Part shown: positions 1-64,000 of the stretch, in pieces
How the letters are laid out: every line of letters starts with the position of its first letter
Position numbering within the stretch: position 1 is the stretch's first letter
Assembly: GCF_002885955.2 (NCBI RefSeq)
Contig: NZ_POQS01000009.1
Location: 193,521-257,520 of the forward strand
Reading direction: 5' to 3'
DNA: 64,000 bases
Origin: Achromobacter pulmonis
GTDB taxonomy: Bacteria > Pseudomonadota > Gammaproteobacteria > Burkholderiales > Burkholderiaceae_B
Made by a program: the position numbers and the translations under genes
Notes under the pieces: generated by a model
Told to the model about the DNA's origin: nothing
The model's input: the letters and a program-made list of their open reading frames with translations, nothing else
Databases searched by the model: none

Positions 1-2
1 GC

Positions 3-524
3 CAGCCGCTGCCGTTCGCGTCCTGCGGCAACGGCACGCCGCAGCACCTGGCCGGCGAGATGCTGGCGCGCGCGGCCGGCGCGTCGTTGCAGCACGTGCC
101 CTACAAGGGCTGCGGGCCGGCGCTGACCGACGTCACGGCGGGTCAGGTCGCAATGGGCGTGGTCACCGCGTCCAGCGCGGCCCCGCTGATCGCGGCCGGC
201 AAGCTGCGGGCCCTGGCCGTCACGTCGCCGGCGCGCTCGCCGCTGATGCCGACCGTGCCCACGGTGGCGGAGCAGGGCGTGCAGGGCTACGCGCTGGACC
301 AGTGGCATGGGCTGCTGGCGCCGGCGGCCACGCCGCCCGCGGTGGTGGCCAAGCTGAATGCGGCGGTGGCGCAGATCGTGCAGCGCCCGGCCATGCAGGC
401 GGCGCTGCGCGAGCAGGGTTTCACGCCCGCCACCAGCACGCCGCGCGAGTTCCACGACATGATCGCCGCGGACATGCGGCGCTACGGCGCGCTGACCGCC
501 GCGATCGGGCTGCGCGCGGACTAG
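3..524 (+). CDS. Bug/TctC-family periplasmic solute-binding protein, C-terminal part (5' truncated by window)
   Basis: The reading frame is open from the first base of the window, so the gene begins upstream; about 173 codons remain. The visible start contains the GNGTPQHLAGEM segment, and further on come VPYKGCGPALTDV, QVAMG and VPTVAEQGV, typical of Bug receptors of tripartite tricarboxylate transporters. These bind small carboxylates or related metabolites in the periplasm and pass them to TctAB-type permeases. No permease is adjacent on the downstream side. The stop codon TAG lies in a CTAG palindrome that also supplies the stop of the convergent downstream gene. The ligand cannot be inferred. 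Confidence 0.9.
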   Translation, partial: QPLPFASCGNGTPQHLAGEMLARAAGASLQHVPYKGCGPALTDVTAGQVAMGVVTASSAAPLIAAGKLRALAVTSPARSPLMPTVPTVAEQGVQGYALDQWHGLLAPAATPPAVVAKLNAAVAQIVQRPAMQAALREQGFTPATSTPREFHDMIAADMRRYGALTAAIGLRAD

Positions 525-1204
525 GCGGCCGCCGTCCGGGCGTGCTGCTCCAGCTGTTCCTTGAGGCCGGGCTGCAGCTTGAGCTGGCGCGCCAGTTCGT
601 CCAGGTAGGCGCGCTCCATATAGCTTTCCTCGTCCACCACCAGCAGGCTGGCCAGGTACATTTCGGCGGCCATTTCGGGGGTCTGGGCCGACCGGGCCAC
701 GGTGGCCGGGTCCAGCGGACGCGAGAGTTCGGTTTCCAGCCATTGCCGGTCCTGCGCGTCGGAGGACAGCTTGGCCAGCTCGGTTTCGAGCAGGGCGCGT
801 TCTTCCGGGCCGATGTGGCCGTCGGCCTTGGCCGCGCCGATCATGGCGGTGAGCACGGCGGTGCTGTGCTGCTCGGCCTGCGGGGCGGGCAGGCGGTCCA
901 GCGTCTGGGGGGCGGGGGCAGCCGCGCCGCCGGCCTGGCTGCGCTGCCAGTCGCCATAGGCGCGGTAGGCCAGCGCGCCCAGCGCCGCCATGCCGCCGTA
1001 CATGGCGACCTTGCCGCCGATCTTGCGGGCCTTCTTGCTGCCCAGTAGCAGCCCCAGCGCGCCCGCGCCGAGCGCGCCGCCGCCCAGGCCGGTCAGGAAG
1101 GACGAGCCCTTGCCGCCCGTGGCGTTCTGCACGCGGCTGGTGGTGTCGGAAAGCAGGCCTTGCCCGGACTGCAGCAGTTGATCGAGGAGTTGTCTGGCGC
1201 TCAT
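521..1204 (-). CDS. DUF533/TerB-like protein (YebE-type)
   Basis: A 227-residue protein. I start it at ATG 1204, which has AGGGG just upstream and opens MSARQLLDQLLQSG, rather than at an upstream in-frame ATG that adds 53 unusual residues. The N-terminal third is Gly/Ala rich (GGGALGAGALGLLLGSKKARK), followed by a short hydrophobic stretch that could be one membrane segment (YGGMAALGALAYRAY). The C-terminal half is an acidic helical TerB-like domain (ILTAMIGAAKADGHI-type motif, then PEERALLETEL). This matches the DUF533 family, of inner-membrane-associated proteins without a defined biochemical role. It ends tail to tail on the Bug gene with overlapping stop codons. Confidence 0.75.
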   Translation of the reverse strand: MSARQLLDQLLQSGQGLLSDTTSRVQNATGGKGSSFLTGLGGGALGAGALGLLLGSKKARKIGGKVAMYGGMAALGALAYRAYGDWQRSQAGGAAAPAPQTLDRLPAPQAEQHSTAVLTAMIGAAKADGHIGPEERALLETELAKLSSDAQDRQWLETELSRPLDPATVARSAQTPEMAAEMYLASLLVVDEESYMERAYLDELARQLKLQPGLKEQLEQHARTAAA

Positions 1205-1365
1205 GCGGCCCCCTATAGGTGTATTCCGGATAGAAATATCCGACCGTGTCCGCATCAGGAAGTTCAGCGTCCAGTCAGGTGTGGCGCAGCGCCGCCTGGT
1301 GTTACAACGTCGATTGGGGCCGCCGCGGCGGCCATCCACCGAACCCCAGCCAGGAGACTTCACCC

Positions 1366-1767
1366 ATGAGCAGCATCCGCTTGCGCCAGAACGCGCCCAA
1401 TACCCTGCAGTTCACCGCCACGGCCGAAGGCCATGAGCTTCCGCTGGCGATGCCGCAGCCGCAGGGCGAGGGCCCCGATCCGCACGATTACTTCGATACT
1501 GCGCTGGGCGGCTGCAAGGCGCTGACCCTGATGGTGTATTCGCAGCGCAAGGGGCTGCCGCTGGAATCGGTGGGCGTGGAGGTGGTGCGCGACGACAGCG
1601 AAGAGCGCAAGGGGATCTACCGCCTGACCGCCAAGCTGACGCTGCATGGCGAGCTGTCCGATGCGCAGATCGACGAGCTGCTGGCGGTGGCCGAGAAATG
1701 CCCGGTCCACAAACTCATGACCGCGGTGGACGTGCAGGTTTCGACGCTGGTGGTGCGTCCGGCCTGA
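1366..1767 (+). CDS. OsmC/Ohr-family protein
   Basis: A 133-residue protein starting at ATG 1366, preceded by CAGGAG at 1351-1356. It contains the two family cysteines in their usual settings: one in the GGCKALTLM helix and one in the EKCPVHKLM loop. OsmC/Ohr proteins use this pair to reduce organic hydroperoxides. The sequence is closer to the general OsmC (YhfA-like) branch than to classical Ohr. It lies between the TerB-like gene (divergent) and fabI (convergent), apparently monocistronic. The family assignment is firm; a peroxide-reducing function is inferred from it. Confidence 0.85.
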   Translation: MSSIRLRQNAPNTLQFTATAEGHELPLAMPQPQGEGPDPHDYFDTALGGCKALTLMVYSQRKGLPLESVGVEVVRDDSEERKGIYRLTAKLTLHGELSDAQIDELLAVAEKCPVHKLMTAVDVQVSTLVVRPA

Positions 1768-1789
1768 GCGGCCGGACGCGCCGCCGGTT

Positions 1790-2575
1790 TCAGTCTTCCA
1801 TGCCCGGGACGACGGTGGAGAAGCCGCCGTCCACGTGGGTGATTTCGCCCGTCACGCCGGCGGCCAGGTCCGACAGCATGAAGGCGGCGACGTTGCCCAC
1901 GTCTTCGATGGTGATGTTTCGGCGCAGGGGCGCCTGGGCCTCGACGAACTTCAGGATGGCCGAGAAGTCCTTGATGCCGCTGGCGGCCAGCGTCTTGATC
2001 GGGCCGGCGGAAATGCCGTTGGCGCGGATGCCGCGCGGGCCCAGCGCCGTGGCCAGGTAGCGTACGCTGGCTTCGAGCGAGGCCTTGGCCAGGCCCATGG
2101 TGTTGTAGTTGGGAACCACGCGCTCGGCGCCCAGGTAGGTCAGCGTCAGCACCGAGCCGTTGCGGCCTTCCATGAGCGGCAGGGCGGCCTTGGCCATGGC
2201 GGGGAAGCTGTAGGCCGAGATGTCGTGCGCCACGCGGAAGGCTTCGCGCGACAGGCCGTCGAGGAAGTTGCCGGCGATGGCTTCGCGCGGGGCGAAGCCG
2301 ATGGAATGCACCAGGCCGTCCAGGCCGTCCCAGTGCTGGCCGAGTTCGGCGAAGGCGGCTTCGATCTGGCTGTCCTCGGCCACGTCGCAGGGCAGCACGA
2401 TCTTGCTGCCGAATTCGGCGGCGAATTCGCTCACGCGGTCCTTGAAGCGGTCGCCCACGTAGGTGAACGCCAGTTCGGCGCCTTGCTGGTGACAGGCGCG
2501 CGCGATGCCGTAGGCGATGGAGCGGTTGGAAAGCACCCCGGTGACCAGGATGCGCTTGCCGGCGAGAAAGCCCAT
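1790..2575 (-). CDS. fabI: Enoyl-[acyl-carrier-protein] reductase (NADH), FabI
   Basis: A 261-residue SDR-fold enzyme that reduces enoyl-ACP in the last step of each type II fatty acid elongation cycle. Visible family features are the nucleotide-binding start ([17 protein letters not shown], residues 9-25), the [12 protein letters not shown] strand around 85-96, and the FabI active-site pattern with Tyr147, Tyr157 and Lys164 ([19 protein letters not shown]). Length matches E. coli FabI. It is read toward osmC and is separated from the upstream minus-strand lytic transglycosylase by an intrinsic terminator, so it should have its own promoter in 2576-2650. Confidence 0.97.
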
Positions 2576-2639
2576 ATTTCTATCCTTTGATTTTTTCCCT
2601 TCTGGAGACCGCCTATTTTAAAGAGTTTGGCGGCCCCTC

Positions 2640-2681
2640 CATTAAAAAGAAAAGGGCGCGCCCGTCGGGGTGCGCCCTTTT
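2640..2681 (-). terminator. Intrinsic terminator downstream of the lytic transglycosylase gene
   Basis: A perfect 10-bp stem (AAAAGGGCGC at 2650-2659 and GCGCCCTTTT at 2672-2681) with a 12-nt loop. Read on the minus strand it is followed by a T-rich tail. It lies 16 bp past the stop codon at 2697 and before fabI. Confidence 0.9.
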
Positions 2682-2696
2682 GCCGTGCCGTTGCGC

Positions 2697-4121
2697 TCAG
2701 CCCCGCGCGTTGGTGCCGGGGACCCGCAGCGGCGTGCCGACCTTCAGCGCGCTGCCCTTGAGGTTGTTCAGCGCGCGCAGCGCGTCGATCGAGGTGCCGT
2801 ATTGCTTGGCCAGCGAGTACAGCGTGTCGCCCTGGCGCACCTTGTGGGTGCGCACGTTGGGTCGGGCGCTGGCGACGCGGGCGCTTGCCACGCGCGCGGC
2901 GGGCGCCTGCTGGGCGCGGCCGCGCGTGGCCGGGGCCTTCTCGGCGGCGGGCGCCGCGTCCAGCACCGGCGGCGCCAGCGAGGCCAGCTGCACGTTGCCG
3001 GCGCTGTCGCCCGGCACCAGCAGGGACTGGCCGGAAGCGGATTTCTGGCGCGAACCGATGTCGTTGATCTGGCGCAGCCGGCTTTCGGTCACGCCGAAAC
3101 GCTTGGCGATCGAGGCGTAGGATTCGCCGCGGCGCGTGTGGTAGACCTTCCAGGCGCTCAGGTCGCCCTTGTAGTTGGTCAGGTTGGCGTTGAAGATTTC
3201 GACGCGGTCGGCCGGCAGCAGCAGGGTGGGGCCGTGGTCGCCGCGGATCAGCGGACGGTTGAACGAAGGGTTGAGCGCCTTGAATTCGTCCAGCGGCATT
3301 TCGGCCAGCTTGGCGGCGATTTCGAGGTCGATGTCGCTGTTCTTCTGCACCGTCACGAAGTAGGGCGTGTTGCCCACCGGCGGCAGGGCCACCGCATAGC
3401 GCTGCGGGTCGGCGATGATGTTCTTGATGGCCTGCAGCTTGGGCACGTAGTTGCGGGTCTCGTCGGGCATGCTCAGCGACAGGTAGTCGGTGCGCAGGCC
3501 GGCGGCCTCGTTCTTGGCCATGGCGCGCTGCACCGAGCCTTCGCCCCAGTTATACGAGGCCAGGGCCAGATACCAGTCGCCCTGCATTTCGAACAGTTTT
3601 TCCAGGTAGTCCAGCGCCGCGTTGGTCGAGGCGATGGGGTCGCGCCGCTCGTCGCGCCACCAGTCCTGCTTGAGGTTGAAATGCTGGCCGGTGGCCGGCA
3701 CGAACTGCCACAGGCCCGAGGCCTGCGAGCGCGACAGCGCGGTGGGGTTGTAGGCGCTTTCGACGAAGGGCAGCAGCGCCAGCTCGGTGGGCAGGCCGCG
3801 GCGGTTGATCTCGTCGACGATGAAATACAGGTACTTGCCGGCGCGTTCCGCCATGCGCTGCACCGACTCGGGGTGGGCCGCGTAGTAGTCGGTCCACTGC
3901 TGCGAGAGGTCGGTGTTCAGGTTGGGGATGGCGAAACCGCGGCGGATGCGGTCCCAGGCGTCGGCGGGAGGATTGGTGAGGTCCACCGTCCGGGAAGTGT
4001 CGCGGGCGATGTAGCGCCCTTGGGAATTGGTGGTGAGATTCTTGCTATCGGGGGATTTGGTTCCTGCGCAACCGGCGAGGACTGCCAGCATCAGCGGCAG
4101 AAGGAGTCGGGATAGATTCAT
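2697..4121 (-). CDS. mltD: MltD-like membrane-bound lytic murein transglycosylase with LysM domains
   Basis: 474 residues from ATG 4121, chosen because it begins directly with a lipoprotein signal (MNLSRLLLPLMLAVLAGCAG, lipobox Cys18). An upstream in-frame ATG would overlap gloB by 38 bp and bury the signal. An SLT domain spans roughly residues 90-215, with the predicted catalytic Glu121 in ESAYNP and the SGLWQF motif. At least two LysM modules follow: about 345-395 (VYHTRRGESYASIAKRFGV) and the C-terminal 430-474 (HKVRQGDTLYSLAKQYGTS). The enzyme should cleave peptidoglycan glycan strands while anchored in the outer membrane. It follows gloB by 7 bp and is probably co-transcribed. Confidence 0.92.
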   Translation of the reverse strand: MNLSRLLLPLMLAVLAGCAGTKSPDSKNLTTNSQGRYIARDTSRTVDLTNPPADAWDRIRRGFAIPNLNTDLSQQWTDYYAAHPESVQRMAERAGKYLYFIVDEINRRGLPTELALLPFVESAYNPTALSRSQASGLWQFVPATGQHFNLKQDWWRDERRDPIASTNAALDYLEKLFEMQGDWYLALASYNWGEGSVQRAMAKNEAAGLRTDYLSLSMPDETRNYVPKLQAIKNIIADPQRYAVALPPVGNTPYFVTVQKNSDIDLEIAAKLAEMPLDEFKALNPSFNRPLIRGDHGPTLLLPADRVEIFNANLTNYKGDLSAWKVYHTRRGESYASIAKRFGVTESRLRQINDIGSRQKSASGQSLLVPGDSAGNVQLASLAPPVLDAAPAAEKAPATRGRAQQAPAARVASARVASARPNVRTHKVRQGDTLYSLAKQYGTSIDALRALNNLKGSALKVGTPLRVPGTNARG

Positions 4122-4128
4122 CGGGCTG

Positions 4129-4950
4129 TCACTTGAATTCGTTCTTCCATTCGCGAAGGGAGGCAAATACCTCTACCGGCGTGGCAAGGCTGTGGCCGGC
4201 CCAGCGCTCTGCGGCGCGGACGACCTCGGGTTGTTGCGTGCGCAAAAACGGGTTCGTCGCGCGTTCCTGACCGATGGTCGACGGAAGCGTGGGAAGGCCT
4301 GCTGCTCTTAATTGCCGGGCCCGCTGATGCCATTGCTGCAGGTTGCGGTTGGCCGGTACGACTGCCGACGCCCAGCGCAAGTTCGCTAGAGTGTACTCGT
4401 GTGCGCAAAAAACCTGTGTATCCGCCGGTAAAACAGAAAATTTTTCCAAGGAATCAAGCATTTGCGCGGGGGTGCCTTCGAACAGCCGGCCACAGCCGCC
4501 GGCAAACAGGGTGTCGCCGCAGAAAAGAACCGGCTCCACGCCGGCCGCCCGGCCGGTGTAGGCGATGTGGCCGGCCGTGTGGCCGGGCACGTCCAGCACG
4601 GCCAGGTCCAGGTCCAGTTCGGGTATCAGTACGCGGTCGCCCTGCGCCAGCGGCACGTCGCAGCGCGGCAGGCGTTCTTGCGCCGGGCCATATACGGTAA
4701 GGCCTTCGATGCGGGACAATTCGGATACGCCGCCGACGTGGTCGCCGTGGTGGTGCGTGAGTAGAATGGCGCGCAGTCTCAGGCCTTGCTGCTCGAGCAG
4801 CCGCAGCACCGGGCCGGCCTCGCCCGGATCGACCACGGCGGCCTGGCTGTCGCGCACGATCGCCCAGATGTAGTTGTCGGTGAAAGCGGGTAGCGGCAAG
4901 ACCGCGGCGTTGCGCTCGCGGCCGCCGTCGGAGGCGGTCAGGGCTTGCAT
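4129..4950 (-). CDS. gloB: Hydroxyacylglutathione hydrolase (glyoxalase II)
   Basis: A 273-residue metallo-beta-lactamase-fold hydrolase that converts S-lactoylglutathione to lactate and glutathione, completing methylglyoxal detoxification. The binuclear metal motif THHHGDH is at residues 65-71. Further ligands are expected in HTAGHIAY and in the FCGDTLFAGGCGR segment, and FCAHEYTLANLRWA is typical of glyoxalase II. A slightly extended N-terminus precedes the conserved PAFTDNYIW. It is divergent from the methyltransferase gene at 4970, only 19 bp away, so their promoters must overlap or lie inside the neighbouring coding sequences. Confidence 0.95.
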   Translation of the reverse strand: MQALTASDGGRERNAAVLPLPAFTDNYIWAIVRDSQAAVVDPGEAGPVLRLLEQQGLRLRAILLTHHHGDHVGGVSELSRIEGLTVYGPAQERLPRCDVPLAQGDRVLIPELDLDLAVLDVPGHTAGHIAYTGRAAGVEPVLFCGDTLFAGGCGRLFEGTPAQMLDSLEKFSVLPADTQVFCAHEYTLANLRWASAVVPANRNLQQWHQRARQLRAAGLPTLPSTIGQERATNPFLRTQQPEVVRAAERWAGHSLATPVEVFASLREWKNEFK

Positions 4951-4969
4951 GGGATTCGAAGGATAGAAC

Positions 4970-5752
4970 GTGGCAGAAGAAGATACTCCGCCGATTGTAG
5001 AACTGGCCGAATGGTTCCAGACGCCGCCGGGACAATACGTTCTGGCCTGGGAGCGGGCGCAGTTCGACGCGGCTGTCGCGGACGTATTCGGATATTACGC
5101 CTGGCAGGTCGGCCTGGCCGACATGAACCTGCTGGGCGCCAACCGCATGCCGTTCAAGGGATACGTGGGCACCGAGGCGCCCTCGGCCGAGAGCGCGGCC
5201 GGCTGGCAGTCGCGGGTGGTGATCGCCCAGCCCGAAGCCCTGCCGTTCGAATCGCAGAGCGTGGACCTGCTGATCCTGCCGCACGCCTTCGAATGCACGC
5301 AGGAACCCCACAACGTGCTGCGCGAGGTCGAGCGCGTGCTGGTGCCGGAAGGGCGCGTGGTGATCTCGGGCTTCAATCCCTGGAGCATGTGGGGGGCGCG
5401 CACGCGCATGCCGGGCATGGAGCCGTGGCTGCCGCAGCCGCCCTCGTCGCAGGTGTCGCTGCCGCGCCTGAAAGACTGGTTCAAGCTGCTGTCGCTGGAG
5501 GTCGAGCAAAGCCATTTCGGCTGCTATGCGCCGGCCTGCCGCAGCGAAAAATGGCTGCAGCGCTGGGCTTTCCTGGAGTCCGCCGGCGCGCGCTGGTGGA
5601 GCGTGGGCGGGGCCGTCTATCTGGTGTCCGCCGTCAAGCGCGTGGCCGGCATGCGTATCATAGGCCCCGCCTGGAAGACCAAGCCCAAGCGCGCGCGCGC
5701 CGCGTCGGTGGTGGTCAACCGCCAGGCGGACGACGGCTACGACCGCTCCTGA
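4970..5752 (+). CDS. Class I SAM-dependent methyltransferase-like protein
   Basis: 260 residues from a GTG start at 4970 (GAAGGA 7-12 bp upstream). It is a methyltransferase type-11-like domain: the post-I region reads LPFESQSVDLLILPHAFECTQEPHNVLREVERVLVPEGRVVISGFNPWS, characteristic of the family, although the classical glycine-rich motif I is degenerate. Orthologues commonly sit between gloB and rnhA in betaproteobacteria, as here, which supports a conserved but undefined role. The substrate is unknown. The C-terminus is basic (KTKPKRARAASVVVNRQ). Confidence 0.8.
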   Translation: MAEEDTPPIVELAEWFQTPPGQYVLAWERAQFDAAVADVFGYYAWQVGLADMNLLGANRMPFKGYVGTEAPSAESAAGWQSRVVIAQPEALPFESQSVDLLILPHAFECTQEPHNVLREVERVLVPEGRVVISGFNPWSMWGARTRMPGMEPWLPQPPSSQVSLPRLKDWFKLLSLEVEQSHFGCYAPACRSEKWLQRWAFLESAGARWWSVGGAVYLVSAVKRVAGMRIIGPAWKTKPKRARAASVVVNRQADDGYDRS

Positions 5753-5800
5753 GCGGCCGGCCGGCAACGAATCAAGCACGAAGGAACTCCGGGCAGCACC

Positions 5801-6262
5801 ATGCAGGACAGCAAAGCGAACGAACAGAAAGTGGAAATGTGGACCGACGGCGCCTGCAAGGGCAATCCGGGGCCGGGCGGCTGGGGCGTGCTGATGCGCG
5901 CCGGCAGCCACGAAAAAACCCTGCACGGCGGCGAACTCCAGACCACCAACAATCGCATGGAGCTGCTGGCGGTCATCCAGGGGCTGCGCGCGCTCAAGCG
6001 CCCCTGCGCGGTCACCATCCACACCGATTCGCAGTACGTCATGAAGGGCATGACCGAGTGGCTGGCCAACTGGAAGCGGCGCGGCTGGATGACGGCCGAC
6101 AAAAAACCGGTCAAGAACGCCGAACTGTGGCAGCTGCTGGACGAGCAGGTGGGCCGCCATACCGTGTCCTGGCGCTGGGTCCGCGGACACGCCGGCGACC
6201 CGGGCAACGAACGCGCCGACCAGCTCGCCAACCAGGGCGTGGAAGCGGCCCGCCGCGCCTGA
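5801..6262 (+). CDS. rnhA: Ribonuclease HI
   Basis: A 153-residue enzyme that degrades the RNA strand of RNA-DNA hybrids. The catalytic acidic residues are in place: [16 protein letters not shown] near residue 14, the Glu in NNRMELLAV, the Asp in [10 protein letters not shown], and the late Asp region [17 protein letters not shown]. Length and motif order match E. coli RNase HI. It follows the methyltransferase gene by 48 bp and probably shares its transcript. Confidence 0.97.
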
Positions 6263-6444
6263 ACGCCCGGGCGCCGGCCCGCAGGGCATTGGGATATACC
6301 CTTAAATCGCTTCATCGGGCGAATTTAGTTCTTTCATCCGGCTTCTGGATTGTTCCAGTATGTAAATCCGGGTGCTAAAGTGCCAACCCTCATTCTCCCT
6401 TCCTGCGGCGCCCGGCCCGCGCCGCGCGACCGCCACATTCGCGC

Positions 6445-7527
6445 ATGAAAAAAGCAGTATTGCTGGCCGCCGTAGCGGCGGGATTGGCTGCGGGAGCGGC
6501 GCTCGGCGTGCTGGTGCCGCGCTGGCTCGCGCCTGCGCCGCCCGCCGTCCAGGCCGCCGCCCAGGCTCCCGTCGCGCCTGCCGCGCCGGTGCGGGTCGAG
6601 GTGGCCGCCGTCAAGGAAATCCCGTTCGCGCGCGGCCTGTCGGCCGTGGGCAGCCTGCGGTCCGACGAATCGGTGGTGCTGCGCCCGGAAGTCGCCGGCC
6701 GCATCCAGTCCATCGGCTTCAAGGAAGGCCAGCCGGTCAGGCAGGGCGAGGTGCTGATCCGCCTGGACGATTCGGTGCCGCGGGCCGAGCTGGCCCAGGC
6801 GCGGGCCAATCTCACGCTGGCGCAAAGCCATTTCCGGCGCTCGGTGGAGCTGCAGGGCAAGGGCTTCGTCAGCCAGCAGGCGCGCGACGAGGCCGCCAGC
6901 AACCTGAAGGTGCAGGAAGCGGCCGTGGCGCTGGCGCAGGCGCGGCTGGACAAAATGACGATCAGCGCGCCGTTCGGCGGCATCGTGGGCCTGCGCAGCG
7001 TGTCGGTGGGCGACTACGTGAACCAGGGCCAGGACCTGGCGCCGCTGGAGGCGATCGACCCGCTCAAGGTGGATTTCCGCGTGCCCGAAATGTATTTGAG
7101 CAAGGTGGGCGTGGGCCAGCAGCTGACCCTGCGCCTGGACGCGCTGCCGGGCCAGGAGCGCCAGGGCATGGTCTACGCCGTCAGCCCGCTGGTCGACGCC
7201 GGCGGCCGTTCGATCCTGCTGCGCGCCACCGTCGCCAACAAGGACGCGGTGCTGCGCCCGGGCATGTTCGCCCGCGTGCAGTTGCTGTTCAGCCAGGACA
7301 AGGCGCTGGTGGCGCCGGAAGCCGCGCTTTCGCCCTCGGGCGAGACGCAGTACGTTTACCGGGTCAGGGACGGCGTGGCCGAGCGGCGCGAGGTCACCAT
7401 CGGCGAGCGCCGCGAAGGCCGCGTGGAGATCCTGACCGGCGTGGCCGCGGGCGACCAGCTGGTGGTCTCGGGCCTGCAGCGGGTGACGGACGGCGCGGCC
7501 GTGACCGTGCTGGGCAACGGCGCCTGA
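6445..7527 (+). CDS. RND efflux periplasmic adaptor (membrane fusion protein)
   Basis: 360 residues with an N-terminal signal or anchor segment (MKKAVLLAAVAAGLAAGAALGVLVPRW) followed by an Ala/Pro linker. The lipoyl-like half motifs surround a helical hairpin (VVLRPEVAGRIQSIGF ... APFGGIVGLRSVSVGDYVNQGQ), and beta-barrel and membrane-proximal domains follow (VEILTGVAAGDQLVVSGLQRV). It should bridge the inner-membrane pump encoded next to an outer-membrane channel. No channel gene is present in this cluster, so an unlinked OprM/TolC-like protein is presumably used. It is the first gene of a two-gene unit with the 1038-residue pump 33 bp downstream. The substrate is unknown. Confidence 0.93.
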   Translation: MKKAVLLAAVAAGLAAGAALGVLVPRWLAPAPPAVQAAAQAPVAPAAPVRVEVAAVKEIPFARGLSAVGSLRSDESVVLRPEVAGRIQSIGFKEGQPVRQGEVLIRLDDSVPRAELAQARANLTLAQSHFRRSVELQGKGFVSQQARDEAASNLKVQEAAVALAQARLDKMTISAPFGGIVGLRSVSVGDYVNQGQDLAPLEAIDPLKVDFRVPEMYLSKVGVGQQLTLRLDALPGQERQGMVYAVSPLVDAGGRSILLRATVANKDAVLRPGMFARVQLLFSQDKALVAPEAALSPSGETQYVYRVRDGVAERREVTIGERREGRVEILTGVAAGDQLVVSGLQRVTDGAAVTVLGNGA

Positions 7528-7560
7528 AGCCGGCCTTTTTCTCTTTTGGGCGGTGGCGCA

Positions 7561-10500
7561 ATGCGTATCTCGGAAACCTGTATCAAGCGGCCGGTATTCG
7601 CGTCGGTCCTGTCGCTGATCATCGTGCTGATCGGCCTGATCTCGTATTCGCGCCTGACCGTGCGCGAGTATCCGAAGATCGACGAGCCCATCGTCTCGGT
7701 GGACACCACCTACAAGGGCGCCTCGCCCGAGGTGATCGAATCCCAGGTGACCAAGCCGCTGGAGGACCAGCTCGCCGGCATCGAGGGCGTGGACGTGATG
7801 ACTTCGCGCAGCCGCTCCGAACGCAGCCTCATCAACATCAAGTTCAACCTGTCGCGCGATCCCGACGCGGCCGCGGCCGAAGTGCGCGACAAGGTCTCGC
7901 GCGCCCGCCGCTTCCTGCCCGACGAGATCGACGAGCCCATCATCGGCAAGGTCGAGGCGGACTCCCAGCCCATCATCTACATCGCGGTGGAGTCCGGCAC
8001 GTACTCGGCGATCCAGACTTCCGACTACATCAACCGCTACATCAAGACCCGGCTGTCGGTGCTGCCGGGGGCGGCGGAAGTGCGCGTGTTCGGCGAGCGC
8101 CTGCCGTCCATGCGCATCTACGTGGACCGCGACAAGCTTGCCGCCTACGGCCTGACCGTGCAGGACGTGGAGGCGGCGCTGCGCAGCCAGAACGTGGAAA
8201 TCCCGGCCGGGCGCATCGAGTCCCGGGCGCGCGAATTCTCGGTCGTGTCCTCGACCGACCTGCAGACGCCGGCGCAGTTCGAGGACGTGATCGTCGCCAA
8301 CGTCAAGGGCTATCCCGTGCGCCTGCGCGACGTGTCCAAGGTGGAAATCGCCGCGGCCAACGACCGCATCCTGTCGCGCTTCAACGGCAAGCCGGCGATC
8401 AACATCGGCCTGACGCGGCAGTCCACCGCCAACCCGCTGGAGCTGTCCAAGGCGGCCCGCGAGGAGGTCGAGCGCCTGAACGAGAACCTGCCGGCGGGGA
8501 TGCGGCTGAACATCGCCTACGACTCGTCGGTGTTCATCGAACGCTCGATCGACTCGGTGTTCAACACCATCGGCGAGGCCATCGTGCTGGTGGTGCTGGT
8601 GATCTTCTTCTTCCTGCGCAACCTGCGCGCCAGCATCATTCCCATCGTCACCATCCCGGTATCGCTGGTGGGCGCCTGCGCGCTCATGTACCTGTTCGGC
8701 TTTTCCATCAATACGCTGACCCTGCTGGCGATGGTGCTGGCCATCGGCCTGGTGGTGGATGACGCCATCGTGGTGCTGGAGAACATCTTCCGCCACATCG
8801 AGGACGGCATGCCGCGCAAGGAGGCCGCGCTGCGCGGCTCGCGCGAGATCGGCTTCGCGGTGGTGGCGATGACGATGACGCTGGTCACCGTGTACGCGCC
8901 GCTGGCGTTCGCCACGGGCCGCACCGGGCGGCTGTTCATCGAATTCGCGCTGGCGCTGGCCGGCGCGGTGCTGGTGTCCGGCTTCGTGGCGCTGACGCTC
9001 ACCCCGATGATGTGTTCGGTGCTGCTGCGCCACCAGAGCAGCCACAGCCGCTGGTACAACCTGATCGAAGGCTGGCTCGACGCCCTGAGCAATGGCTACC
9101 GGCGGGTGCTGGCGGCCTCGCTGCGCCATCGCTGGATCGTGGTGGCGGTGGGCCTGGCGGTGGCGGCCGCCAGCGGCGTGCTGTTCAAGGTGGTCAAGAG
9201 CGAACTGGCCCCCGTCGAGGACCGCGGCGTGGTGTTCGGCATCGTCAGCTCGCCCGAGGGCGCCACGCTGAACTACACGCTGGAAAGCATGCTGGGCATC
9301 GAAAAGTTCTACGCCGATATCCCGGAGGCCAGCGGCAGCCAGGTGACCGTGGGCTTTCCCACCGTGACCGACGGCACCGCCATCCTGCGCCTCAAGCCCT
9401 GGGAAGAGCGCGGCCGCCGTCAGCAGGCCATCACCCAGGAGCTGCAGCCGCTGTTCGCCTCGCTGCCGGGCGTGCGGGCGTTCCCCACCAATCCGCCGTC
9501 GCTGGGCCAGTCCGCGCGTTCCAAGCCGGTGCAGTTCATCATCATGAGCCAGGCCTCGTACGTGGAGCTGGCGCGCCTGACCGACGTATTCATGGCCGAG
9601 CTGCGCAAGTATCCCGGCCTCATCAACCTGGACACCGACCTGCGCCTGAACACGCCCGAGCTGCGCGTGCGCGTGGACCGAGACAAGATGGCCGACGTGG
9701 GCGCCAACGTGGACACGGTGGGGCGCACGCTGGAATCCATGCTGGGCGGACGCCAGGTGACCCGCTACAAGGACGAGGGCGAGCAGTACGACGTCATCGT
9801 CCAGGTCACGCCGCGCGACCGCGCCAATCCCACCGACATTTCCGGCATCTACGTGCGCGCGCGCGACGGCAGCATGGTGCAGCTGGACAACCTGCTGGGC
9901 GTGCACGAAGGCGTTTCGCCGCAGTCGCTGAACCACTTCAACCGGCTGCGCGCGGTCAAGATCGACGGCGCCGTGGCGCCGGGCTACGCGCTGGGCGAGG
10001 TGCTGGCGCACATGCACCAGGTGGCGCGCGACGTGCTGCCCAACACCATCGTCACCGACCTCGACGGCCAGTCGCGCGAGTTCCGCGACTCTTCGGGCAG
10101 CATCTACCTGGTCTTCGCGATGGCGCTGGCCTTCATCTACCTGGTGCTGGCCGCGCAGTTCGAGAGCTGGCGCAACCCGTTCATCATCATGCTGTCGGTG
10201 CCGCTGTCCATGACCGGCGCGCTGCTGGCGCTGTGGCTGACCGGCGGCACCCTGTCCATCTACAGCCAGATCGGCCTGATCACCCTGGTCGGGCTGATCA
10301 CCAAGCACGGCATCCTGATCGTCGAATTCACCAACCAGCTGCGCGACGAGGGCAGGGAACTGTTCGAGGCCGTCATCGAGGCCAGCGTGCTGCGGCTGCG
10401 CCCCATCCTGATGACCACCGGCGCCATGGTGCTGGGCACCGTGCCGCTGGCGCTGTCCTCGGGCGCGGGCGCGGAATCGCGCCAGCAGATCGGCTGGGTC

Positions 10501-10677
10501 CTGGTGGGCGGGCTGATGCTGGGTACACTACTGACCTTGTTCGTCGTGCCGGTGGCCTACACGCTCATCGCCACCGCACGCAAGAAACCCGGCCAGGCCG
10601 GCAGCGCAGCGCATTCCGCGGATTCCGTTCCGTCCCCGCATACGCCGCCGGCCGCGCCCGCCCAAGCGTCGGAATAG
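7561..10677 (+). CDS. RND-family multidrug efflux transporter, inner-membrane pump
   Basis: 1038 residues starting at ATG 7561 (MRISETCIKRPVFASVL, the normal HAE1-type start; an ATG 15 bp upstream adds only MGGGA). Typical features are TM1 right at the N-terminus, a duplicated architecture with two large periplasmic loops, and the TM4 proton-relay pair in GLVVDDAIVVLENIFRH. The TM10-12 region includes LVLAAQFESWRNPFIIMLSVPLS. Length matches AcrB/MexB/MexF. It forms the proton-driven pump of a tripartite efflux system with the adaptor upstream. dnaQ starts 4 bp after its stop codon. Confidence 0.96.
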   Translation: MRISETCIKRPVFASVLSLIIVLIGLISYSRLTVREYPKIDEPIVSVDTTYKGASPEVIESQVTKPLEDQLAGIEGVDVMTSRSRSERSLINIKFNLSRDPDAAAAEVRDKVSRARRFLPDEIDEPIIGKVEADSQPIIYIAVESGTYSAIQTSDYINRYIKTRLSVLPGAAEVRVFGERLPSMRIYVDRDKLAAYGLTVQDVEAALRSQNVEIPAGRIESRAREFSVVSSTDLQTPAQFEDVIVANVKGYPVRLRDVSKVEIAAANDRILSRFNGKPAINIGLTRQSTANPLELSKAAREEVERLNENLPAGMRLNIAYDSSVFIERSIDSVFNTIGEAIVLVVLVIFFFLRNLRASIIPIVTIPVSLVGACALMYLFGFSINTLTLLAMVLAIGLVVDDAIVVLENIFRHIEDGMPRKEAALRGSREIGFAVVAMTMTLVTVYAPLAFATGRTGRLFIEFALALAGAVLVSGFVALTLTPMMCSVLLRHQSSHSRWYNLIEGWLDALSNGYRRVLAASLRHRWIVVAVGLAVAAASGVLFKVVKSELAPVEDRGVVFGIVSSPEGATLNYTLESMLGIEKFYADIPEASGSQVTVGFPTVTDGTAILRLKPWEERGRRQQAITQELQPLFASLPGVRAFPTNPPSLGQSARSKPVQFIIMSQASYVELARLTDVFMAELRKYPGLINLDTDLRLNTPELRVRVDRDKMADVGANVDTVGRTLESMLGGRQVTRYKDEGEQYDVIVQVTPRDRANPTDISGIYVRARDGSMVQLDNLLGVHEGVSPQSLNHFNRLRAVKIDGAVAPGYALGEVLAHMHQVARDVLPNTIVTDLDGQSREFRDSSGSIYLVFAMALAFIYLVLAAQFESWRNPFIIMLSVPLSMTGALLALWLTGGTLSIYSQIGLITLVGLITKHGILIVEFTNQLRDEGRELFEAVIEASVLRLRPILMTTGAMVLGTVPLALSSGAGAESRQQIGWVLVGGLMLGTLLTLFVVPVAYTLIATARKKPGQAGSAAHSADSVPSPHTPPAAPAQASE

Positions 10678-10681
10678 TTTT

Positions 10682-11404
10682 ATGCGCCAGATCATCTTTG
10701 ACACCGAAACCACGGGACTGGATCCCGCCCAGGGCCACCGCATCGTCGAAATCGGCTGCGTGGAGCTGGTCAACCGGATGGCCACGGGCAACAACCTGCA
10801 CATCTACCTGAACCCGGACCGCGACAGCGACCCCGAGGCGCTGGCGGTGCACGGCCTGACCACCGAATTCCTGTCCGACAAGCCGCGCTTTGCCGACATC
10901 GCCGATGAATTCGTGCAGTTCATCCAGGGTGCCGAGCTGATCGCGCACAACGCCGCGTTCGACGTGAAATTCTTCAACGCCGAACTGGCCAGGACCGGCC
11001 GCGGCCCGATCAGCGATTTCTGCGAGACGGTCACCGACTCGCTGCTGCACGCGCGTTCGCTGTTCCCCGGCAAGCGCAACTCGCTGGATGCGCTGTGCGA
11101 CCGTTTCGGCATTTCCAACGCCCACCGCACGCTGCACGGCGCCTTGCTCGACTCGCAGCTGCTGGCGGAAGTCTGGCTGGCCATGACGCGCGGCCAGGAC
11201 GCGCTGCTGATCGACGTCGAGGAGGGCGACTCGGCGGGCGCCGACGGCCTGGTGCTGGGCAGGTTCGACGCCTCCGGCCTGCCGGTGATCAAGGCCGGCG
11301 ACGAAGACCTGGCCGAGCACGAAGCCTATCTGGCCGCGCTGGACAAGGCCGTGGGCGGCGAATGCATCTGGCGTAAACTGGACGCGCCGGCGCCGGCCGC
11401 ATGA
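10682..11404 (+). CDS. dnaQ: DNA polymerase III epsilon subunit, 3'-5' proofreading exonuclease
   Basis: 240 residues. The ExoI motif FDTETTGLDP (Asp7, Glu9) opens the protein. ExoII lies in AHNAAFDVKFFNAEL, and ExoIII-epsilon is recognisable in HRTLHGALLDSQLLAEV with the catalytic His and Asp. The DEDDh set is complete, so proofreading activity is expected. The C-terminal tail (about residues 190-240) would bind the polymerase alpha subunit. It is followed by tRNA-Val on the same strand. Confidence 0.96.
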   Translation: MRQIIFDTETTGLDPAQGHRIVEIGCVELVNRMATGNNLHIYLNPDRDSDPEALAVHGLTTEFLSDKPRFADIADEFVQFIQGAELIAHNAAFDVKFFNAELARTGRGPISDFCETVTDSLLHARSLFPGKRNSLDALCDRFGISNAHRTLHGALLDSQLLAEVWLAMTRGQDALLIDVEEGDSAGADGLVLGRFDASGLPVIKAGDEDLAEHEAYLAALDKAVGGECIWRKLDAPAPAA

Positions 11405-11420
11405 AGTTTTTCGGGGTGAC

Positions 11421-11450
11421 TTGCACACGTTCAAAAAAACGTGCTAATAT
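11421..11450 (+). promoter_or_regulatory. Sigma70-type promoter for tRNA-Val
   Basis: TTGCAC (11421-11426) and TAATAT (11445-11450) are separated by 18 bp, a good match to the sigma70 consensus, and lie 13 bp before the tRNA 5' end. A GC-rich segment follows the -10, as expected for stringently controlled stable-RNA promoters. Confidence 0.75.
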
Positions 11451-11463
11451 TTCGCCTCTTTCG

Positions 11464-11538
11464 GGGTGGTTAGCTCAGTGGTAGAGCACTGCCTTCACAC
11501 GGCAGGGGTCACTGGTTCGAACCCAGTACTACCCACCA
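11464..11538 (+). tRNA. tRNA-Val (anticodon CAC)
   Basis: The 75-nt cloverleaf is easily drawn by eye. The acceptor GGGTGGT pairs with ACTACCC, the D-arm is AGCTCAGTGGTAGAGC, and the anticodon stem CTGCC/GGCAG encloses loop TTCACAC with anticodon CAC. The T-arm is CTGGTTCGAACCCAG, and the 3' CCA is encoded. It reads GTG valine codons. tRNA 3' ends are common integration sites, and the next gene downstream is a defence-type gene, but no second copy of the tRNA 3' end was found. Confidence 0.97.
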
Positions 11539-11613
11539 AAGACCCTTGAGAGACAACGCCAGGCCACCAGCCGGCCGTTGTCGGCGTCCAAGGTAAAACG
11601 ACGCAGCAAAAAT

Positions 11614-11640
11614 AGCCAACCCTTGCGGTTGGCTTTTTTG
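11614..11640 (+). terminator. Intrinsic terminator after tRNA-Val
   Basis: An 8-bp perfect stem (AGCCAACC at 11614-11621, GGTTGGCT at 11627-11634) with a 5-nt loop, followed by a T run (11633-11645, interrupted by a single G). It should end the tRNA-Val transcript about 75 nt past the mature 3' end. Confidence 0.92.
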
Positions 11641-11956
11641 TTTTTCGCGCGGTCTTGGGGATAGTGGAAACCGCGAAGGCGACAAGAACCGGGACGGGTG
11701 GATGTATTCAGGCGCATCAGGTCCCGGTACGATTTTTCACATTGCAGTGAGGCGGGGAAAACGGTTTCAGCGACCCGGAATAGGGACCAGAAAGAGGACT
11801 GAACAAGGGGCCGAAAAGGGAAAGCGCCCTGGTAAGGGCGCTTTCGGGGTACTGCATAAGGGAAGCCGGATGTCCGCTCTTGGAGACTACGTCTCGTACT
11901 AGGCTAGCCAACGATTCGCGGCTTTTCACTTCCGATTATAGGGGCGGGGAACTCGC
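11641..11956 (+). ncRNA. Hairpin-rich non-coding leader upstream of the Abi gene (candidate structured RNA)
   Basis: About 316 bp without a convincing reading frame, with lower GC and different texture from its neighbours. Several inverted repeats are packed in order: CGCGGT/ACCGCG (11648-11653 with 11670-11675), a perfect 8-bp ACCGGGAC/GTCCCGGT (11688-11695 with 11721-11728, 25-nt loop), a perfect 11-bp hairpin (11820-11845, GGTA loop), and a short GAGAC/GTCTC pair near 11883-11895. The 11-bp hairpin has no T run on the plus strand, so it is not a simple terminator there. Conserved RNAs upstream of Abi_2-type genes have been described (the abiF RNA motif, from memory), which makes an RNA partner plausible. 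This is inference; strand and ends are undetermined. Confidence 0.4.
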
Positions 11957-12769
11957 ATGTCTAATGACGCAGATTTTGCCGATTTGGTCCGGTTTCTGTC
12001 GCTTGAGCGGCTGGCTACGTTCCAGGCTATTACGGGGTCTACGGGAGAGGCGATCTCGCTGCATCAGCAGACCTTGCGCCTCGGGTCGCAATTAATGATG
12101 GTCACGGCCGTCATCGAGGTGGCTTTACGCAATGCCGTCTATGAAAGATTGGAGGGCTACTACGGACAGCCCGATTGGCTTATAGCCCCACCCGCCACCC
12201 TGGTATGGGTCCCATCCGAGTCCGCCAAGATCAAGCAGGCGATAAAGAGTGCGCGGCGGGAAAAATACGCAAAGATGACTCTGCCCCAGAAGCGTCATCT
12301 CGACTCTCTTATCCCTGGCGGCGCCCCTGCCGGCCCAGGAAAAATGGCGTATCAGCGTCTAGTGGCGGCGAGGCAGGCACAGATCGCTGTCCCGGTAGGC
12401 CAAGTCATGGCGCAACTGACTTTTTTCTTTTGGAAGCGCCTATATTCGAAAGACTATGCCAACGTGCTCTGGACTCCCCTGAAAAACATCTTCCCGGATA
12501 AGCGGCTGACGCGCGCCGACATCGCAACGCAGCTTGAACGCCTGTATCAGAGCCGTAACCGTGTGGCCCATCATGAGCCGATATTCGGGCGCCGCTTGCA
12601 GGAAACACTGGAGGCCATCGAGTTTTTTCTGAACCATTTCGACGGTAAAGACGCCAATGGCATTCCGCATATCAGCAAGTTGCTGAGCGACGACCTGGAA
12701 CGTCTGAAGAAATCAGCCGCCGAACTGGATGGCCGCATCAAGTCATTCAAAGTGCCTGGCGAGAGCTGA
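11957..12769 (+). CDS. Abi-like protein (Abi_2/AbiD-AbiF type) with HEPN RNase motif
   Basis: 270 residues from ATG 11957. The N-terminal half contains the family segment TAVIEVALRNAVYERLEGYYG. The C-terminal half carries RNRVAHHEPIF, an R-x4-H HEPN ribonuclease motif (Arg200, His205). Abi_2 proteins cause abortive infection, and HEPN domains usually act as RNases against tRNA or mRNA. Composition is clearly less GC-rich than the surroundings (many AAA, TTT and ATA-type codons), which suggests horizontal acquisition. It stands alone between tRNA-Val and a small membrane-protein gene, with no protein antitoxin beside it. The long structured leader directly upstream could be its RNA partner. 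Confidence 0.8.
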   Translation: MSNDADFADLVRFLSLERLATFQAITGSTGEAISLHQQTLRLGSQLMMVTAVIEVALRNAVYERLEGYYGQPDWLIAPPATLVWVPSESAKIKQAIKSARREKYAKMTLPQKRHLDSLIPGGAPAGPGKMAYQRLVAARQAQIAVPVGQVMAQLTFFFWKRLYSKDYANVLWTPLKNIFPDKRLTRADIATQLERLYQSRNRVAHHEPIFGRRLQETLEAIEFFLNHFDGKDANGIPHISKLLSDDLERLKKSAAELDGRIKSFKVPGES

Positions 12770-12916
12770 TTTTGGGCTGGCCCGGGCTTCTACGGGCTCA
12801 ATTGTTGATATTGCACAACCCCGCGCGCGCCGATTGAGCCGCGCGGCCTGCCAGCTGTCTATGATGGATACCGCGGGGACATATCCACAATAAACCCGCG
12901 CAAACTGGAGATGGCG

Positions 12917-13084
12917 ATGTTCGCGAATACCAATACCATGATCATCATCATCGTCACGGCCGTGGCCCTCATGCTGGTGGGCTTCGGGCTGCGTGACCGC
13001 AATATCGGCATGGGGCTGATGGGGCTGGGCCTGGTGACGGCGCTGGGCACCATTATCTACAAGGCGTACATCACGTTTTATTGA
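12917..13084 (+). CDS. Small two-helix membrane protein, uncharacterised
   Basis: 55 residues from ATG 12917. I prefer it to the ATG at 12911 because GGAG at 12907-12910 is then 6 bp upstream. The sequence has two hydrophobic segments, [20 protein letters not shown] and [17 protein letters not shown], separated by the polar turn RDRNI, so a hairpin in the inner membrane is likely. I do not recognise the family. The end overlaps the convergent DUF188 gene by 14 bp. Codon usage and the well-placed ribosome-binding site support a real gene; no function can be proposed. Confidence 0.65.
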
Positions 13085-13535
13085 GCTGGCGCGCCGCGCG
13101 CGACAGCAGGGCGTCGAGCTGGTTGGCGAAGGCCTTGCGGTCGGCGTGGCTGAACGAGGCGGGGCCGCCGGTGTCCACGCCGCCGGCGCGCAGTTCTTCC
13201 ATCATGTCGCGCAGCGCCAGCCGTTCACGGATGGTGTCGGGCGTATAGCGTTCCCCGCGCGGGTTCAGCGCCATCGCGCCTTTTTCCAGGACTTGCGCGG
13301 CCAGCGGGATGTCGCCGGTGATCACCAGGTCGCCGGGCGCGGCGCGTTCGGCGATGTGCGCGTCGGCCACGTCGAAGCCGCGCGGCACCTGCACGGCGCG
13401 GATCAGCGGCGAGGGCGGGGTGCGCAGCGGCTGGTTGGCCACCAGGGTCAGCGGCCGCTGCCAGCGTTGCGCGGCGCGGAACAGGATGTCCTTGATGACC
13501 GCGGGGCAGGCGTCCGCATCGACCCAGATGTGCAT
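13071..13535 (-). CDS. yaiI: YaiI/YqxD (DUF188) family protein
   Basis: 154 residues with the conserved N-terminus [18 protein letters not shown] and the internal [39 protein letters not shown] block, both diagnostic for UPF0178/DUF188. The fold is PIN-like, with conserved Asp residues (Asp6, Asp8) suggesting a metal-dependent nuclease, but activity is not established for the family. It starts 4 bp downstream of the small upstream gene at 13540-13806, so the two are probably one transcript. Confidence 0.92.
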
Positions 13536-13539
13536 CGCG

Positions 13540-13806
13540 TTACGCGCCCAGCGCCTTGCGCAGCGCCTCGGCCACGATCTCGTTGGTGGACACGCCGCGC
13601 TCGGCGGCCGCGGCGCGCAGCCGGTCGGCGTCGGCCTGCGACAGCTTCAGCGGGAACGGCACCAGGCCGGCGGCCTGGTCCAGCTTGCGCTGCTCGCGCC
13701 GGTCGGGCGCGTTCGAGGCGCTGCCGTAGCGGTCCGGCGTGCCGGCCTGCTTGAGCTGGCCGGCCAGTTTCAAGGCCTGGTTTTTCTGCAGATCGAATTT
13801 ATTCAT
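13540..13806 (-). CDS. Small hypothetical protein with ribbon-helix-helix-like C-terminus
   Basis: 88 residues. The N-terminal half is polar and basic ([31 protein letters not shown]). The C-terminal half reads [36 protein letters not shown], the strand-helix-turn-helix pattern of MetJ/Arc-type DNA-binding proteins. It lies immediately upstream of the DUF188 gene (4-bp gap). A DNA-binding or autoregulatory role is an inference from pattern only. Confidence 0.6.
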
Positions 13807-13847
13807 GGGGTTTCCTGATGAGGAGCGCCATCATAAGCGCAACGGCC

Positions 13848-15344
13848 TCATCGCGGCTTGGCCTTCTCCAGTTCCGTCAGACCCTCCTGGGCGCCGTCGT
13901 GCAGCGGCACGGTCAGTCCGCGCCGCGCGGTGGCGATGGAGACCTGGCTGCCCTGGGTCGATCCCGCGGCCAGCAGGTCCTGTCCGGTCGAATAGACGGC
14001 GCGCACGATCACCAGGGCTTCGTCGCGGGTCAGGTCCGCGGTGGTGAGCAGCAGGGCGGCCATGCCGACGGTGGGGATCGCTTCGACCTGGTTGGGATAG
14101 GTGCCGGCGACGATGTCCAGCGGCATCAGCGAACTGTCGGCCGCCGTCAGCGCCTTGATGGCGGCGGGATCGAGCGGCAGCAGCTTCAGCCGGGCCTGGG
14201 TCAGCGCGTCGCGCAGCGGCGTGGCCGGCACGCCGATCACCTGGGCGGCGGCGTCGACCGCGCCGGAATTCAGCGCCGGCAGCGAGGCCGCGAACGGGGT
14301 GTCTGCGACCTTGTAGTCGCGTCCGGCCTGCAGCCCGTGCGCGGCCAGTACCGCCTCCAGCGTGGCCCGCACGGCCGAGCCCTCCGGACCCAGCGCGACG
14401 GTCTTGCCCTTCAGGTCGCGCACGCCGCGCACCGAGGCGTCGTCGCGCACCACGATGTGGACCAGTTCCGGATACAGGCTGCCCAGCGCCCGCAGGCCGG
14501 TGAACGGCCCCTGGGCCGCGAACGGGCCCTTGCCGTCATAGGCCAGCCGCGCCGTATCGGCCTGGGCCAGTCCGACCACCGCGTCGCCGCTGCGCAGCAG
14601 CGCGATGTTCTCGGCGCCGCCGCCGGTGATGAGCGGGGCGACGCGGACCTGCCGCGAGCGGGCCACGTCGCGCAGCGCGCGCGCGAACGCCACGTATTCG
14701 CCGCGGTCGGGGCCGCCGGCCAGCGGATAGCCCTGCTGCATGCGGGCCAGCCGGCCGTTGATGCGCGCCACCGATCGTTCCAGTTCCTGTTGCACCACGT
14801 GCTGGGCGGTGCTGGAGCCGGTGTAGGCGACGGAATGGGTGATCTGGTCCAGCGAGTCGAGCAGCTGACGCGTGACCGGCGGCGGCGCGCCGGTGTCCAG
14901 GCTGGGGGCCTGGGCCGCCTTGAAGCCGGCCGGCGTCACCAGCTTCCAGTCCTGGCCGTCCTGCCGGTAGATCGCGCTGGCGTGCGCCACGATGCGGTCG
15001 CCGGCCTGGTTGCCGCCGGATTTCACGCCGCTGATGCTGCGCGGACCTGCGCCCAGCAGCGTGACCAGCGAGGCCGCGCCCGGCTGGTCCCAGGCGCCCA
15101 GCGAGACGTCGCGGGCCAGGTCCAGCGCGACGTCGTAATAGACCACGCGGCGGGTTTCGCCGGCGGGCGCGCCGTTGTCGACGGCCGATCCCATGCGCTT
15201 GAGTTCGGCGATCCGGAACAGCCCTTCGCCATAGGCGGCGTTCAGGCTGCGCTCGACGTCGCCGCGCAGCGCGTCGGCGTCCGGCGCGCGGCCGCAGGCG
15301 GCCAGCGTCAGGCACAGCAATACGAGGATGAGACGTTTGAACAT
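13848..15344 (-). CDS. Lipoprotein with TAXI-type (TRAP-associated) solute-binding domain
   Basis: 498 residues from ATG 15344, beginning with a lipoprotein signal (LTLAAC, Cys17). Residues about 20-150 form an N-terminal domain I do not recognise. Residues about 190-470 match the TAXI/NMT1-like receptor family: LITGGGAENIALLRSGDAVVGLAQAD, then GLRALGSLYPELVHIVV and VRDLKGKTVALGPEGSAVRATLEAVL. A TAXI receptor is normally about 320 residues, so this is an extended form. No TRAP permease gene is nearby; instead it follows gltS by 2 bp. It may sense or bind a substrate (perhaps glutamate-like) at the membrane, but that is speculation. Confidence 0.8.
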   Translation of the reverse strand: MFKRLILVLLCLTLAACGRAPDADALRGDVERSLNAAYGEGLFRIAELKRMGSAVDNGAPAGETRRVVYYDVALDLARDVSLGAWDQPGAASLVTLLGAGPRSISGVKSGGNQAGDRIVAHASAIYRQDGQDWKLVTPAGFKAAQAPSLDTGAPPPVTRQLLDSLDQITHSVAYTGSSTAQHVVQQELERSVARINGRLARMQQGYPLAGGPDRGEYVAFARALRDVARSRQVRVAPLITGGGAENIALLRSGDAVVGLAQADTARLAYDGKGPFAAQGPFTGLRALGSLYPELVHIVVRDDASVRGVRDLKGKTVALGPEGSAVRATLEAVLAAHGLQAGRDYKVADTPFAASLPALNSGAVDAAAQVIGVPATPLRDALTQARLKLLPLDPAAIKALTAADSSLMPLDIVAGTYPNQVEAIPTVGMAALLLTTADLTRDEALVIVRAVYSTGQDLLAAGSTQGSQVSIATARRGLTVPLHDGAQEGLTELEKAKPR

Positions 15345-15346
15345 GC

Positions 15347-16555
15347 TTACATCCCTCCCACGAACGGCAAGGAGATCAGCGAGGTCAGCACGATCACGTT
15401 GAGGATGTCGACCAGGAACGCGCCGGTGACCGGCACCACGATGAAGGACTCCGGCGCGGGGCCGTGGCGGCGCGTGAGCGCCTGCATATTGGCGATGGCG
15501 GTGGCGGTGGCGCCCAGCGAGAAGCCGCAGAAGGCGGCCGACATGACGGCCGCTTCGTAGTCGCGCTTGAGCAGGCGGAACACCACCCAGGCCGCGTACA
15601 GCGCGCAGAACGCCGTCTGCACCACCAGCATCAGGGCCAGCGGGCCGGCCAGGCGCGCCACGCTGGACAGGTCCAGCGTCATCATGGTCATGCCCAGGAA
15701 CAGCGACAGCGAGATGGTGCCGATGATGTCGGTGACGCGGTCGTCCAGTTTCAGTCCCAGGCGCTCGCCGCCGTTGCGGATCACCACGCCCGTGGCCAGG
15801 CACCATAGGAAATTGGGCAGGCTGACCGGGGCGTCCTCGACCAGCGCGGCCAGGTAGCCGCCCACCACCAGCGCGACGAAGGCGGCCGTCAGCGACACGA
15901 TGAAGGAGCCGGCGGTGGTCGGGCCCTGGTCTTCGGTCAGGTCGGGGGCGTCATGCTTGTCGCCGGGCGCGTGGTCCAGGCTGCCGGCCAGCTTGTGGCG
16001 CCGCATGATCCATTCCGCGACCGGGCCGCCCACCACGCCGCCCAGCACCAGGCCCAGCGTGGCCGAGGTCATGGCCAGCGCCATCACGTCCTGGATGTTG
16101 TTGAAGTCGGCGAAGCGGGTGGCGTAGGCCGCGCCCGTGCCGTGCCCGCCCACCAGCGTGATGGTGCCGCCCAGCAGGCCCATCAGCGGATGCATGTCCA
16201 GCAGCCAAGCCATGCCCAGTCCCACGGCATTCTGCAGGACCAGGAACGGGATCAAGGCCAGCAGGAACGCGATCAGCCTGGGGCCGCCCTTGGCCAGCAG
16301 CTTGAGGTTGGCGGTCAGGCCGATGCAGCCGAAGAACAGCAGCAGCAGGGTGGGTTTGATGCTGGTTTCGAGCGAGACGGAGATTCCGCCCCAGGTCGAC
16401 AGCAGGTAGGCGATCACCGCGAAAAGCAGGCCGCCCACGATGGGATCGGGAATGCTGTAGCGGGCAAGAAACCCGATGCGGGTGGTGAGCACCCGTCCGA
16501 CGACGAGCACCAGGCAGCAGGCCAGGAGTGATTGAACGGGCGAAAGCGAGATCAT
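15347..16555 (-). CDS. gltS: Sodium/glutamate symporter GltS
   Basis: 402 residues, about ten predicted hydrophobic segments in two inverted repeats. Typical ESS-family features are the start ISLSPVQSLLACCLVLVVGR, the GGTITLVGGHGTGAAYA loop in the first half, and GFSLGATATAIANMQ in the second; these glycine-rich loops are re-entrant Na+/glutamate-binding elements. Length equals E. coli GltS. Cotranscribed with the downstream TAXI-type lipoprotein gene (2-bp gap). A 126-bp gap separates it from the GNAT gene upstream. Confidence 0.95.
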   Translation of the reverse strand: MISLSPVQSLLACCLVLVVGRVLTTRIGFLARYSIPDPIVGGLLFAVIAYLLSTWGGISVSLETSIKPTLLLLFFGCIGLTANLKLLAKGGPRLIAFLLALIPFLVLQNAVGLGMAWLLDMHPLMGLLGGTITLVGGHGTGAAYATRFADFNNIQDVMALAMTSATLGLVLGGVVGGPVAEWIMRRHKLAGSLDHAPGDKHDAPDLTEDQGPTTAGSFIVSLTAAFVALVVGGYLAALVEDAPVSLPNFLWCLATGVVIRNGGERLGLKLDDRVTDIIGTISLSLFLGMTMMTLDLSSVARLAGPLALMLVVQTAFCALYAAWVVFRLLKRDYEAAVMSAAFCGFSLGATATAIANMQALTRRHGPAPESFIVVPVTGAFLVDILNVIVLTSLISLPFVGGM

Positions 16556-16681
16556 AGATACCTTTGCGCCCTGTCGGGGCGCAGTTAGATTTCCGGCTTC
16601 GGGAACCCTGCCGCCTCACACACGTGCGGCTTATGTTACGTCCGCGGCGGCAACGTTGTACATGGGGGGACGGAAGCGGCG

Positions 16682-17194
16682 CTACAGCGGCAGCGCGCGG
16701 GACATGTAAAGCGCTTGCGGGCCGTAGCCGGCAAGCTTTTCGGCCAGGCCGGCCGCGGCGACGTCCATCGGCGCGTAGCCGTGGCGCCGCCAATAGCCGG
16801 TCGCCGATTCCAGCGATACCAGGCTGGCCCGGCGCAGGCCAGCCTGCCCGGCGGCCGCCGCGGCGGCGCGCAGCAGCGCCTGGCCGACTCCCAGGCCCTG
16901 GGCCTGCGGCACCACCGCGCAATCATGCAGGAACCAGTGATCGGCCTTCGACGGCAGCGCTGTCAGCGCGACGTCGAGGGCCGGCGGCAGGCCCGCGTCC
17001 CAGGGATAGGAGATCAGATAGCCCAGGAGGTCGCCGCCTTCGGCGCGCGCGACCCAGCAGTGGGCAGGCGCGAGCGCCAGGCGGTTGAGGAAGAACGCCG
17101 CGCTCTCCAGCAGGAAATCGGGATAGGCCAGGGTCTGGGCGGCGAGGATGCCGTCCACGTCGCCGGCAAGCATGGGCCTGACTCGGTATTGCAT
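16682..17194 (-). CDS. GNAT-family N-acetyltransferase
   Basis: 170 residues from ATG 17194 (MQYRVRPMLAGDVDGI), which fits the usual GNAT start; longer in-frame extensions upstream run across the lgmA promoter region and are not convincing. The acetyl-CoA loop is seen as VVPQAQGLGVGQALLRAAAAAA, followed by the SLESATGYWRRHGYAPMD signature where the Tyr is the usual general acid. The acceptor substrate is unknown. It is divergent from the lipid A modification cluster. Confidence 0.88.
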   Translation of the reverse strand: MQYRVRPMLAGDVDGILAAQTLAYPDFLLESAAFFLNRLALAPAHCWVARAEGGDLLGYLISYPWDAGLPPALDVALTALPSKADHWFLHDCAVVPQAQGLGVGQALLRAAAAAAGQAGLRRASLVSLESATGYWRRHGYAPMDVAAAGLAEKLAGYGPQALYMSRALPL

Positions 17195-17263
17195 GACTAA
17201 CGGGAAAAACTGGAATCGGGCGCATTGTAGCGATGCCAACCTGTCCCCGCTTTGCTTGCGGCA

Positions 17264-17273
17264 TTTCATGAAA
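17264..17273. promoter_or_regulatory. TTTC/GAAA palindrome upstream of the lipid A modification genes
   Basis: TTTCATGAAA is a perfect 10-bp palindrome (ATTTC at 17263-17267, GAAAAT at 17270-17275), 63 bp before the GT2 start. A possible -10 CATAGT lies at 17304-17309. BvgA of Bordetella binds inverted TTTC-type heptads, and the homologous lgm locus is BvgAS-activated, so this is a candidate activator site. The match is short and the assignment is inferred. Confidence 0.35.
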
Positions 17274-17335
17274 ATTCGACGAGCCCCTGCGCATACTGCC
17301 CGCCATAGTGTCCTGCAATCCGAGTTCAGCATTCC

Positions 17336-18388
17336 ATGCATATCCAATTCCGGTCCGATCCCATAGCCGCCCAGGTGCTGGCCAAATCGTTTCCCGTGGA
17401 AGCGTTCTGGTCGACGCAGGCGGCCAACGTGCCGTACGACACCTGCGTGACCTGCGTCATCCCCTGCCTGAATGAATGCGACAACCTGCGGGTGCTGCTG
17501 CCCCTGCTGCGCAGCCGCCTCACGGCGCTGTGCTCCAGCTGGGAAGTGATCGTGGCCGACGACGGCAGCACCGACGGCACCGAGGCGCTGATGGCGCAAT
17601 GGACCGAGCACGCCGGCTTTCGCTACGTGCAGCTGTCGCGCAATTTCGGCAAGGAGGCCGCGCTCAGCGCCGGCCTCGAGGCCGCCGCCGGCAATGTGGT
17701 GATCTGCCTGGACGCCGACCTGCAGCATCCGCCGGCCCTGATCGAGCAGATGCTGGCGCGCTGGGCCGCTGGCGCCGAAATGGTCTATGCCGTGCGCGAA
17801 AGCCGCGCCGACGAATCCTGGCTCAAGCGCTGCGGCGCGCGCTGGTTCTACAAGCTGCTCAGCGGCGCGCGCGGCGTGGACGTGCCGCCGCATGCCGGCG
17901 ATTTCCGGCTAATGGACCGTAGCGTGGTGGACGCGCTCAACGCGCTGCCCGAACGCACGCGCTTCATGAAGGGCCTGTACGCCTGGGTCGGCTTCAAGGG
18001 CGAGGCGCTGGCCTATACACCCGACGAACGCATGCACGGCGACAGCCGCTTCAGCGGCATGCGCCTGTTCCGCCTGGCGCTGGACGGGCTTACCGCCTTC
18101 ACCACCTGGCCGCTGCGCCTGGTGAGCCTGGTGGGCGTGGCGTTCGCCCTGATGGCGCTGGCCTACGCGGCCTATCTCGTGGCCGACTACCTGCTGTCCG
18201 GCAATCCGGTATCGGGCTGGACCACCATCGTCACCGCCGTGCTGTTCTTCGCCGGCGTGAACCTGATTTCCCTGGGCGTGGTGGGCGAGTACGTCGCCCG
18301 CATCTTCGACGAGGTCAAGGGCCGCCCCTTGTTCGTGGTGCGCCGCCGCCAGGGCCGCACCTGCCATCCGGACCAGGACCCGCACTGA
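17336..18388 (+). CDS. lgmA: GT2 polyprenyl-phosphate glycosyltransferase (ArnC/LgmA-like)
   Basis: 350 residues: a GT-A glycosyltransferase domain (VTCVIPCLNECDNLRVLLP; VIVADDGSTDGT; the D-x-D region CLDADLQHPPALIEQML; HGDSRFSGMRLFRL) followed by two C-terminal membrane helices (about 260-330). This is the ArnC/GtrB/DPM1 architecture that loads a sugar onto undecaprenyl phosphate on the cytoplasmic face. In the Bordetella lgm pathway this would be an N-acetylglucosamine or glucosamine carrier for lipid A phosphate modification. About 40 residues precede the GT domain and no clear ribosome-binding site precedes ATG 17336, so the start is uncertain. The next gene begins 1 bp after the stop. 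Confidence 0.85.
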   Translation: MHIQFRSDPIAAQVLAKSFPVEAFWSTQAANVPYDTCVTCVIPCLNECDNLRVLLPLLRSRLTALCSSWEVIVADDGSTDGTEALMAQWTEHAGFRYVQLSRNFGKEAALSAGLEAAAGNVVICLDADLQHPPALIEQMLARWAAGAEMVYAVRESRADESWLKRCGARWFYKLLSGARGVDVPPHAGDFRLMDRSVVDALNALPERTRFMKGLYAWVGFKGEALAYTPDERMHGDSRFSGMRLFRLALDGLTAFTTWPLRLVSLVGVAFALMALAYAAYLVADYLLSGNPVSGWTTIVTAVLFFAGVNLISLGVVGEYVARIFDEVKGRPLFVVRRRQGRTCHPDQDPH

Positions 18389-18389
18389 C

Positions 18390-19979
18390 ATGTCCGCCAT
18401 GACGCAACCGGGGCGTTCCAACTGGACCCCGCCGGCAGGACGCTTCCTGCTCGCCGTCGGCGCCTGGCTGGCGTGGCTGGCCTGGCTCAGGCCCCTGACG
18501 CTGCCCGACGAAGGCCGCTACGCCGGCGTCGCCTGGGACATGCTGCGCAGCGGCTCGCATGCCGTGCCGCTGCTGGACGGCATGCCGTACTTCCACAAGC
18601 CGCCGCTCTATTACTGGCTGACCGAGCTGTCCTTTTCCGTCTTCGGCGTGCATCCGTGGGCGGCGCGGGTGCCGTCCTGGCTGGCGGCCTGGGCCACGGC
18701 GGCGGCGCTGTACGGTTTCGTGCGCCGCTACCGCGACGCGGCGGCCGCCACGCTGACCGTGCTGATCCTCGCCACCATGCCGTTCTTCTACGGCGGGGCG
18801 CAGTTCGCCAACCTGGACATGCTGGTCGCCGGCATGATCGCGCTATGCCTGCTGGCCGCGGCCGACGCGGTGCTGCGCGCCGAGCGCGGCCAGGCCTGGC
18901 GCCGGATGTCGCTGGCCGCCGCCGCGCTGGCGGCGCTGGCGGTGCTGGCCAAGGGCCTGATCGGCGTGGTGCTGCCGGGCGCGATCCTGTTTCTCTGGCT
19001 GGCGTGGAGGCGGTACTGGCGCGGCCTGGCCGTGCTGCTGTGGCCGCCGTCGATACTGCTTTTCATCGCGCTGGCCGCGCCGTGGTTCGTGCTGATGCAG
19101 CTGCGCTATCCCGGCTTCTACGATTACTTCTTCGTCTACCAGCATTTCCAGCGCTTCGCCGCCGGCGGCTTCAACAACGCCCAGCCATTCTGGTTCTATC
19201 TGCCGGTGGTCGCCGGGCTGAGCCTGCCCTGGTCCTTGTGGGGCGGCGCCATCCTGCGCAAGTCGTTCTGGGCCGACGGCCCGGCGCGCGACCTGAGGCG
19301 CTTCGCGCTGTTGTGGCTGGGCGTCGTGATCGTGTTTTTCTCGCTGCCGCATTCCAAGCTGGTGGGCTACGTGCTGCCGGTGCTGGCGCCGCTGGCCTTT
19401 TTGCTGTCGGAAGCCATTCTGGCGGCCTGGCGCCGCGAGACCGAGCCCGTCACGCAGCGTCTGGTCCGCCTGAGCGCGGCCGTGGCCGCCGGCATCTGCG
19501 TCATCGCGGTGGGCATCGCCGCGCACAATGCGCGCGGCAGCGCCAGCCCGCTGGCCAAGGTGGTGCGCGAGCAGGCCAGGCCGGGCGACACCTTCGTGTC
19601 CCTGCACTCCTATCCGTTCGACCTGGCCTTGTACGCCCGGGCGCCGCGGCCGATGTGGGTGGTGGACGACTGGCTCAATCCCGAGGTGCCGGTGCGCGAC
19701 AACTGGCGCAAGGAACTGTACGACGCCGCCAAGTTCGATCCGCAGACCGGCGAGCAGGTATTGCTTGGCGCGGCCGAATTCAACCAGCGGCTGTGCCGCG
19801 CGCCGGATGGAGCGCGCTACTGGGTATGGGGCACCGCGTCGGACAATCAGGCCTATCTGCCGCTGCAAGGCCTGGCGCCCGCGGTCACCAGCGCGAAGTA
19901 CATGATGTGGCGGGTGGAAGTGGACGCGGCCCTCAGGCAGCGGGTCTGTGGCGGAATGCCCAGAGCCGGCCTGCAATAA
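18390..19979 (+). CDS. lgmB: ArnT-like lipid A glycosyltransferase (glucosamine transferase, LgmB)
   Basis: 529 residues, GT39/ArnT family: first helix followed by the periplasmic loop LPDEGRYAGVAWDML with the catalytic acidic residues, then FHKPPLYYWLTELSFSVFG. About a dozen hydrophobic segments are followed by a C-terminal periplasmic domain (about 400-529). The ArnT orthologue of B. pertussis adds glucosamine to both lipid A phosphates under BvgAS control; the context here (ArnC-like gene upstream, deacetylase and GtrA downstream) fits that role. It should act at the periplasmic face using a lipid-linked sugar. Its 3' end overlaps the convergent GtrA gene by 47 bp. Confidence 0.9.
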   Translation: MSAMTQPGRSNWTPPAGRFLLAVGAWLAWLAWLRPLTLPDEGRYAGVAWDMLRSGSHAVPLLDGMPYFHKPPLYYWLTELSFSVFGVHPWAARVPSWLAAWATAAALYGFVRRYRDAAAATLTVLILATMPFFYGGAQFANLDMLVAGMIALCLLAAADAVLRAERGQAWRRMSLAAAALAALAVLAKGLIGVVLPGAILFLWLAWRRYWRGLAVLLWPPSILLFIALAAPWFVLMQLRYPGFYDYFFVYQHFQRFAAGGFNNAQPFWFYLPVVAGLSLPWSLWGGAILRKSFWADGPARDLRRFALLWLGVVIVFFSLPHSKLVGYVLPVLAPLAFLLSEAILAAWRRETEPVTQRLVRLSAAVAAGICVIAVGIAAHNARGSASPLAKVVREQARPGDTFVSLHSYPFDLALYARAPRPMWVVDDWLNPEVPVRDNWRKELYDAAKFDPQTGEQVLLGAAEFNQRLCRAPDGARYWVWGTASDNQAYLPLQGLAPAVTSAKYMMWRVEVDAALRQRVCGGMPRAGLQ

Positions 19980-20328
19980 AGGTCGCGACGGCAAGCCCGG
20001 CCAGTATCAGGGCGAGCAGGACATCGTAGCGGATGGCCGTGCTGTGCAGCAGCCACGCGTAAGCGGCTTCGTTGATGGCGAAGCCGGCGGCTGACACGAG
20101 AAAGAAACGGCGCGCTGCTACTGTCCAGGGAATAGTCGAATGTCGGAACGTCAGACGATAGTGGCCCAGGAAGGAAACCACGAAGGCGATCAGCCAGCCG
20201 ATCAGGTTGGCGGCCAGCGGCGGCATCCCGAAGGCCTCCACGCAGCCCACGGCGACAGCCCAATGGGTGGCGGCGGCGGCGCATCCGACGGCAATGAAGG
20301 TGCTTACTTGTTGCAGCAGGGCGCGCAT
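19933..20328 (-). CDS. GtrA-family small membrane protein
   Basis: 131 residues from ATG 20328, four hydrophobic helices (about 8-30, 38-56, 72-92, 98-118), and the family pattern GWLIAFVVSFLGHYRLTF between helices 2 and 3. GtrA proteins are proposed flippases for polyprenyl-phosphate sugars. It sits inside the lipid A modification cluster but on the opposite strand, convergent with lgmB (47-bp overlap) and divergent from the deacetylase gene (36-bp gap). It is one of lgmC/lgmD of the B. pertussis locus, but I cannot say which from memory. Confidence 0.85.
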   Translation of the reverse strand: MRALLQQVSTFIAVGCAAAATHWAVAVGCVEAFGMPPLAANLIGWLIAFVVSFLGHYRLTFRHSTIPWTVAARRFFLVSAAGFAINEAAYAWLLHSTAIRYDVLLALILAGLAVATFIAGRLWAFRHRPAA

Positions 20329-20364
20329 GGAAAGCGTGGCGAAATGGAAGTAAGGGGTATTGCG

Positions 20365-21177
20365 ATGAGCAAACGTATCGTGGTCTGCGGGGACGATTTT
20401 GGCATGAATGCCGATATCGATGAAGGCATGATCGAACTGGCCGGCATGGGCCGCCTGAGCGCGGTCAGCTGCCTGTCGCAAGGGCCGTCGTTCGCCGCCC
20501 ACGTGCGGCGGCTCGCGCCGCTGGACGTGGACGTCGGCCTGCACGTGAACTTCACCGAACAACTCGACCCGAACGCCGAAGCGCTGCCCGCGCTGGGCCG
20601 CCTGATCCTCAACGCCTACGCCGGACGCCTGGACGCCGCCTGGATCGACGCCCGCCTGCAGCGCCAGTTCGACGCCTTCGAGGCCGCCACCGGCCGCGCG
20701 CCCGATTACGTCGACGGCCATCAGCACGTGCACCAGCTGCCGGGCATCCGCGCGCGCCTGTTGCTGCTGCTCAAGCGCCGCTATGGCGAGAACCGGCCGT
20801 GGCTGCGTCAGACCGCGCCCGGCATGCAAAGCGGCATCCCGCTGCGTGAAGCGTTCAAGGCCCGCATCATCGGCGCGCTGGGCGCGGCCGCGCTGGCGCG
20901 CGAGGCGCGCGCCGACGGCCTGCGCACCAATCGCCGGCTGCTGGGCGTCTACGGCTTCGAAGGCGGCAAGCGGCACTACGCCGGCCTGCTACAGAACTGG
21001 CTGTTCAACGCGCGCGACTGCGACCTGCTGATGTGCCATCCGGCCGCGGCCAGCCAGGACGGCTGCGCCATGTCGCGCCAGCGCCGCGCCGAATTCGATG
21101 TGCTGGCCAGCCCCAAGCTGGGTGATTGGCTCAACGTCAACGGCGTGCATATTTCGCGGTTGCCGGCTGGGGCGTGA
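20365..21177 (+). CDS. YdjC/ChbG-family deacetylase of the lipid A modification cluster
   Basis: 270 residues from ATG 20365 (AAGGGG 10-15 bp upstream). The catalytic and metal motifs of YdjC carbohydrate deacetylases are visible: VVCGDDFGMNADIDEGMIEL at the N-terminus and YVDGHQHVHQLPGIRARLL (metal-binding His pair). LMCHPAAASQDGC lies near the C-terminus. In this context it would remove the acetyl group from lipid-linked N-acetylglucosamine so that glucosamine is transferred to lipid A. The specific step is inferred from gene neighbourhood. Probably lgmC or lgmD by B. pertussis nomenclature. Confidence 0.88.
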   Translation: MSKRIVVCGDDFGMNADIDEGMIELAGMGRLSAVSCLSQGPSFAAHVRRLAPLDVDVGLHVNFTEQLDPNAEALPALGRLILNAYAGRLDAAWIDARLQRQFDAFEAATGRAPDYVDGHQHVHQLPGIRARLLLLLKRRYGENRPWLRQTAPGMQSGIPLREAFKARIIGALGAAALAREARADGLRTNRRLLGVYGFEGGKRHYAGLLQNWLFNARDCDLLMCHPAAASQDGCAMSRQRRAEFDVLASPKLGDWLNVNGVHISRLPAGA

Positions 21178-21256
21178 TGGCTGCAGCGCGCAAATTCCTT
21201 GGCAAGAACACGAATATCGAGCGCGCGAAACCCATCACGCCCCACAAAGAAAAAAC

Positions 21257-22120
21257 CTACTCACTAGTCAGGCTCTGCAGCAGCCACGCCCCGGCCGGCC
21301 CCAGCGCCCGGCGCCGCGACCAGACCGCATCGACCCGGATGTGGCGCGGCCAGCCCGGCGCCTTCAGCTCGGTCAGCTGGTCCTGCCCGAACCGCTGGAT
21401 CATCCAGCGCGGCAGCTCGGTCCAGCCGAAACCCCGGCTGGCCATTTCCAGAAGCATCAGATAACCCGGCGCCGACCAGGTCGAATAGGCCGGCTCGGTG
21501 TCCTTGTCGCCCAGCTCGAAGGTGCTCAGGCGCAGCGCGCGCTCGGACTTCAGCTGGTCTTCGGTGACGCTGGGCAGCTTGGCCAGCGGATGGTTGCGGC
21601 CCACGCACAGCACGATCTCCGACAGTTCCGCCAGCGTGGCGTGGGCCACGTCGGGCGGATAGGTATCCTGCGCGGCCATCAGGCCCAGGTGCGCGCGCCC
21701 CTGCTGCACCAGGGCCACCACGTCCTCGTATTCCGCGATCAGGCATTCGAAGCGCAGCGCCGGATAGCGCTGGTCGATCTGGCTGAGCATGGTCTCGAAG
21801 GTTTCCGACTGGAACGTATCGGACAGCACCAGGGTGAGCCGGGGCTCCAGGCCCTCGGCCAGCTGGCTGGCGCTGCGGTTCAGGCGATCGTTGGCGGCCA
21901 GCACCTGCAAGGCCTGCCCCAGCAGCACCTGGCCTGCCTCGGTCAGGGTGGGCTGGCGCTGGCTGCGGTCGAACAGGGCCACGTTCAGGTCCACCTCCAG
22001 GTTGGCGATGGTTTCGCTGATGGTGCTCTGGCTTTTGCCCAGCTTGCGGGCCGCGGCGGAAAACGTGCCTTCCGAGGCGACCTGGGCGAAAGCGGCCAGG
22101 GATTCCAGTGAATGGCGCAT
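21257..22120 (-). CDS. LysR-family regulator divergent from a PACE exporter
   Basis: 287 residues from ATG 22120 (MRHSLESLAAFAQVASEG); an ATG 45 bp upstream adds an atypical N-terminus. The winged helix-turn-helix is SAAARKLGKSQSTISETIANLEVDL, and a LysR effector domain follows (TLVLSDTFQSETFETML ...). It is divergently transcribed from the PACE transporter gene, the same arrangement as AceR/AceI in Acinetobacter, so it probably controls that exporter. The 110-bp intergenic region holds inverted and direct repeats. Effector unknown. Confidence 0.9.
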   Translation of the reverse strand: MRHSLESLAAFAQVASEGTFSAAARKLGKSQSTISETIANLEVDLNVALFDRSQRQPTLTEAGQVLLGQALQVLAANDRLNRSASQLAEGLEPRLTLVLSDTFQSETFETMLSQIDQRYPALRFECLIAEYEDVVALVQQGRAHLGLMAAQDTYPPDVAHATLAELSEIVLCVGRNHPLAKLPSVTEDQLKSERALRLSTFELGDKDTEPAYSTWSAPGYLMLLEMASRGFGWTELPRWMIQRFGQDQLTELKAPGWPRHIRVDAVWSRRRALGPAGAWLLQSLTSE

Positions 22121-22141
22121 GGGATGTCCGGCAAAATGGAT

Positions 22142-22189
22142 ATCGGTTTTTCCGATGAAAACCATCTTTATCGTACCGGAAATATCGTA
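22142..22189. promoter_or_regulatory. Repeats between LysR and PACE genes (candidate operator)
   Basis: An inverted repeat ATCGG-TTTTT-CCGAT occupies 22142-22156. A direct repeat TATCGTA occurs at 22169-22175 and 22183-22189, 14 bp apart start to start. Divergent LysR-controlled pairs normally carry their operator here. Binding is inferred. Confidence 0.4.
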
Positions 22190-22230
22190 GAAAATCCCTT
22201 CCGTTCTGTAGTAACGACCTCAGGTGGGTC

Positions 22231-22704
22231 ATGACGCAAGCCAAGAAATCCCTCAAAGAACGCTTTTTCCACGCCTTTCTGTTCGAAGTCCTGGCCATTG
22301 GCCTGTGCGCGCCGGCGGCCGCCTGGGCCATGGGCAAATCCCTGTTCGAGATGGGCGTGCTGACGGCCGTGATCGCCTGGATCGCGCTGGTCTGGAACAT
22401 GATCTACAACGCTGGATTCGACCGAGTCGAGAACCACTACGGCTGGACCCGCAACCTGCGGGTCCGGGTGCTGCACGCCTGCGGCTTCGAGATCGGCCTG
22501 ATCCTGATCGTGATCCCGCTGGCCGCCTGGTGGCTGAGCATCAGCCTGTGGCAGGCCTTCGTGCTCGACATCGCGCTGGTGCTGTTCTATCTGCCGTACG
22601 GTTTTCTGTACAACCTGGCCTACGACCGCTCGCGTCCCTACGTCATGAAATGGCTGAGCCGCAACGAGCCGGCCGCGGTCGCGCGCCAGACGCCCTGCGC
22701 GTAA
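22231..22704 (+). CDS. PACE-family efflux transporter (AceI-like)
   Basis: 157 residues made of two bacterial transmembrane pair domains. Each begins with the same signature: ERFFHAFLFEVLAIGLCAP (residues 10-28) and RVRVLHACGFEIGLILIVIP (about 79-98), each with the conserved in-membrane Glu. Each ends with an aromatic-rich WNMIYNAGFDR or LYNLAYDRS motif. Four membrane helices result. PACE proteins export chlorhexidine and other biocides, with short-chain diamines as probable native substrates. The divergent LysR gene is the likely regulator. Confidence 0.93.
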   Translation: MTQAKKSLKERFFHAFLFEVLAIGLCAPAAAWAMGKSLFEMGVLTAVIAWIALVWNMIYNAGFDRVENHYGWTRNLRVRVLHACGFEIGLILIVIPLAAWWLSISLWQAFVLDIALVLFYLPYGFLYNLAYDRSRPYVMKWLSRNEPAAVARQTPCA

Positions 22705-22720
22705 GCGCGCCGGCGCGGCT

Positions 22721-23608
22721 TCAGCCCGCGCGGCTGCGGTAGGCGCGGCTGGCGTCGCGCATGAAACTGCCGACGGCGGTCTCGTACTGCGCGCCGCTGC
22801 GGAAGGCGCCCGAATGCGAGGCGCCTTCGATCTTCACCAGGCGCTTGAGGTCCGGCGCCACGTTGCGCGCGGCGGCGTAGAGCTCGTCGCTCATCGTATG
22901 CGGTACGACGCGGTCGGCGGTGCCGTGCATGAACAGCATGGGCGTGTGCAGGCTGGCCAGTTTCTCCACCGAATCGAAGGGCTGGGTGACCAGCAGGCCG
23001 GCGCCCGGCATCTTGCCCCAGCGCAGCGTGGCCAGCATCGCGCCGATGCTGGTGAAGCTGGATTCCACGATCAGGCCGGCGAAGTCCGGCTGTTCCGGAC
23101 GCGCGGCCAGGTCGATGGCGATCGCGCCGCCCAGACTGTGGCCATAGATGAAGCGGCGCGCCGGGTCCGGCTGCAGCCGGGCCAATTCCTTGAGACCCGC
23201 GATGGCGTCTTCCTGGGCGGTGCGCTCGGAAGGCAGCAACGCGGTCGAGGCCCCGAAGCCGCGGTAGTCGATGGCCAGTACGGAATAGCCCATGCGCGTC
23301 CAGCCCTCGATGCGAAAGGCGCTGCCGTTCAGATTCCAGCGCGCGCCATGCAGGTACAGCACGGTGGGGGCGTCGGCCCGCGGGCTCTGCCAGTACCAGG
23401 CGCGCACGTGATCGCCGCCGGCCAGCGGCAGGTCATATACCTGGGTGCCGGCGGCCGGCTCGCGCCACCAGGTCTGGGGTTCGGCCTGGGGCGAGAAAAT
23501 CGTCTGGCGTTGCCAGGAGTCGAGCTGGGTGCAGCCTACCACGCCGGCGCCCGTGAGCAGGGCGGCGGCCAGCAGTCGGCGCAGGGCGGGGCGGGATAGT
23601 GCGGGCAT
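22721..23608 (-). CDS. Alpha/beta hydrolase, predicted lipoprotein
   Basis: 295 residues from ATG 23608, starting with a signal peptide and a possible lipobox (GVVGC, Cys26). The alpha/beta hydrolase core shows VLYLHGARWNLNGSAFRI (oxyanion region), YRGFGAS, the nucleophile elbow YGHSLGGAIAIDLA, the Asp region FMHGTADRVVP and a late His in GASHSGAF, so the Ser-Asp-His triad is complete. It resembles FrsA/BAAT-like or YfhR-type hydrolases. The substrate is unknown. It is convergent with the PACE gene. Confidence 0.85.
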   Translation of the reverse strand: MPALSRPALRRLLAAALLTGAGVVGCTQLDSWQRQTIFSPQAEPQTWWREPAAGTQVYDLPLAGGDHVRAWYWQSPRADAPTVLYLHGARWNLNGSAFRIEGWTRMGYSVLAIDYRGFGASTALLPSERTAQEDAIAGLKELARLQPDPARRFIYGHSLGGAIAIDLAARPEQPDFAGLIVESSFTSIGAMLATLRWGKMPGAGLLVTQPFDSVEKLASLHTPMLFMHGTADRVVPHTMSDELYAAARNVAPDLKRLVKIEGASHSGAFRSGAQYETAVGSFMRDASRAYRSRAG

Positions 23609-23654
23609 GAACGATATGACCCGGGCAGGGCGGCGGGGTTCCGGCATCAGCATA

Positions 23655-24521
23655 CTAGCGGGTCAGCGCCAGCCAGGCCTGGGCGGCGTGCGACAGATAG
23701 CCGCCGCGGCGCCAGACCAGCACCATTTCCCAGTCCGTGCCAGCGTCGCGCAGCGGCACGCGGGCCACGCCGGCATGCAGTTCCTCGCGCGCCTTCAGGC
23801 GCGGCAGAAAGGCCACGCCCAGGCCGGCCGCCACCAGCGCCACGATGAAATCCACCTGGCTGCTGCGCGCCGCGATCGTGGGGGCGAAGCCGGCGCGCTG
23901 GCAGGCGTCATGCAGGATGCGGTTGAGTGCGAAGCCGGTCTCGAACAGGATGAAAGGCGAGTCCCGCAGCTCGCGCAGGCTGACCGACGCGGCGCCCGCC
24001 CTGGGATGGTCGGCGGGCATCAGCGCCACCAGCGGCTCGCGCGCCACGGGCTGCCATTCGAAATGCTCGGGCACCGGCTTGAGCGAGGCCGCCAGCTCGA
24101 TTTCGCCGGCCATCACCATTTCCTCCAGGCGCCGGCTGCCGTGTTCCACCAGGCTGATTTCCACCTGCGGATAGCGGCTGCGAAAGCGCGCGAAAAGCGG
24201 CGCGAACAGCGTGCTGCTGCCCAGCGGCGGCAGGCCCAGCCGCAGCACGCCGCGCTTGAGGCCCTTCAGTTCGTCCAGCTCCGCGTACAGGTCGTCGCGC
24301 TGGGCCAGCATGGCCTGCGCGCGGCGGTAGACGATTTCGCCGGCGGCCGTCAGCCGCGGCGGCTGGGCGTGGCGGTCCAGCAACGGCATGCCCAGCTCGT
24401 CCTCGAGCTGGCGCACCGCCTTGCTGACGGTGGGCTGGGTGGCGTAGACGGCCTTGGCCGCCTGGGAAAAACCGCCCTGGCGGACCACCTCGACCAGCGC
24501 GCGCAGGGGGCGCAGTTCCAT
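23655..24521 (-). CDS. LysR-family regulator divergent from cidA/cidB
   Basis: 288 residues with the start MELRPLRALVEVVRQGGFSQAAKAVYATQPTVSKAVRQLEDELG, a textbook LysR helix-turn-helix, and a full effector domain. It is read away from the CidA/LrgA-CidB/LrgB pair, matching the CidR arrangement of other bacteria. The divergent spacer contains overlapping palindromes around 24548-24562. It probably activates the cid genes in response to a metabolic acid; that is by analogy only. Confidence 0.88.
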   Translation of the reverse strand: MELRPLRALVEVVRQGGFSQAAKAVYATQPTVSKAVRQLEDELGMPLLDRHAQPPRLTAAGEIVYRRAQAMLAQRDDLYAELDELKGLKRGVLRLGLPPLGSSTLFAPLFARFRSRYPQVEISLVEHGSRRLEEMVMAGEIELAASLKPVPEHFEWQPVAREPLVALMPADHPRAGAASVSLRELRDSPFILFETGFALNRILHDACQRAGFAPTIAARSSQVDFIVALVAAGLGVAFLPRLKAREELHAGVARVPLRDAGTDWEMVLVWRRGGYLSHAAQAWLALTR

Positions 24522-24547
24522 GGTTATGCCTGATTGGAATACGGTGG

Positions 24548-24562
24548 ATTCAATGAATTCAT
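24548..24562. promoter_or_regulatory. Overlapping palindromes between LysR and cidA
   Basis: ATTCA-A-TGAAT (24548-24558) overlaps ATGAATTCAT (24553-24562), giving two interlocked perfect palindromes with the T-N11-A character of LysR sites. It lies 27 bp from the LysR start and 57 bp from cidA. Confidence 0.45.
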
Positions 24563-24618
24563 TTTATCTATGGCGCGCGCTGGCGTAAAACATAGGCATG
24601 CCGCTGGAAGTCCTGCCG

Positions 24619-25023
24619 ATGTTTTTGTCCCGTTATTCCATCCTCGCGCGCAGCGCCCTGCGCCGCAGCCGCGTCCTCCAAATCTGCCTGATCGTCCTGT
24701 TTTCCTGGCTGGGCCAGGCGCTCGCCGGGTGGCTGGGGCTGCCCATACCGGGCGCGGTCATCGGCATGGCCATCGTGCTGCTCCTGCTGGCCACGCGCCG
24801 CCTGCCGGTGCGCAGCGTGCACCGCGGCGCCAGCTGGCTGCTGGGCGAAATGCTGCTGTTCTTCGTTCCCGCCGTCATGTCGCTGCTGGACCACCGCGAA
24901 TTCCTCGGGCTGCTGGGGCTGAAGCTGCTGGCCGTCATCGTGCTGGGCACCGTGCTGGTGATGGCGGGCACGGCGCTGACCATAGACCTCTGCTACCGCT
25001 GGATGAACCGCCATGCCGGTTGA
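24619..25023 (+). CDS. cidA: CidA/LrgA-family holin-like protein
   Basis: 134 residues from ATG 24619 (GGAAG 8 bp upstream; an ATG 21 bp earlier lacks a site). Four hydrophobic segments with the family pattern GLPIPGAVIGMAIVLLLL and GASWLLGEMLLFFVPAVMSLLDH. CidA/LrgA proteins influence murein hydrolase export and, with their CidB/LrgB partner, pyruvate or small-acid traffic. The downstream cidB-like gene overlaps by 11 bp, so the two are translationally coupled. Confidence 0.88.
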   Translation: MFLSRYSILARSALRRSRVLQICLIVLFSWLGQALAGWLGLPIPGAVIGMAIVLLLLATRRLPVRSVHRGASWLLGEMLLFFVPAVMSLLDHREFLGLLGLKLLAVIVLGTVLVMAGTALTIDLCYRWMNRHAG

Positions 25024-25705
25024 TTTCAATCTGCTGTTCTGGCCGGCGGCGACGGTGCTGGCCTACGCCGGCGCCCGGCTGTTCTACCGCCGTTACGCCT
25101 ATTGGTGCACCTCGACGCTGGTGGTGGCGCCGGCCCTGCTGCTGGCGCTGGCGATCGCGCTGCACACCGGCTATCGCGACTACATGGCCGGCTCGCACTG
25201 GCTGATGGCGATGCTGGGCCCGGTGATCGTGGCGTTCGCGCTGCCGCTCTACCAGCAGCGCGTGCTGATCCGCCGCTACTGGCCGGTGCTGGCCGCCGGC
25301 GTCGCGGTCGGCAGCCTGGTGGCCGGTGCCAGCGCGTGGATGCTGGGCAGCCTGCTGGACCTGCCGCCCGACCTCCGGCTGAGCCTGCTGCCGCGTTCGG
25401 TGGCCACGCCTTTCGCCGTGGAAGTGTCCACGCACGTGGGCGGCATGCCCGACCTGACCGCGGTGTTCGTGATCGTGACCGGCGTGTTCGGCGCGGCCAT
25501 CGGCCAGCTGATGCGCCGCTGGCTGCCGCTGCGCTCGGCCCTGGCGCGCGGCGCGCTGTTCGGCATGGGCGCCCACGGCGCGGGCACCGCCAAGGCCCGC
25601 GAACTGGCGGCCGACGAGGGCGCGGTGGCCGGCCTGGTCATGGTGATGGCGGGCCTGTTCAACGTGCTGGTCACGCCGGCCGTGGTGGTGGCTTTGCGGG
25701 CCTAG
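25013..25705 (+). CDS. cidB: CidB/LrgB-family membrane protein
   Basis: 230 residues, seven to eight hydrophobic segments, with the conserved region LLPRSVATPFAVEVSTHVGGMPDLTAV and the late GMGAHGAGTAKARELAADEGAVAGLVMVMAGL, both diagnostic of LrgB/YohK. It is the partner of the overlapping upstream CidA-like protein. It ends 10 bp before the convergent LysE gene. Confidence 0.92.
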   Translation: MPVDFNLLFWPAATVLAYAGARLFYRRYAYWCTSTLVVAPALLLALAIALHTGYRDYMAGSHWLMAMLGPVIVAFALPLYQQRVLIRRYWPVLAAGVAVGSLVAGASAWMLGSLLDLPPDLRLSLLPRSVATPFAVEVSTHVGGMPDLTAVFVIVTGVFGAAIGQLMRRWLPLRSALARGALFGMGAHGAGTAKARELAADEGAVAGLVMVMAGLFNVLVTPAVVVALRA

Positions 25706-25715
25706 TCCGGCAGGG

Positions 25716-26360
25716 TTAGTGCACCAGTTCGAGGGCCACCGGATACAGCGAGGCCACCAGCAGCAGCGCCATGCTGATGTTGAAGGCGCGGATCGCCCAG
25801 GGCCGGTGCAGCACGCGGCGCAGCGCCGTGCCGAAGGTGACCCAGATGCCGATGCTGGGCAGGTTGACGATGCCGCAGACCAGCGTGGCGATGACCAGGT
25901 TGGCGAAAAAGCTGTTCTGCGGCGTGTAGGTGGCCACCACGCCCACGGCCATCACCCATGCCTTGGGGTTGACCCACTGGAAGGCCGCGGCCTGCAGGAA
26001 CGTGAAAGGCTTGCCGCGCACCTCGCCGTCCTCCATGGCGCCCGAATTGGCGATCTTCCAGGCCAGGTACAGCAGATAGGCCGCGCCCACGTACTTCAGC
26101 ACGGTGTACAGCTGCGGCATCTGCTGGAACACCGAGCCCAGCCCGACGCCCACCAGGAAGATCATCAGCGTGAAGCCGAGGTTCACGCCCAGCAGGTGCG
26201 GCATGCTGCGGCGAAAGCCGAAGTTCAGGCCCGAGGACGCCAGCATCACGTTGTTGGGGCCGGGCGTGATCGAGCTGACCAGCGCGAACATGGCCAGCGG
26301 ACCGAGCAGGGACAGCGACATCAGGGGCACGTCGGCCCATTGGGAAGGGAGCAGATTCAT
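25716..26360 (-). CDS. LysE/RhtB-family amino acid exporter
   Basis: 214 residues with six hydrophobic segments and the family start motif ITPGPNNVMLASSGLNFGFRRSMPHLLGVNLGF. Exports amino acids or analogues. It starts within the last bases of the DMT exporter gene (ATGA overlap, 26357-26360), so the two exporters form one operon controlled by the divergent MocR-type regulator. Confidence 0.9.
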   Translation of the reverse strand: MNLLPSQWADVPLMSLSLLGPLAMFALVSSITPGPNNVMLASSGLNFGFRRSMPHLLGVNLGFTLMIFLVGVGLGSVFQQMPQLYTVLKYVGAAYLLYLAWKIANSGAMEDGEVRGKPFTFLQAAAFQWVNPKAWVMAVGVVATYTPQNSFFANLVIATLVCGIVNLPSIGIWVTFGTALRRVLHRPWAIRAFNISMALLLVASLYPVALELVH

Positions 26361-27286
26361 TTAGGGGTCCTGACTATGGCGCGGCGTCCGCCGGCGATCA
26401 CGACGATCACGGCGGCGGCGAAGAAGAAGGTCGCCGTTTCCACGGATTCGTCAAACAGCGCTGCCGCGGCCACCACCGTAAGAAAGGGCTGCAGCAACTG
26501 AACTTGTCCCACGCGGGCGATCCCGCCCACGGCCAGGCCGCGATACCAGGCGAAGAATCCCAGGAACATCGAGCCGAACGCCAGGTAGGCGCAGGCCAGC
26601 ACGACCGACGGGCTGGGCCAGCTGGCCTGCGCGGCCATCCAGCCTACGGGGGCCGCCACGACCGGGGCGCTGATCACCAGCGCCCAGCATATTGTGCGCC
26701 CGCCGCCCAGCGTGCGCGAGGCCCGCGCGCCTTCGGCATAGCCCATGCCGCCCAGCACCACCGCCACCAGCAGCCACAGATCGCCCAGCGACAGCGTGCC
26801 GTGGCCCTGGCGCAGGGCGTAGGCGGTGACCAGCGCGGCGCCCAGCAGGGCCCAGGCCCAGAATGCCGGCGACGGGCGCTCGCCGCTGCGCAGCGCCGCG
26901 AAGGCCGCCGTCGACAGCGGCAGCAGGCCGTTGAACACTGCGCCGTGCGACGAAGGCACGGTCTGCATGGCGAAGGAGGAGGCCAGCGGCCAGCCCACCA
27001 CGATGCCCAGCGCGGCCAGGATCACGCCGGGCCATTCCTCGCGGTTCGGCCGCCGCGCGCGCGTCAGCCACAGCAGCGCCACGGCCGGCACCGCCGCCAC
27101 CAGCGCCCGGCCCAGCCCGATCAGCAGCGGGTCCAGTTCGGCCACGGCCAGCCGCGTCATGGGCAGCGTCAGGGAAAAGACCAGCACGCCCAGGAAGCCA
27201 TAGGCGTAGCCCTCCCAGACGGGGCCGGCCGCCTTGGCGGCGGCCGGGGAGGAGGGATAGAACGCAGGACGGGTCATGGGCGCCAC
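26357..27286 (-). CDS. EamA/DMT-family exporter
   Basis: 309 residues, ten hydrophobic segments arranged as two EamA repeats (YGFLGVLVFSLTLPMTRLAV; SLGDLWLLVAVVLGGMGYAEGA). First gene of a two-exporter operon with the LysE gene. The intergenic region with the MocR regulator contains a clear direct repeat and palindrome. Such MocR-linked DMT exporters often move amino acids or vitamin-related compounds, but the substrate here is unknown. Confidence 0.88.
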   Translation of the reverse strand: MAPMTRPAFYPSSPAAAKAAGPVWEGYAYGFLGVLVFSLTLPMTRLAVAELDPLLIGLGRALVAAVPAVALLWLTRARRPNREEWPGVILAALGIVVGWPLASSFAMQTVPSSHGAVFNGLLPLSTAAFAALRSGERPSPAFWAWALLGAALVTAYALRQGHGTLSLGDLWLLVAVVLGGMGYAEGARASRTLGGGRTICWALVISAPVVAAPVGWMAAQASWPSPSVVLACAYLAFGSMFLGFFAWYRGLAVGGIARVGQVQLLQPFLTVVAAAALFDESVETATFFFAAAVIVVIAGGRRAIVRTPK

Positions 27287-27330
27287 CAGTTGCAGGTTTT
27301 CGTGATTGCTGCCACTCTACGCATAGTCAT

Positions 27331-27348
27331 CGGTACAGTACCGGTACA
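27331..27348. promoter_or_regulatory. Candidate MocR operator between divergent exporter and regulator genes
   Basis: GGTACA is repeated directly at 27332-27337 and 27343-27348, exactly 11 bp apart, so on the same face of the helix. The first copy is also part of a perfect palindrome CGGTAC-A-GTACCG (27331-27343). It is 45 bp from the exporter start and 42 bp from the regulator start. MocR/GabR proteins bind such direct repeats. Confidence 0.6.
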
Positions 27349-27389
27349 CTTTGGCATATCACTTTAATCACTGGCCTGGTGAAATCTCC

Positions 27390-28853
27390 ATGACAGTTGC
27401 CCCCGCGCTCTCATCCTCCCCGCCCTGGCAGCCCGTGCGCCAGGCCGACGCCACCCTGGTGACGCAGCTGGCCGACGGCCTGGCCCGCCGCATCGACGAG
27501 CAGGGCCTGCGGCCCGGCACCCGGCTGCCGTCCATCCGCAAGATGGCCGAACAGTCCGGCGTCAGCCGCTTTACGGTGGTGGAAGCCTACGACCGGCTGG
27601 TGGCGCGTGGCCTGGTGCAGTCGCGCCGGGGCGCGGGGTTTTTCGTGCGGGCGCGCAGCGGCCCGCTGGCGGCGTCCGCCACGGCGCCGTCCGCCGCTTC
27701 GCTGGCGCCGCCGGCGCGCATCGACGTGGCCTGGCTGCTGCGCAGCATGTTCCGCGAAACCGCCGCGCTCGGCATGCCGGGCGGCGCGGGCCTGCTGCCG
27801 CCGGACTGGCTGGACCCCGAAATGGTGGCCGGCGCGGTGCGCGCGGTCGGGCGCTCGGTGCGCGGCCACCTGGTCAGCTACGGTCATCCCCAGGGCTTCG
27901 CGCCGCTGCGCCAGCAGATCGCCGCCTCGCTGCAGAACGACGGCGTGCCGGCGCATCCGGAGCTGAACCTGCTCACGACCAACGGCGTCACGCACGGCCT
28001 GGATCTGATCGCGCGGCACCTGGTCAAGCCGGGCGACACCGTGCTGGTCGAAGACCCGGCCTGGTTCGTCATTTTCGGCCGCCTGGCGGCCTTCGGCGCG
28101 CGCCCCATCGGCGTGCCGCGCGGCCCCGACGGCCCCGACATCGCGCTGCTCGAACAGCTGGCCGCGCAGCACAAGCCCAAGCTCTTCATCGTCAACAGCG
28201 CGGTGCACAACCCCACCGGCCATACCCTGTCGGCTGGGGCGGCCTACGACATCCTGCGCATCGCCGAGCGCCACGATTTCATGGTGGTCGAAGACGACAC
28301 CTACGGCGAACTGCATCCCGGCGGGGCCATGAAGCTGGCGGTGCTGGACCGCCTGAAACGCGTGATCCTGGTGGGCGGCTATTCCAAGATGCTGGCGGCC
28401 AGCCTGCGCGTGGGCTATCTGGCGGCCAATCCCGACATCCTGCAGAAGCTGGCCGACCTGAAGATGCTGGCCGGCCTGACCTCCCCCGAACTGGGCGAAC
28501 GGGTCGTGCACCGGGTGCTGATGGAAGGGCAGTACCGGCGCCATATCGAACGGGTGCGCGCGCGCGTGGACGAGGCCCGCCAGCGCTGCCTGAAGGGCCT
28601 GCTCAAGCTGGGAATGACGGTGCATCACGAACCGAATGCGGGCATGTTCGTCTGGGCCGATTGCGGCCGTGACAGCGAGGAGCTGGCGCGGGTGGCGGCC
28701 GACCACGGCATGCTGCTGGCGCCGGGCACGCTGTTCTCGCCGTCGCAGGCGCCCTCCAGCATGCTGCGTTTTTCGGTCACCATCGCCGATCACCGGGGAA
28801 TCTGGGCGGACCTGGAAAAAATCTTCGCGCAAACCGGCGCGGGCATTCAATAA
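27390..28853 (+). CDS. MocR/GabR-family regulator (GntR domain fused to aminotransferase fold)
   Basis: 487 residues from ATG 27390. Residues about 20-90 form a GntR winged helix (GLRPGTRLPSIRKMAEQSGVSRFTVVEAYDRLVARGLV). A linker follows, and from about 130 a fold-type I aminotransferase domain with VEDPAWFVIF, NSAVHNPTGHTLSAG, EDDTYGELHPG and the PLP lysine Lys333 in GGYSKML. MocR proteins sense PLP plus an amine or amino acid and control divergent genes, here the DMT and LysE exporters. Confidence 0.93.
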   Translation: MTVAPALSSSPPWQPVRQADATLVTQLADGLARRIDEQGLRPGTRLPSIRKMAEQSGVSRFTVVEAYDRLVARGLVQSRRGAGFFVRARSGPLAASATAPSAASLAPPARIDVAWLLRSMFRETAALGMPGGAGLLPPDWLDPEMVAGAVRAVGRSVRGHLVSYGHPQGFAPLRQQIAASLQNDGVPAHPELNLLTTNGVTHGLDLIARHLVKPGDTVLVEDPAWFVIFGRLAAFGARPIGVPRGPDGPDIALLEQLAAQHKPKLFIVNSAVHNPTGHTLSAGAAYDILRIAERHDFMVVEDDTYGELHPGGAMKLAVLDRLKRVILVGGYSKMLAASLRVGYLAANPDILQKLADLKMLAGLTSPELGERVVHRVLMEGQYRRHIERVRARVDEARQRCLKGLLKLGMTVHHEPNAGMFVWADCGRDSEELARVAADHGMLLAPGTLFSPSQAPSSMLRFSVTIADHRGIWADLEKIFAQTGAGIQ

Positions 28854-28893
28854 TATAAAAAGCCCTCATTACCAAGCCATATAAGGAATCGTC

Positions 28894-29238
28894 ATGTCCG
28901 CACCCATCAAACCCCTGACCCAGAATTTCGCCGTCGCCCCGCAGCTCGGCCCGGACGACATGGCGGACGTCGCCGCCGCCGGCTACAAGAGCGTCATCAT
29001 CAACCGTCCCGATTTCGAAGGCGGCCCCGACCAGCCCACCGCCGCCGACGTGTCCAAGGCCGCGCAGGCCGCCGGCCTGCAGATCGAATACCAGCCCGTG
29101 GTGGGCAGCGCCATGACCGCCGCCGACGTCCAGCGCTTCGCCGAACTGCTGCGCACGCTGCCCGGTCCGGTACTGGCGTATTGCCGCACCGGCACCCGCT
29201 GCACCAACCTGTTCGCCGCCGCGCAGCAACTGGGCTGA
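28894..29238 (+). CDS. DUF442/TIGR01244-type phosphatase-like protein
   Basis: 114 residues, start preceded by AAGGAA. The sequence matches the beta-lactamase-hydrolase-like (BLH) N-terminal domain family: NFAVAPQLGPDDMADVAAAGYKSVIINRPD at the front, then the thiol-nucleophile loop AYCRTGTRCTNL near the C-terminus with the catalytic Cys. Related domains accompany persulfide dioxygenases in sulfide metabolism, but no such gene is beside it. It may be a dual-specificity phosphatase or sulfur transferase; the function is open. Confidence 0.8.
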   Translation: MSAPIKPLTQNFAVAPQLGPDDMADVAAAGYKSVIINRPDFEGGPDQPTAADVSKAAQAAGLQIEYQPVVGSAMTAADVQRFAELLRTLPGPVLAYCRTGTRCTNLFAAAQQLG

Positions 29239-29246
29239 GGCCGCGC

Positions 29247-29260
29247 TTGACGCGCATCAA
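29247..29260 (+). promoter_or_regulatory. FNR/ANR-type box upstream of the universal stress gene
   Basis: TTGACGCGCATCAA matches the FNR consensus TTGAT-N4-ATCAA in 9 of 10 positions. A possible -10 TAGCAT at 29303-29308 would put the start near 29315, centring the box at about -61.5, a class I FNR position. Oxygen-responsive control of the usp gene is therefore likely but inferred. Confidence 0.6.
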
Positions 29261-29337
29261 GCACATCGGGTTCACATTGATGTACGCGTAGCGGGTTTCC
29301 GGTAGCATGGAGACTCCTCTCAAACAGGAGCAGGCAG

Positions 29338-29802
29338 ATGTTCAAGAAGATCCTGATTCCCACCGACGGCTCGCCGCTGTCGGCGCAAGCCGCCAACGCG
29401 GGTATTTGTTTTGCGCGTTCCGTAGGCGCTGAAGTCGTCGCGCTGTACGTCACGCAGCCGTTCGCGGCCACCATCGGCTTCGACGGCATGGCCGCGGCCT
29501 ATGCCATCACCGACGAAGACTACGAAAAGGCCTCGGCCGAACAGGCCGACAAGTACCTCAAGCAGATCACCGACCGCGCCGACACCGCCGGCGTGAAGTC
29601 CGAGGCGCGCGCCGTGTCCAACTTCAACGTGGCCGACGGCATCGTGCAGGCCGCCGCCGACGCCGGCTGCGACCTGATCTTCATCGGCAGCCACGGCCGC
29701 AGCGGCCTGTCGCGCCTGCTGCTGGGCAGCGTCACGGCCAAGGTGCTGTCGCTGGCCAGCACCGCCGTGCTGGTCTACCGCGTCAAGGAAGACAAGAAGT
29801 AA
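29338..29802 (+). CDS. Universal stress protein (UspA family)
   Basis: 154 residues, single Usp domain: FKKILIPTDGSPLSAQAANAGICFAR at the start and the ATP-binding loop GSHGRSGLSRLLLGSVTAKVLSLASTAVLVYR at the end, so the G-2x-G-9x-G-S/T nucleotide motif is present. It is preceded by AACAGGAG and by an FNR-like box, which suggests induction under low oxygen, a common trait of Usp genes in proteobacteria. A strong terminator follows. Confidence 0.93.
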   Translation: MFKKILIPTDGSPLSAQAANAGICFARSVGAEVVALYVTQPFAATIGFDGMAAAYAITDEDYEKASAEQADKYLKQITDRADTAGVKSEARAVSNFNVADGIVQAAADAGCDLIFIGSHGRSGLSRLLLGSVTAKVLSLASTAVLVYRVKEDKK

Positions 29803-29825
29803 GTCCTTCCGCGCAGGTCGCCCCG

Positions 29826-29853
29826 AACCCCTCCGCAGCGAGGGGTTTTTTTT
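29826..29853 (+). terminator. Intrinsic terminator after the universal stress gene
   Basis: A perfect 8-bp stem AACCCCTC (29826-29833) and GAGGGGTT (29840-29847), 6-nt loop, then a run of T residues to 29853. Confidence 0.95.
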
Positions 29854-29890
29854 GCGCCCGGCGCGGCGCGCAAGCGGGCCGCGCGCGTCT

Positions 29891-29918
29891 TTGTATCTTG
29901 CGGCGGCGGGCGTAATAT
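29891..29918 (+). promoter_or_regulatory. Candidate promoter for the stand-alone EF-G gene
   Basis: TTGTAT (29891-29896) and TAATAT (29913-29918) with a 16-bp spacer, in an otherwise very GC-rich stretch. It would give a leader of about 115 nt before the ATG at 30039. Confidence 0.5.
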
Positions 29919-30038
29919 TCATGCATCAGCGCGGGCGCGGCCTCGCCACTACGCAGTCCTTCACGCGGCCTCGCGCCCGCCGCGGCAAGGCCCGGTCGGG
30001 CCTGCCGTCTTTGCCTGGCGACTTCAAAGGAAGAGGCC

Positions 30039-32150
<2,112 letters not shown>

Positions 32151-32156
32151 GGCGGC

Positions 32157-33119
32157 TCAGGCCGCCGCGGCGGCCGCGCCCGTCGCGGCCGCGCGCCGGC
32201 GCGTCGAGGCCAGCCGCACGCCGAACAGAATCATCACGAAGCCGTAGGCGTGGAACAGCTGCGGCGCCTCGCCCAATAGCGGCCAGGCCAGCAGCGCCGC
32301 ATACACCGGCACCAGGAACATGGCCAGTCCGGCCGTGGCCGGGCCGGCCTGGCTGATCAGCCGGCCGTATACGTAGTAGGCGCCCAGGCTGGGCACCACG
32401 GCCAGGAACAGCAGCGTCGCCGCCAGCCGCGGATCGGTCCATGGCGGCACGGCGCCGCTGGCCGCCTCGATCGCCGCGAACGGCGCCAGCGCCAGCACGC
32501 CACCCAGCATCAGCGTCGCCAGGCGCGCGCTGTCGGGCACCGCCGCCGGCAGGCTCAACCGCTTCTGCAGCACCGTATAGAGCGCCCAGCCGGTGGCGGC
32601 CAGCAGCACCCACAGGTCGCCCTGGCCGAAAGCCAGGCGCGCCAGCGCCTGCGCATCGCCGCGCGACAGCACCGTCAGCACGCCGCCCAGCGCCAGCGCC
32701 AGGCCCGCGGCGCGCAGGGCCGACAAAGGCTTGCGCCAGATCGCCGCTTCCAGCAGGGCCACCAGAATGGGGCTGCACGAGAAAATCAGCGCGATATTGG
32801 TGGCGCTGGTGGTCTGGGCGCCGATGTACTGCGGCGCCACCGCCACGCCCATGCCCAGCACCGCCAGCGGCAGCAGCGACGGCAGGCTGCGGCGCAGCGT
32901 GCGGCGGTGCGCGCGCAGCGCCGGCGCGGCCAGCGGCAGCAGGATCAGCAGGGCGATCAGCCAGCGGCCGAAGGCGAGAAACACAGGGGGGAGGCTGGCG
33001 TCGTGGGCCCAGCGGGCCGCGACCATGTTGGAGGCGAATAGCGCCGGGGCGGTAAGAAGCATGGCGGTGCCGGACAGGCCCAGGCCGGATCTTGCGGGTG
33101 CTGCTGCTGCGAAGGACAT
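32157..33119 (-). CDS. EamA/DMT-family transporter
   Basis: 320 residues with ten hydrophobic segments and two EamA repeats. GTAMLLTAPALFASNMVAARW opens the first, and the internal repeat begins at FGQGDLWVLLAATGWALYTVLQKRL. The family exports metabolites or amino acids, substrate unknown. Divergent from an Lrp-type regulator with a 244-bp AT-richer gap, a pairing typical of regulator-controlled exporters. A poly-Ala tail of no evident meaning ends the protein. Confidence 0.88.
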   Translation of the reverse strand: MSFAAAAPARSGLGLSGTAMLLTAPALFASNMVAARWAHDASLPPVFLAFGRWLIALLILLPLAAPALRAHRRTLRRSLPSLLPLAVLGMGVAVAPQYIGAQTTSATNIALIFSCSPILVALLEAAIWRKPLSALRAAGLALALGGVLTVLSRGDAQALARLAFGQGDLWVLLAATGWALYTVLQKRLSLPAAVPDSARLATLMLGGVLALAPFAAIEAASGAVPPWTDPRLAATLLFLAVVPSLGAYYVYGRLISQAGPATAGLAMFLVPVYAALLAWPLLGEAPQLFHAYGFVMILFGVRLASTRRRAAATGAAAAAA

Positions 33120-33295
33120 GATTTCCCGCCGCGCGGATCGGCGCGCGGCATGATGCGTTGGAACTGCCGGCGCGCGCGCCGGGTTGTGCCGCAGCGAGCG
33201 CGCCGAAATCCGACGGCCGGGGTAGGCGGCCGTCTTGCAGGAAAGTCTACGGCGGGTGGCGAAAAATAGGTTTCCTGATTCACGCCTGATTGGCG

Positions 33296-33311
33296 GATAT
33301 AGGAAAATATC
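33296..33311. promoter_or_regulatory. AT-rich inverted repeat between DMT exporter and Lrp gene
   Basis: GATAT-AGGAAA-ATATC (33296-33311) is a perfect 5-bp inverted repeat in an AT-rich 70-bp stretch just before the regulator start. Lrp/AsnC proteins bind such AT-rich dyads. The rest of the 244-bp gap (33120-33363) shows no gene. Confidence 0.35.
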
Positions 33312-33363
33312 TATCCTCTAGTATTGATATACAGAGAGATATTCTCCTGGAGCGCCTGCCATC

Positions 33364-33834
33364 GTGTCCGCCATGCCCAAAATCGACGAAACCGACCGCA
33401 AGATCCTGCGCGCGCTGCGCGCCGACGGGCGGCTCACCAACCTGAAGCTGGCCGAGCAGGTGGGGCTGTCGCCCACGCCGTGCTGGAACCGCGTGAAGGC
33501 GCTGGAAGAGGCCGGGGTGATCGAGGGCTACGCCGCGCTGTTGAACCAGAAAGCGCTGGGCCTGCCCGATACCGTCATGATCGAGGTCACGCTGGAGCAC
33601 CACGACGACGACACGCTGGCGCGCTTCGGCGAGGAAATCACGCGCCTGCCGGAAGTGGTCGAGGCCTTTCTCGTGACCGGCGAGTACGACTACCTGATCA
33701 AGGTGGCGGTGGCGGGCACCGAGGGCTACGAGTCCTTTCTGCGCAAGCGCCTGTACAAGCTGCGCGGCGTGCGCCACAGCCGCTCCACCTTCGTGCTGCG
33801 GCGGCTCAAGCACACGCCTTCGGTCGAGCCCTGA
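33364..33834 (+). CDS. Lrp/AsnC-family transcriptional regulator
   Basis: 156 residues from GTG 33364, which has GGAG 11 bp upstream; the ATG at 33373 (MPKIDETDRKIL) is an alternative with poor spacing. The N-terminal helix-turn-helix is LTNLKLAEQVGLSPTPCWNRVKALEEAGVI, and the C-terminal RAM ligand domain contains TGEYDYLIKVAVAGTEGYESFL. It probably senses an amino acid and controls the divergent DMT exporter. It ends directly against the convergent hydrolase gene. Confidence 0.92.
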   Translation: MSAMPKIDETDRKILRALRADGRLTNLKLAEQVGLSPTPCWNRVKALEEAGVIEGYAALLNQKALGLPDTVMIEVTLEHHDDDTLARFGEEITRLPEVVEAFLVTGEYDYLIKVAVAGTEGYESFLRKRLYKLRGVRHSRSTFVLRRLKHTPSVEP

Positions 33835-34674
33835 TCAGCCGCCGATGAATTCCTCGATGGCGCCGTTGAAGGCGCGCGGATTGCCCAGGTTCATGCCGTG
33901 CGAGGAGCCGGCGATGGTCACCCGGTGCGCGTGCGGCAGCCATTGCGCCAGCGCGTCGAGCACGGCGGGGTAGGGCGCGGGGCTCAACGCGCCGCCGATC
34001 AGCAGCGTGGGCATTTTCAGGGAGGCGATCTGCTGCGGCGTCAGCGCGGCGGGCGTCTCGCGCGCCTGGCCGAACAGCGTGCCGACGTTGTCGCGCACCA
34101 TCTCCTTGAACCAGGGCACCATGCGCTGCCAGGTGTTGGGGCCGGTCACGGTATCGACGAACAGCGCCAGGCCGGCTTCGGTTTCGCCGGCGCGGATGAG
34201 CTCCAGCGCGCGCAGCCGGAAACCGCCGCGGTGGTCGTCCGCGCCGGGCAGCGGCAGGCCGGGATCGGCCAGGGTCAGGCTGCGCAGCGCGTCGGGACGG
34301 CGCAGCGCCGCTTCCAGCGCCACGCGCCCGCCGCGGGAATGGCCCACCAGATGGGCCGGGCCGCCGGCCACGGCGTCGATGAATTCCAGCACGTCGCTGG
34401 CGTGCTGTTCGATCGAAAAGCCGTCGCCCGCGCCGTCCCAGGCTTCCGGCCAGTAGCGGCGCAGGCATACCGCCAGCACGCGGAACGACCGCCCCAGCGG
34501 CGCCATCTGCGACTTCCAGTAGCGGCTGTCGGACAGGGAGCCATGCACCAGCACCAGCGGCGCGCCGCTGCCATACTCGGTGTAGGACATGGCATAGCCG
34601 CCGATCGGCGCGGTTTGCAGGGGCAGGACGGGTTCGGAACGCATGGGAGTCTTGTGCAAAAGCCAGGTGCGCAT
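33835..34674 (-). CDS. Alpha/beta-fold hydrolase
   Basis: 279 residues from ATG 34674, favoured because GGGGAG lies 6 bp upstream; an internal ATG at 34644 has no such site. The core reads PLVLVHGSLSDSRYW (oxyanion), LVGHSRGGRVALEAALRRPD (Ser nucleophile elbow), the Asp strand MPTLLIGGALSP and SSHGMNLGNPRAF with the catalytic His. It resembles esterases and epoxide-hydrolase-like enzymes; the substrate is unknown. In LLIGGALSP the usual acidic residue of the G-x-x-D position is not obvious, so the triad may use an earlier acid. Confidence 0.85.
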   Translation of the reverse strand: MRTWLLHKTPMRSEPVLPLQTAPIGGYAMSYTEYGSGAPLVLVHGSLSDSRYWKSQMAPLGRSFRVLAVCLRRYWPEAWDGAGDGFSIEQHASDVLEFIDAVAGGPAHLVGHSRGGRVALEAALRRPDALRSLTLADPGLPLPGADDHRGGFRLRALELIRAGETEAGLALFVDTVTGPNTWQRMVPWFKEMVRDNVGTLFGQARETPAALTPQQIASLKMPTLLIGGALSPAPYPAVLDALAQWLPHAHRVTIAGSSHGMNLGNPRAFNGAIEEFIGG

Positions 34675-34773
34675 TCTAGCTCCCCGGCCATCGCGGGCCG
34701 GCGCTGATAAACTCGTTTTCCGTTGCGCCGGCCTATCCCAGCGCCGGCATCGCCTGAAACGGAGCCCGCCACG

Positions 34774-35271
34774 ATGTCCCCCGAGTCCCTCGCCGCCCTG
34801 CCCGAATCCGCTCGCCGCGTCGCCCAGCTGCTGCTGGACCTGGGGCACGACAAGCCCGTCGTGGTGCTGCCGCAGACCGGCAAGACCTCGGCCGAAGCGG
34901 CGGCCGGGCTGGGCTGCGAAGTGGCGCAGATCGCCAAGTCCATCATCTTCCGCCGCGCCGCCGACGATGCGCCGGTGCTGGTGATCGCCAGCGGCGTGAA
35001 CCGGGTCGACGAGGCCAAGGTGGCCGCGCAGGTCGGCGAACTGGCCAAGGCCGACGCCAAGTTCGTGCGCGACATGACCGGCTATGCCATCGGCGGCGTC
35101 TGCCCCATCGGCCACACGGTCAAGCCGGTGATGCTGCTGGACGCGGACCTGTTCAACTACGAAAGCCTGTGGGCCGCCGCCGGCCATCCTCATGCCGTGT
35201 TCAACCTGACGCCGCGGCAATTGGCGGACATGACCGGCGCGCCGGTCGCCGACGTGGCGCAGCGCGCATGA
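34774..35271 (+). CDS. YbaK/EbsC-family aminoacyl-tRNA deacylase-like protein
   Basis: 165 residues from ATG 34774 (GGAG 9-12 bp upstream). The YbaK/ProX signature is clear: EVAQIAKSIIFRR with the conserved Lys, VLVIASGVNRVDEAKV, YAIGGVCPIGHTVKPVMLLDADLF and a late HAVFNLTPRQLADMTGA. The family hydrolyses mischarged tRNAs such as Cys-tRNA(Pro); the single-domain form acts in trans. It is convergent with the ABC transporter gene. Confidence 0.9.
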   Translation: MSPESLAALPESARRVAQLLLDLGHDKPVVVLPQTGKTSAEAAAGLGCEVAQIAKSIIFRRAADDAPVLVIASGVNRVDEAKVAAQVGELAKADAKFVRDMTGYAIGGVCPIGHTVKPVMLLDADLFNYESLWAAAGHPHAVFNLTPRQLADMTGAPVADVAQRA

Positions 35272-35278
35272 GCCGTCC

Positions 35279-36067
35279 TTAGCGCGGGCGCGCCTCCAGC
35301 CCGTCTATCAGCACCTGCCGCAAGCCGCGCGAGCAGGTTTCGACGCGCCCCTGCACCCCATACACCGCCGCCAGCGAGGCCGGCGTGATGACTTCGGCGG
35401 GGGCGCCCGCCGCGTGCAGCCGTCCGCCGTGGATCATGACCGCGCGGTCCGCGTGCTGCAGGGCCGCGTTCAGGTCGTGCAGCACGATCAGGCTGATGAG
35501 GCCGTGCTCGCGCGTTTCCTGCCTGAGCAGGCGCATCACGTGGAACTGGTAGTTCAGGTCCAGCGCCGACAGCGGTTCGTCCAGCAGCAGCACGCGCGGA
35601 TGGCGCACCAGCGCCTGCGCCAGGCCGACCAGCTGCTTCTGCCCGCCGGACAGCGCATCCAGGTAGTGCAGCGCCAGATGGGCGATGCCCAGCCGTTCGA
35701 GCAGCCGCTCGACGCTGCGGGCATCGGCCGCCGCGGCGTCGCCGCCGCTGGCCCGCGCCGCCACCAGCACCGATTCCAGCACCCGCAGGTGCACCGCGGC
35801 GGGCAGGCTCTGCGGCAGATAGACCACGTGGCGCGCGCGTTCGCCGAAGTTCAGCCGGATCAGGTCCTGTTCGCCCAGCCGGGCGCTGCCGGCGCGGGTC
35901 CGGACCAGGCCGGCCAGCGCCTTGAGCAGCGTGGACTTGCCGCTGCCGTTGGGGCCGAGCAGGGCGGTGACTTCGCCGGCGGCCAGCGCCGGCAGGCCCA
36001 GCCCGTGCAGCACGTCGCCGCGCCCGTAGCCGGCGCAGAGCCCTTCGATGGCGAGTTGCGGGCTCAT
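35279..36067 (-). CDS. ABC transporter ATP-binding protein, iron-siderophore/cobalamin type (FecE-like)
   Basis: 262 residues from ATG 36067. Walker A GPNGSGKSTLLKA is at about residues 38-50, the signature LSGGQKQLVGLAQALVRHPRV precedes Walker B VLLLDEPLSALD, and the H-loop is in LIVLHDLNAAL. It energises import through the overlapping FecCD-type permease (ATGA overlap). No periplasmic binding protein gene is nearby. A C-terminal extension of about 40 residues (GVQGRVETCSRGLRQVLIDG) is common in this class. Confidence 0.92.
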   Translation of the reverse strand: MSPQLAIEGLCAGYGRGDVLHGLGLPALAAGEVTALLGPNGSGKSTLLKALAGLVRTRAGSARLGEQDLIRLNFGERARHVVYLPQSLPAAVHLRVLESVLVAARASGGDAAAADARSVERLLERLGIAHLALHYLDALSGGQKQLVGLAQALVRHPRVLLLDEPLSALDLNYQFHVMRLLRQETREHGLISLIVLHDLNAALQHADRAVMIHGGRLHAAGAPAEVITPASLAAVYGVQGRVETCSRGLRQVLIDGLEARPR

Positions 36068-37092
36068 GGCAGTTGCCGGCGCAGGACCACCGCCACGAAG
36101 AAGGGGATGCCGACCAGCGCGGTCACGATGCCCACGGGCACGATCACGCCGGGCACGAGGTTCTTGGACGCGATCGAGGCCAGCGACAGGATCACCGCGC
36201 CCACCAGCGCGCTGCCGGGCAGGTAATAGCGGTGATCCTCGCCGAACAGCCGGCGCGCGATATGGGGCGCCACCAGCCCGATGAAGCCTATCGTGCCGAC
36301 GAAGGCGACGGCCAGCGACGACAGCAGGCTGACGCGCGCCAGCGCCGCGACGCGCACGCGGCGCACGTCCACGCCGAAGCTGGCGGCGCGGTCTTCGCCC
36401 AGTCGCAAGGCGGTCAGCTTCCAGGACTGGCGCATGGCCAGCGGCAGGGCCAGCGCAACGGCGGCCGCCAGCACGGCCACCGCCGCCCAGCCCGGGCGCG
36501 CCAGGCTGCCCAGGGTCCAGAACACCAGGTTCTGCAGGGCTTCGGCGCTGGCCATGAACTGCACCAGCGAAACCAGCGCGTTGAAGGTGAATAGCATGGC
36601 GATGCCGAACAGCACCACAGTCGACGTATTCATGCCGCCCCAACGGGTCACCGCGTCCAGCAGCAGCGCGGCCAGCAGCGCGAACAGAAACGCGTTGCCG
36701 GCCACCAGCCAGCCGTCGGGGATGCCCGGCACGCCCAGCTGCAGCACGATGGCCAGCGAGGCCCCGAAGGCGGCCGCCGAAGACACGCCCAGCGTGAACG
36801 GGCTGGCCAGCGGGTTGTTCAGGATGGTCTGCATCTCGGCGCCCGCCAGGCCCAGCGCCATGCCCACCAGGGCGGCCAGCAGGGCCGAGGGCAGGCGGAT
36901 GTCCCAGACGATGACGCGGGTGGTGGGATCGGCGGCGGCGGGCGCGGTCAGCGTCTGCCACAGGTCGCGCCACGGCAGGCCGGAAGGGCCCAAGGTGAAA
37001 TCGGCCAGCAGCGCCATGAAAATCGCCGCCAGCAGCAGGGCGATCAGCCCCGCGCGGCGGCGCAGGATATGCCGGTAGGCGGCAACCGCCAT
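36064..37092 (-). CDS. FecCD/BtuC-type ABC permease
   Basis: 342 residues with about ten hydrophobic segments. Family motifs are DIRLPSALLAALVGMALGLAGAEMQTILNNPLASPFTLGVSSAAAFGA near residues 60-110 and FVGTIGFIGLVAPHIARRLFGEDHRYYLP near 270-300. It transports ferric siderophores, haem or cobalamin across the inner membrane. It overlaps cpoB by one base (TAATG) and its ATPase gene by four, so it is translationally coupled to both, an unusual union of a metal/cofactor importer with the Tol-Pal gene set. Confidence 0.92.
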   Translation of the reverse strand: MAVAAYRHILRRRAGLIALLLAAIFMALLADFTLGPSGLPWRDLWQTLTAPAAADPTTRVIVWDIRLPSALLAALVGMALGLAGAEMQTILNNPLASPFTLGVSSAAAFGASLAIVLQLGVPGIPDGWLVAGNAFLFALLAALLLDAVTRWGGMNTSTVVLFGIAMLFTFNALVSLVQFMASAEALQNLVFWTLGSLARPGWAAVAVLAAAVALALPLAMRQSWKLTALRLGEDRAASFGVDVRRVRVAALARVSLLSSLAVAFVGTIGFIGLVAPHIARRLFGEDHRYYLPGSALVGAVILSLASIASKNLVPGVIVPVGIVTALVGIPFFVAVVLRRQLP

Positions 37093-37781
37093 TACTGGAG
37101 CAGCTGCAGGCGGCTCTTGGCGGTGCCGGCGGCCGGCGTGGTGGGGTAGTCGCGCACGATGCGCTGCAGCGTCGTCTTGGCGCCGGCGCGGTTGTTCAGC
37201 TCGATCTGGCTGCCGGCGATGACCAGCAGCGCATCGGGGGCGCGCGCGTTGTCGGGGGATTTTTCGACCATGGCGTTGAGCTGTTCGATGGCGCCCTTGA
37301 AGTCCTTCAGCGCGTAGCGGCTGCTGCCCAGGTAGAACTGGGCGCTGGGCGCGAGCTGGCTGGAGGGGTAGAGCGCGGTGAACGCGGCGAACGACTCGGA
37401 GGCGTCCTTGTACTGGCCCTTGCGGAAGAGGTCGATGGCGCCGTCATAGGCGGCCTGTTCCTGCGGGTCGCCGGCATTGGCGCCCGGCGGGTTGGTGCTG
37501 CCGGCGGCGCCGCCCGGGCGCGCGCTGGGCTGCTGGCGCGACACCAGTTCGAGCTGGTCGCGCAGTTGGGCGATTTCCTGCTGCAGGGACTGGATCTGGT
37601 CGGCAAGCTGCAGCTTGGCGCGCTGGTTCTGCTCGTTCTGCTGCTGAACCTGCTTGCGCAGATCCAGGATGGCCCGACGGGCCTCATCGTCGGAAAAAGC
37701 GTGGGCCGGCGCCGTCAGGGCGGCAAGCACCAGGCCGGTGGCCACAATAAGGGGACGCAGGGACAGAACGTTATCGCGCAT
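37092..37781 (-). CDS. cpoB: CpoB/YbgF, Tol-Pal-associated periplasmic coordinator
   Basis: 229 residues from ATG 37781. A Sec signal peptide ends near APAHAFSDDEAR, a coiled-coil follows at residues about 32-72 (LRKQVQQQNEQNQRAKLQLADQ), then a Gly/Pro linker. TPR repeats occupy about 105-229 (YDGAIDLFRKGQYKDASESFAAF; PSAQFYLGSSRYALKDF). CpoB couples peptidoglycan synthesis by PBP1B with Tol-driven outer-membrane constriction. It is separated from pal by a strong intrinsic terminator and is coupled to the downstream ABC permease. Confidence 0.93.
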   Translation of the reverse strand: MRDNVLSLRPLIVATGLVLAALTAPAHAFSDDEARRAILDLRKQVQQQNEQNQRAKLQLADQIQSLQQEIAQLRDQLELVSRQQPSARPGGAAGSTNPPGANAGDPQEQAAYDGAIDLFRKGQYKDASESFAAFTALYPSSQLAPSAQFYLGSSRYALKDFKGAIEQLNAMVEKSPDNARAPDALLVIAGSQIELNNRAGAKTTLQRIVRDYPTTPAAGTAKSRLQLLQ

Positions 37782-37796
37782 GAAAATTCCCGGGTA

Positions 37797-37836
37797 TAAA
37801 AACAAACGTCGGGACGGCCGGCTGACCGTCCCGACG
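37797..37836 (-). terminator. Intrinsic terminator between pal and cpoB
   Basis: A perfect 11-bp stem CGTCGGGACGG (37807-37817) and CCGTCCCGACG (37826-37836) with an 8-nt loop. On the minus strand it is followed by TTTGTTTTTA. It sits in the middle of the tol-pal gene order, only 25 bp from the cpoB start codon. Confidence 0.92.
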
Positions 37837-37866
37837 CGTGGTAGGACACTCGACTATACGGAAAGT

Positions 37867-38370
37867 TTAGCGGCGATAGACGATATCGGCACGGCGGTTT
37901 TCCGCAAAATCGGCTTCCGACGTACCGGTCGCCTTCGGCTTTTCCTTACCGAAGCTGATGGTTTCGATCTGGTTGTCGCTGACGCCCAGCAGGGTCATCA
38001 TGCGGCGCACGGCGTCGGCACGGCGCTGGCCCAGGGCCAGGTTGTACTCGGAACCGCCGCGTTCGTCGGTGTTGCCTTCGATCTTGATGTTTTGCTGCGG
38101 GTGCGAGGCCAGGTACTTCGCGTGGGTTTCGACCAAACCGCGGTACTGGTCCGACACCGTGTAGCTGTCGAAGTCAAAGTACACCGAGCGCTGTTGCGCC
38201 AGGATGCTTTGGGGGTTGAAGGGATCAAGGATTTCGCCGGAGCTCGACGACGATCCTTGGCCAGCGCCTCCGCCCTGACCCGCTTTATCGTCGAGAGGGA
38301 CGGAGCTGCAGGCTGCCAGGGCGGCAGCCAGAGCGGCGATGGTTAGGCTTTTGGCAATGCGCGACTTCAT
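37867..38370 (-). CDS. pal: Peptidoglycan-associated lipoprotein Pal
   Basis: 167 residues from ATG 38370 (AAAGGAA upstream). The lipoprotein signal ends in AALAAC (Cys21). A Gly/Ser-rich linker (GQGGGAGQGSSSSSG) precedes the OmpA-C domain with NIKIEGNTDERGGSEYNLALGQRRADAVRRMM, which binds meso-diaminopimelate in peptidoglycan. Anchors the outer membrane to the wall and is the partner of TolB. A terminator follows 31 bp after the stop. Confidence 0.97.
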   Translation of the reverse strand: MKSRIAKSLTIAALAAALAACSSVPLDDKAGQGGGAGQGSSSSSGEILDPFNPQSILAQQRSVYFDFDSYTVSDQYRGLVETHAKYLASHPQQNIKIEGNTDERGGSEYNLALGQRRADAVRRMMTLLGVSDNQIETISFGKEKPKATGTSEADFAENRRADIVYRR

Positions 38371-38401
38371 GATAGTTCCTTTGCAAAGAGAGTCACACGT
38401 G

Positions 38402-39724
38402 TTATCGGGTAAATGGGCCCCAAGTCGGTTCACGTATTTCCCCGTTCAGTACCGATAGCGTCTGCCGTACGCGGCCATCGCTCGAGACACCTGCAAGCAC
38501 GCTACGACCGTTTTGGACGGCGGCGTAAAGCACTTGCATTCCATTAGGCGCGAAGCTAGGGGACTGATCGTCACGACCATCGGTCAGCAAAGTCTCGGCA
38601 CCTGAGGACAGGTTCAACGACGCGATACGAAACGCGCCGTCGCGTTTCGCAACGTACAGCAGCGTCGATCCGTCGGGGGAAATTCGGGGTGAGATGTTGT
38701 AACCACCATTAAACGTGAGGCGGCGGGCTTCGCCGCCACTCGAGCCGGTCTGGTAGATCTGCGGCCCGCCGCTGCGGTCACTCGTAAAGATAATGGATGC
38801 CCCGTCCGGCGTAAAGCGCGGTTCGGTGTCGATGCCGGGAGAACGCGTCACACGGGTCGGATTGGAGCCGTCGGACGCATTAACGATGTAAATTTGCGAC
38901 AAACCATCGCGGGTCAGAGCCACCGCGAGCTTGGAGCCGTCGGGCGACCAGCCGGGTGCACTATTGTTACCTTTGAAGTTGGCGACGGGAACGCGCGCGC
39001 TGGAAGCCAAATTGTGCACGTACACGACAGGTTTGCCGGATTCGAAGCTCACGTAGGCCAGCTTGGAGCCATCGGGCGACCAGGACGGCGAGATGATGGG
39101 CTCGCGCGAGCGCAGGGCCACCTGCGGGTTCTGGCCGTCGGCATCGGCCACCTGCAGTTCGTAGGTGGTGCCCTTCTTCAGCACGTAGGCGATACGGGTC
39201 GAGAACACGCCGCGAACGCCGGTGATCTTCTCGTAAATGCGGTCGGCGATCTGGTGGGCGACACGGCGCAGTTCCTGCTCGGTGCCCGAGAACGCGACGC
39301 CGTCGAGCTGGCCCTTCTTGACCGTGTCGGCCAGGCGGTAGCGGACGTCGTAGCGGCCGTCGGCCCCGCGCGAGATGCTGCCGTAGGCGATGAAGTCGGC
39401 GCCCTTGGCGCGCCAGTCGTCGTGCGAGATGGGGGAGTCGACGTTCAGGCCGGAACCGGCGGCGTTGATGAGGCGGAACTGGCCGGTGCGGGTCAGGTCG
39501 GCGCGGATGACTTCGGCCAGCGCGCGTCCGTGGGTGTCGTCGACGGCGAAATCGGCGATGGCCACGGGGTACTGGGTGGCGCCGGTCCCCGAGATATCGA
39601 CGCGCAACTGGGCCTGGGCGGGTCGCATGGCCATCAGGCAGGCCAGCGCCAGCATCAGCAGCCCGAGTCCATACGATCGCCAGAGAGCGAGCTGGGGTAC
39701 TCGTCGGCTATAAGCGGGAGTCAT
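38402..39724 (-). CDS. tolB: Tol-Pal translocation protein TolB
   Basis: 440 residues from ATG 39724 (AGGAG 10 bp upstream), with a signal peptide ending near MRPAQAQLRVDIS. The N-terminal alpha/beta domain is followed by a six-bladed beta-propeller: repeated SPSWSPDGSKLAYVSFESGKP, SAPGWSPDGSKLAVAL, EPRFTPDGASIIFTSDRSG, SPRISPDGSTLLYV and SPSFAPNGMQVLYAA blocks. Periplasmic, binds Pal and TolA. Central gene of the tolQRAB-pal operon. Confidence 0.97.
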   Translation of the reverse strand: MTPAYSRRVPQLALWRSYGLGLLMLALACLMAMRPAQAQLRVDISGTGATQYPVAIADFAVDDTHGRALAEVIRADLTRTGQFRLINAAGSGLNVDSPISHDDWRAKGADFIAYGSISRGADGRYDVRYRLADTVKKGQLDGVAFSGTEQELRRVAHQIADRIYEKITGVRGVFSTRIAYVLKKGTTYELQVADADGQNPQVALRSREPIISPSWSPDGSKLAYVSFESGKPVVYVHNLASSARVPVANFKGNNSAPGWSPDGSKLAVALTRDGLSQIYIVNASDGSNPTRVTRSPGIDTEPRFTPDGASIIFTSDRSGGPQIYQTGSSGGEARRLTFNGGYNISPRISPDGSTLLYVAKRDGAFRIASLNLSSGAETLLTDGRDDQSPSFAPNGMQVLYAAVQNGRSVLAGVSSDGRVRQTLSVLNGEIREPTWGPFTR

Positions 39725-39740
39725 ATTCGTCAATCTCCTG

Positions 39741-40883
39741 TCAATCATACATTCTGTACACAACGTCAATAATGGGTTCGTAGCGGCCCGTCGAAGGCTT
39801 GGGGAAGGGGTTGCAACGGCGGATGCCGGTTTCGACCGCGCGGTCGAAGCCTGCAATGCCCGAAGACCGGGTCAACGTTACGCCGTTGACCTTCCCGTCG
39901 GAACCTAACTGTACCCGGTATTGTGCCGTGGGATTTTCCGATCCGCTGCGCGGCGGGGGCGGATAGGCCACCCCGGGCTGCACGCAGGCGCGCACCTTGG
40001 CGCCGTAGCCGCTGTCGCGCCCGCCGCCTGCCTGGTTGCGGTCGGCCGTGCCGCCGGGGATGCCGGCGGCGCCCAGGGCGTCGTTGCGGAACGCCTCGCG
40101 GAGGGCCTTGTCGGCGGCCGCCTTCTTGGCGGCTTCTTCCTTGGCCTTCTTCTCGGCGGCGGCCTTTTTCTCGGCTGCGGCCTTTTCGGCAGCAGCCTTT
40201 TCGGCGGCAGCCTTCTTCTCGGCGGCCGCTTTTTCCTCGGCCGCCTTCTTTTCGGCAGCCGCCTTCTCGGCAGCGGCCTTTTCGGCGGCGGCCTTCTTGG
40301 CGGCTTCTTCCTTGGCCTTTTTCTCGGCGGCGGCCTTCTCGGCCGCGGCTTTTTCGGCGGCAGCCTTCTCGGCGGCCTGGCGTTCCTGCTCCAGGCGCTT
40401 CTTCTCTTTCAGTTCGGCCTGCTTGCGCTCTTCCTCGAGGCGCGCCTTTTCCTTGGCGGCTTCGGCGGCCTGGCGCGCCTTTTCCTCTTCCTCGCGCTTC
40501 TTCTTGGCTTCCTGGAGCGCGATTTCGGGGTCGACCTCCTCGGTCTTGGGCTGAACCTGGGGTTCCGGCTCGGGTGGAGGCGGCGGGGGCGGCGGAGGCG
40601 GCGGCTCGGGCGCTTCTTCAGGCTCGGGCTTGGGCTGCGGCTTGGGTTCGGGCTTGGTCGGTTCGGGTTCGGGCGTGGGCGGCGGCGAGTCGGGCGAATT
40701 GCCGTCGGCCCAGAGTTCCACCTGCACGGGGCCGGGGTTCTCCGAGCGCCAGCTCACGCCGAAGATCAGCACGATCAGCAGCAGCACGTGCACCGCCACG
40801 GCCAGCAGCAATGCCTTGCGGTTGTCGTGATGGGGCGGGGGGGCCGGGGGGCCGCTGCGGTGTCGGATAATGGGTGGCGTCAT
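39741..40883 (-). CDS. tolA: TolA, inner-membrane energy-transducing protein
   Basis: 380 residues: a short cytoplasmic tail, one transmembrane helix (about 24-45), a Pro-rich stretch (about 62-115, with runs of eight to nine prolines), a long Ala/Lys/Glu helical domain II (about 120-275), and a C-terminal domain III ending in PKPSTGRYEPIIDVVYRMYD. The last part resembles TonB C-domains and binds TolB/Pal. It spans the periplasm and transmits proton-motive force from TolQR. The Pro-rich region is more pronounced than in E. coli TolA. Confidence 0.95.
   Translation of the reverse strand: MTPPIIRHRSGPPAPPPHHDNRKALLLAVAVHVLLLIVLIFGVSWRSENPGPVQVELWADGNSPDSPPPTPEPEPTKPEPKPQPKPEPEEAPEPPPPPPPPPPPEPEPQVQPKTEEVDPEIALQEAKKKREEEEKARQAAEAAKEKARLEEERKQAELKEKKRLEQERQAAEKAAAEKAAAEKAAAEKKAKEEAAKKAAAEKAAAEKAAAEKKAAEEKAAAEKKAAAEKAAAEKAAAEKKAAAEKKAKEEAAKKAAADKALREAFRNDALGAAGIPGGTADRNQAGGGRDSGYGAKVRACVQPGVAYPPPPRSGSENPTAQYRVQLGSDGKVNGVTLTRSSGIAGFDRAVETGIRRCNPFPKPSTGRYEPIIDVVYRMYD
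40090..40500. repeat. Degenerate internal repeats encoding TolA domain II
   Basis: The DNA is built of short imperfect units coding AAAEKA or AEKKA. They arise from coding selection for a long alpha helix rich in Ala, Lys and Glu. Such tracts are prone to length change, so the repeat count may vary between strains. Confidence 0.8.
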
Positions 40884-40894
40884 GGGCGTTGCAT

Positions 40895-40916
40895 GCCTTC
40901 GGCGCCGGCCGAAGGC
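40895..40916 (-). promoter_or_regulatory. Hairpin over the tolA ribosome-binding region
   Basis: A perfect 9-bp stem GCCTTCGGC/GCCGAAGGC with a 4-nt loop lies in the 39-bp gap between tolR and tolA. On the mRNA the second arm contains GAAGG, the best Shine-Dalgarno match before tolA, about 12 nt from the ATG. It could limit tolA translation. Inferred from sequence only. Confidence 0.5.
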
Positions 40917-40922
40917 GTCGCG

Positions 40923-41381
40923 TTAGCGTTTCTTCGCGGGGGCGGGCTGGTTCTGGCCGGCGGATTGGTCCACCAGCAGACCCAGGCGGGTGATGCCGTT
41001 GGTGCGCAATTCGTCCATGACCTTCACTACCGTCTCGTACGGCACCTTGCCGTCGGCGGCGATGACCACCGGGGTTTCAGCCGTAATGCGCGAGCGCACT
41101 TGCGCCACCAGTTCGGGACGCGCGATGTCCTGCGGCGTCGCGCCGGGTTCGCGCATGCGCAGGGCGAGCTTGCCGTCTTCCGAAATCTGGACTTCCAGCG
41201 GCTTGACCGGCACCTCGGAGGCGGCGCCGCCCGAGGGCAACTGGATCAGGCCGGGCGTGATGAGGGGCGCGGTCACCATGAAGATGACCAGCAGCACCAG
41301 CATGACGTCGATGTAGGGCACGACGTTGATGTCGGCCTTCATGCGGCGGCCGGCCCGGCCGCGCGAGCTTACCGAGGGCAT
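40923..41381 (-). CDS. tolR: TolR, ExbD-family inner-membrane protein
   Basis: 152 residues with a single transmembrane segment carrying the essential acid: INVVPYIDVMLVLLVIFMVTAPL (Asp near residue 25). The periplasmic domain follows (LPSGGAASEVPVKPLEVQISEDGKLAL). Forms the stator channel with TolQ. The gene overlaps tolQ by one base. Confidence 0.96.
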   Translation of the reverse strand: MPSVSSRGRAGRRMKADINVVPYIDVMLVLLVIFMVTAPLITPGLIQLPSGGAASEVPVKPLEVQISEDGKLALRMREPGATPQDIARPELVAQVRSRITAETPVVIAADGKVPYETVVKVMDELRTNGITRLGLLVDQSAGQNQPAPAKKR

Positions 41382-42061
41382 TAGCGTACCTGCCGTTGCA
41401 GAATGTTCAGGAATTCATCGACGAAGCTGTCGAAGCGGATCGAGATGCGGTCGATGTCGTTGGTGAAGCGGTTGTAGGCGACCACGGCCGGAATGGCGGC
41501 GAACAGGCCGATGGCGGTCGCGATCAGGGCTTCCGCGATGCCGGGGGCCACCGAGGCCAGCGTGGCCTGCTGCATGTTCGACAGGCCGATGAAGGCGTGC
41601 ATGATGCCCCAGACCGTGCCCAGCAGGCCGATGTACGGCGAAACCGAGCCGGCCGAGGCCAGGAAGTTGAGGTGCGATTCCAGCGAGTCCATTTCGCGCT
41701 GGTAGGCCGCACGCATGGCGCGGCGCGGGCCGTCGAGCAGGGCGATGGCGTCGCCCGTGGCGTTGCCGCGGCGGGCCTTCAGGAATTCGGTCATGCCGGC
41801 ATCGAAGATGCGGGCCAGCGCGCCCTGTTCGTCGCGGCGCGAGGCCACGGCCTGCTGCAGCATGGACAGGTCGCCGCCGGACCAGAAATCGTCTTCGAAA
41901 CGGCGGGTCTGCGCATGGGCGCGCTTGATGGCCAGGCGCTTGGCGAAGATGTAGGTCCAGGACATGATCGAAATGCCCAGCAGCAACAGCATGATCAGCT
42001 GGACCGGCACGCTGGCGTCGGTGATCAGGGTAAGCAACGACATGTCGTTGGTGACTTGCAT
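41381..42061 (-). CDS. tolQ: TolQ, ExbB/MotA-family proton channel subunit
   Basis: 226 residues with three hydrophobic helices. The conserved SPYIGLLGTVWGIMHAFIGL and APGIAEALIATAIGLFAAIPAVVAYNRF blocks line the proton path. ATG 42061 has AGGAA upstream; MSLLTLITDASVP six codons later is an alternative start. It starts 2 bp after the ybgC stop, so the operon order is ybgC-tolQ-tolR-tolA-tolB-pal. Confidence 0.96.
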   Translation of the reverse strand: MQVTNDMSLLTLITDASVPVQLIMLLLLGISIMSWTYIFAKRLAIKRAHAQTRRFEDDFWSGGDLSMLQQAVASRRDEQGALARIFDAGMTEFLKARRGNATGDAIALLDGPRRAMRAAYQREMDSLESHLNFLASAGSVSPYIGLLGTVWGIMHAFIGLSNMQQATLASVAPGIAEALIATAIGLFAAIPAVVAYNRFTNDIDRISIRFDSFVDEFLNILQRQVR

Positions 42062-42063
42062 GG

Positions 42064-42486
42064 TTATTCCTGAATGAATTTCAGTTTGGCGCGAACGTCG
42101 GCCGGCAGTTCCGCCGGCCGCATGTGGATGGCATCGACGCAGCAGACTTGGATATTGCCTTCGGCAAGCAGTTCCCCGTCACGCTCGGCGCGCTGCGCGA
42201 AGTGTATCGAAGCGCGGCCCAGTCGTGTGATCCGGCTGCGTATGGTAAGCAGGTCGTCCAGCCTGGCCGGTTTGCGGTAGGACATGTCCAGGGAGTGGAC
42301 GACGAAAAGCCGTTGCTCGCTGGCCGCCAGGGCGGACTGGTTGACTCCCAGGTCGCGCAGCCACTCGGTGCGTGCGCGCTCCAGGAATTTCAGGTAGTTG
42401 GCATAGAAAACCACCCCGCCCGCGTCCGTGTCTTCGTAGTAGACACGGACCTGCAGGATGGATTCGGGGAACTTCGGGGCGGTCAC
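42064..42486 (-). CDS. ybgC: YbgC acyl-CoA thioesterase of the Tol-Pal operon
   Basis: 140 residues, hotdog fold. The YbgC active-site segment is VRVYYEDTDAGGVVFYANYLKFLERARTEWLRDLG, with the catalytic Asp in DTDAGG. It hydrolyses acyl-CoA or acyl-ACP thioesters and is conserved at the head of tol-pal operons. It begins 54 bp downstream of the proS stop on the same strand, so read-through from proS is possible. Confidence 0.95.
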   Translation of the reverse strand: MTAPKFPESILQVRVYYEDTDAGGVVFYANYLKFLERARTEWLRDLGVNQSALAASEQRLFVVHSLDMSYRKPARLDDLLTIRSRITRLGRASIHFAQRAERDGELLAEGNIQVCCVDAIHMRPAELPADVRAKLKFIQE

Positions 42487-42540
42487 GGTACGGATAGGCA
42501 GATGTCGGACGGGGCCGATAAGCCCGTAGTTACTATAAGG

Positions 42541-44268
42541 TTAAAGGGTGTCGAGCTTGCTCAGCACGGCCTCGAGCGCGGACTCTACCGGAATCTTGGC
42601 GGCTTCGGTTTCCCGACGGGCCTGCAATTCCAACACACCATCGTTCAGGCCGCGTTCTCCAACTGTTACACGCAGCGGCGCGCCGATCAATTCCCATTCG
42701 GCGAACATCACGCCGGGGCGGGCGTCGCGGTCGTCCAGGATGACGTCCACGCCGCGCGCCAGCAGCGATTCATAGAGCTTCTGGGCGGTGTCACGCACGG
42801 TTTCACTTTTGCCCCAGCCCACCGGGCAGATCACGACTTCGAAGGGCGCGATCGCGCGCGGCCAGATGATGCCGCGGGCGTCGTGGTTCTGTTCGATGGC
42901 CGCGCCCACGATGCGGGTGACGCCGATGCCGTAGCAGCCCATCTCCAGCACCGCCGGCTTGCCGGTCTCGTCCAGGAAGGTGGCCTTGAGCGCTTCGGAG
43001 TACTTCTTGCCCAGGTAGAAAACGTGGCCCACTTCGATGCCGCGCTGGATCGACAGCGTGCCCTTGCCGTCGGGCGAAGGATCGCCGGCGACGACGTTGC
43101 GCAGGTCGGCGACCAGCTCGGGCTCGGGCAGGTCGCGGCCCCAGTTCACGCCGCGGATGTGGAAATCTTCCTTGTTCGCGCCGCAGACGAAGTCGGCCAT
43201 GTTGGCCACGGTGCGGTCGGCGACGACGTGCACCGGGCGCGCGGTCTTGACCGGGCCCAGGTAGCCGGGCTTGCAGCCGAAAGCCTCGACGATCTCGCTT
43301 TCCGTGGCGAAGCGGAAGCCCGCCAGGCCCGGCAGCTTGCCGGCCTTGATCTCGTTGAGCTCATGGTCGCCGCGCAGCAGCAGCAGCCAGATGTCGGCGC
43401 CTTTTTCGCCGTCGGTGGCCAGCACGATGGACTTGATCGTGCGCTCCAGCGGCATGTCCAGCAGGCGGGCGACGTCTTCGCACTTGGCCGCGCCCGGGGT
43501 GGGCACTTCGGCCATGGCCTCGGCCGGCTCGGCGCGCGTGGCGTACAGCGCGGGCGCCTCGGCCAGCTCGATATTGGCGGCGTAGTCGGACTCGGCGTTG
43601 TAGACCAGCAGGTCCTCGCCGGTTTCGGCGATGACCTGGAATTCATGGCTGCGCGAACCGCCGATCGAGCCCGTGTCGGCCGCCACCGCGCGGAATTCCA
43701 GGCCCAGTCGGCCGAAGATGCGCATGTAGGCGTTGAACATGATGTCGTAGCTGCGCTGGGCGCCAGCCTCGTCGCGGTCGAACGAGTAGGCGTCCTTCAT
43801 GGTGAATTCGCGGCCGCGCATCAGGCCGAAGCGCGGACGGCGCTCGTCGCGGAACTTGGTTTGGATGTGATAGAAGTTCAGCGGCAGCTGGCGGTAGCTG
43901 TGGATCTCGTTGCGCGCGATATCCGTGATCACCTCTTCGGACGTGGGCTGCAGCACGAAATCGCGCTGGTGCCGGTCCTTGATGCGCAGCAGTTCCGCGC
44001 CGTACTGCTCCCAGCGGCCCGACTCCTGCCAGAGCTCGGCGGGCTGGACCACCGGCATCAGCAGCTCGATGGCGCCCGCGGCGTTCATTTCCTCGCGGAC
44101 GATGGCCTCGACCTTGCGGATGATCTTCAGCCCCAGGGGCATGTAGGTGTAGATGCCGCCCGCGAGCTTGCGGATCATGCCGGCCCGGGTCATCAGTTGG
44201 TGGCTGGCGACTTCGGCTTCCGAAGGGGCTTCTTTGAGGGTGTTGATGTGGTAGTTGGATGCGCGCAT
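42541..44268 (-). CDS. proS: Prolyl-tRNA synthetase
   Basis: 575 residues, the bacterial type with an internal INS editing domain. Class II motif 1 lies at the front ([21 protein letters not shown]), motif 2 in [25 protein letters not shown], and motif 3 is near the end ([17 protein letters not shown]). The INS editing region between motifs 2 and 3 includes [12 protein letters not shown]. The C-terminal anticodon-binding domain follows ([21 protein letters not shown]). Divergent from rppH. Confidence 0.97.
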
Positions 44269-44333
44269 GTTTAAAGGTGGCAGCAGATACGTATAATCGT
44301 CCGTAATTGTATTGAATTCGGTGGGGGTGGCCC
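44269..44333. promoter_or_regulatory. Divergent promoter region of proS and rppH
   Basis: The 65-bp spacer contains a perfect TATAAT at 44292-44297 on the plus strand for rppH. On the minus strand it has a TTATAC-type -10 with an upstream TTCAAT-like -35 for proS. The two promoters must overlap. No other gene fits here. Confidence 0.5.
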
Positions 44334-44906
44334 ATGCTTGACCGCGAAGGCTACCGCCCCAATGTCGGCATCATTCTCGTCAACACCAAAAACGAGGTCT
44401 TTTGGGGCAAGCGTATCAGGGAACATGCATGGCAGTTCCCCCAGGGCGGCATCAAGTACGGCGAAAGCCCGGTGCAGGCCATGTATCGCGAGCTCCATGA
44501 AGAGGTGGGCCTGAAGCCCGAGCATGTCCGCATTTTGGGGCGTACACGCGATTGGTTACGTTATAACGTGCCCGATCACTTCGTCCGGCGTGAGTGGCGC
44601 GGCCACTATAAAGGACAAAAGCAGATTTGGTTCTTGTTGCGCCTGGTCGGCCGTGACAGCGACGTTTGCCTGCGCGCGACGCAGCATCCGGAATTCGACG
44701 CCTGGCGCTGGAGCCAGTACTGGGTTCCGCTGGATGCCGTGATCGAGTTCAAGCGCGACGTCTATACCCAGGCGTTGAACGAGTTGTCGGCGATCCTCTT
44801 TCGGCGTCACCACGAAACCCGCTACTTGCGCCAGCGGGTGCACGGACAACGTGCGGCTGAGAATTTGCCCGAAGGAACGGACGGTCATGCGCATATTGTT
44901 GGTTGA
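44334..44906 (+). CDS. rppH: RNA pyrophosphohydrolase RppH
   Basis: 190 residues. The start [17 protein letters not shown] and the Nudix box (residues 38-60, GGIKYGESP...RELHEEVGL) match RppH, which removes pyrophosphate from mRNA 5' ends to trigger decay. [31 protein letters not shown] is family-specific. The final 20 bp overlap the start of the response regulator gene. Confidence 0.96.
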
Positions 44907-45567
44907 AGACGAACGGGACATGGCGTCCTGGTTGATGCGCGCGCTCGCCCAGAGCGGGTTCGTGCCCGACCACGCGGCCGATGCCCGGACGGCCGAAGCC
45001 TTCATGGCCGGCACGGAGTACGACGCCATCGTCATGGACCTGCGCCTGCCCGACAAGCACGGGCTGGTGGTCCTGCGCGAGATGCGCAACCGCGACGACC
45101 GCACGCCGGTGCTGCTCTTGACCGCGCAGGGCGCGCTGCAGGACCGCGTGCGCGGCCTGAACCTGGGCGCCGACGATTTCCTGACCAAGCCCTTCGCCCT
45201 CGAAGAACTGGAAGCCCGCCTCACCGCCCTGGTGCGCCGCAGCCGCGGCCGCCAGCATCCGCGGCTGCAGTGCGGCTCGCTGTCCTACGACAGCGAAAGC
45301 CGCGCCTTCACGCTGGACGGCTCGCTGCTGTTTCTCACCCCGCGCGAACACGCCGCGCTGGCGGCCCTGCTGACCCGCAGCGGCTACCCGGTGGACAAGT
45401 CGCAGCTGTTCGGCAAGGTCTTCACCCACGACAGCGAAGCCAACCCCGACGCCATCGAGGTCGTGCTGCACCGGCTGCGCAAGAAGCTGGCCGGCAGCGA
45501 CGTGCGCATCGTCACGGTCCGCGGGCTGGGGTACATGCTGGAAAGCGTCGCCAGCGAGTCGGCCTAG
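44887..45567 (+). CDS. tctD: OmpR-family response regulator, TctD-like
   Basis: 226 residues from ATG 44887. Receiver domain: acidic pocket Glu7-Asp8, phospho-acceptor Asp51 in VMDLRLPD, Thr79 and Lys101 ([15 protein letters not shown]). The C-terminal winged helix (about 130-222) ends in [27 protein letters not shown]. It sits directly before its sensor kinase and upstream of tctBA, so it most likely controls that carboxylate transporter. The symbol follows the Salmonella TctD system; the true name in this organism is unknown. Confidence 0.9.
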
Positions 45568-47085
45568 ATGAAGTTGCCGCGCGTCGGCATCCGTGCGCTG
45601 CTCATCATCCTGCTGCTGCCGGGCGTGGTGGTGCTGCTGGTCGTCGACAGCCTGAACGACTACCGCACGCTGGCCGAAATCACCAACGAAGCCTACGACA
45701 GCGCGCTGGTCGAGCCGGCGCGCGTGCTCGAAAGCAGCCTGGAATTCACGCCCGAGGGCAGGCTGCAGGTGGCCACGCCGCTCTATGCGCAGGTCATGCT
45801 GGAATCGCGCGCCGGCCTGCGCAAGTATTTCCGCATCGAAGAAATGGACCCGCCGCTGCCGGACGGCTCGCCGGTGCCGCAGGACCAGGGCAAGACCTTG
45901 CTGGGCATGCCCGAAATGCCGCGTCCGCCGAGCTGGCCGCGCTCCAACGGCCAGCCGGTCTTCTACGACAGCGTCTACCGCAACGACCCGGTGCGGGTCG
46001 TTGCGGTGGTGCGCGATCTCTACTACAAGGGGCAGCACCGGCAGGTGCTGGTGGTGGTGGCCGAAAGCACCGGCAAGCGCATCGAGGCCGAGAACCGCGC
46101 GCGCCGCCAGGAAATCCTGCGCGACACGCGCATGCTGGCCCTGGTGGCGCTGCTGGTGTGGTGGGGCGTGTCGTGGGCCCTGAAGCCGCTGCGCCGGCTG
46201 CGCAACGATATCCGCGGGCGCCGGCCCGACGACCTGACGCCGCTGGACGCCTCGCGCGTGCCCAGCGAGGTCAGCCCGCTGGTCGACGCCGTCAACCACC
46301 ATATCGCGCGCTACCGCCGGGTGCTGGACGAGCAGTCGCACTTCCTGGCCGACGCCTCCCACCAGTTGCGCACGCCGCTGGCCATCATGCTGACGCAGGC
46401 GCAGTACGCGCTGCGCGAGCGCGATCCGGCGCGCGCGCAGGAGGGCCTGCGCGCCATCGTTGACCAGCTGGGCCGCACCCGCCGCCTGACCGAACAGCTG
46501 CTGTCGCTGGCGCACGCCAACCAGGCCGATCCGCTGCCGCGCCAAGTGCTGGACCTCAACGCCGTGTCGCGCGAGGTGGTGCTGCAGTACCTGCCGCTGG
46601 CGCACGAGAAACAGCAGGACCTGGGCTGGGTGCCGGCCGGCGCCGAAGAAGGGCAGGAAACCCCCGTGCCGGTCTCGGGCAACGAGGCCGAGCTGCACGA
46701 GGCCCTGTCCAACCTGGTCCATAACGCCATCCACTACACGAACCCCGGCGCGCGCATCACCGTATCGGTCTGCCGCCAGGACGGCCGCGCCGAGGTCGCC
46801 GTGTCCGACAACGGCCCCGGGCTGGACCCGGTGCTGCGCCAGCGCGCGTTCGCGCGCTTCGAGCGGGTCGGCACCGACAAGCCGGTCGCCTCCTCGGGCT
46901 CGGGCCTGGGGCTGGCGATCGCGCGCGCCTACGCGCGCCGCAACGACGGCGACATCGAACTGCGCGACGGCGAGCCCAACGCGCAGGGCGGCGTCGGCCT
47001 GGCTTCCGTGCTGTGGCTGCCGATCGCCTCCACGGTCTCGCAGTATCCGCGCCCGGCCGACGTCGAACTCAAGGGCGAGCAATAG
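45568..47085 (+). CDS. tctE: Sensor histidine kinase, TctE-like
   Basis: 505 residues. Two membrane helices (about 9-27 and 185-205) enclose a periplasmic sensor domain of the 2CSK_N type (DYRTLAEITNEAYDSALVEPARVLESSLEF). A HAMP-like linker follows. The dimerisation/phospho-acceptor box contains His265 (ADASHQLRTPLAIML). The ATPase N-box is EALSNLVHNAIHYT, with G-boxes DNGPGLD and GSGLGLAIARAYARRNDGDIEL. It starts immediately after the regulator stop codon. It presumably senses a tri- or dicarboxylate in the periplasm. Confidence 0.93.
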   Translation: MKLPRVGIRALLIILLLPGVVVLLVVDSLNDYRTLAEITNEAYDSALVEPARVLESSLEFTPEGRLQVATPLYAQVMLESRAGLRKYFRIEEMDPPLPDGSPVPQDQGKTLLGMPEMPRPPSWPRSNGQPVFYDSVYRNDPVRVVAVVRDLYYKGQHRQVLVVVAESTGKRIEAENRARRQEILRDTRMLALVALLVWWGVSWALKPLRRLRNDIRGRRPDDLTPLDASRVPSEVSPLVDAVNHHIARYRRVLDEQSHFLADASHQLRTPLAIMLTQAQYALRERDPARAQEGLRAIVDQLGRTRRLTEQLLSLAHANQADPLPRQVLDLNAVSREVVLQYLPLAHEKQQDLGWVPAGAEEGQETPVPVSGNEAELHEALSNLVHNAIHYTNPGARITVSVCRQDGRAEVAVSDNGPGLDPVLRQRAFARFERVGTDKPVASSGSGLGLAIARAYARRNDGDIELRDGEPNAQGGVGLASVLWLPIASTVSQYPRPADVELKGEQ

Positions 47086-47284
47086 CGCGCCGTCACCGTC
47101 GCTTACGCATGCGACACGCCCGCCGCTCAGGGATTACCCCTGGATTCAGCAAGGCGACAGCGCACAGAAAGCGAATCCGCAGCTTCCTTCCGTAATCTGC
47201 CCTCCGGCCTGTCGCAAGCGGCCGCGGCGTCCGTTCCGGGCGGCGCATTCAGGGCTGCAAAGGCCTGTGAGGAAGGAGGAAGAC

Positions 47285-47758
47285 GTGCAAAAAACCATCA
47301 ACAGAAAGGACTATTACGGCGGCGCGCTGATGGTCCTCATCGGCCTGGGCGCCATATACGGCGGAACCGACTATCACGTCGGCACGCTCAGCCACATGGG
47401 CCCCGGATTCTTTCCGGCGGCGCTGGGCGGACTGCTGGCGCTGACCGGCGTGCTGATCGCGCTGTCGGCGCGTTCCGGCGAAAGCGGCGGCGCCGCGCCG
47501 GGCGAGGGCCACGCCCACGGCCTGCCGGACCTGCGTGGCGGCGCCTGCATCCTGCTGGGCATCCTGGCATTTCTGCTGCTCGGCCACTACGGCGGCCTGC
47601 TGCCGGCGACCTTCGCCATCGTGTTCATATCCGCGCTGGGCGACCGCAAGAACACGGTCAAACAGGCGTTCCTGCTGTCGATCGCCATGGTCGCGATCGC
47701 GGTCGTCGTTTTCTGGTGGGCGCTGCAACTGCAGATGCCGCTGTTTCGCTGGGGTTGA
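47285..47758 (+). CDS. tctB: TctB-family small permease subunit
   Basis: 157 residues from GTG 47285, placed 5 bp after a strong GGAAGGAGG site. Four hydrophobic segments with the usual pattern DYYGGALMVLIGLGAIYGG, then GTLSHMGPGFFPAALGGLLAL. It is the small membrane subunit of a tripartite tricarboxylate transporter with the TctA gene 6 bp downstream. The 199-bp gap before it (47086-47284), where a tctC gene would be expected, holds no gene. Confidence 0.9.
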   Translation: MQKTINRKDYYGGALMVLIGLGAIYGGTDYHVGTLSHMGPGFFPAALGGLLALTGVLIALSARSGESGGAAPGEGHAHGLPDLRGGACILLGILAFLLLGHYGGLLPATFAIVFISALGDRKNTVKQAFLLSIAMVAIAVVVFWWALQLQMPLFRWG

Positions 47759-47764
47759 AGCGCC

Positions 47765-49294
47765 ATGATCTCCCAATCCTTGATGGACCTCTGGTACGGC
47801 TTCGGCGTCGCGTTCCAGTGGCATAACCTGATGTGGTCGTTCTTCGGCGTGCTGGTGGGCAACCTCATCGGCGTGCTGCCCGGCATGGGCGCGCTGTCGG
47901 CCATTTCGATCCTGCTGCCGCTGACCTATGTGATGCATCCGGTGCCCGCCATCCTGATGCTGGCCGGGATTTTCTACGGCTCGCAATACGGCGGCGCCAT
48001 CGGCGCGATCCTGCTCAACCTGCCTTCGCATCCGCCGCATGCGGTGACCTGCCTGGACGGCTATCCGCTGACCAAGCAGGGCAAGGGAGGAACGGCGCTG
48101 GGCATCACCATGATCTGCTCGTTCTTCGCCGCATCCGTAGGCATCATCGTCATGATCTTCGCCTCGCCGCTGCTGGTGGAGGTGGCGTTCAAGTTCGGCC
48201 CGACCGAGATCTTCTCGATCATGCTGCTGGGGCTGCTGGCCGGCGCGACCATGTCGCGCGGCTCGCCGCTGAAGGGCGTGGCGATGACCCTGTTCGGCCT
48301 GATGTGCGGGGTGGTGGGCACCGACGTCAACACCGGCACCATCCGCTTTTCGTTCGGCCTGCTGGATCTGTCCGACGGCCTGGAGCTGGTGGCGATCTCG
48401 ATGGGCCTGTTCGGCGTGGCCGACTTCCTCATGAGCGTCAACCGCATGAGCATCATCGGCAGCGGCGCCAAGCTGCGCCTGAAGGACATGCGGCCCAGCC
48501 GCCAGGAGCTCAAGACCGCCTTCTGGCCCATGGTCCGCGGCACCACGGTGGGCACGCTGTTCGGCGCCATGCCGGGCACCGGCCCGACGATCACCACCTT
48601 CGTGTCCTACGCGCTGGAACGCAAGATCTCCAAGACGCCGGAAAAATTCGGCACCGGCATGATCGCCGGCGTGGCCTCGCCCGAAGCCTCGTCGCACTCC
48701 AAGACGCAGGTCGACTTCATCCCGACGATGAGCCTGGGCATTCCGGGCGACGCGGTGATGGCGCTGATCCTGGGCGCGCTGCTGATCCAGGGCATCCAGC
48801 CCGGCCCGCAGCTGATCACCGAACATCCGGACATCTTCTGGGGCCTGATCGCCAGCTTCTGGGTCGGCAACGTGCTGCTGATGGTGCTGAACGTGCCGTT
48901 GATCGGCGTGTGGGTGAAACTGCTGCAGGTGCCTTACCGCTACCTGTTCCCGTCCGCGCTGTTCTTCATCGCGGTGGGGGTGTTCAGCACGCAGAACAGC
49001 CTCTTCCAGATCTGGGAGGTGCTTGCTTTCGGCGTGATCGGCGCCATCCTGATGACGCTGGAATTCTCGGTCGCGCCCATCCTGCTGGGCTTCGTGCTCG
49101 GGCCGATGGTGGAAGAGAATTTCCGCCGCGCGCTGCTGCTGTCGCGCGGAGATCTGGGCGTGTTCATCGAGCGTCCGATCAGCGCCTGGTTCATCGCGGC
49201 CAGCGCCTTGCTGATCGCGCTGCAGGTGTGGGCCTTCCTGCGCCGCGGCCGCGGCAAGGGCCGCGGCAAGCCCGAAGTGCCGCAGGCGGCCTGA
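47765..49294 (+). CDS. tctA: TctA-family large permease subunit
   Basis: 509 residues with about eleven hydrophobic segments. Diagnostic TctA blocks are GNLIGVLPGMGALSAISILLPLTYVMHPV, IFYGSQYGGAIGAILLNLPSHPPHAVTCLDGYPL, and PEASSHSKTQVDFIPTMSLGIPGDAVMALILGALLIQGIQPGP. It pairs with TctB and a Bug-type receptor to import carboxylates. Controlled, by position, by the TctDE-like pair upstream. An intrinsic terminator follows. Confidence 0.95.
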   Translation: MISQSLMDLWYGFGVAFQWHNLMWSFFGVLVGNLIGVLPGMGALSAISILLPLTYVMHPVPAILMLAGIFYGSQYGGAIGAILLNLPSHPPHAVTCLDGYPLTKQGKGGTALGITMICSFFAASVGIIVMIFASPLLVEVAFKFGPTEIFSIMLLGLLAGATMSRGSPLKGVAMTLFGLMCGVVGTDVNTGTIRFSFGLLDLSDGLELVAISMGLFGVADFLMSVNRMSIIGSGAKLRLKDMRPSRQELKTAFWPMVRGTTVGTLFGAMPGTGPTITTFVSYALERKISKTPEKFGTGMIAGVASPEASSHSKTQVDFIPTMSLGIPGDAVMALILGALLIQGIQPGPQLITEHPDIFWGLIASFWVGNVLLMVLNVPLIGVWVKLLQVPYRYLFPSALFFIAVGVFSTQNSLFQIWEVLAFGVIGAILMTLEFSVAPILLGFVLGPMVEENFRRALLLSRGDLGVFIERPISAWFIAASALLIALQVWAFLRRGRGKGRGKPEVPQAA

Positions 49295-49310
49295 ACGGCG
49301 CGATCCGGAT

Positions 49311-49342
49311 CGGCCCGGCGCTTTCGCCGGGCCGTTTGATTT
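49311..49342 (+). terminator. Intrinsic terminator after tctBA
   Basis: A perfect 10-bp GC-rich stem CGGCCCGGCG (49311-49320) and CGCCGGGCCG (49325-49334), CTTT loop, followed by TTTGATTT. Confidence 0.9.
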
Positions 49343-49398
49343 GTCGGGCGGCATCCCTCATGCTTGGGGGTTCCTGAGTTCCGCATACGAAAGCCGCC

Positions 49399-50328
49399 AT
49401 GCACATCCTGTTCGCCTGTCCCCACCACGATCCCGACGCCTGGGTGCCCCTGCTGGAGGCCGCCATGCCCGGCTGCCGCATTTCGGTATGGAACCCCGAA
49501 GGCCCGCCGTCGGGCGCCGACGTCGCGCTGGTGTGGCGTCCGCCGGCCGAACTGTTCAGGCACGAAACCGGCCTGACTACGCTGTTCAACCTGGGGGCGG
49601 GCGTCGACGCCCTGCTGAAAATGCCCGAGATCCCGCCGCACGTGCGCATCGTGCGCCTCGAAGACGCGGGCATGGCGCTGCAGATGGCCGAGTATGCGTT
49701 GTACGCGCTGCTGCGCGTCTCGCGCGATTTCGAAGCCTTCGACCGCGCCCAGGCGCGCCAGCACTGGGAGCCGGGCGAAGGCAGCCGGCCGGCCGACTGG
49801 CCGGTGGGCGTGCTGGGGCTGGGCCAGGTGGGCCTGCGCGTGGCGCAGACGCTGGCCGGCTTCGGCTATCCGGTGGCGGGCTGGTCGCGTTCGCCGCGCG
49901 ACATCCCGGGCGTCGAATCCTATGCGGGCATGGACGCGCTGCCGGCGTTCCTGGCGCGCACGCGCTTCCTGGTCAACGTCCTGCCGCTCACGCCGGATAC
50001 GGCCGGCATCCTCAATCGGGACACGCTGTCGCGGCTGCTGCCCGGCGCCCATCTGGTCAACGTCGGCCGCGGCGAGCACCTGGTCGAGGACGACCTGGTG
50101 CAGATGCTGGAAGAGGGCGAGATCGCCGGCGCCACGCTGGACGTGTTCCACACCGAGCCGCTGCCGCGCGACCATCCCTTCTGGCGCGATGCGCGCGTGC
50201 ACGTCACGCCGCATATCGCGGCGCGCACGCTGCGCGACGAAAGCATCGCCCAGATCGCGGCCAAGGTCGCGCAGCTGCAGCGCGGCGAGGCCATCAGCGG
50301 CGTGGTGGAGCGCGAGCGGGGCTACTGA
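49399..50328 (+). CDS. ghrA: Glyoxylate/hydroxypyruvate reductase A-like 2-hydroxyacid dehydrogenase
   Basis: 309 residues. The N-terminal part follows the GhrA pattern (VALVWRPPAELF; LFNLGAGVDALLKMPEIP). The NAD(P) fold has VGVLGLGQVGLRVAQTLAGFGYPVAGWSRSPR, and the catalytic Arg-Glu-His set is expected in NVGRGEHLVEDDLV, TLDVFHTEPLPRDHPFW and HVTPHIAART. It reduces glyoxylate or hydroxypyruvate in the cytoplasm. It ends overlapping the convergent LysR gene by 7 bp. Confidence 0.9.
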   Translation: MHILFACPHHDPDAWVPLLEAAMPGCRISVWNPEGPPSGADVALVWRPPAELFRHETGLTTLFNLGAGVDALLKMPEIPPHVRIVRLEDAGMALQMAEYALYALLRVSRDFEAFDRAQARQHWEPGEGSRPADWPVGVLGLGQVGLRVAQTLAGFGYPVAGWSRSPRDIPGVESYAGMDALPAFLARTRFLVNVLPLTPDTAGILNRDTLSRLLPGAHLVNVGRGEHLVEDDLVQMLEEGEIAGATLDVFHTEPLPRDHPFWRDARVHVTPHIAARTLRDESIAQIAAKVAQLQRGEAISGVVERERGY

Positions 50329-51257
50329 GCCGCCGCGGTCGGCGCCTTTTCCAGCCGCTGGTACATGGAAGGCAGGCGCTCGGACAGGAAATCGAGCAGC
50401 GCGCGCACCGCGGGCATCATGCCGCGGCGCGACGGGTAGATACAGTGCACGATACCTTCGGGCGACTGCCATTGCGGCAGCACCTGCACCAGCTGGCCGC
50501 GGCGCAGCTCTTCATGCGTGGCGATCGACGGCAGCAGCGCGATGCCGCGGCCGCGCACCGCCGCCTCGGTCAGCACGATGAAGTCGTTGCAGGACAACTG
50601 CGGCTTGAGCTCGATGCTCACCTCTTCGCCCTTGTCGTTGCGCAGCGGCCAGCGCACCTCGTGCTGCGGGTCGCTGAAGCTCAGCGTGGTGTGGGTGGCC
50701 AGGTCCTGCGGGCTGTCGGGCGTGCCGTGGCGCTGCAGGTAGCCCGGGCTGGCGACCAGCGTGCCGCGTCCGGTGCCGAAGTGGCGCACCACCAGTTCCG
50801 CGTCCGTATCCAGCTTGGTGCGCACCCGCAGCGCCAGGTCCACCCCCTCGCGTATCAGGTCCACGCGGCGGTTGGTCACCAGCAACTGCACCGATATCGC
50901 CGGCCAGGCGTCCAGGAATTCCGGCAACAGCGGCGCCAGCACGTCCTGGGCGATGGAAACCGGGCAACTGACGATCACAGGCCCGCTGGGCTCGGACTGC
51001 AGCTGGCGCATGGCCTCGTCGGCCGCGCGCGCCGAAGCCGCCATTTCGCGGCAATAGTGCAGATAGCGCTCGCCGGCCGAAGTCAGTCGCAGACGCCGCG
51101 TCGTGCGTTGCAGCAGGCGTACGCCCAGGCTTTCCTCCAGGTGGGAGATCCGGCGCGACAGGCGGGATTTGGGGATGTCCAGCGCCCGCGCCGCGGCGCT
51201 GAAACCGCCTTGCTCGACGACCTGGGAAAAATAATAGAGATCATTGAGGTCTTGCAT
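50322..51257 (-). CDS. LysR-family regulator divergent from azoR
   Basis: 311 residues: MQDLNDLYYFSQVVEQGGFSAAARALDIPKSRLSRRISHLEESLGVRLLQRTTRRLRLT is the helix-turn-helix domain of the CrgA/AaeR-like branch. The LysR substrate domain has VSCPVSIAQDVLAPLLPEFLDAWP. Divergent from the azoreductase gene with 139 bp between them, so it probably regulates it in response to quinones or electrophiles, as in other LysR-azoR pairs. Confidence 0.92.
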   Translation of the reverse strand: MQDLNDLYYFSQVVEQGGFSAAARALDIPKSRLSRRISHLEESLGVRLLQRTTRRLRLTSAGERYLHYCREMAASARAADEAMRQLQSEPSGPVIVSCPVSIAQDVLAPLLPEFLDAWPAISVQLLVTNRRVDLIREGVDLALRVRTKLDTDAELVVRHFGTGRGTLVASPGYLQRHGTPDSPQDLATHTTLSFSDPQHEVRWPLRNDKGEEVSIELKPQLSCNDFIVLTEAAVRGRGIALLPSIATHEELRRGQLVQVLPQWQSPEGIVHCIYPSRRGMMPAVRALLDFLSERLPSMYQRLEKAPTAAAQ

Positions 51258-51396
51258 GATTGTTCTGCACTTGGAACGAACAGTTCATCATAACCCCATT
51301 TATATGTGCAATCAGCCCAGTTACAGTGAGGCCATGCATTCGGCGCCTGCCCGAGCCAAGACCGCGACAGGCCCCCGCCCACTGGAGATATTTGCA
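51258..51396. promoter_or_regulatory. LysR/azoR divergent regulatory region
   Basis: Contains the inverted repeat GAAC-GAACA-GTTC (51275-51287) 18 bp from the LysR start, inside the wider TTGGAACGAACAGTTCATC element, a good candidate LysR operator. An AT-rich stretch (TTTATATG) follows and may hold the azoR -10. Confidence 0.4.
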
Positions 51397-52026
51397 ATGA
51401 AGACCCTGGTTATCCTTTCCTCGATTCTCGGCGATCGTTCCAACAGCAAGCAATTGGCCGATCACCTGATTGCGCGCATCAAGTCCGCCAACCCCGCCGC
51501 GGCGGTCAAGATCCGCGACATCGGCGCCCAGCCCCTGCCGTATTTCGACGGCGCCACCGTCGGCGCGCTGTTCACGCCGTCCGACGCCCGCACGGCCGAG
51601 CAGCACCGCATCGTCGAACTGGGCGATGCCCTGATCGCCGAACTGATGGAAGCCGACCGCATCGTCTTCGCCGTGCCCGTCTACAACTTCAGCCTGCCCG
51701 CGCAGTTCAAGACCTACCTGGATTACGTCGCTCGCGCCGGCGTCACCTTCCGCTATACGTCCGAAGGCGTGCCGGAAGGCCTGGTCAAGGGCAAAGAGGT
51801 GCTGGTGCTGACCGCCCGCGGCGGCAAGGCCGAAGGCACGCCCGCCGATACGCTCACGCCTTACCTGCGCCAGATGCTGGGCTTCCTGGGCATGGACGAC
51901 GTGACCTTCATCGCCGCCGAGGGCATGGCCATGGGCGAAGTCGCGGCGCTGGAAGGCGTGGCGCAGGCCAAACAGCGCATCGACGCGCTGCTGGCCGACG
52001 CGGCGCCGGTCGGCATCGCTGCATAA
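51397..52026 (+). CDS. azoR: FMN-dependent NADH azoreductase/quinone reductase
   Basis: 209 residues from ATG 51397 (MKTLVILSSILGDRSNSKQLADHLI). The flavodoxin-like fold has the FMN phosphate loop SSILGDRSNS, VFAVPVYNFSLPAQFKTYLDYVARAGVTFRYT and the VLVLTARGGKAEG loop, as in AcpD/AzoR. It reduces quinones and azo compounds by two electrons in the cytoplasm. It is controlled, by position, by the divergent LysR gene and is followed by a bidirectional terminator. Confidence 0.95.
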   Translation: MKTLVILSSILGDRSNSKQLADHLIARIKSANPAAAVKIRDIGAQPLPYFDGATVGALFTPSDARTAEQHRIVELGDALIAELMEADRIVFAVPVYNFSLPAQFKTYLDYVARAGVTFRYTSEGVPEGLVKGKEVLVLTARGGKAEGTPADTLTPYLRQMLGFLGMDDVTFIAAEGMAMGEVAALEGVAQAKQRIDALLADAAPVGIAA

Positions 52027-52044
52027 GCCCGGTCGTCGGGCCAA

Positions 52045-52074
52045 AAAAAGGCGAGCCCCAGGGCTCGCCTTTTT
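52045..52074. terminator. Bidirectional terminator between azoR and the convergent dehydrogenase gene
   Basis: A perfect 14-bp stem (AAAAAGGCGAGCCC, 52045-52058; GGGCTCGCCTTTTT, 52061-52074) with a 2-nt loop as drawn, and A or T runs on both sides, so it works for both convergent genes. Confidence 0.95.
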
Positions 52075-52089
52075 GCTTGACTGCGGCGT

Positions 52090-52995
52090 TCAGTCGCGCA
52101 GGCGCTTGATCAGGCTGGACGTGTCCCAGCGGCCTCCGCCCATCTTCTGGACGTCGCCGTAGAACTGGTCCACCAGGGCCGTCAGCGGCAGGCGGGCGCC
52201 GTTGTGGCGCGCCTCCGCCAGCACCAGCCCGAGGTCCTTGCGCATCCAGTCCACCGCGAAGCCGAAATCGAACTTGTCGTCGACCATGGTGCCGCCGCGG
52301 TTCTCCATCTGCCAGCTTTGCGCCGCGCCCTTGCTGATCACGTCCAGCACCAGCTTCATGTCCAGGTCGGCGGCCTGGCCGAACGCAATGGCTTCCGACA
52401 GCCCCTGCACCACGCCGGCGATGCAGATCTGGTTGACCATCTTGGCCAGCTGGCCGGCTCCCGGAGGGCCCACCAGCGTGACGGCGCGGCCGAAGCACTG
52501 CGCCACCGGCTTGATCGCGTCGAACACGGCCGGCTCGCCGCCGCACATGATGGTCAGCACGCCGTTGACCGCGCCCGCCTGTCCGCCGGACACCGGGGCG
52601 TCGATGAAGTTCAGGCCCAGCTCCTTGGCCTGCGCATAGAGTTCGCGCGCCACGTCGGCCGAGGCCGTGGTGTGGTCCACGAACACCGCGCCCGGCGCCA
52701 TGCCCGCGAACGCGCCGTCCGGCCCCAGCACCACGCTGCGCAAGTCGTCGTCGTTGCCGACGCAGGCGAACACGATCTGCGCGCCGGCGACGGCTTCGCG
52801 CGGCGTGGCCGCGCTCTTGCCGCCGAATTCGGCCACCCAGGCCTGGGCCTTGGCCGGCGTGCGGTTGTAGACGGTGACGTCATGGCCCGCGCGGGCCAGA
52901 TGGCCGGCCATGGGCAGGCCCATCACGCCCAATCCGAGGAAAGTGACTTTCTGGGCTACCGCCGCGTCGTAGCTCTTGGTACCGATCGTTGCCAT
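52090..52995 (-). CDS. Beta-hydroxyacid dehydrogenase (3-hydroxyisobutyrate dehydrogenase/tartronate semialdehyde reductase family)
   Basis: 301 residues. NAD(P) motif FLGLGVMGLPMAGHLARAGHDVTVYNRT near residues 19-46, the substrate-binding FIDAPVSGGQAGAVNGVLTIM block, and the catalytic Lys in GPPGAGQLAKMVNQICIAG. About 15 extra residues precede the fold; an internal start is possible but no better ribosome-binding site is seen. The substrate could be tartronate semialdehyde or 3-hydroxyisobutyrate. It lies 56 bp downstream of the gamma-glutamyltransferase homologue on the same relative chromosome stretch but upstream in reading order. Confidence 0.88.
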   Translation of the reverse strand: MATIGTKSYDAAVAQKVTFLGLGVMGLPMAGHLARAGHDVTVYNRTPAKAQAWVAEFGGKSAATPREAVAGAQIVFACVGNDDDLRSVVLGPDGAFAGMAPGAVFVDHTTASADVARELYAQAKELGLNFIDAPVSGGQAGAVNGVLTIMCGGEPAVFDAIKPVAQCFGRAVTLVGPPGAGQLAKMVNQICIAGVVQGLSEAIAFGQAADLDMKLVLDVISKGAAQSWQMENRGGTMVDDKFDFGFAVDWMRKDLGLVLAEARHNGARLPLTALVDQFYGDVQKMGGGRWDTSSLIKRLRD

Positions 52996-53051
52996 GCAGG
53001 ACTCCGCTCTATGAGGGTAAGGTCAGTCTGAGGACAGTAACCTTAACGCAA

Positions 53052-54641
53052 TCAAAAGCCGGCGGCGAGCCCATCGCGCCTGCCGTCGCTGGCGCCGACA
53101 TAGCCATCGACGGCCGGATCGCCCAGCCGCCAGATGAATTGGCCCGACCCGAAATCCTGCCCCGGGTCTTGCGCGGCCAGCAACGCGTGGCCCCGCGCCA
53201 GCAGGCCCTGCGCCACGGACGGCGCCAGGCCCGATTCCACGTCCAGCGTCTGGCCGTGGCGCCATCTCCAGCGCGGCGCGTCGCAGGCGGCCTGCGGCTG
53301 CTGGCCGTAGTCCAGCATGCGCACCAGCGCCTGCACCTGCCCCTGGGGCTGCATGTCGCCGCCCACGACGCCGAAGCTCATCACGGGCGCGCCGTCGCGC
53401 ATCAGGAAAGCCGGCAGGGCGGCGTGTGCCGGCCGCTTGCCGCCGGCCACCGCGTCCGGATGGCCGGCATCGGCGCTGAACCCGTGGCCGCCGTTTTGCA
53501 GGCTGACGCCGGTGCCGGGCACCACCACGCCCGAGCCGAATCCCATGTGGCTCGACTGGGCCAGGCTCACCATCATGCCGTTGCGGTCGACCGCGCTCAG
53601 GCAGATCGCGTCCGCATGCGGCGCGTTGCCGCCCGCGCCGCGCCGGGCATGGGCCGGATCGATCAGCCGCGCGCGCTCGGCCAGGTGCCCGGCCTGGAGC
53701 AGGTCTTCGGGCGTCATGCCCGGGCGACGCGCGGCGGCGTCGGCCTGGGCCAGCTTCATGGCCTCGATCAGCAGGTGCTGCGTGTCGGGATGGTCGACGG
53801 GGCGGGCGGCCACGTCGAAATGCTGCAGCATGCCCAGCGCGAGCAGGGCGGCGATGCCCTGGCCGCCGGGGGCCAGCTGATGCAGCGTATGGCCGCGGTA
53901 CGTCTGGCCGACGGGGCAGGTCCATTGGGGCGCGTAGTCGCGCAGGTCGGCCAGGGTCAGCACGGCGTCGTGCGCCTGGGCATGCGCGACCAGCTTGTGT
54001 GCCGTTTCCCCTTCGTAGAAATCGCGTCCGCCGCTGGCGGCGATGCGCTTGAGCGTGGCCGCGGCCCCCTGCAGCACGAAGTGCTCTCCGACCTGAGGCG
54101 GGCGGCCGCGGGGCAGGAAGTGCTCGGCGTATCCCGGCTGCGGCTGCAGTTCGTCGGCCTGGGCCGCCCATTTCCGCTGGACGGCCGCGGAGACGGCGAA
54201 GCCGCGTTCGGCGTATTCGATGGCCGGTTCGAGCACGTCGGCGAAGGACATGCGGCCCAGCTTCTCGTGCAGGGCGGCCCAGCCCGCCACGCAGCCCGGC
54301 ACCGTGACGCTGTCCCAGCCGCGCGCGGGAATCCGCCCCTGGTGCTTGCGCCGGAAATAATCCAGGTTCCAGGCCGCGGGCGCCGCGCCCGATGCATTCA
54401 GCCCGTGCAGCCTGGAGCCGTCCCAGACGATCGCGCAGCAATCCGAGCCCAATCCGTTGGCGGTCGGCTCGGTCAGGGCCTGCGTGGCCGCCGCCGCGAT
54501 GGCGGCGTCGACCGCGTTGCCGCCGCGGGCCAGGATACACAGGCCGGCCTGGGCCGCCAGCGGCTGCGAGGCCGCGACCATATTGCTGGCGTACACCGGC
54601 CGGCGCGTGCCGGGGTAGGGGTTGTTCCAGTCGAAATTCAT
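53052..54641 (-). CDS. Gamma-glutamyltransferase-family protein lacking the nucleophile Thr
   Basis: 529 residues with the overall GGT pattern: AGLCILARGGNAVDAAIAAAATQALTEPTANGLGSD at the front and SSHMGFGSGVVVPGTGVSLQNGG, LPAFLMRDGAPVMSFGVVGGD in the C-terminal half. GGTs self-cleave before a conserved Thr (E. coli Thr391, followed by THYSVVD) that becomes the nucleophile of the small subunit. Here the aligned segment is DAICLSAVD, with Ala345 (codon GCG, 53607-53609) instead of Thr. No signal peptide is visible, consistent with the cytoplasmic YwrD-like branch. Processing and activity are therefore doubtful. A GCG-to-ACG change would restore Thr. Confidence 0.85.
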   Translation of the reverse strand: MNFDWNNPYPGTRRPVYASNMVAASQPLAAQAGLCILARGGNAVDAAIAAAATQALTEPTANGLGSDCCAIVWDGSRLHGLNASGAAPAAWNLDYFRRKHQGRIPARGWDSVTVPGCVAGWAALHEKLGRMSFADVLEPAIEYAERGFAVSAAVQRKWAAQADELQPQPGYAEHFLPRGRPPQVGEHFVLQGAAATLKRIAASGGRDFYEGETAHKLVAHAQAHDAVLTLADLRDYAPQWTCPVGQTYRGHTLHQLAPGGQGIAALLALGMLQHFDVAARPVDHPDTQHLLIEAMKLAQADAAARRPGMTPEDLLQAGHLAERARLIDPAHARRGAGGNAPHADAICLSAVDRNGMMVSLAQSSHMGFGSGVVVPGTGVSLQNGGHGFSADAGHPDAVAGGKRPAHAALPAFLMRDGAPVMSFGVVGGDMQPQGQVQALVRMLDYGQQPQAACDAPRWRWRHGQTLDVESGLAPSVAQGLLARGHALLAAQDPGQDFGSGQFIWRLGDPAVDGYVGASDGRRDGLAAGF

Positions 54642-54750
54642 CTCGAATGCCGCATGGGGTAAACCCGTAGCTTAACGTAGGAGATCGGCGCGGCGGAACA
54701 ATTTGTATTGCGCAGTATCGATTGGTCGCGTCCTGGGACTGTCGGAAAGG

Positions 54751-54780
54751 CAAAAAAAATCCCCGGCCGGGGCCGGGGAT
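54751..54780 (-). terminator. Intrinsic terminator after the minus-strand tctBA operon
   Basis: A perfect 10-bp stem ATCCCCGGCC (54759-54768) and GGCCGGGGAT (54771-54780), which on the minus strand runs into eight T residues. It lies 36 bp past the tctA stop. Confidence 0.93.
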
Positions 54781-54816
54781 CTTGGCTGGCGTGCGCCGCG
54801 GGGCGGCGCGCCGGGA

Positions 54817-56322
54817 TCAGTCTTCTTCGACGAAGGTCTCTTCGCGCTTCTTGCGGATGGCCGGCAGGGCCACCAGCACCACCAGGAACACGGCCACAGC
54901 CAGCAGCGAGGCCGACAGCGGACGCGTCACGAAGGTGCTGAAGTCGCCGCGCGACAGCAGCAGGGCGCGACGGAAGTTCTCTTCCATCATGGGGCCCAGC
55001 ACCAGGCCCAGCAGCAGCGGGGCGCCTTCGCACTTCAGCTTGGACCACACGTAGCCGATGATGCCGAAGATGGCGGTGGTGAAGATGTCGAAGGTGTTGT
55101 AGTTCAACGAGTACACACCGATCGTGCAGAACACCAGAATCGCCGGGAACAGGATGCGGTAGGGCACCTTGAGCAGCTTGACCCACAGGCCGATCAGCGG
55201 CAGGTTCAGCACCACCAGCATCAGGTTGCCGATCCACATCGAGGCGATCAGGCCCCAGAACAGCTCCGGGTGGCTCGTCATGACTTGCGGGCCGGGCTGG
55301 ATGTTGTGGATGGTCATCGCGCCGACCATCAGCGCCATCACGGCGTTGCCCGGGATACCCAGGGTCAGCAGCGGGATGAACGAGGTCTGGGCGGCGGCGT
55401 TGTTGGCCGATTCCGGACCGGCCAGGCCGGCCGGGTGACCCTTGCCGAAGCGCTCCGGATTCTTGGAGATCTTCTTTTCCAGCGTGTAGGAAGCGAACGA
55501 CGACAGCACCGCGCCACCGCCCGGCAGGATACCCAGCGCCGAACCCAGGGCCGTGCCGCGCACGACGGCGGGAGCGGCTTCCTTGAATTCCTGCAGGTTC
55601 GGGTACAGCGTGCCGATCTTGTCGGTGATGTCGACGCGGTTTTCCTTCTGCTCGAGGTTGGTCATGATTTCGGCGAAGCCGAACACGCCCATGGCCACGA
55701 TGGCGAAGTCGATGCCGTCCTGCAGTTCGGGAATGCCGAAGTCGTAGCGGGCCACGCCCGAGTTCACGTCGGTGCCCACCATGCCCAGCAGCAGGCCCAG
55801 CAGGATCATGCAGATGGCCTTGGGCAGCGAACCCGAAGCCAGCACCACGGCGCCGACCAGGCCCAGGCACATCAGCGAGAAGTACTCGGCGGGGCCGAAC
55901 TTGAACGCGACTTCAGCCAGCGGGGGCGCGAACGCGGCCAGCAGCAGGGTGGCCACGCAGCCGGCGAAGAACGAACCCAGGGCGGCGATCGCCAGGGCCG
56001 CGCCTGCGCGGCCGTTGCGCGCCATCTGGTGCCCGTCCAGCACGGTCACCACCGCGGATGTCTCCCCTGGCAGCGCCACCAGAATGGCCGTCGTGGAGCC
56101 GCCGTACTGGGCGCCGTAGTAAATGCCCGCAAGCATGATGAGACCGGCGATCGGCGGCAGCACGTACGTGATCGGCAGCAGCATCGCGATGGTCGGGACC
56201 GGGCCGATGCCCGGCAGCACGCCGATCAGCGTGCCCAGAATGCAGCCCAGCAGGGCGTAGGCGAGGTTTTCGGGCGTGAACGCCACGCCGAAACCCAGCA
56301 TCAGGTGATCCAACAGTTCCAT
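54817..56322 (-). CDS. TctA-family large permease subunit (second copy)
   Basis: 501 residues with the same blocks as the other TctA in this window: GTLIGVLPGIGPVPTIAMLLPITYVLPPIAGLIMLAGIYYGAQYGGSTTAILVALPGE and the later FIPLLTLGIPGNAVMALMVGAMTIHNIQPGPQVM. It follows its TctB gene by 13 bp. No TctC/Bug receptor gene is adjacent on either side, so an unlinked Bug protein must deliver the substrate. An intrinsic terminator follows. Confidence 0.95.
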   Translation of the reverse strand: MELLDHLMLGFGVAFTPENLAYALLGCILGTLIGVLPGIGPVPTIAMLLPITYVLPPIAGLIMLAGIYYGAQYGGSTTAILVALPGETSAVVTVLDGHQMARNGRAGAALAIAALGSFFAGCVATLLLAAFAPPLAEVAFKFGPAEYFSLMCLGLVGAVVLASGSLPKAICMILLGLLLGMVGTDVNSGVARYDFGIPELQDGIDFAIVAMGVFGFAEIMTNLEQKENRVDITDKIGTLYPNLQEFKEAAPAVVRGTALGSALGILPGGGAVLSSFASYTLEKKISKNPERFGKGHPAGLAGPESANNAAAQTSFIPLLTLGIPGNAVMALMVGAMTIHNIQPGPQVMTSHPELFWGLIASMWIGNLMLVVLNLPLIGLWVKLLKVPYRILFPAILVFCTIGVYSLNYNTFDIFTTAIFGIIGYVWSKLKCEGAPLLLGLVLGPMMEENFRRALLLSRGDFSTFVTRPLSASLLAVAVFLVVLVALPAIRKKREETFVEED

Positions 56323-56335
56323 GGCCGATTACTCC

Positions 56336-56800
56336 TTAATTCATGCCCAGGAAGGACGGCCACAGCGGGAAAATCAGCCCCAGCCCCTTGACGAACGCCA
56401 GATACGAGAAGATCACCAGGAAGATGCCGTTGGCGACGGCGACCTTCAGGTTGAACTCGTGGCTGGCCAGGCTGCTGACCACAACCAGGATGAATACCGA
56501 AATGTAGATGCCCAGCAGTTTGAGGATGAAGCCGTAGAGCACGACCGATCCGACCACCAGGAAGACGATGCGCCAGTCGAACTTGTCGACGTGCGTTTCA
56601 TGGGCTTTCTTGGACAGCGAGCCGAGCAGCACGATGGCGCCCAACAATGCCAGAACAATACCTAGCCAGAAAGGAAAATACCCTGGGCCCATCCGTGCGG
56701 CAGTACCCATTTGGTAGCTGCTGGCCTGCCAGGCGAATCCCAGTCCGAGGACGATGAACATCACCCCCGACCAGAAGTCCTGTCGATTGCGTAGCTGCAT
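56336..56800 (-). CDS. TctB-family small permease subunit (second copy)
   Basis: 154 residues from ATG 56800 (CAGGAG 10 bp upstream; an in-frame ATG 81 bp earlier adds an unlikely basic extension). Four hydrophobic segments: DFWSGVMFIVLGLGFAWQASSY, MGPGYFPFWLGIVLALLGAIVLL, WRIVFLVVGSVVLYGFILKLLGIYISVFILVVVSSLA and FLVIFSYLAFVKGLGLIFPLWP. First gene of a tctBA operon whose 486-bp upstream region contains phased repeats. Confidence 0.9.
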   Translation of the reverse strand: MQLRNRQDFWSGVMFIVLGLGFAWQASSYQMGTAARMGPGYFPFWLGIVLALLGAIVLLGSLSKKAHETHVDKFDWRIVFLVVGSVVLYGFILKLLGIYISVFILVVVSSLASHEFNLKVAVANGIFLVIFSYLAFVKGLGLIFPLWPSFLGMN

Positions 56801-57015
56801 GATTGCTTGGCTCCTGTTTACAGCATGTAGAGAAAAAAAGTTTGTGGCCCGACGGCTTCGCGAAAGGCGGGTGACAGGCACAAAAAAGGCACTTCAGGGT
56901 GCCATTTATTCTTTTGAAAGCGACGGCGTGGTTTCTTGGAAGGGCGAATGGTAATGGACGCCTGCCACGCTGCAAACCCTGTAAGTTCGGTGAAAGCCTG
57001 GGGTTTTCCCTAAAA

Positions 57016-57031
57016 TTCGGGTACTCCCGAA
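57016..57031. repeat. Inverted repeat upstream of tctB
   Basis: TTCGGG-TACT-CCCGAA, a perfect 6-bp dyad at 57016-57031. On the minus strand it is followed by TTTTAGGG. It may be an operator or a weak terminator; nothing in the sequence decides between them. Confidence 0.45.
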
Positions 57032-57068
57032 CCTCAGTTGTAACGAGCGGGGAGGTTTGAGGGCTTTT

Positions 57069-57107
57069 TGAAAGCTAAGTGAAAGTTTATAGAAAGAAAT
57101 GCGAAAG
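57069..57107. promoter_or_regulatory. Four GAAAG elements at exact 11-bp spacing
   Basis: GAAAG begins at 57070, 57081, 57092 and 57103. The spacing of 11 bp puts all four on the same face of the helix, which is how tandem response-regulator sites are arranged. TGAAAG also occurs at 56991 and 56915. Read on the minus strand each unit is CTTTC, close to the TTTC core of Bordetella BvgA heptads. The array is 269 bp upstream of tctB (minus strand) and 180 bp upstream of the coiled-coil gene (plus strand). No gene was found in 56801-57286. Confidence 0.5.
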
Positions 57108-57286
57108 CCGGATCGGCCAGATGAGGGATTCTTTCCGCGCGCCGGATTCGAGGGTTTCTTTTTCCGGCTGGAATCGGGTAAGGTCGCATCCCGAAATTTC
57201 AGACGTAATTCCTACTGAATATTGCCGGGTTTCTCACCTTGCGTGAAGAGGCCCCGTCCAACCCAGGATGGTTTACGATAGCGCCC

Positions 57287-57733
57287 ATGCTGCAAGATCT
57301 AGACCAACTCGCTGCCCGCATCGGGCAACTGGTGCAACGCACCCGCCAACTCCACGCAGAGCGTGACGCGTTGCGCGCCCGTCTTAACGAATCCGAAGCT
57401 GAGCAGCGCGTGCTGAAGCAGCGCGCCGCCGAGCGCGAGGCCGAGATCGTCACGCTGCAAAGCAAGCTTCAGGAACACGACGGCGCCGTCACCGCCATGC
57501 TCGAGCAGGCCCAGCAGGCCGAGGCCGCGCTGCGCGAACAACTGGCCCGCGAGACCGCCGAGCGCCAATCGCTCGAATCGCGTTTCTCCGCCAGGGAAAC
57601 CGAACTGCAGGGCAGCCTGCAGAACCGCGACACCGAACTACAGCGCTTGCGCGTGGCCGCCGCGACGGCCCGCGAGCGCATCGACGCCGTGCTGGCCCGT
57701 CTGCCGGGCGCGCCGTCTGGAGAGCAACACTGA
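57287..57733 (+). CDS. Coiled-coil protein upstream of zapA (TIGR02449-like)
   Basis: 148 residues from ATG 57287 (MLQDLDQLAARIGQLVQRTRQL). The protein is almost entirely a predicted coiled coil, rich in Glu, Gln, Arg and Ala heptads, with a short disordered end (PGAPSGEQH). Small coiled-coil proteins of this type lie directly upstream of zapA in many betaproteobacteria and are thought to take part in division; that is by context. Its stop overlaps the zapA start (TGATG). Confidence 0.8.
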   Translation: MLQDLDQLAARIGQLVQRTRQLHAERDALRARLNESEAEQRVLKQRAAEREAEIVTLQSKLQEHDGAVTAMLEQAQQAEAALREQLARETAERQSLESRFSARETELQGSLQNRDTELQRLRVAAATARERIDAVLARLPGAPSGEQH

Positions 57734-58044
57734 TGGAACGCGTAGATGTAACGATACTGGGGCGCGACTATTCCCTGGCGTGCTCGGCCGAAGAAAAGCC
57801 CACGCTGGTCGCCGCCGTGCGCCACGTCGACCAGCTCATGCTGCGCATTCAAGGCACTGGCAAGGTCTCCAGCAACGAGCGCATCGCCGTGATGGCCGCG
57901 CTGCAGATCGCGGGCGAACTGCTTGCGATGAAAGCGCCCGATGGTCCCCTGGGCGGTTTGGCGGTCGGCGACTTCAAGCGTAGAATCGAGGACATGAATG
58001 CAGTGCTCGATGACGCCTTGTCGGGTCAGGAAAAGCTGCTCTAG
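57733..58044 (+). CDS. zapA: Cell division protein ZapA
   Basis: 103 residues. The ZapA fold is seen as MERVDVTILGRDYSLACSAEEKPTLVAAVRHVDQLMLRIQGTGKVSSNERIAVMAALQIAGELL, followed by a coiled-coil tail. It stabilises FtsZ protofilament bundles at mid-cell. It is translationally coupled to the coiled-coil gene upstream and followed by 6S RNA, the classical zapA-ssrS order. Confidence 0.95.
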   Translation: MERVDVTILGRDYSLACSAEEKPTLVAAVRHVDQLMLRIQGTGKVSSNERIAVMAALQIAGELLAMKAPDGPLGGLAVGDFKRRIEDMNAVLDDALSGQEKLL

Positions 58045-58091
58045 CATTCGCCAGCTGCAGCCATCAACGCTGCAGTCCAGATTTTTCAGTT

Positions 58092-58272
58092 TGTCCCTGC
58101 CGTGTTCGTGACTAGGCCATACATTCTCTGAACCTATGTCTTATGGCATATTGGTTGCGGGAGTGCAGAGCTGGAGTGATCGTCTCTCGCAGACGAACCC
58201 GATGCTCTACGGAACGCGACCACCTTGAACCTCAGGGTTCGAGATGCCGGCCTTGACGGCACAGGCGGGGCA
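58092..58272 (+). ncRNA. ssrS: 6S RNA
   Basis: Directly downstream of zapA, where ssrS lies in most proteobacteria. The 3' half contains CACCTTGAACC...GGGTTCGAG at about 58220-58243, matching the conserved CACCTTGAACCAAGGGTTCAAG of E. coli 6S RNA. The closing stem can be drawn between CTGCCGTG...ACTAGGCC near 58097-58118 and GGCCTTGACGGCA near 58249-58262. The size of about 180 nt fits. 6S RNA binds the sigma70 RNA polymerase holoenzyme in stationary phase. End coordinates are approximate. Confidence 0.85.
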
Positions 58273-58356
58273 TCTATCCCAGCGGGCCTGCCATCGGCGC
58301 AGGTCCGCGCCGGGCGCCCCACCCCTCTCCATCGTCCTCTCTCCTAGGACTCGTCC

Positions 58357-59109
58357 ATGTTCAAACACCCTGTTTTTTCGCTGACCAAATTGGGTGCGGC
58401 GTGCGCAGCCGTGGCCGCGCTCGCCGCCGTGCAACCGGCTCATGCGCAGGCCCAGGCGCCCGCCGCCACGGAAGCGTCCGCCAGCCGCGCGCCCGAGCTG
58501 TCCTTGCAGGCCACCGCATCTTCCGAGGTCAAGCAGGACACCGTGCGCATCACCCTGTCGGCCGAAGTCGACGCGCCGGACCAGCCGGCCGCCGGCAAGA
58601 AGCTGAGCGCCGCGCTGGACGACGTGGTCAAGCGCGCGCGCGACGTCAAGGGCGTGGAAGTGCGCACCGGCAGCTACAACGTCTGGCCCAACACCAATAA
58701 CAAGGGCAAGATCGCATCCTGGCGCGGCCACGGCGAAGTCGTGCTCGAATCCAAGGATTTCGCGGCCGCCGCCGCGCTGGCTTCCAAGCTGTCCGACAAG
58801 ACCGCCATCTCCAATATCGGCTTCCTGCTGTCGCGCGAGGCGCGCGAAGCCGAAGAGCGCAAGCTGCTCAAGGAAGCCGCGCAGGCCTTCAAGGAGCGCG
58901 CGCTGGCGGCGTCCAATGCTTTCGGATTTTCCGGCTACCGCCTCAGCAAGCTCGAGCTGGGCGGCTCCGGCGGGCCGATGCCCATGCCCCGCATGATGGG
59001 GGCGGCCATGGCCAAGGATGCTTCGGCCGGCTACAGCCCGGACGTCCCGCTGGAAGCGGGAGACGTCACGGTCAGCATCGCCGTCAACGGGACGATCGTT
59101 TTGCAGTAA
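58357..59109 (+). CDS. SIMPL-domain (DUF541) periplasmic protein
   Basis: 250 residues with a Sec signal peptide ending at PAHAQAQAP. The SIMPL domain covers about 45-250: [65 protein letters not shown], and ends with [14 protein letters not shown]. Homologues such as BP26/OMP28 form oligomeric channels or rings in the periplasm; their function is unclear. Its last 26 bp overlap the convergent lgt gene. Confidence 0.9.
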
Positions 59110-59872
59110 GGCTGAACATGATGGCGCCCAGGGCGACCATCGGCACGGACAGCCACTGTCCCATGCTCAGCCCGCCCGCGAGCAGGCCCAGGAAATTATC
59201 CGGCTCGCGGGTGAACTCCACCAGGAAGCGGAACGTTCCGTAGCCCATCAGGAACAGCGCGCTCACCTGGCCCAGCGGCCGCGGCTTGCTCGAAAACCAC
59301 CACAGCAGCACGAACAGCACGATGCCTTCCAGGCCCAGCTCATAGAGCTGCGAAGGATGGCGTGCCAGGCCGTCGCCGCTGCCCGGAAACACCATGGCCC
59401 AGGGCACGTCGGTGGGCCGGCCCCACAGTTCGCCGTTGATGAAATTGCCCAGGCGGCCGAACCCCAGCCCCAGCGGAATCAGCGGCGCGATGAAGTCGCT
59501 GATCGCGAAAAACGGCAGCTTCTTCTTGCGCGCGAAGAGCAGCATCACCAGGATCACGCCGATCAGGCCGCCGTGAAACGACATGCCGCCCTGCCACAGG
59601 TACAGCACTTCGAGCGGGTTGGACAGGTAGTAAGAGGGCTTGTAGAACAGCACATAGCCCAGCCGCCCGCCCAGCACCACGCCCAGCACGCTATAGAAAA
59701 TCAGGTCTTCCAGATCGCGCACGTTCAGCGTGGTGGTGTGGCCGCTGGTGATGCGCCGGCGGCCCAGCAGGTACACCAATGCGAAGCCCAGCAGGTACAT
59801 CAGCCCGTACCAGTGGATGGCCAGTGGTCCGATCTGCAGGGCCACGGGGTCGAATTTCGGATATTGCAGCAT
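59084..59872 (-). CDS. lgt: Prolipoprotein diacylglyceryl transferase Lgt
   Basis: 262 residues from ATG 59872 ([27 protein letters not shown]). About seven membrane helices and the Lgt signature [10 protein letters not shown]...[16 protein letters not shown], followed by [34 protein letters not shown] and RHPSQLYE. The enzyme attaches diacylglycerol to the lipobox cysteine of prolipoproteins, including Pal, MltD and the TAXI-type lipoprotein encoded here. Divergent from ilvD across 129 bp. Confidence 0.96.
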
Positions 59873-60001
59873 GTTCTGCCCGACACAATGAAGTTGAATG
59901 ATAATAACCGGCGAGCCCTGAAGATTCGCGAGCCAGCGAGCCAGCTCCCCCGGGGCGCGGCCACCTGCTCCGCGCCCGGCGGCCGACAGGAGACACAGAC
60001 C

Positions 60002-61670
<1,669 letters not shown>

Positions 61671-61687
<17 letters not shown>

Positions 61688-62006
61688 TCTGTTGTTGGCC
61701 GTCGCCTGCGCGTTGGGCGCGGGCGCGGCGCAGGCCCAGACCACCGGTCTGGACCTGGCCAAGAGCAAGGCCTGCATGGCCTGTCACCAGGTCGAGGCCA
61801 AGCGGGTCGGCCCGCCCCTGAAGAGCGTGGCCGAACGTTATGCGGGGCAGGGCGACGCCATGGTGGACTACCTGGCGGGCAAGATCCGCGGCGGCGGCCG
61901 CGGCGCCTGGGGCGCCGTGCCCATGCCCGCCCAGACCCAGGTCAGCCAGGAAGACGCCCGCCTGCTGGCGCAATGGATACTGTCGCTGGCGCCGGCCAAG
62001 CCGTAA
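61671..62006 (+). CDS. Small class I cytochrome c
   Basis: 111 residues with a Sec signal peptide (cleavage after GAAQAQ). The haem motif CMACH has Cys35, Cys38 and His39, and the likely axial Met is Met86 in AVPMPAQ. This is the c551/c552-like fold. It acts in periplasmic electron transfer; partners are not evident from the neighbours. The start lies inside the last codons of ilvD, so translation is probably coupled. Confidence 0.93.
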
Positions 62007-62028
62007 GTCTCAAGGAAAAGGAATCGTC

Positions 62029-62583
62029 ATGGCAGAACAACCCTCTCCCGGCAACGAGGTCGCCGTCCTCGGCGGCGGCTGCTTCTGGTGCGTCGAAGCG
62101 GTGTTCACCGACCTGCGCGGCGTCAAGAGCGTGCTGCCCGGCTACAGCGGCGGCCACGTGGATCATCCCAGCTACGAGCAGGTATGCGGCAAGAACACCG
62201 GCCACATCGAGGTCGCGCGCATCGAGTTCGATCCGGCCGAGCTGTCCTACAGCGACCTGCTGCGCGTGTTCTTCGCGACCCACGATCCGACCACCCCGGG
62301 CCGCCAGGGCAACGACGTCGGCCCGCAATACGAATCCGCCATCTTCTGGCAGGACGAGGCCCAGCGCGAGCAGGCCGAGGCCGTCATCGCCGAGGTCGAA
62401 GCGCATAAGGTCTACGACGCGCCCATCGTCACGCGCCTGCTGGCGCCGGCCACTTTCTGGCCGGCCGAAGACTACCATCGCGACTATTTCGCCCTGCATC
62501 CCGAACAAGGCTATTGCCAGTTCGTGATCGCGCCCAAGGTCGCCAAGTTTCGCAAGCAGTTCCAGGACCGGCTGAAAAAATAA
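62029..62583 (+). CDS. msrA: Peptide methionine sulfoxide reductase MsrA
   Basis: 184 residues from ATG 62029 (AAGGAAAAGGAA upstream). The catalytic motif GGGCFWCVEAVF has Cys18 as nucleophile; YSGGHVDHPSYEQVCGKNTGHIEVARIEFDP follows and FWPAEDYHRDYF lies near the C-terminus. It reduces the S-diastereomer of methionine sulfoxide in proteins. It lies 22 bp after the cytochrome c gene and is probably cotranscribed with ilvD and cytochrome c. Confidence 0.96.
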   Translation: MAEQPSPGNEVAVLGGGCFWCVEAVFTDLRGVKSVLPGYSGGHVDHPSYEQVCGKNTGHIEVARIEFDPAELSYSDLLRVFFATHDPTTPGRQGNDVGPQYESAIFWQDEAQREQAEAVIAEVEAHKVYDAPIVTRLLAPATFWPAEDYHRDYFALHPEQGYCQFVIAPKVAKFRKQFQDRLKK

Positions 62584-62593
62584 GTCGGCCACG

Positions 62594-62621
62594 CAAAAAA
62601 ACCTCACCGCGATGGTGAGGT
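62594..62621 (-). terminator. Intrinsic terminator for hppD (minus strand)
   Basis: A perfect 8-bp stem ACCTCACC (62601-62608) and GGTGAGGT (62614-62621), 5-nt loop. On the minus strand it continues into TTTTTTT. It lies just past the msrA stop, about 70 bp beyond hppD, in the convergent gap. Confidence 0.85.
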
Positions 62622-62690
62622 CTGAAGGCCGGCGAGGGCGCTTGCGCGCCACGCCGAGCCGGGGAAGGACGGTATTGGCGGCGTCGGCGT

Positions 62691-63803
62691 TCAGTCCACC
62701 GACTTGACCACGCCGCGGCGCATCTGGTCGAGCTCGATCGATTCGAACAAGGCCTTGAAGTTGCCTTCGCCGAAACCGTCGTTGCCCTTGCGCTGGATGA
62801 TCTCGAAGAAGATCGGGCCGATCTGGTTCTCGGTGAAGATCTGCAGCAGCAGGCCGCCGCCGGGGGCGCCGTCGAGCAGGATGCGGTTCTTCTGCAGGCG
62901 CGCCACGTCCTCGCCGTGGTTGGGCAGGCGGCGGTCGAGCAGTTCGTAATAGGTATCCGGCGTGTCCAGGAACACCACGCCATTGGCGCGCAGCGCCTCG
63001 ATGGTGCCGTAGATGTCTTCCGTGGCCATGGCGATGTGCTGGATGCCTTCGCCGCGGTACAGGTCCAGGTACTCCTGGATCTGGCCCTTCTCGTCGGTGC
63101 CTTCCTCGTTGATCGGAATGCGGATATTGCCGCAGGGCGAGGTCATGGCCTTGGACTTCACGCCCGTCACCTTGCCCTCGATGTCGAAATAACGCACTTC
63201 GCGGAAATTGAAGAGGCGCTCGTAGAACTCCGCCCACTCGGCCATGCGGCCCTTGTGCACGTTGTGCGTCAGGTGATCCACCAGCGTCAGGCCGGCGCCG
63301 CGATGGTTCAGGTCCGCCTGCGCGTTGGCCGGGTCCACCGGCACGAAGTCCACGTCATAGATGCTGATGTCGCCGATACCGCCGTGGCCTTCCTTGCCGT
63401 TCCAGCGGTCCACCAGGTAGATCAGCGAATCGCCGATGCCCTTGATGGCGGGAATGTTCAGTTCCATCGGGCCGCTGTGCGAATCGAAGCCCCAGGCGCC
63501 CAGCTCCAGCGCCCGCTTGTAGGCCGCGTTGGCGTCCTGCACGCGAAAGCCGATTGCACAGATCGAGGGGCCGTGCAGGCGGGCGAAACGCTGGGCGAAC
63601 GAATCCGGCTCGGCATTGATCAGGAAGTTCACGCCGCCCTGGCGGTACAGCGTCACGTCCTTGTGGCGGTGGCGGGCGATGGCCTTGAAGCCCAGCAGCT
63701 CGAACACCTTGCGCAGCGCGACGGGGTCCGGCGCCGCGTATTCAATGAATTCGAACCCGGCGGTGCCCATCGGGTTGTCCCAGGGTTGGAAAGCGCTGCT
63801 CAT
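62691..63803 (-). CDS. hppD: 4-hydroxyphenylpyruvate dioxygenase
   Basis: 370 residues from ATG 63803 (AGGGAG 8 bp upstream). Two vicinal-oxygen-chelate domains. Expected Fe(II) ligands are the His in LVDHLTHNV (about 170), the His in [13 protein letters not shown] (about 250) and the Glu in [30 protein letters not shown]. It converts 4-hydroxyphenylpyruvate to homogentisate in tyrosine catabolism and is also the source of pyomelanin. Divergent from an Lrp-type regulator. Confidence 0.96.
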
Positions 63804-63920
63804 AAGTCTGCTCCCTTGCATCGTTTTAAGGATGACCTGTTGATTCAAGTCTAGAGGGAGATTGTAGGAAGGAACGGCAGGCAGACAATTGCAAATATGG
63901 CTCAAAAGCCAGTACCCTGA

Positions 63921-63933
63921 GCAATAATATTGC
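63921..63933. promoter_or_regulatory. Palindrome between hppD and the Lrp-type regulator
   Basis: GCAAT-AAT-ATTGC is a perfect 13-bp palindrome with an AT centre, typical of Lrp/AsnC operators. A second inverted repeat TGGCT-CAAA-AGCCA lies at 63898-63911. It is 27 bp before the regulator start codon. Confidence 0.5.
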
Positions 63934-63959
63934 CGTGATTGGAAAGTTGGGGGCTAAAA

Positions 63960-64000
63960 ATGTCTAGCATCGAGCTCGATAGGACAGATCTAAGGATTTT
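63960..64000 (+). CDS. Lrp/AsnC-family regulator, N-terminus only (cut by window end)
   Basis: ATG 63960 opens MSSIELDRTDLRIL, the standard N-terminus of Lrp/AsnC proteins. Only 13 complete codons are inside the window. Divergent from hppD, so it probably controls tyrosine or phenylalanine catabolism in response to an aromatic amino acid; this is inferred from position. Confidence 0.75.
   Translation, partial: MSSIELDRTDLRI

Follow-up and report, generated by a model that had tools for sequence, protein, structure and literature searches.

A conserved minus-strand RNA gene head-to-head with a HEPN Abi gene in Achromobacter pulmonis, a probable toxin-antitoxin-like defence pair

In type III toxin-antitoxin systems (ToxIN, CptIN, TenpIN), a structured antitoxin RNA is combined with a ribonuclease toxin of the ToxN fold, and the RNA repeats lie upstream in the same operon. 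The antitoxin is also an RNA in AbiF systems: AbiFr is reported to be bound as one molecule per AbiF monomer (PMC12737573, where the PbAbiF structure is named as PDB 8VZ6), and RCd22, from a C. difficile prophage, is reported to neutralise AbiF-Cd by binding (PMC12373285). According to the latter source, RCd22 lies upstream of its solitary Abi_2-type HEPN toxin gene on the same strand, is co-transcribed with it through a terminator, and carries two motif copies; the structure of its stem matters, the sequence of the stem less so. Abi2, AbiF, and AbiD have been grouped with Swt1 among HEPN proteins (PMC3710099), AbiD/F has been placed near the root of Cas13 (PMC12165695), and AbiD/F proteins have been proposed as Cas13 ancestors (PMC12165695, PMC12737573). 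A distant AbiF/D relative, the E. coli plasmid-borne Abi defence gene PD-T4-5, acts by abortive infection and is described as a gene without an RNA (PMC9519451); we compare it here by that description. Among the matches listed in a literature search, no description of a divergent RNA at Abi_2 genes was recognised in titles or abstract openings.

Here, we analyzed a stretch of 64,000 nucleotides from A. pulmonis (contig NZ_POQS01000009.1; hereafter, the window), in which an earlier reading of the letters alone (the sequence-only reading) had proposed an RNA-HEPN unit formed by an Abi gene and its leader RNA. Comparison between genomes shows that a predicted RNA gene, conserved and structured, stands on the minus strand head-to-head with the HEPN Abi gene and that the two are found together. 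The pair is best read as related to AbiF and abiF RNA yet transcribed head-to-head, and it probably forms a two-part, toxin-antitoxin-like defence module of a HEPN ribonuclease toxin and an RNA antitoxin.

The Abi gene and the RNA gene on the opposite strand

The sequence-only reading had described a solitary Abi-like protein of 270 residues with an R200-x4-H205 HEPN motif, low in GC relative to its surroundings, next to a tRNA-Val and without an adjoining protein antitoxin, all of which was borne out (Table 1). The R-x4-H motif of AbiD/AbiF-type proteins is present as RNRVAH and is conserved in the family. In an alignment of eight subfamily members, R200-N-R-x-A-H205-H-E-P is invariant, and within R200-H205 only V203 varies (I or L); over 31 rows including the window, at identities down to 19%, R200, N201, H205, H206, E207, and P208 never change. 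The protein scored 18.3 bits (E 0.003) against Pfam Abi_2 (PF07751), under the curated cut-off of 25.6 bits, which was reached by two of six scanned relatives (L015, 30.5; L020, 38.2), the other four falling below. It scored 19.8 bits against Pfam HEPN_Swt1, under the cut-off of 27.5. The nearest PADLOC model was PD-T4-5 (E 9.8e-7, 26.3 bits, residues 1-213), which is displayed without a curated cut-off. An NCBIfam search with the protein gave no match and a PDB sequence search gave 0 matches, while the window's own genome held one match to it. GC content is 54-58% over 11400-12899, against 64-74% in the flanks, with transition windows at 61%. Besides the Abi gene, the only ORF of at least 80 aa in 11434-13071 is one that overlaps it, and the shorter upstream ORFs include none common to the window, L002, and L071. 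Elsewhere in the window, a 6S RNA (RF00013) was found at 58091-58275 (+) with 84.2 bits.

The 316 bp upstream of the gene had been taken for the leader of the Abi mRNA, a claim that did not hold: the promoter-like site is on the minus strand, and only 11807-11956 (about 150 nt) is conserved in the closest relative. In a promoter scan of 11540-12100, the sole promoter-like site was found on the minus strand at 11963-11935, with an 11/12 match. The perfect 11-bp hairpin noted in the supposed leader does exist, yet it appears to be the terminator of the minus-strand RNA. The U-run of this terminator is short in the window, and our promoter/terminator scan does not report it. An 8-bp stem at 11688-11695/11721-11728 is likewise present, but it lies outside the block shared with Pollutimonas harenae and thus does not belong to the conserved unit.

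Table 1. Predicted features of the RNA/Abi locus in the window
Feature	Position	Strand	Remarks
tRNA-Val	11464-11538		adjoins the Abi block
Block common to the window and Pollutimonas harenae	11807-12770		begins slightly past the RNA terminator and reaches the Abi stop
Divergent noncoding RNA gene, about 120 nt	11814-11933	-	limits deduced from the positions of -10 box and terminator
RNA terminator hairpin (perfect 11-bp)	11820-11845	-	followed by CCUUUU at 11819-11814
Stem P1, 3' arm, UCCGGCUU in the RNA	11863-11870	-	one C-C mismatch in the window
Stem P1b, 3' arm, GCGGAC	11872-11877	-	
Inner hairpin GAGAC-GUA-GUCUC	11883-11895	-	window and nearest relative only
Stem P1b, 5' arm, GUUGGC	11907-11912	-	conserved G-G mismatch inside
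Stem P1, 5' arm, AAGCCGCG in the RNA	11917-11924	-	
RNA promoter, -10 box TATAAT	11935-11940	-	17-nt spacer to the -35 box
RNA promoter, -35 box TAGACA	11958-11963	-	overlaps the Abi start codon, 11957-11959
Abi-family HEPN protein gene, 270 aa	11957-12769	+	ORF listing and profile matches; predicted ribonuclease toxin
HEPN catalytic motif R200-N-R-V-A-H205	12554-12571	+	sequence; invariant in the window and 30 relatives (alignment A3)

The closest relative is that of P. harenae (L002), with 79% protein identity. Over the common block, 776 of 972 positions are identical (80%), and this figure rises to 59 of 60 at 11866-11925, inside the RNA, which points to a functional noncoding element. No comparable similarity to P. 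harenae was found elsewhere in 11381-12950. With a promoter and a terminator of its own, the RNA has the appearance of a separate gene read from the opposite strand, not of an Abi leader.

The RNA and the Abi gene also look to have been acquired as one unit beside the tRNA-Val, since the same chromosomal site is empty in congeners. In 10 of the 12 congeners compared, the two flanks (up to 11539-11650 and from about 12900) are present and no part of the Abi block separates them, and the remaining two show the left flank alone in the compared DNA. Several other members are plasmid-borne (L071-L077). No clear terminal repeats were seen around the block, and no integrase-like ORF of at least 80 aa is present in 11434-13071. 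A terminator-like bidirectional hairpin lies at 11614-11634, behind the tRNA-Val; in the comparison with several congeners, the Abi block is inserted just past it.

Conservation of the RNA and its association with the Abi gene

Subfamily members were drawn from plasmids, from 268 genomes of the window's family, and from 398 genomes of the family of a Cupriavidus genome. Eighteen intact genes were retained (the window, L002, L061, L071-L073, L075, L076, and L083-L092), with two further full-length plasmid matches (H9 and H13) outside this set. The RNA alignment holds 19 sequences, i.e., these 18 loci and the frame-broken L077; the near copies L074 and L094 are absent from it, as is L097, a C-terminally cut second copy in genome G841 that has an RNA.

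Covariation, the check that the sequence-only reading had named for its RNA, was found. The 27 pairs of the three helices are 93.3% paired over the 19 sequences, and 16 pairs and 52 cells have changed on both sides, which was matched by 0 of 500 shuffles; the shuffles keep relatedness in place, and the alignment tested is also the source of the structure; the margin is large. When the partners were slid by 1 to 3 columns, pairing fell to 35-53%. Stem P1 is 98% paired, with five of its eight pairs changed on both sides, and the terminator hairpin is 96.7% paired, with changes on both sides at four of eight. The pairing of P1b in the window was read directly, as alignment A2 shifts the window by one column there. 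A possible pseudoknot between GGCAG and the 3' linker, weighed by eye for one group, was not kept in others and was dropped.

The strand under selection was indicated by wobble pairs, with 54 G-U cells compared to seven A-C cells in favor of the minus strand. Consistent with this, the RNAalifold consensus reached -32.5 kcal/mol on the minus strand and -19.8 on its complement. Folding the window alone left the strand undecided (-44.6 kcal/mol for plus, -40.6 for minus) and was modestly unusual, with z-scores of -2.68 for the minus strand and -1.87 for the plus strand; the significance of the fold therefore comes from the comparison between genomes. A minus-strand promoter scoring at least 9/12 was found at the expected place in all 19 members (0.4% of shuffles), in L077 with a 16-nt spacer and in L061 with an 18-nt spacer. 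None of the 19 has a plus-strand promoter of that score within 180 nt of the gene, and the Abi gene's own promoter was not found.

A second covariance model was trained on 17 sequences, with both the window and L002 withheld. This model ranked 11933-11815(-) at the top of the 64-kb window (E 6.4e-5; next match, 0.17) and likewise at the top of the genome as a whole (E 0.007; next match, 0.07), and it found the L002 RNA at E 1.1e-7. It is the sole leave-out test, because the full model was trained on the genes concerned; genome scans with the full model thus gauge specificity and extra copies, not presence. The E-values of the full model are rough: matches at E 0.01 or better occur in 124 of 398 and 56 of 268 genomes, and those under the line drawn are taken as noise.

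In the window's family, any Abi relative was found in 12 of the 268 genomes, three of which have a full-length subfamily gene. The full RNA model gave matches below E 1e-7 in exactly these three (G207, G192, and the window's genome), all of which contributed to its training set, the next match being at 4.8e-5. Among the 42 other genomes of the window's genus, the subfamily gene is absent at E 1e-5, and a distant Abi relative occurs in four. Across the class, a scan of 369 genomes at E 1e-25 returned the window's own genome only, and in viral contigs 23 stretches matched a pattern, none of them coding for an Abi relative. Subfamily protein matches at E 1e-25 were found in at least 14 of the 398 genomes of the second family, these scans taking the best 6 protein and best 10 RNA candidates per genome, so that their counts are lower bounds.

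A minus-strand RNA with promoter and hairpins lies beside all 18 intact subfamily genes. The converse does not hold. In the 398 genomes, 21 RNA places score above 58 bits, a line set post hoc in the gap between 58.6 and 40.6 bits. Ten of them adjoin intact genes, and these are all 10 intact genes found there; three adjoin broken genes, six adjoin truncated N-terminal remnants (L151, L156, and L157 recognised by eye in three-frame translations; L152, L153, and L155 by HMM or tblastn), and two have no remnant. Genomes G1009 and G1019 have broken gene pieces only, without an RNA match above the line. Hence, an intact gene without the RNA was seen in 0 of 18 cases and the RNA without an intact gene at 11 of 21 places, an asymmetry that would follow from a protective role of the RNA against the protein. 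Of two matches just below the line, both judged by eye, L159 (39.9 bits) resembles a genuine orphan RNA, unlike L158 (40.6 bits). RNA copies without a recognisable Abi gene alongside are those of L150, L154, and L159, the last of which adjoins a reading frame that resembles, by eye, a tyrosine recombinase. At L071, on a Cupriavidus oxalaticus plasmid, a SIR2 family protein is annotated at 2026-3783, just upstream of the Abi/RNA pair.

Relation to abiF RNAs and to distant Abi relatives

The locus resembles AbiF and its RNA antitoxin in having an Abi_2/AbiD/F-related HEPN protein with the R-x4-H motif and a small hairpin RNA adjoining it. Like AbiF-Cd, the protein is a solitary Abi_2-type HEPN protein accompanied by an RNA, and R202/H207 of AbiF-Cd play the role expected of R200/H205 here (PMC12373285). 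The Rfam abiF model (RF03085; gathering score, 37 bits) nevertheless found nothing in 11380-13000 up to E 5, in 13 subfamily loci including the window's up to E 2, or in 13 distinct distant loci. The same tool recovered, as a positive control, the abiF RNA of cyanophage S-CREM1 (CCCCCUAUGCCUCUCAACGAUGCACAAACCUGGGGGU) at 52.2 bits, an RNA already published (PMC9964418). The window RNA is longer, consisting of a bulged hairpin of about 62 nt plus a terminator, compared to a model of 37 positions, and it keeps the abiF layout without the core, which is GUYGGC...GCGGAC here and GCCUCU...AUGC in S-CREM1. In addition, it is a single copy with its own promoter on the strand opposite to the gene, a contrast to AbiF-type systems that is drawn from RCd22 alone. 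As for the unit proposed by the sequence-only reading, the pairing of an RNA with a HEPN nuclease is well supported by covariation, co-occurrence, and the match of RNA class to protein clade described below, while its leader arrangement and its identity with Rfam abiF do not.

Other short hairpins are found on the divergent strand beside many of the distant Abi relatives, which have 20-30% identity. Based on patterns written after reading the sequences, these hairpins were sorted into classes A to F. Class A has the layout and the GCCUCU...AUGC core in common with the S-CREM1 RNA, and class B nearly so; both therefore look like abiF RNAs below the reach of Rfam. In alignment A5, made up of 24 sequences from four classes (A, B, D, and E; classes C and F stand outside, as do the near copies L032 and L033), 10 pairs reach 91.3% pairing and six have changed on both sides, compared to 0 of 500 shuffles. 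A minus-strand promoter of at least 9/12 occurs in 25 of 62 distant loci (shuffles, 7.7%) and a plus-strand one in 1 of 62, and the outer stem is strong (score of at least 11; shuffles, 9.9%) in 29 of 62, proportions that make the claim for the wider family weaker than that for the subfamily.

When the seven RNA classes are mapped onto a tree of 70 proteins, 7 changes suffice (minimum, 6), compared to a shuffled mean of 44.1 (0 of 200 shuffles as low); with class labels set post hoc, and 18 of the 70 rows labelled by eye (four C, five F, three A, five D, and L177), the tree shows a clustering of labels, not a blind classification. Outside the tree are 13 of 64 distinct distant loci, either unclassed or with too short a protein. 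Class C spans proteins from Pseudomonadota and Actinomycetota as well as one encoded on an E. coli plasmid. That plasmid, p602A1-8K (L177), carries an Abi gene that matches the PADLOC PD-T4-5 model at E 8.6e-16, with a class C hairpin RNA at about 998-862 on the minus strand, where a near-consensus divergent promoter (TTGACG-17-TATAAT) and a terminator of 20 pairs are also located. E. coli plasmid pDETEC28 (L178) has an Abi fragment beside a class C-like RNA stretch that seems, by eye, to have lost its promoter and half its terminator; among the matches listed, further small plasmids of E. coli and Salmonella have similarity to this same portion of the Abi protein. Class F comprises distant Abi proteins (RNRVMH or RNRVFH) with their own divergent hairpin RNA (L056-L059, L065, and L068), and is represented in the window's genus by four of the other 42 genomes and elsewhere in the family by two more.

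Proposed mode of action and alternatives

By analogy with AbiF/AbiFr and AbiF-Cd/RCd22, the Abi protein would be a dimeric HEPN ribonuclease. The RNA, presumably made in excess and folded into a bulged hairpin, would bind the dimer and block the active site at R200/H205, as we infer from the AbiF systems. Phage infection that lowered or displaced the RNA would then free the nuclease and stop the cell. The divergent layout suggests a second possible brake, in that RNA polymerase at the RNA promoter would occupy the toxin start region, and firing across it may lower toxin expression by collision or occlusion. Binding and silencing of the HEPN dimer by the RNA, as in AbiF, appears to be the most likely mechanism, and the shared distribution of RNA class and protein clade is in keeping with it. 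Counting against the module as a whole are the placement of the RNA on the opposite strand, unlike the same-strand RCd22, and the missing Rfam match, along with the C-C mismatch of P1 in the window, the short U-run, and the slightly stabler plus strand when folded alone. The locus is not arranged like a type III system, in which the RNA would lie upstream in the toxin operon on the same strand: the predicted promoters are on the minus strand in 19 of 19 members and on the plus strand in none, and here a predicted HEPN toxin is combined with a single divergent RNA.

Type I-like antisense action, in which the RNA would pair with the 5' untranslated region of the Abi mRNA to block translation or trigger decay, seems unlikely. 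The leader of an Abi mRNA starting upstream of 11933 would be complementary to the whole RNA, and the Abi start codon is overlapped by the RNA promoter; antisense action keeps a share of the probability because the toxin's own promoter was not found in the 19 members. Such complementarity arises automatically, however, and does not depend on a conserved fold, yet conservation extends to fold, bulge, and mismatch, G-U pairs are tolerated on the RNA strand alone (54 versus 7), the RNA class follows the protein clade, and AbiF systems are reported to work through RNA-protein contact (PMC12373285, PMC12737573). The two modes could also act together. That the RNA is instead an activator, or a guide or sensor, for the nuclease, as in Cas13, recalls the proposed ancestry of Cas13 in AbiD/F and would agree with an RNA and a protein that appear cognate. 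We regard this as quite improbable, since no spacer-like variable stretch of constant length was found, the variable part being a paired hairpin with compensatory changes, and an inhibitor better fits genes that, among those examined, never occur intact without the RNA while the RNA occurs without them.

A plus-strand leader acting in cis on the Abi mRNA, in the manner of a riboswitch-like attenuator, would be in keeping with the good fold of the window's plus strand alone and with RCd22, which is reported to work partly in this way (PMC12373285). We rejected it, and rate it as very improbable indeed, on the wobble asymmetry, the consensus energies, and promoters of at least 9/12 on the minus strand only. 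Least credible to us is that the stretch has no RNA function, being a DNA-level element (the end of a mobile element, an att site, or a regulator site) or a small protein gene. The block does resemble an insertion at a tRNA-adjacent site, and a 70-codon minus-strand ORF at 11717-11929 overlaps the RNA, with its first 22 or so residues recurring in a 25-codon ORF of L002. Covariation with G-U pairs on one strand and -10 and -35 boxes at near-fixed spacing are nonetheless features of an RNA gene. Among upstream ORFs of at least 20 aa over the RNA in the window, L002, and L071, no small protein is common to the three loci, as those of the window and L002 end differently and L071 has none alike, so this candidate was discarded for want of a common reading; a mobile element also fits poorly with the lack of clear terminal repeats and, in 11434-13071, of an integrase-like ORF of at least 80 aa.

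Returning to the toxin-antitoxin-like pair, we consider the case evenly balanced for a broader proposal: that it is one class of a large and mostly unrecognised set of head-to-head RNA/HEPN pairs in Pseudomonadota and Actinomycetota, in which Abi_2/PD-T4-5-like proteins would each have their own divergent hairpin RNA, in seven classes, co-inherited with the protein clade and not with the host. Within the class of the window, toxin start codon and RNA promoter would be merged, so that antitoxin synthesis would obstruct toxin synthesis. Many of the relatives listed are annotated merely as Abi family or hypothetical proteins. If the proposal is true, a divergent RNA would explain how cells tolerate Abi proteins and would give a simple rule for finding such RNAs. 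It would also affect cloning, as a construct trimmed to the start codon would lose the antitoxin promoter. Finally, RNAs associated with AbiD/F have been proposed as forerunners of Cas13 guides, and the classes would provide a natural cognate/non-cognate series for studying RNA recognition by HEPN nucleases.
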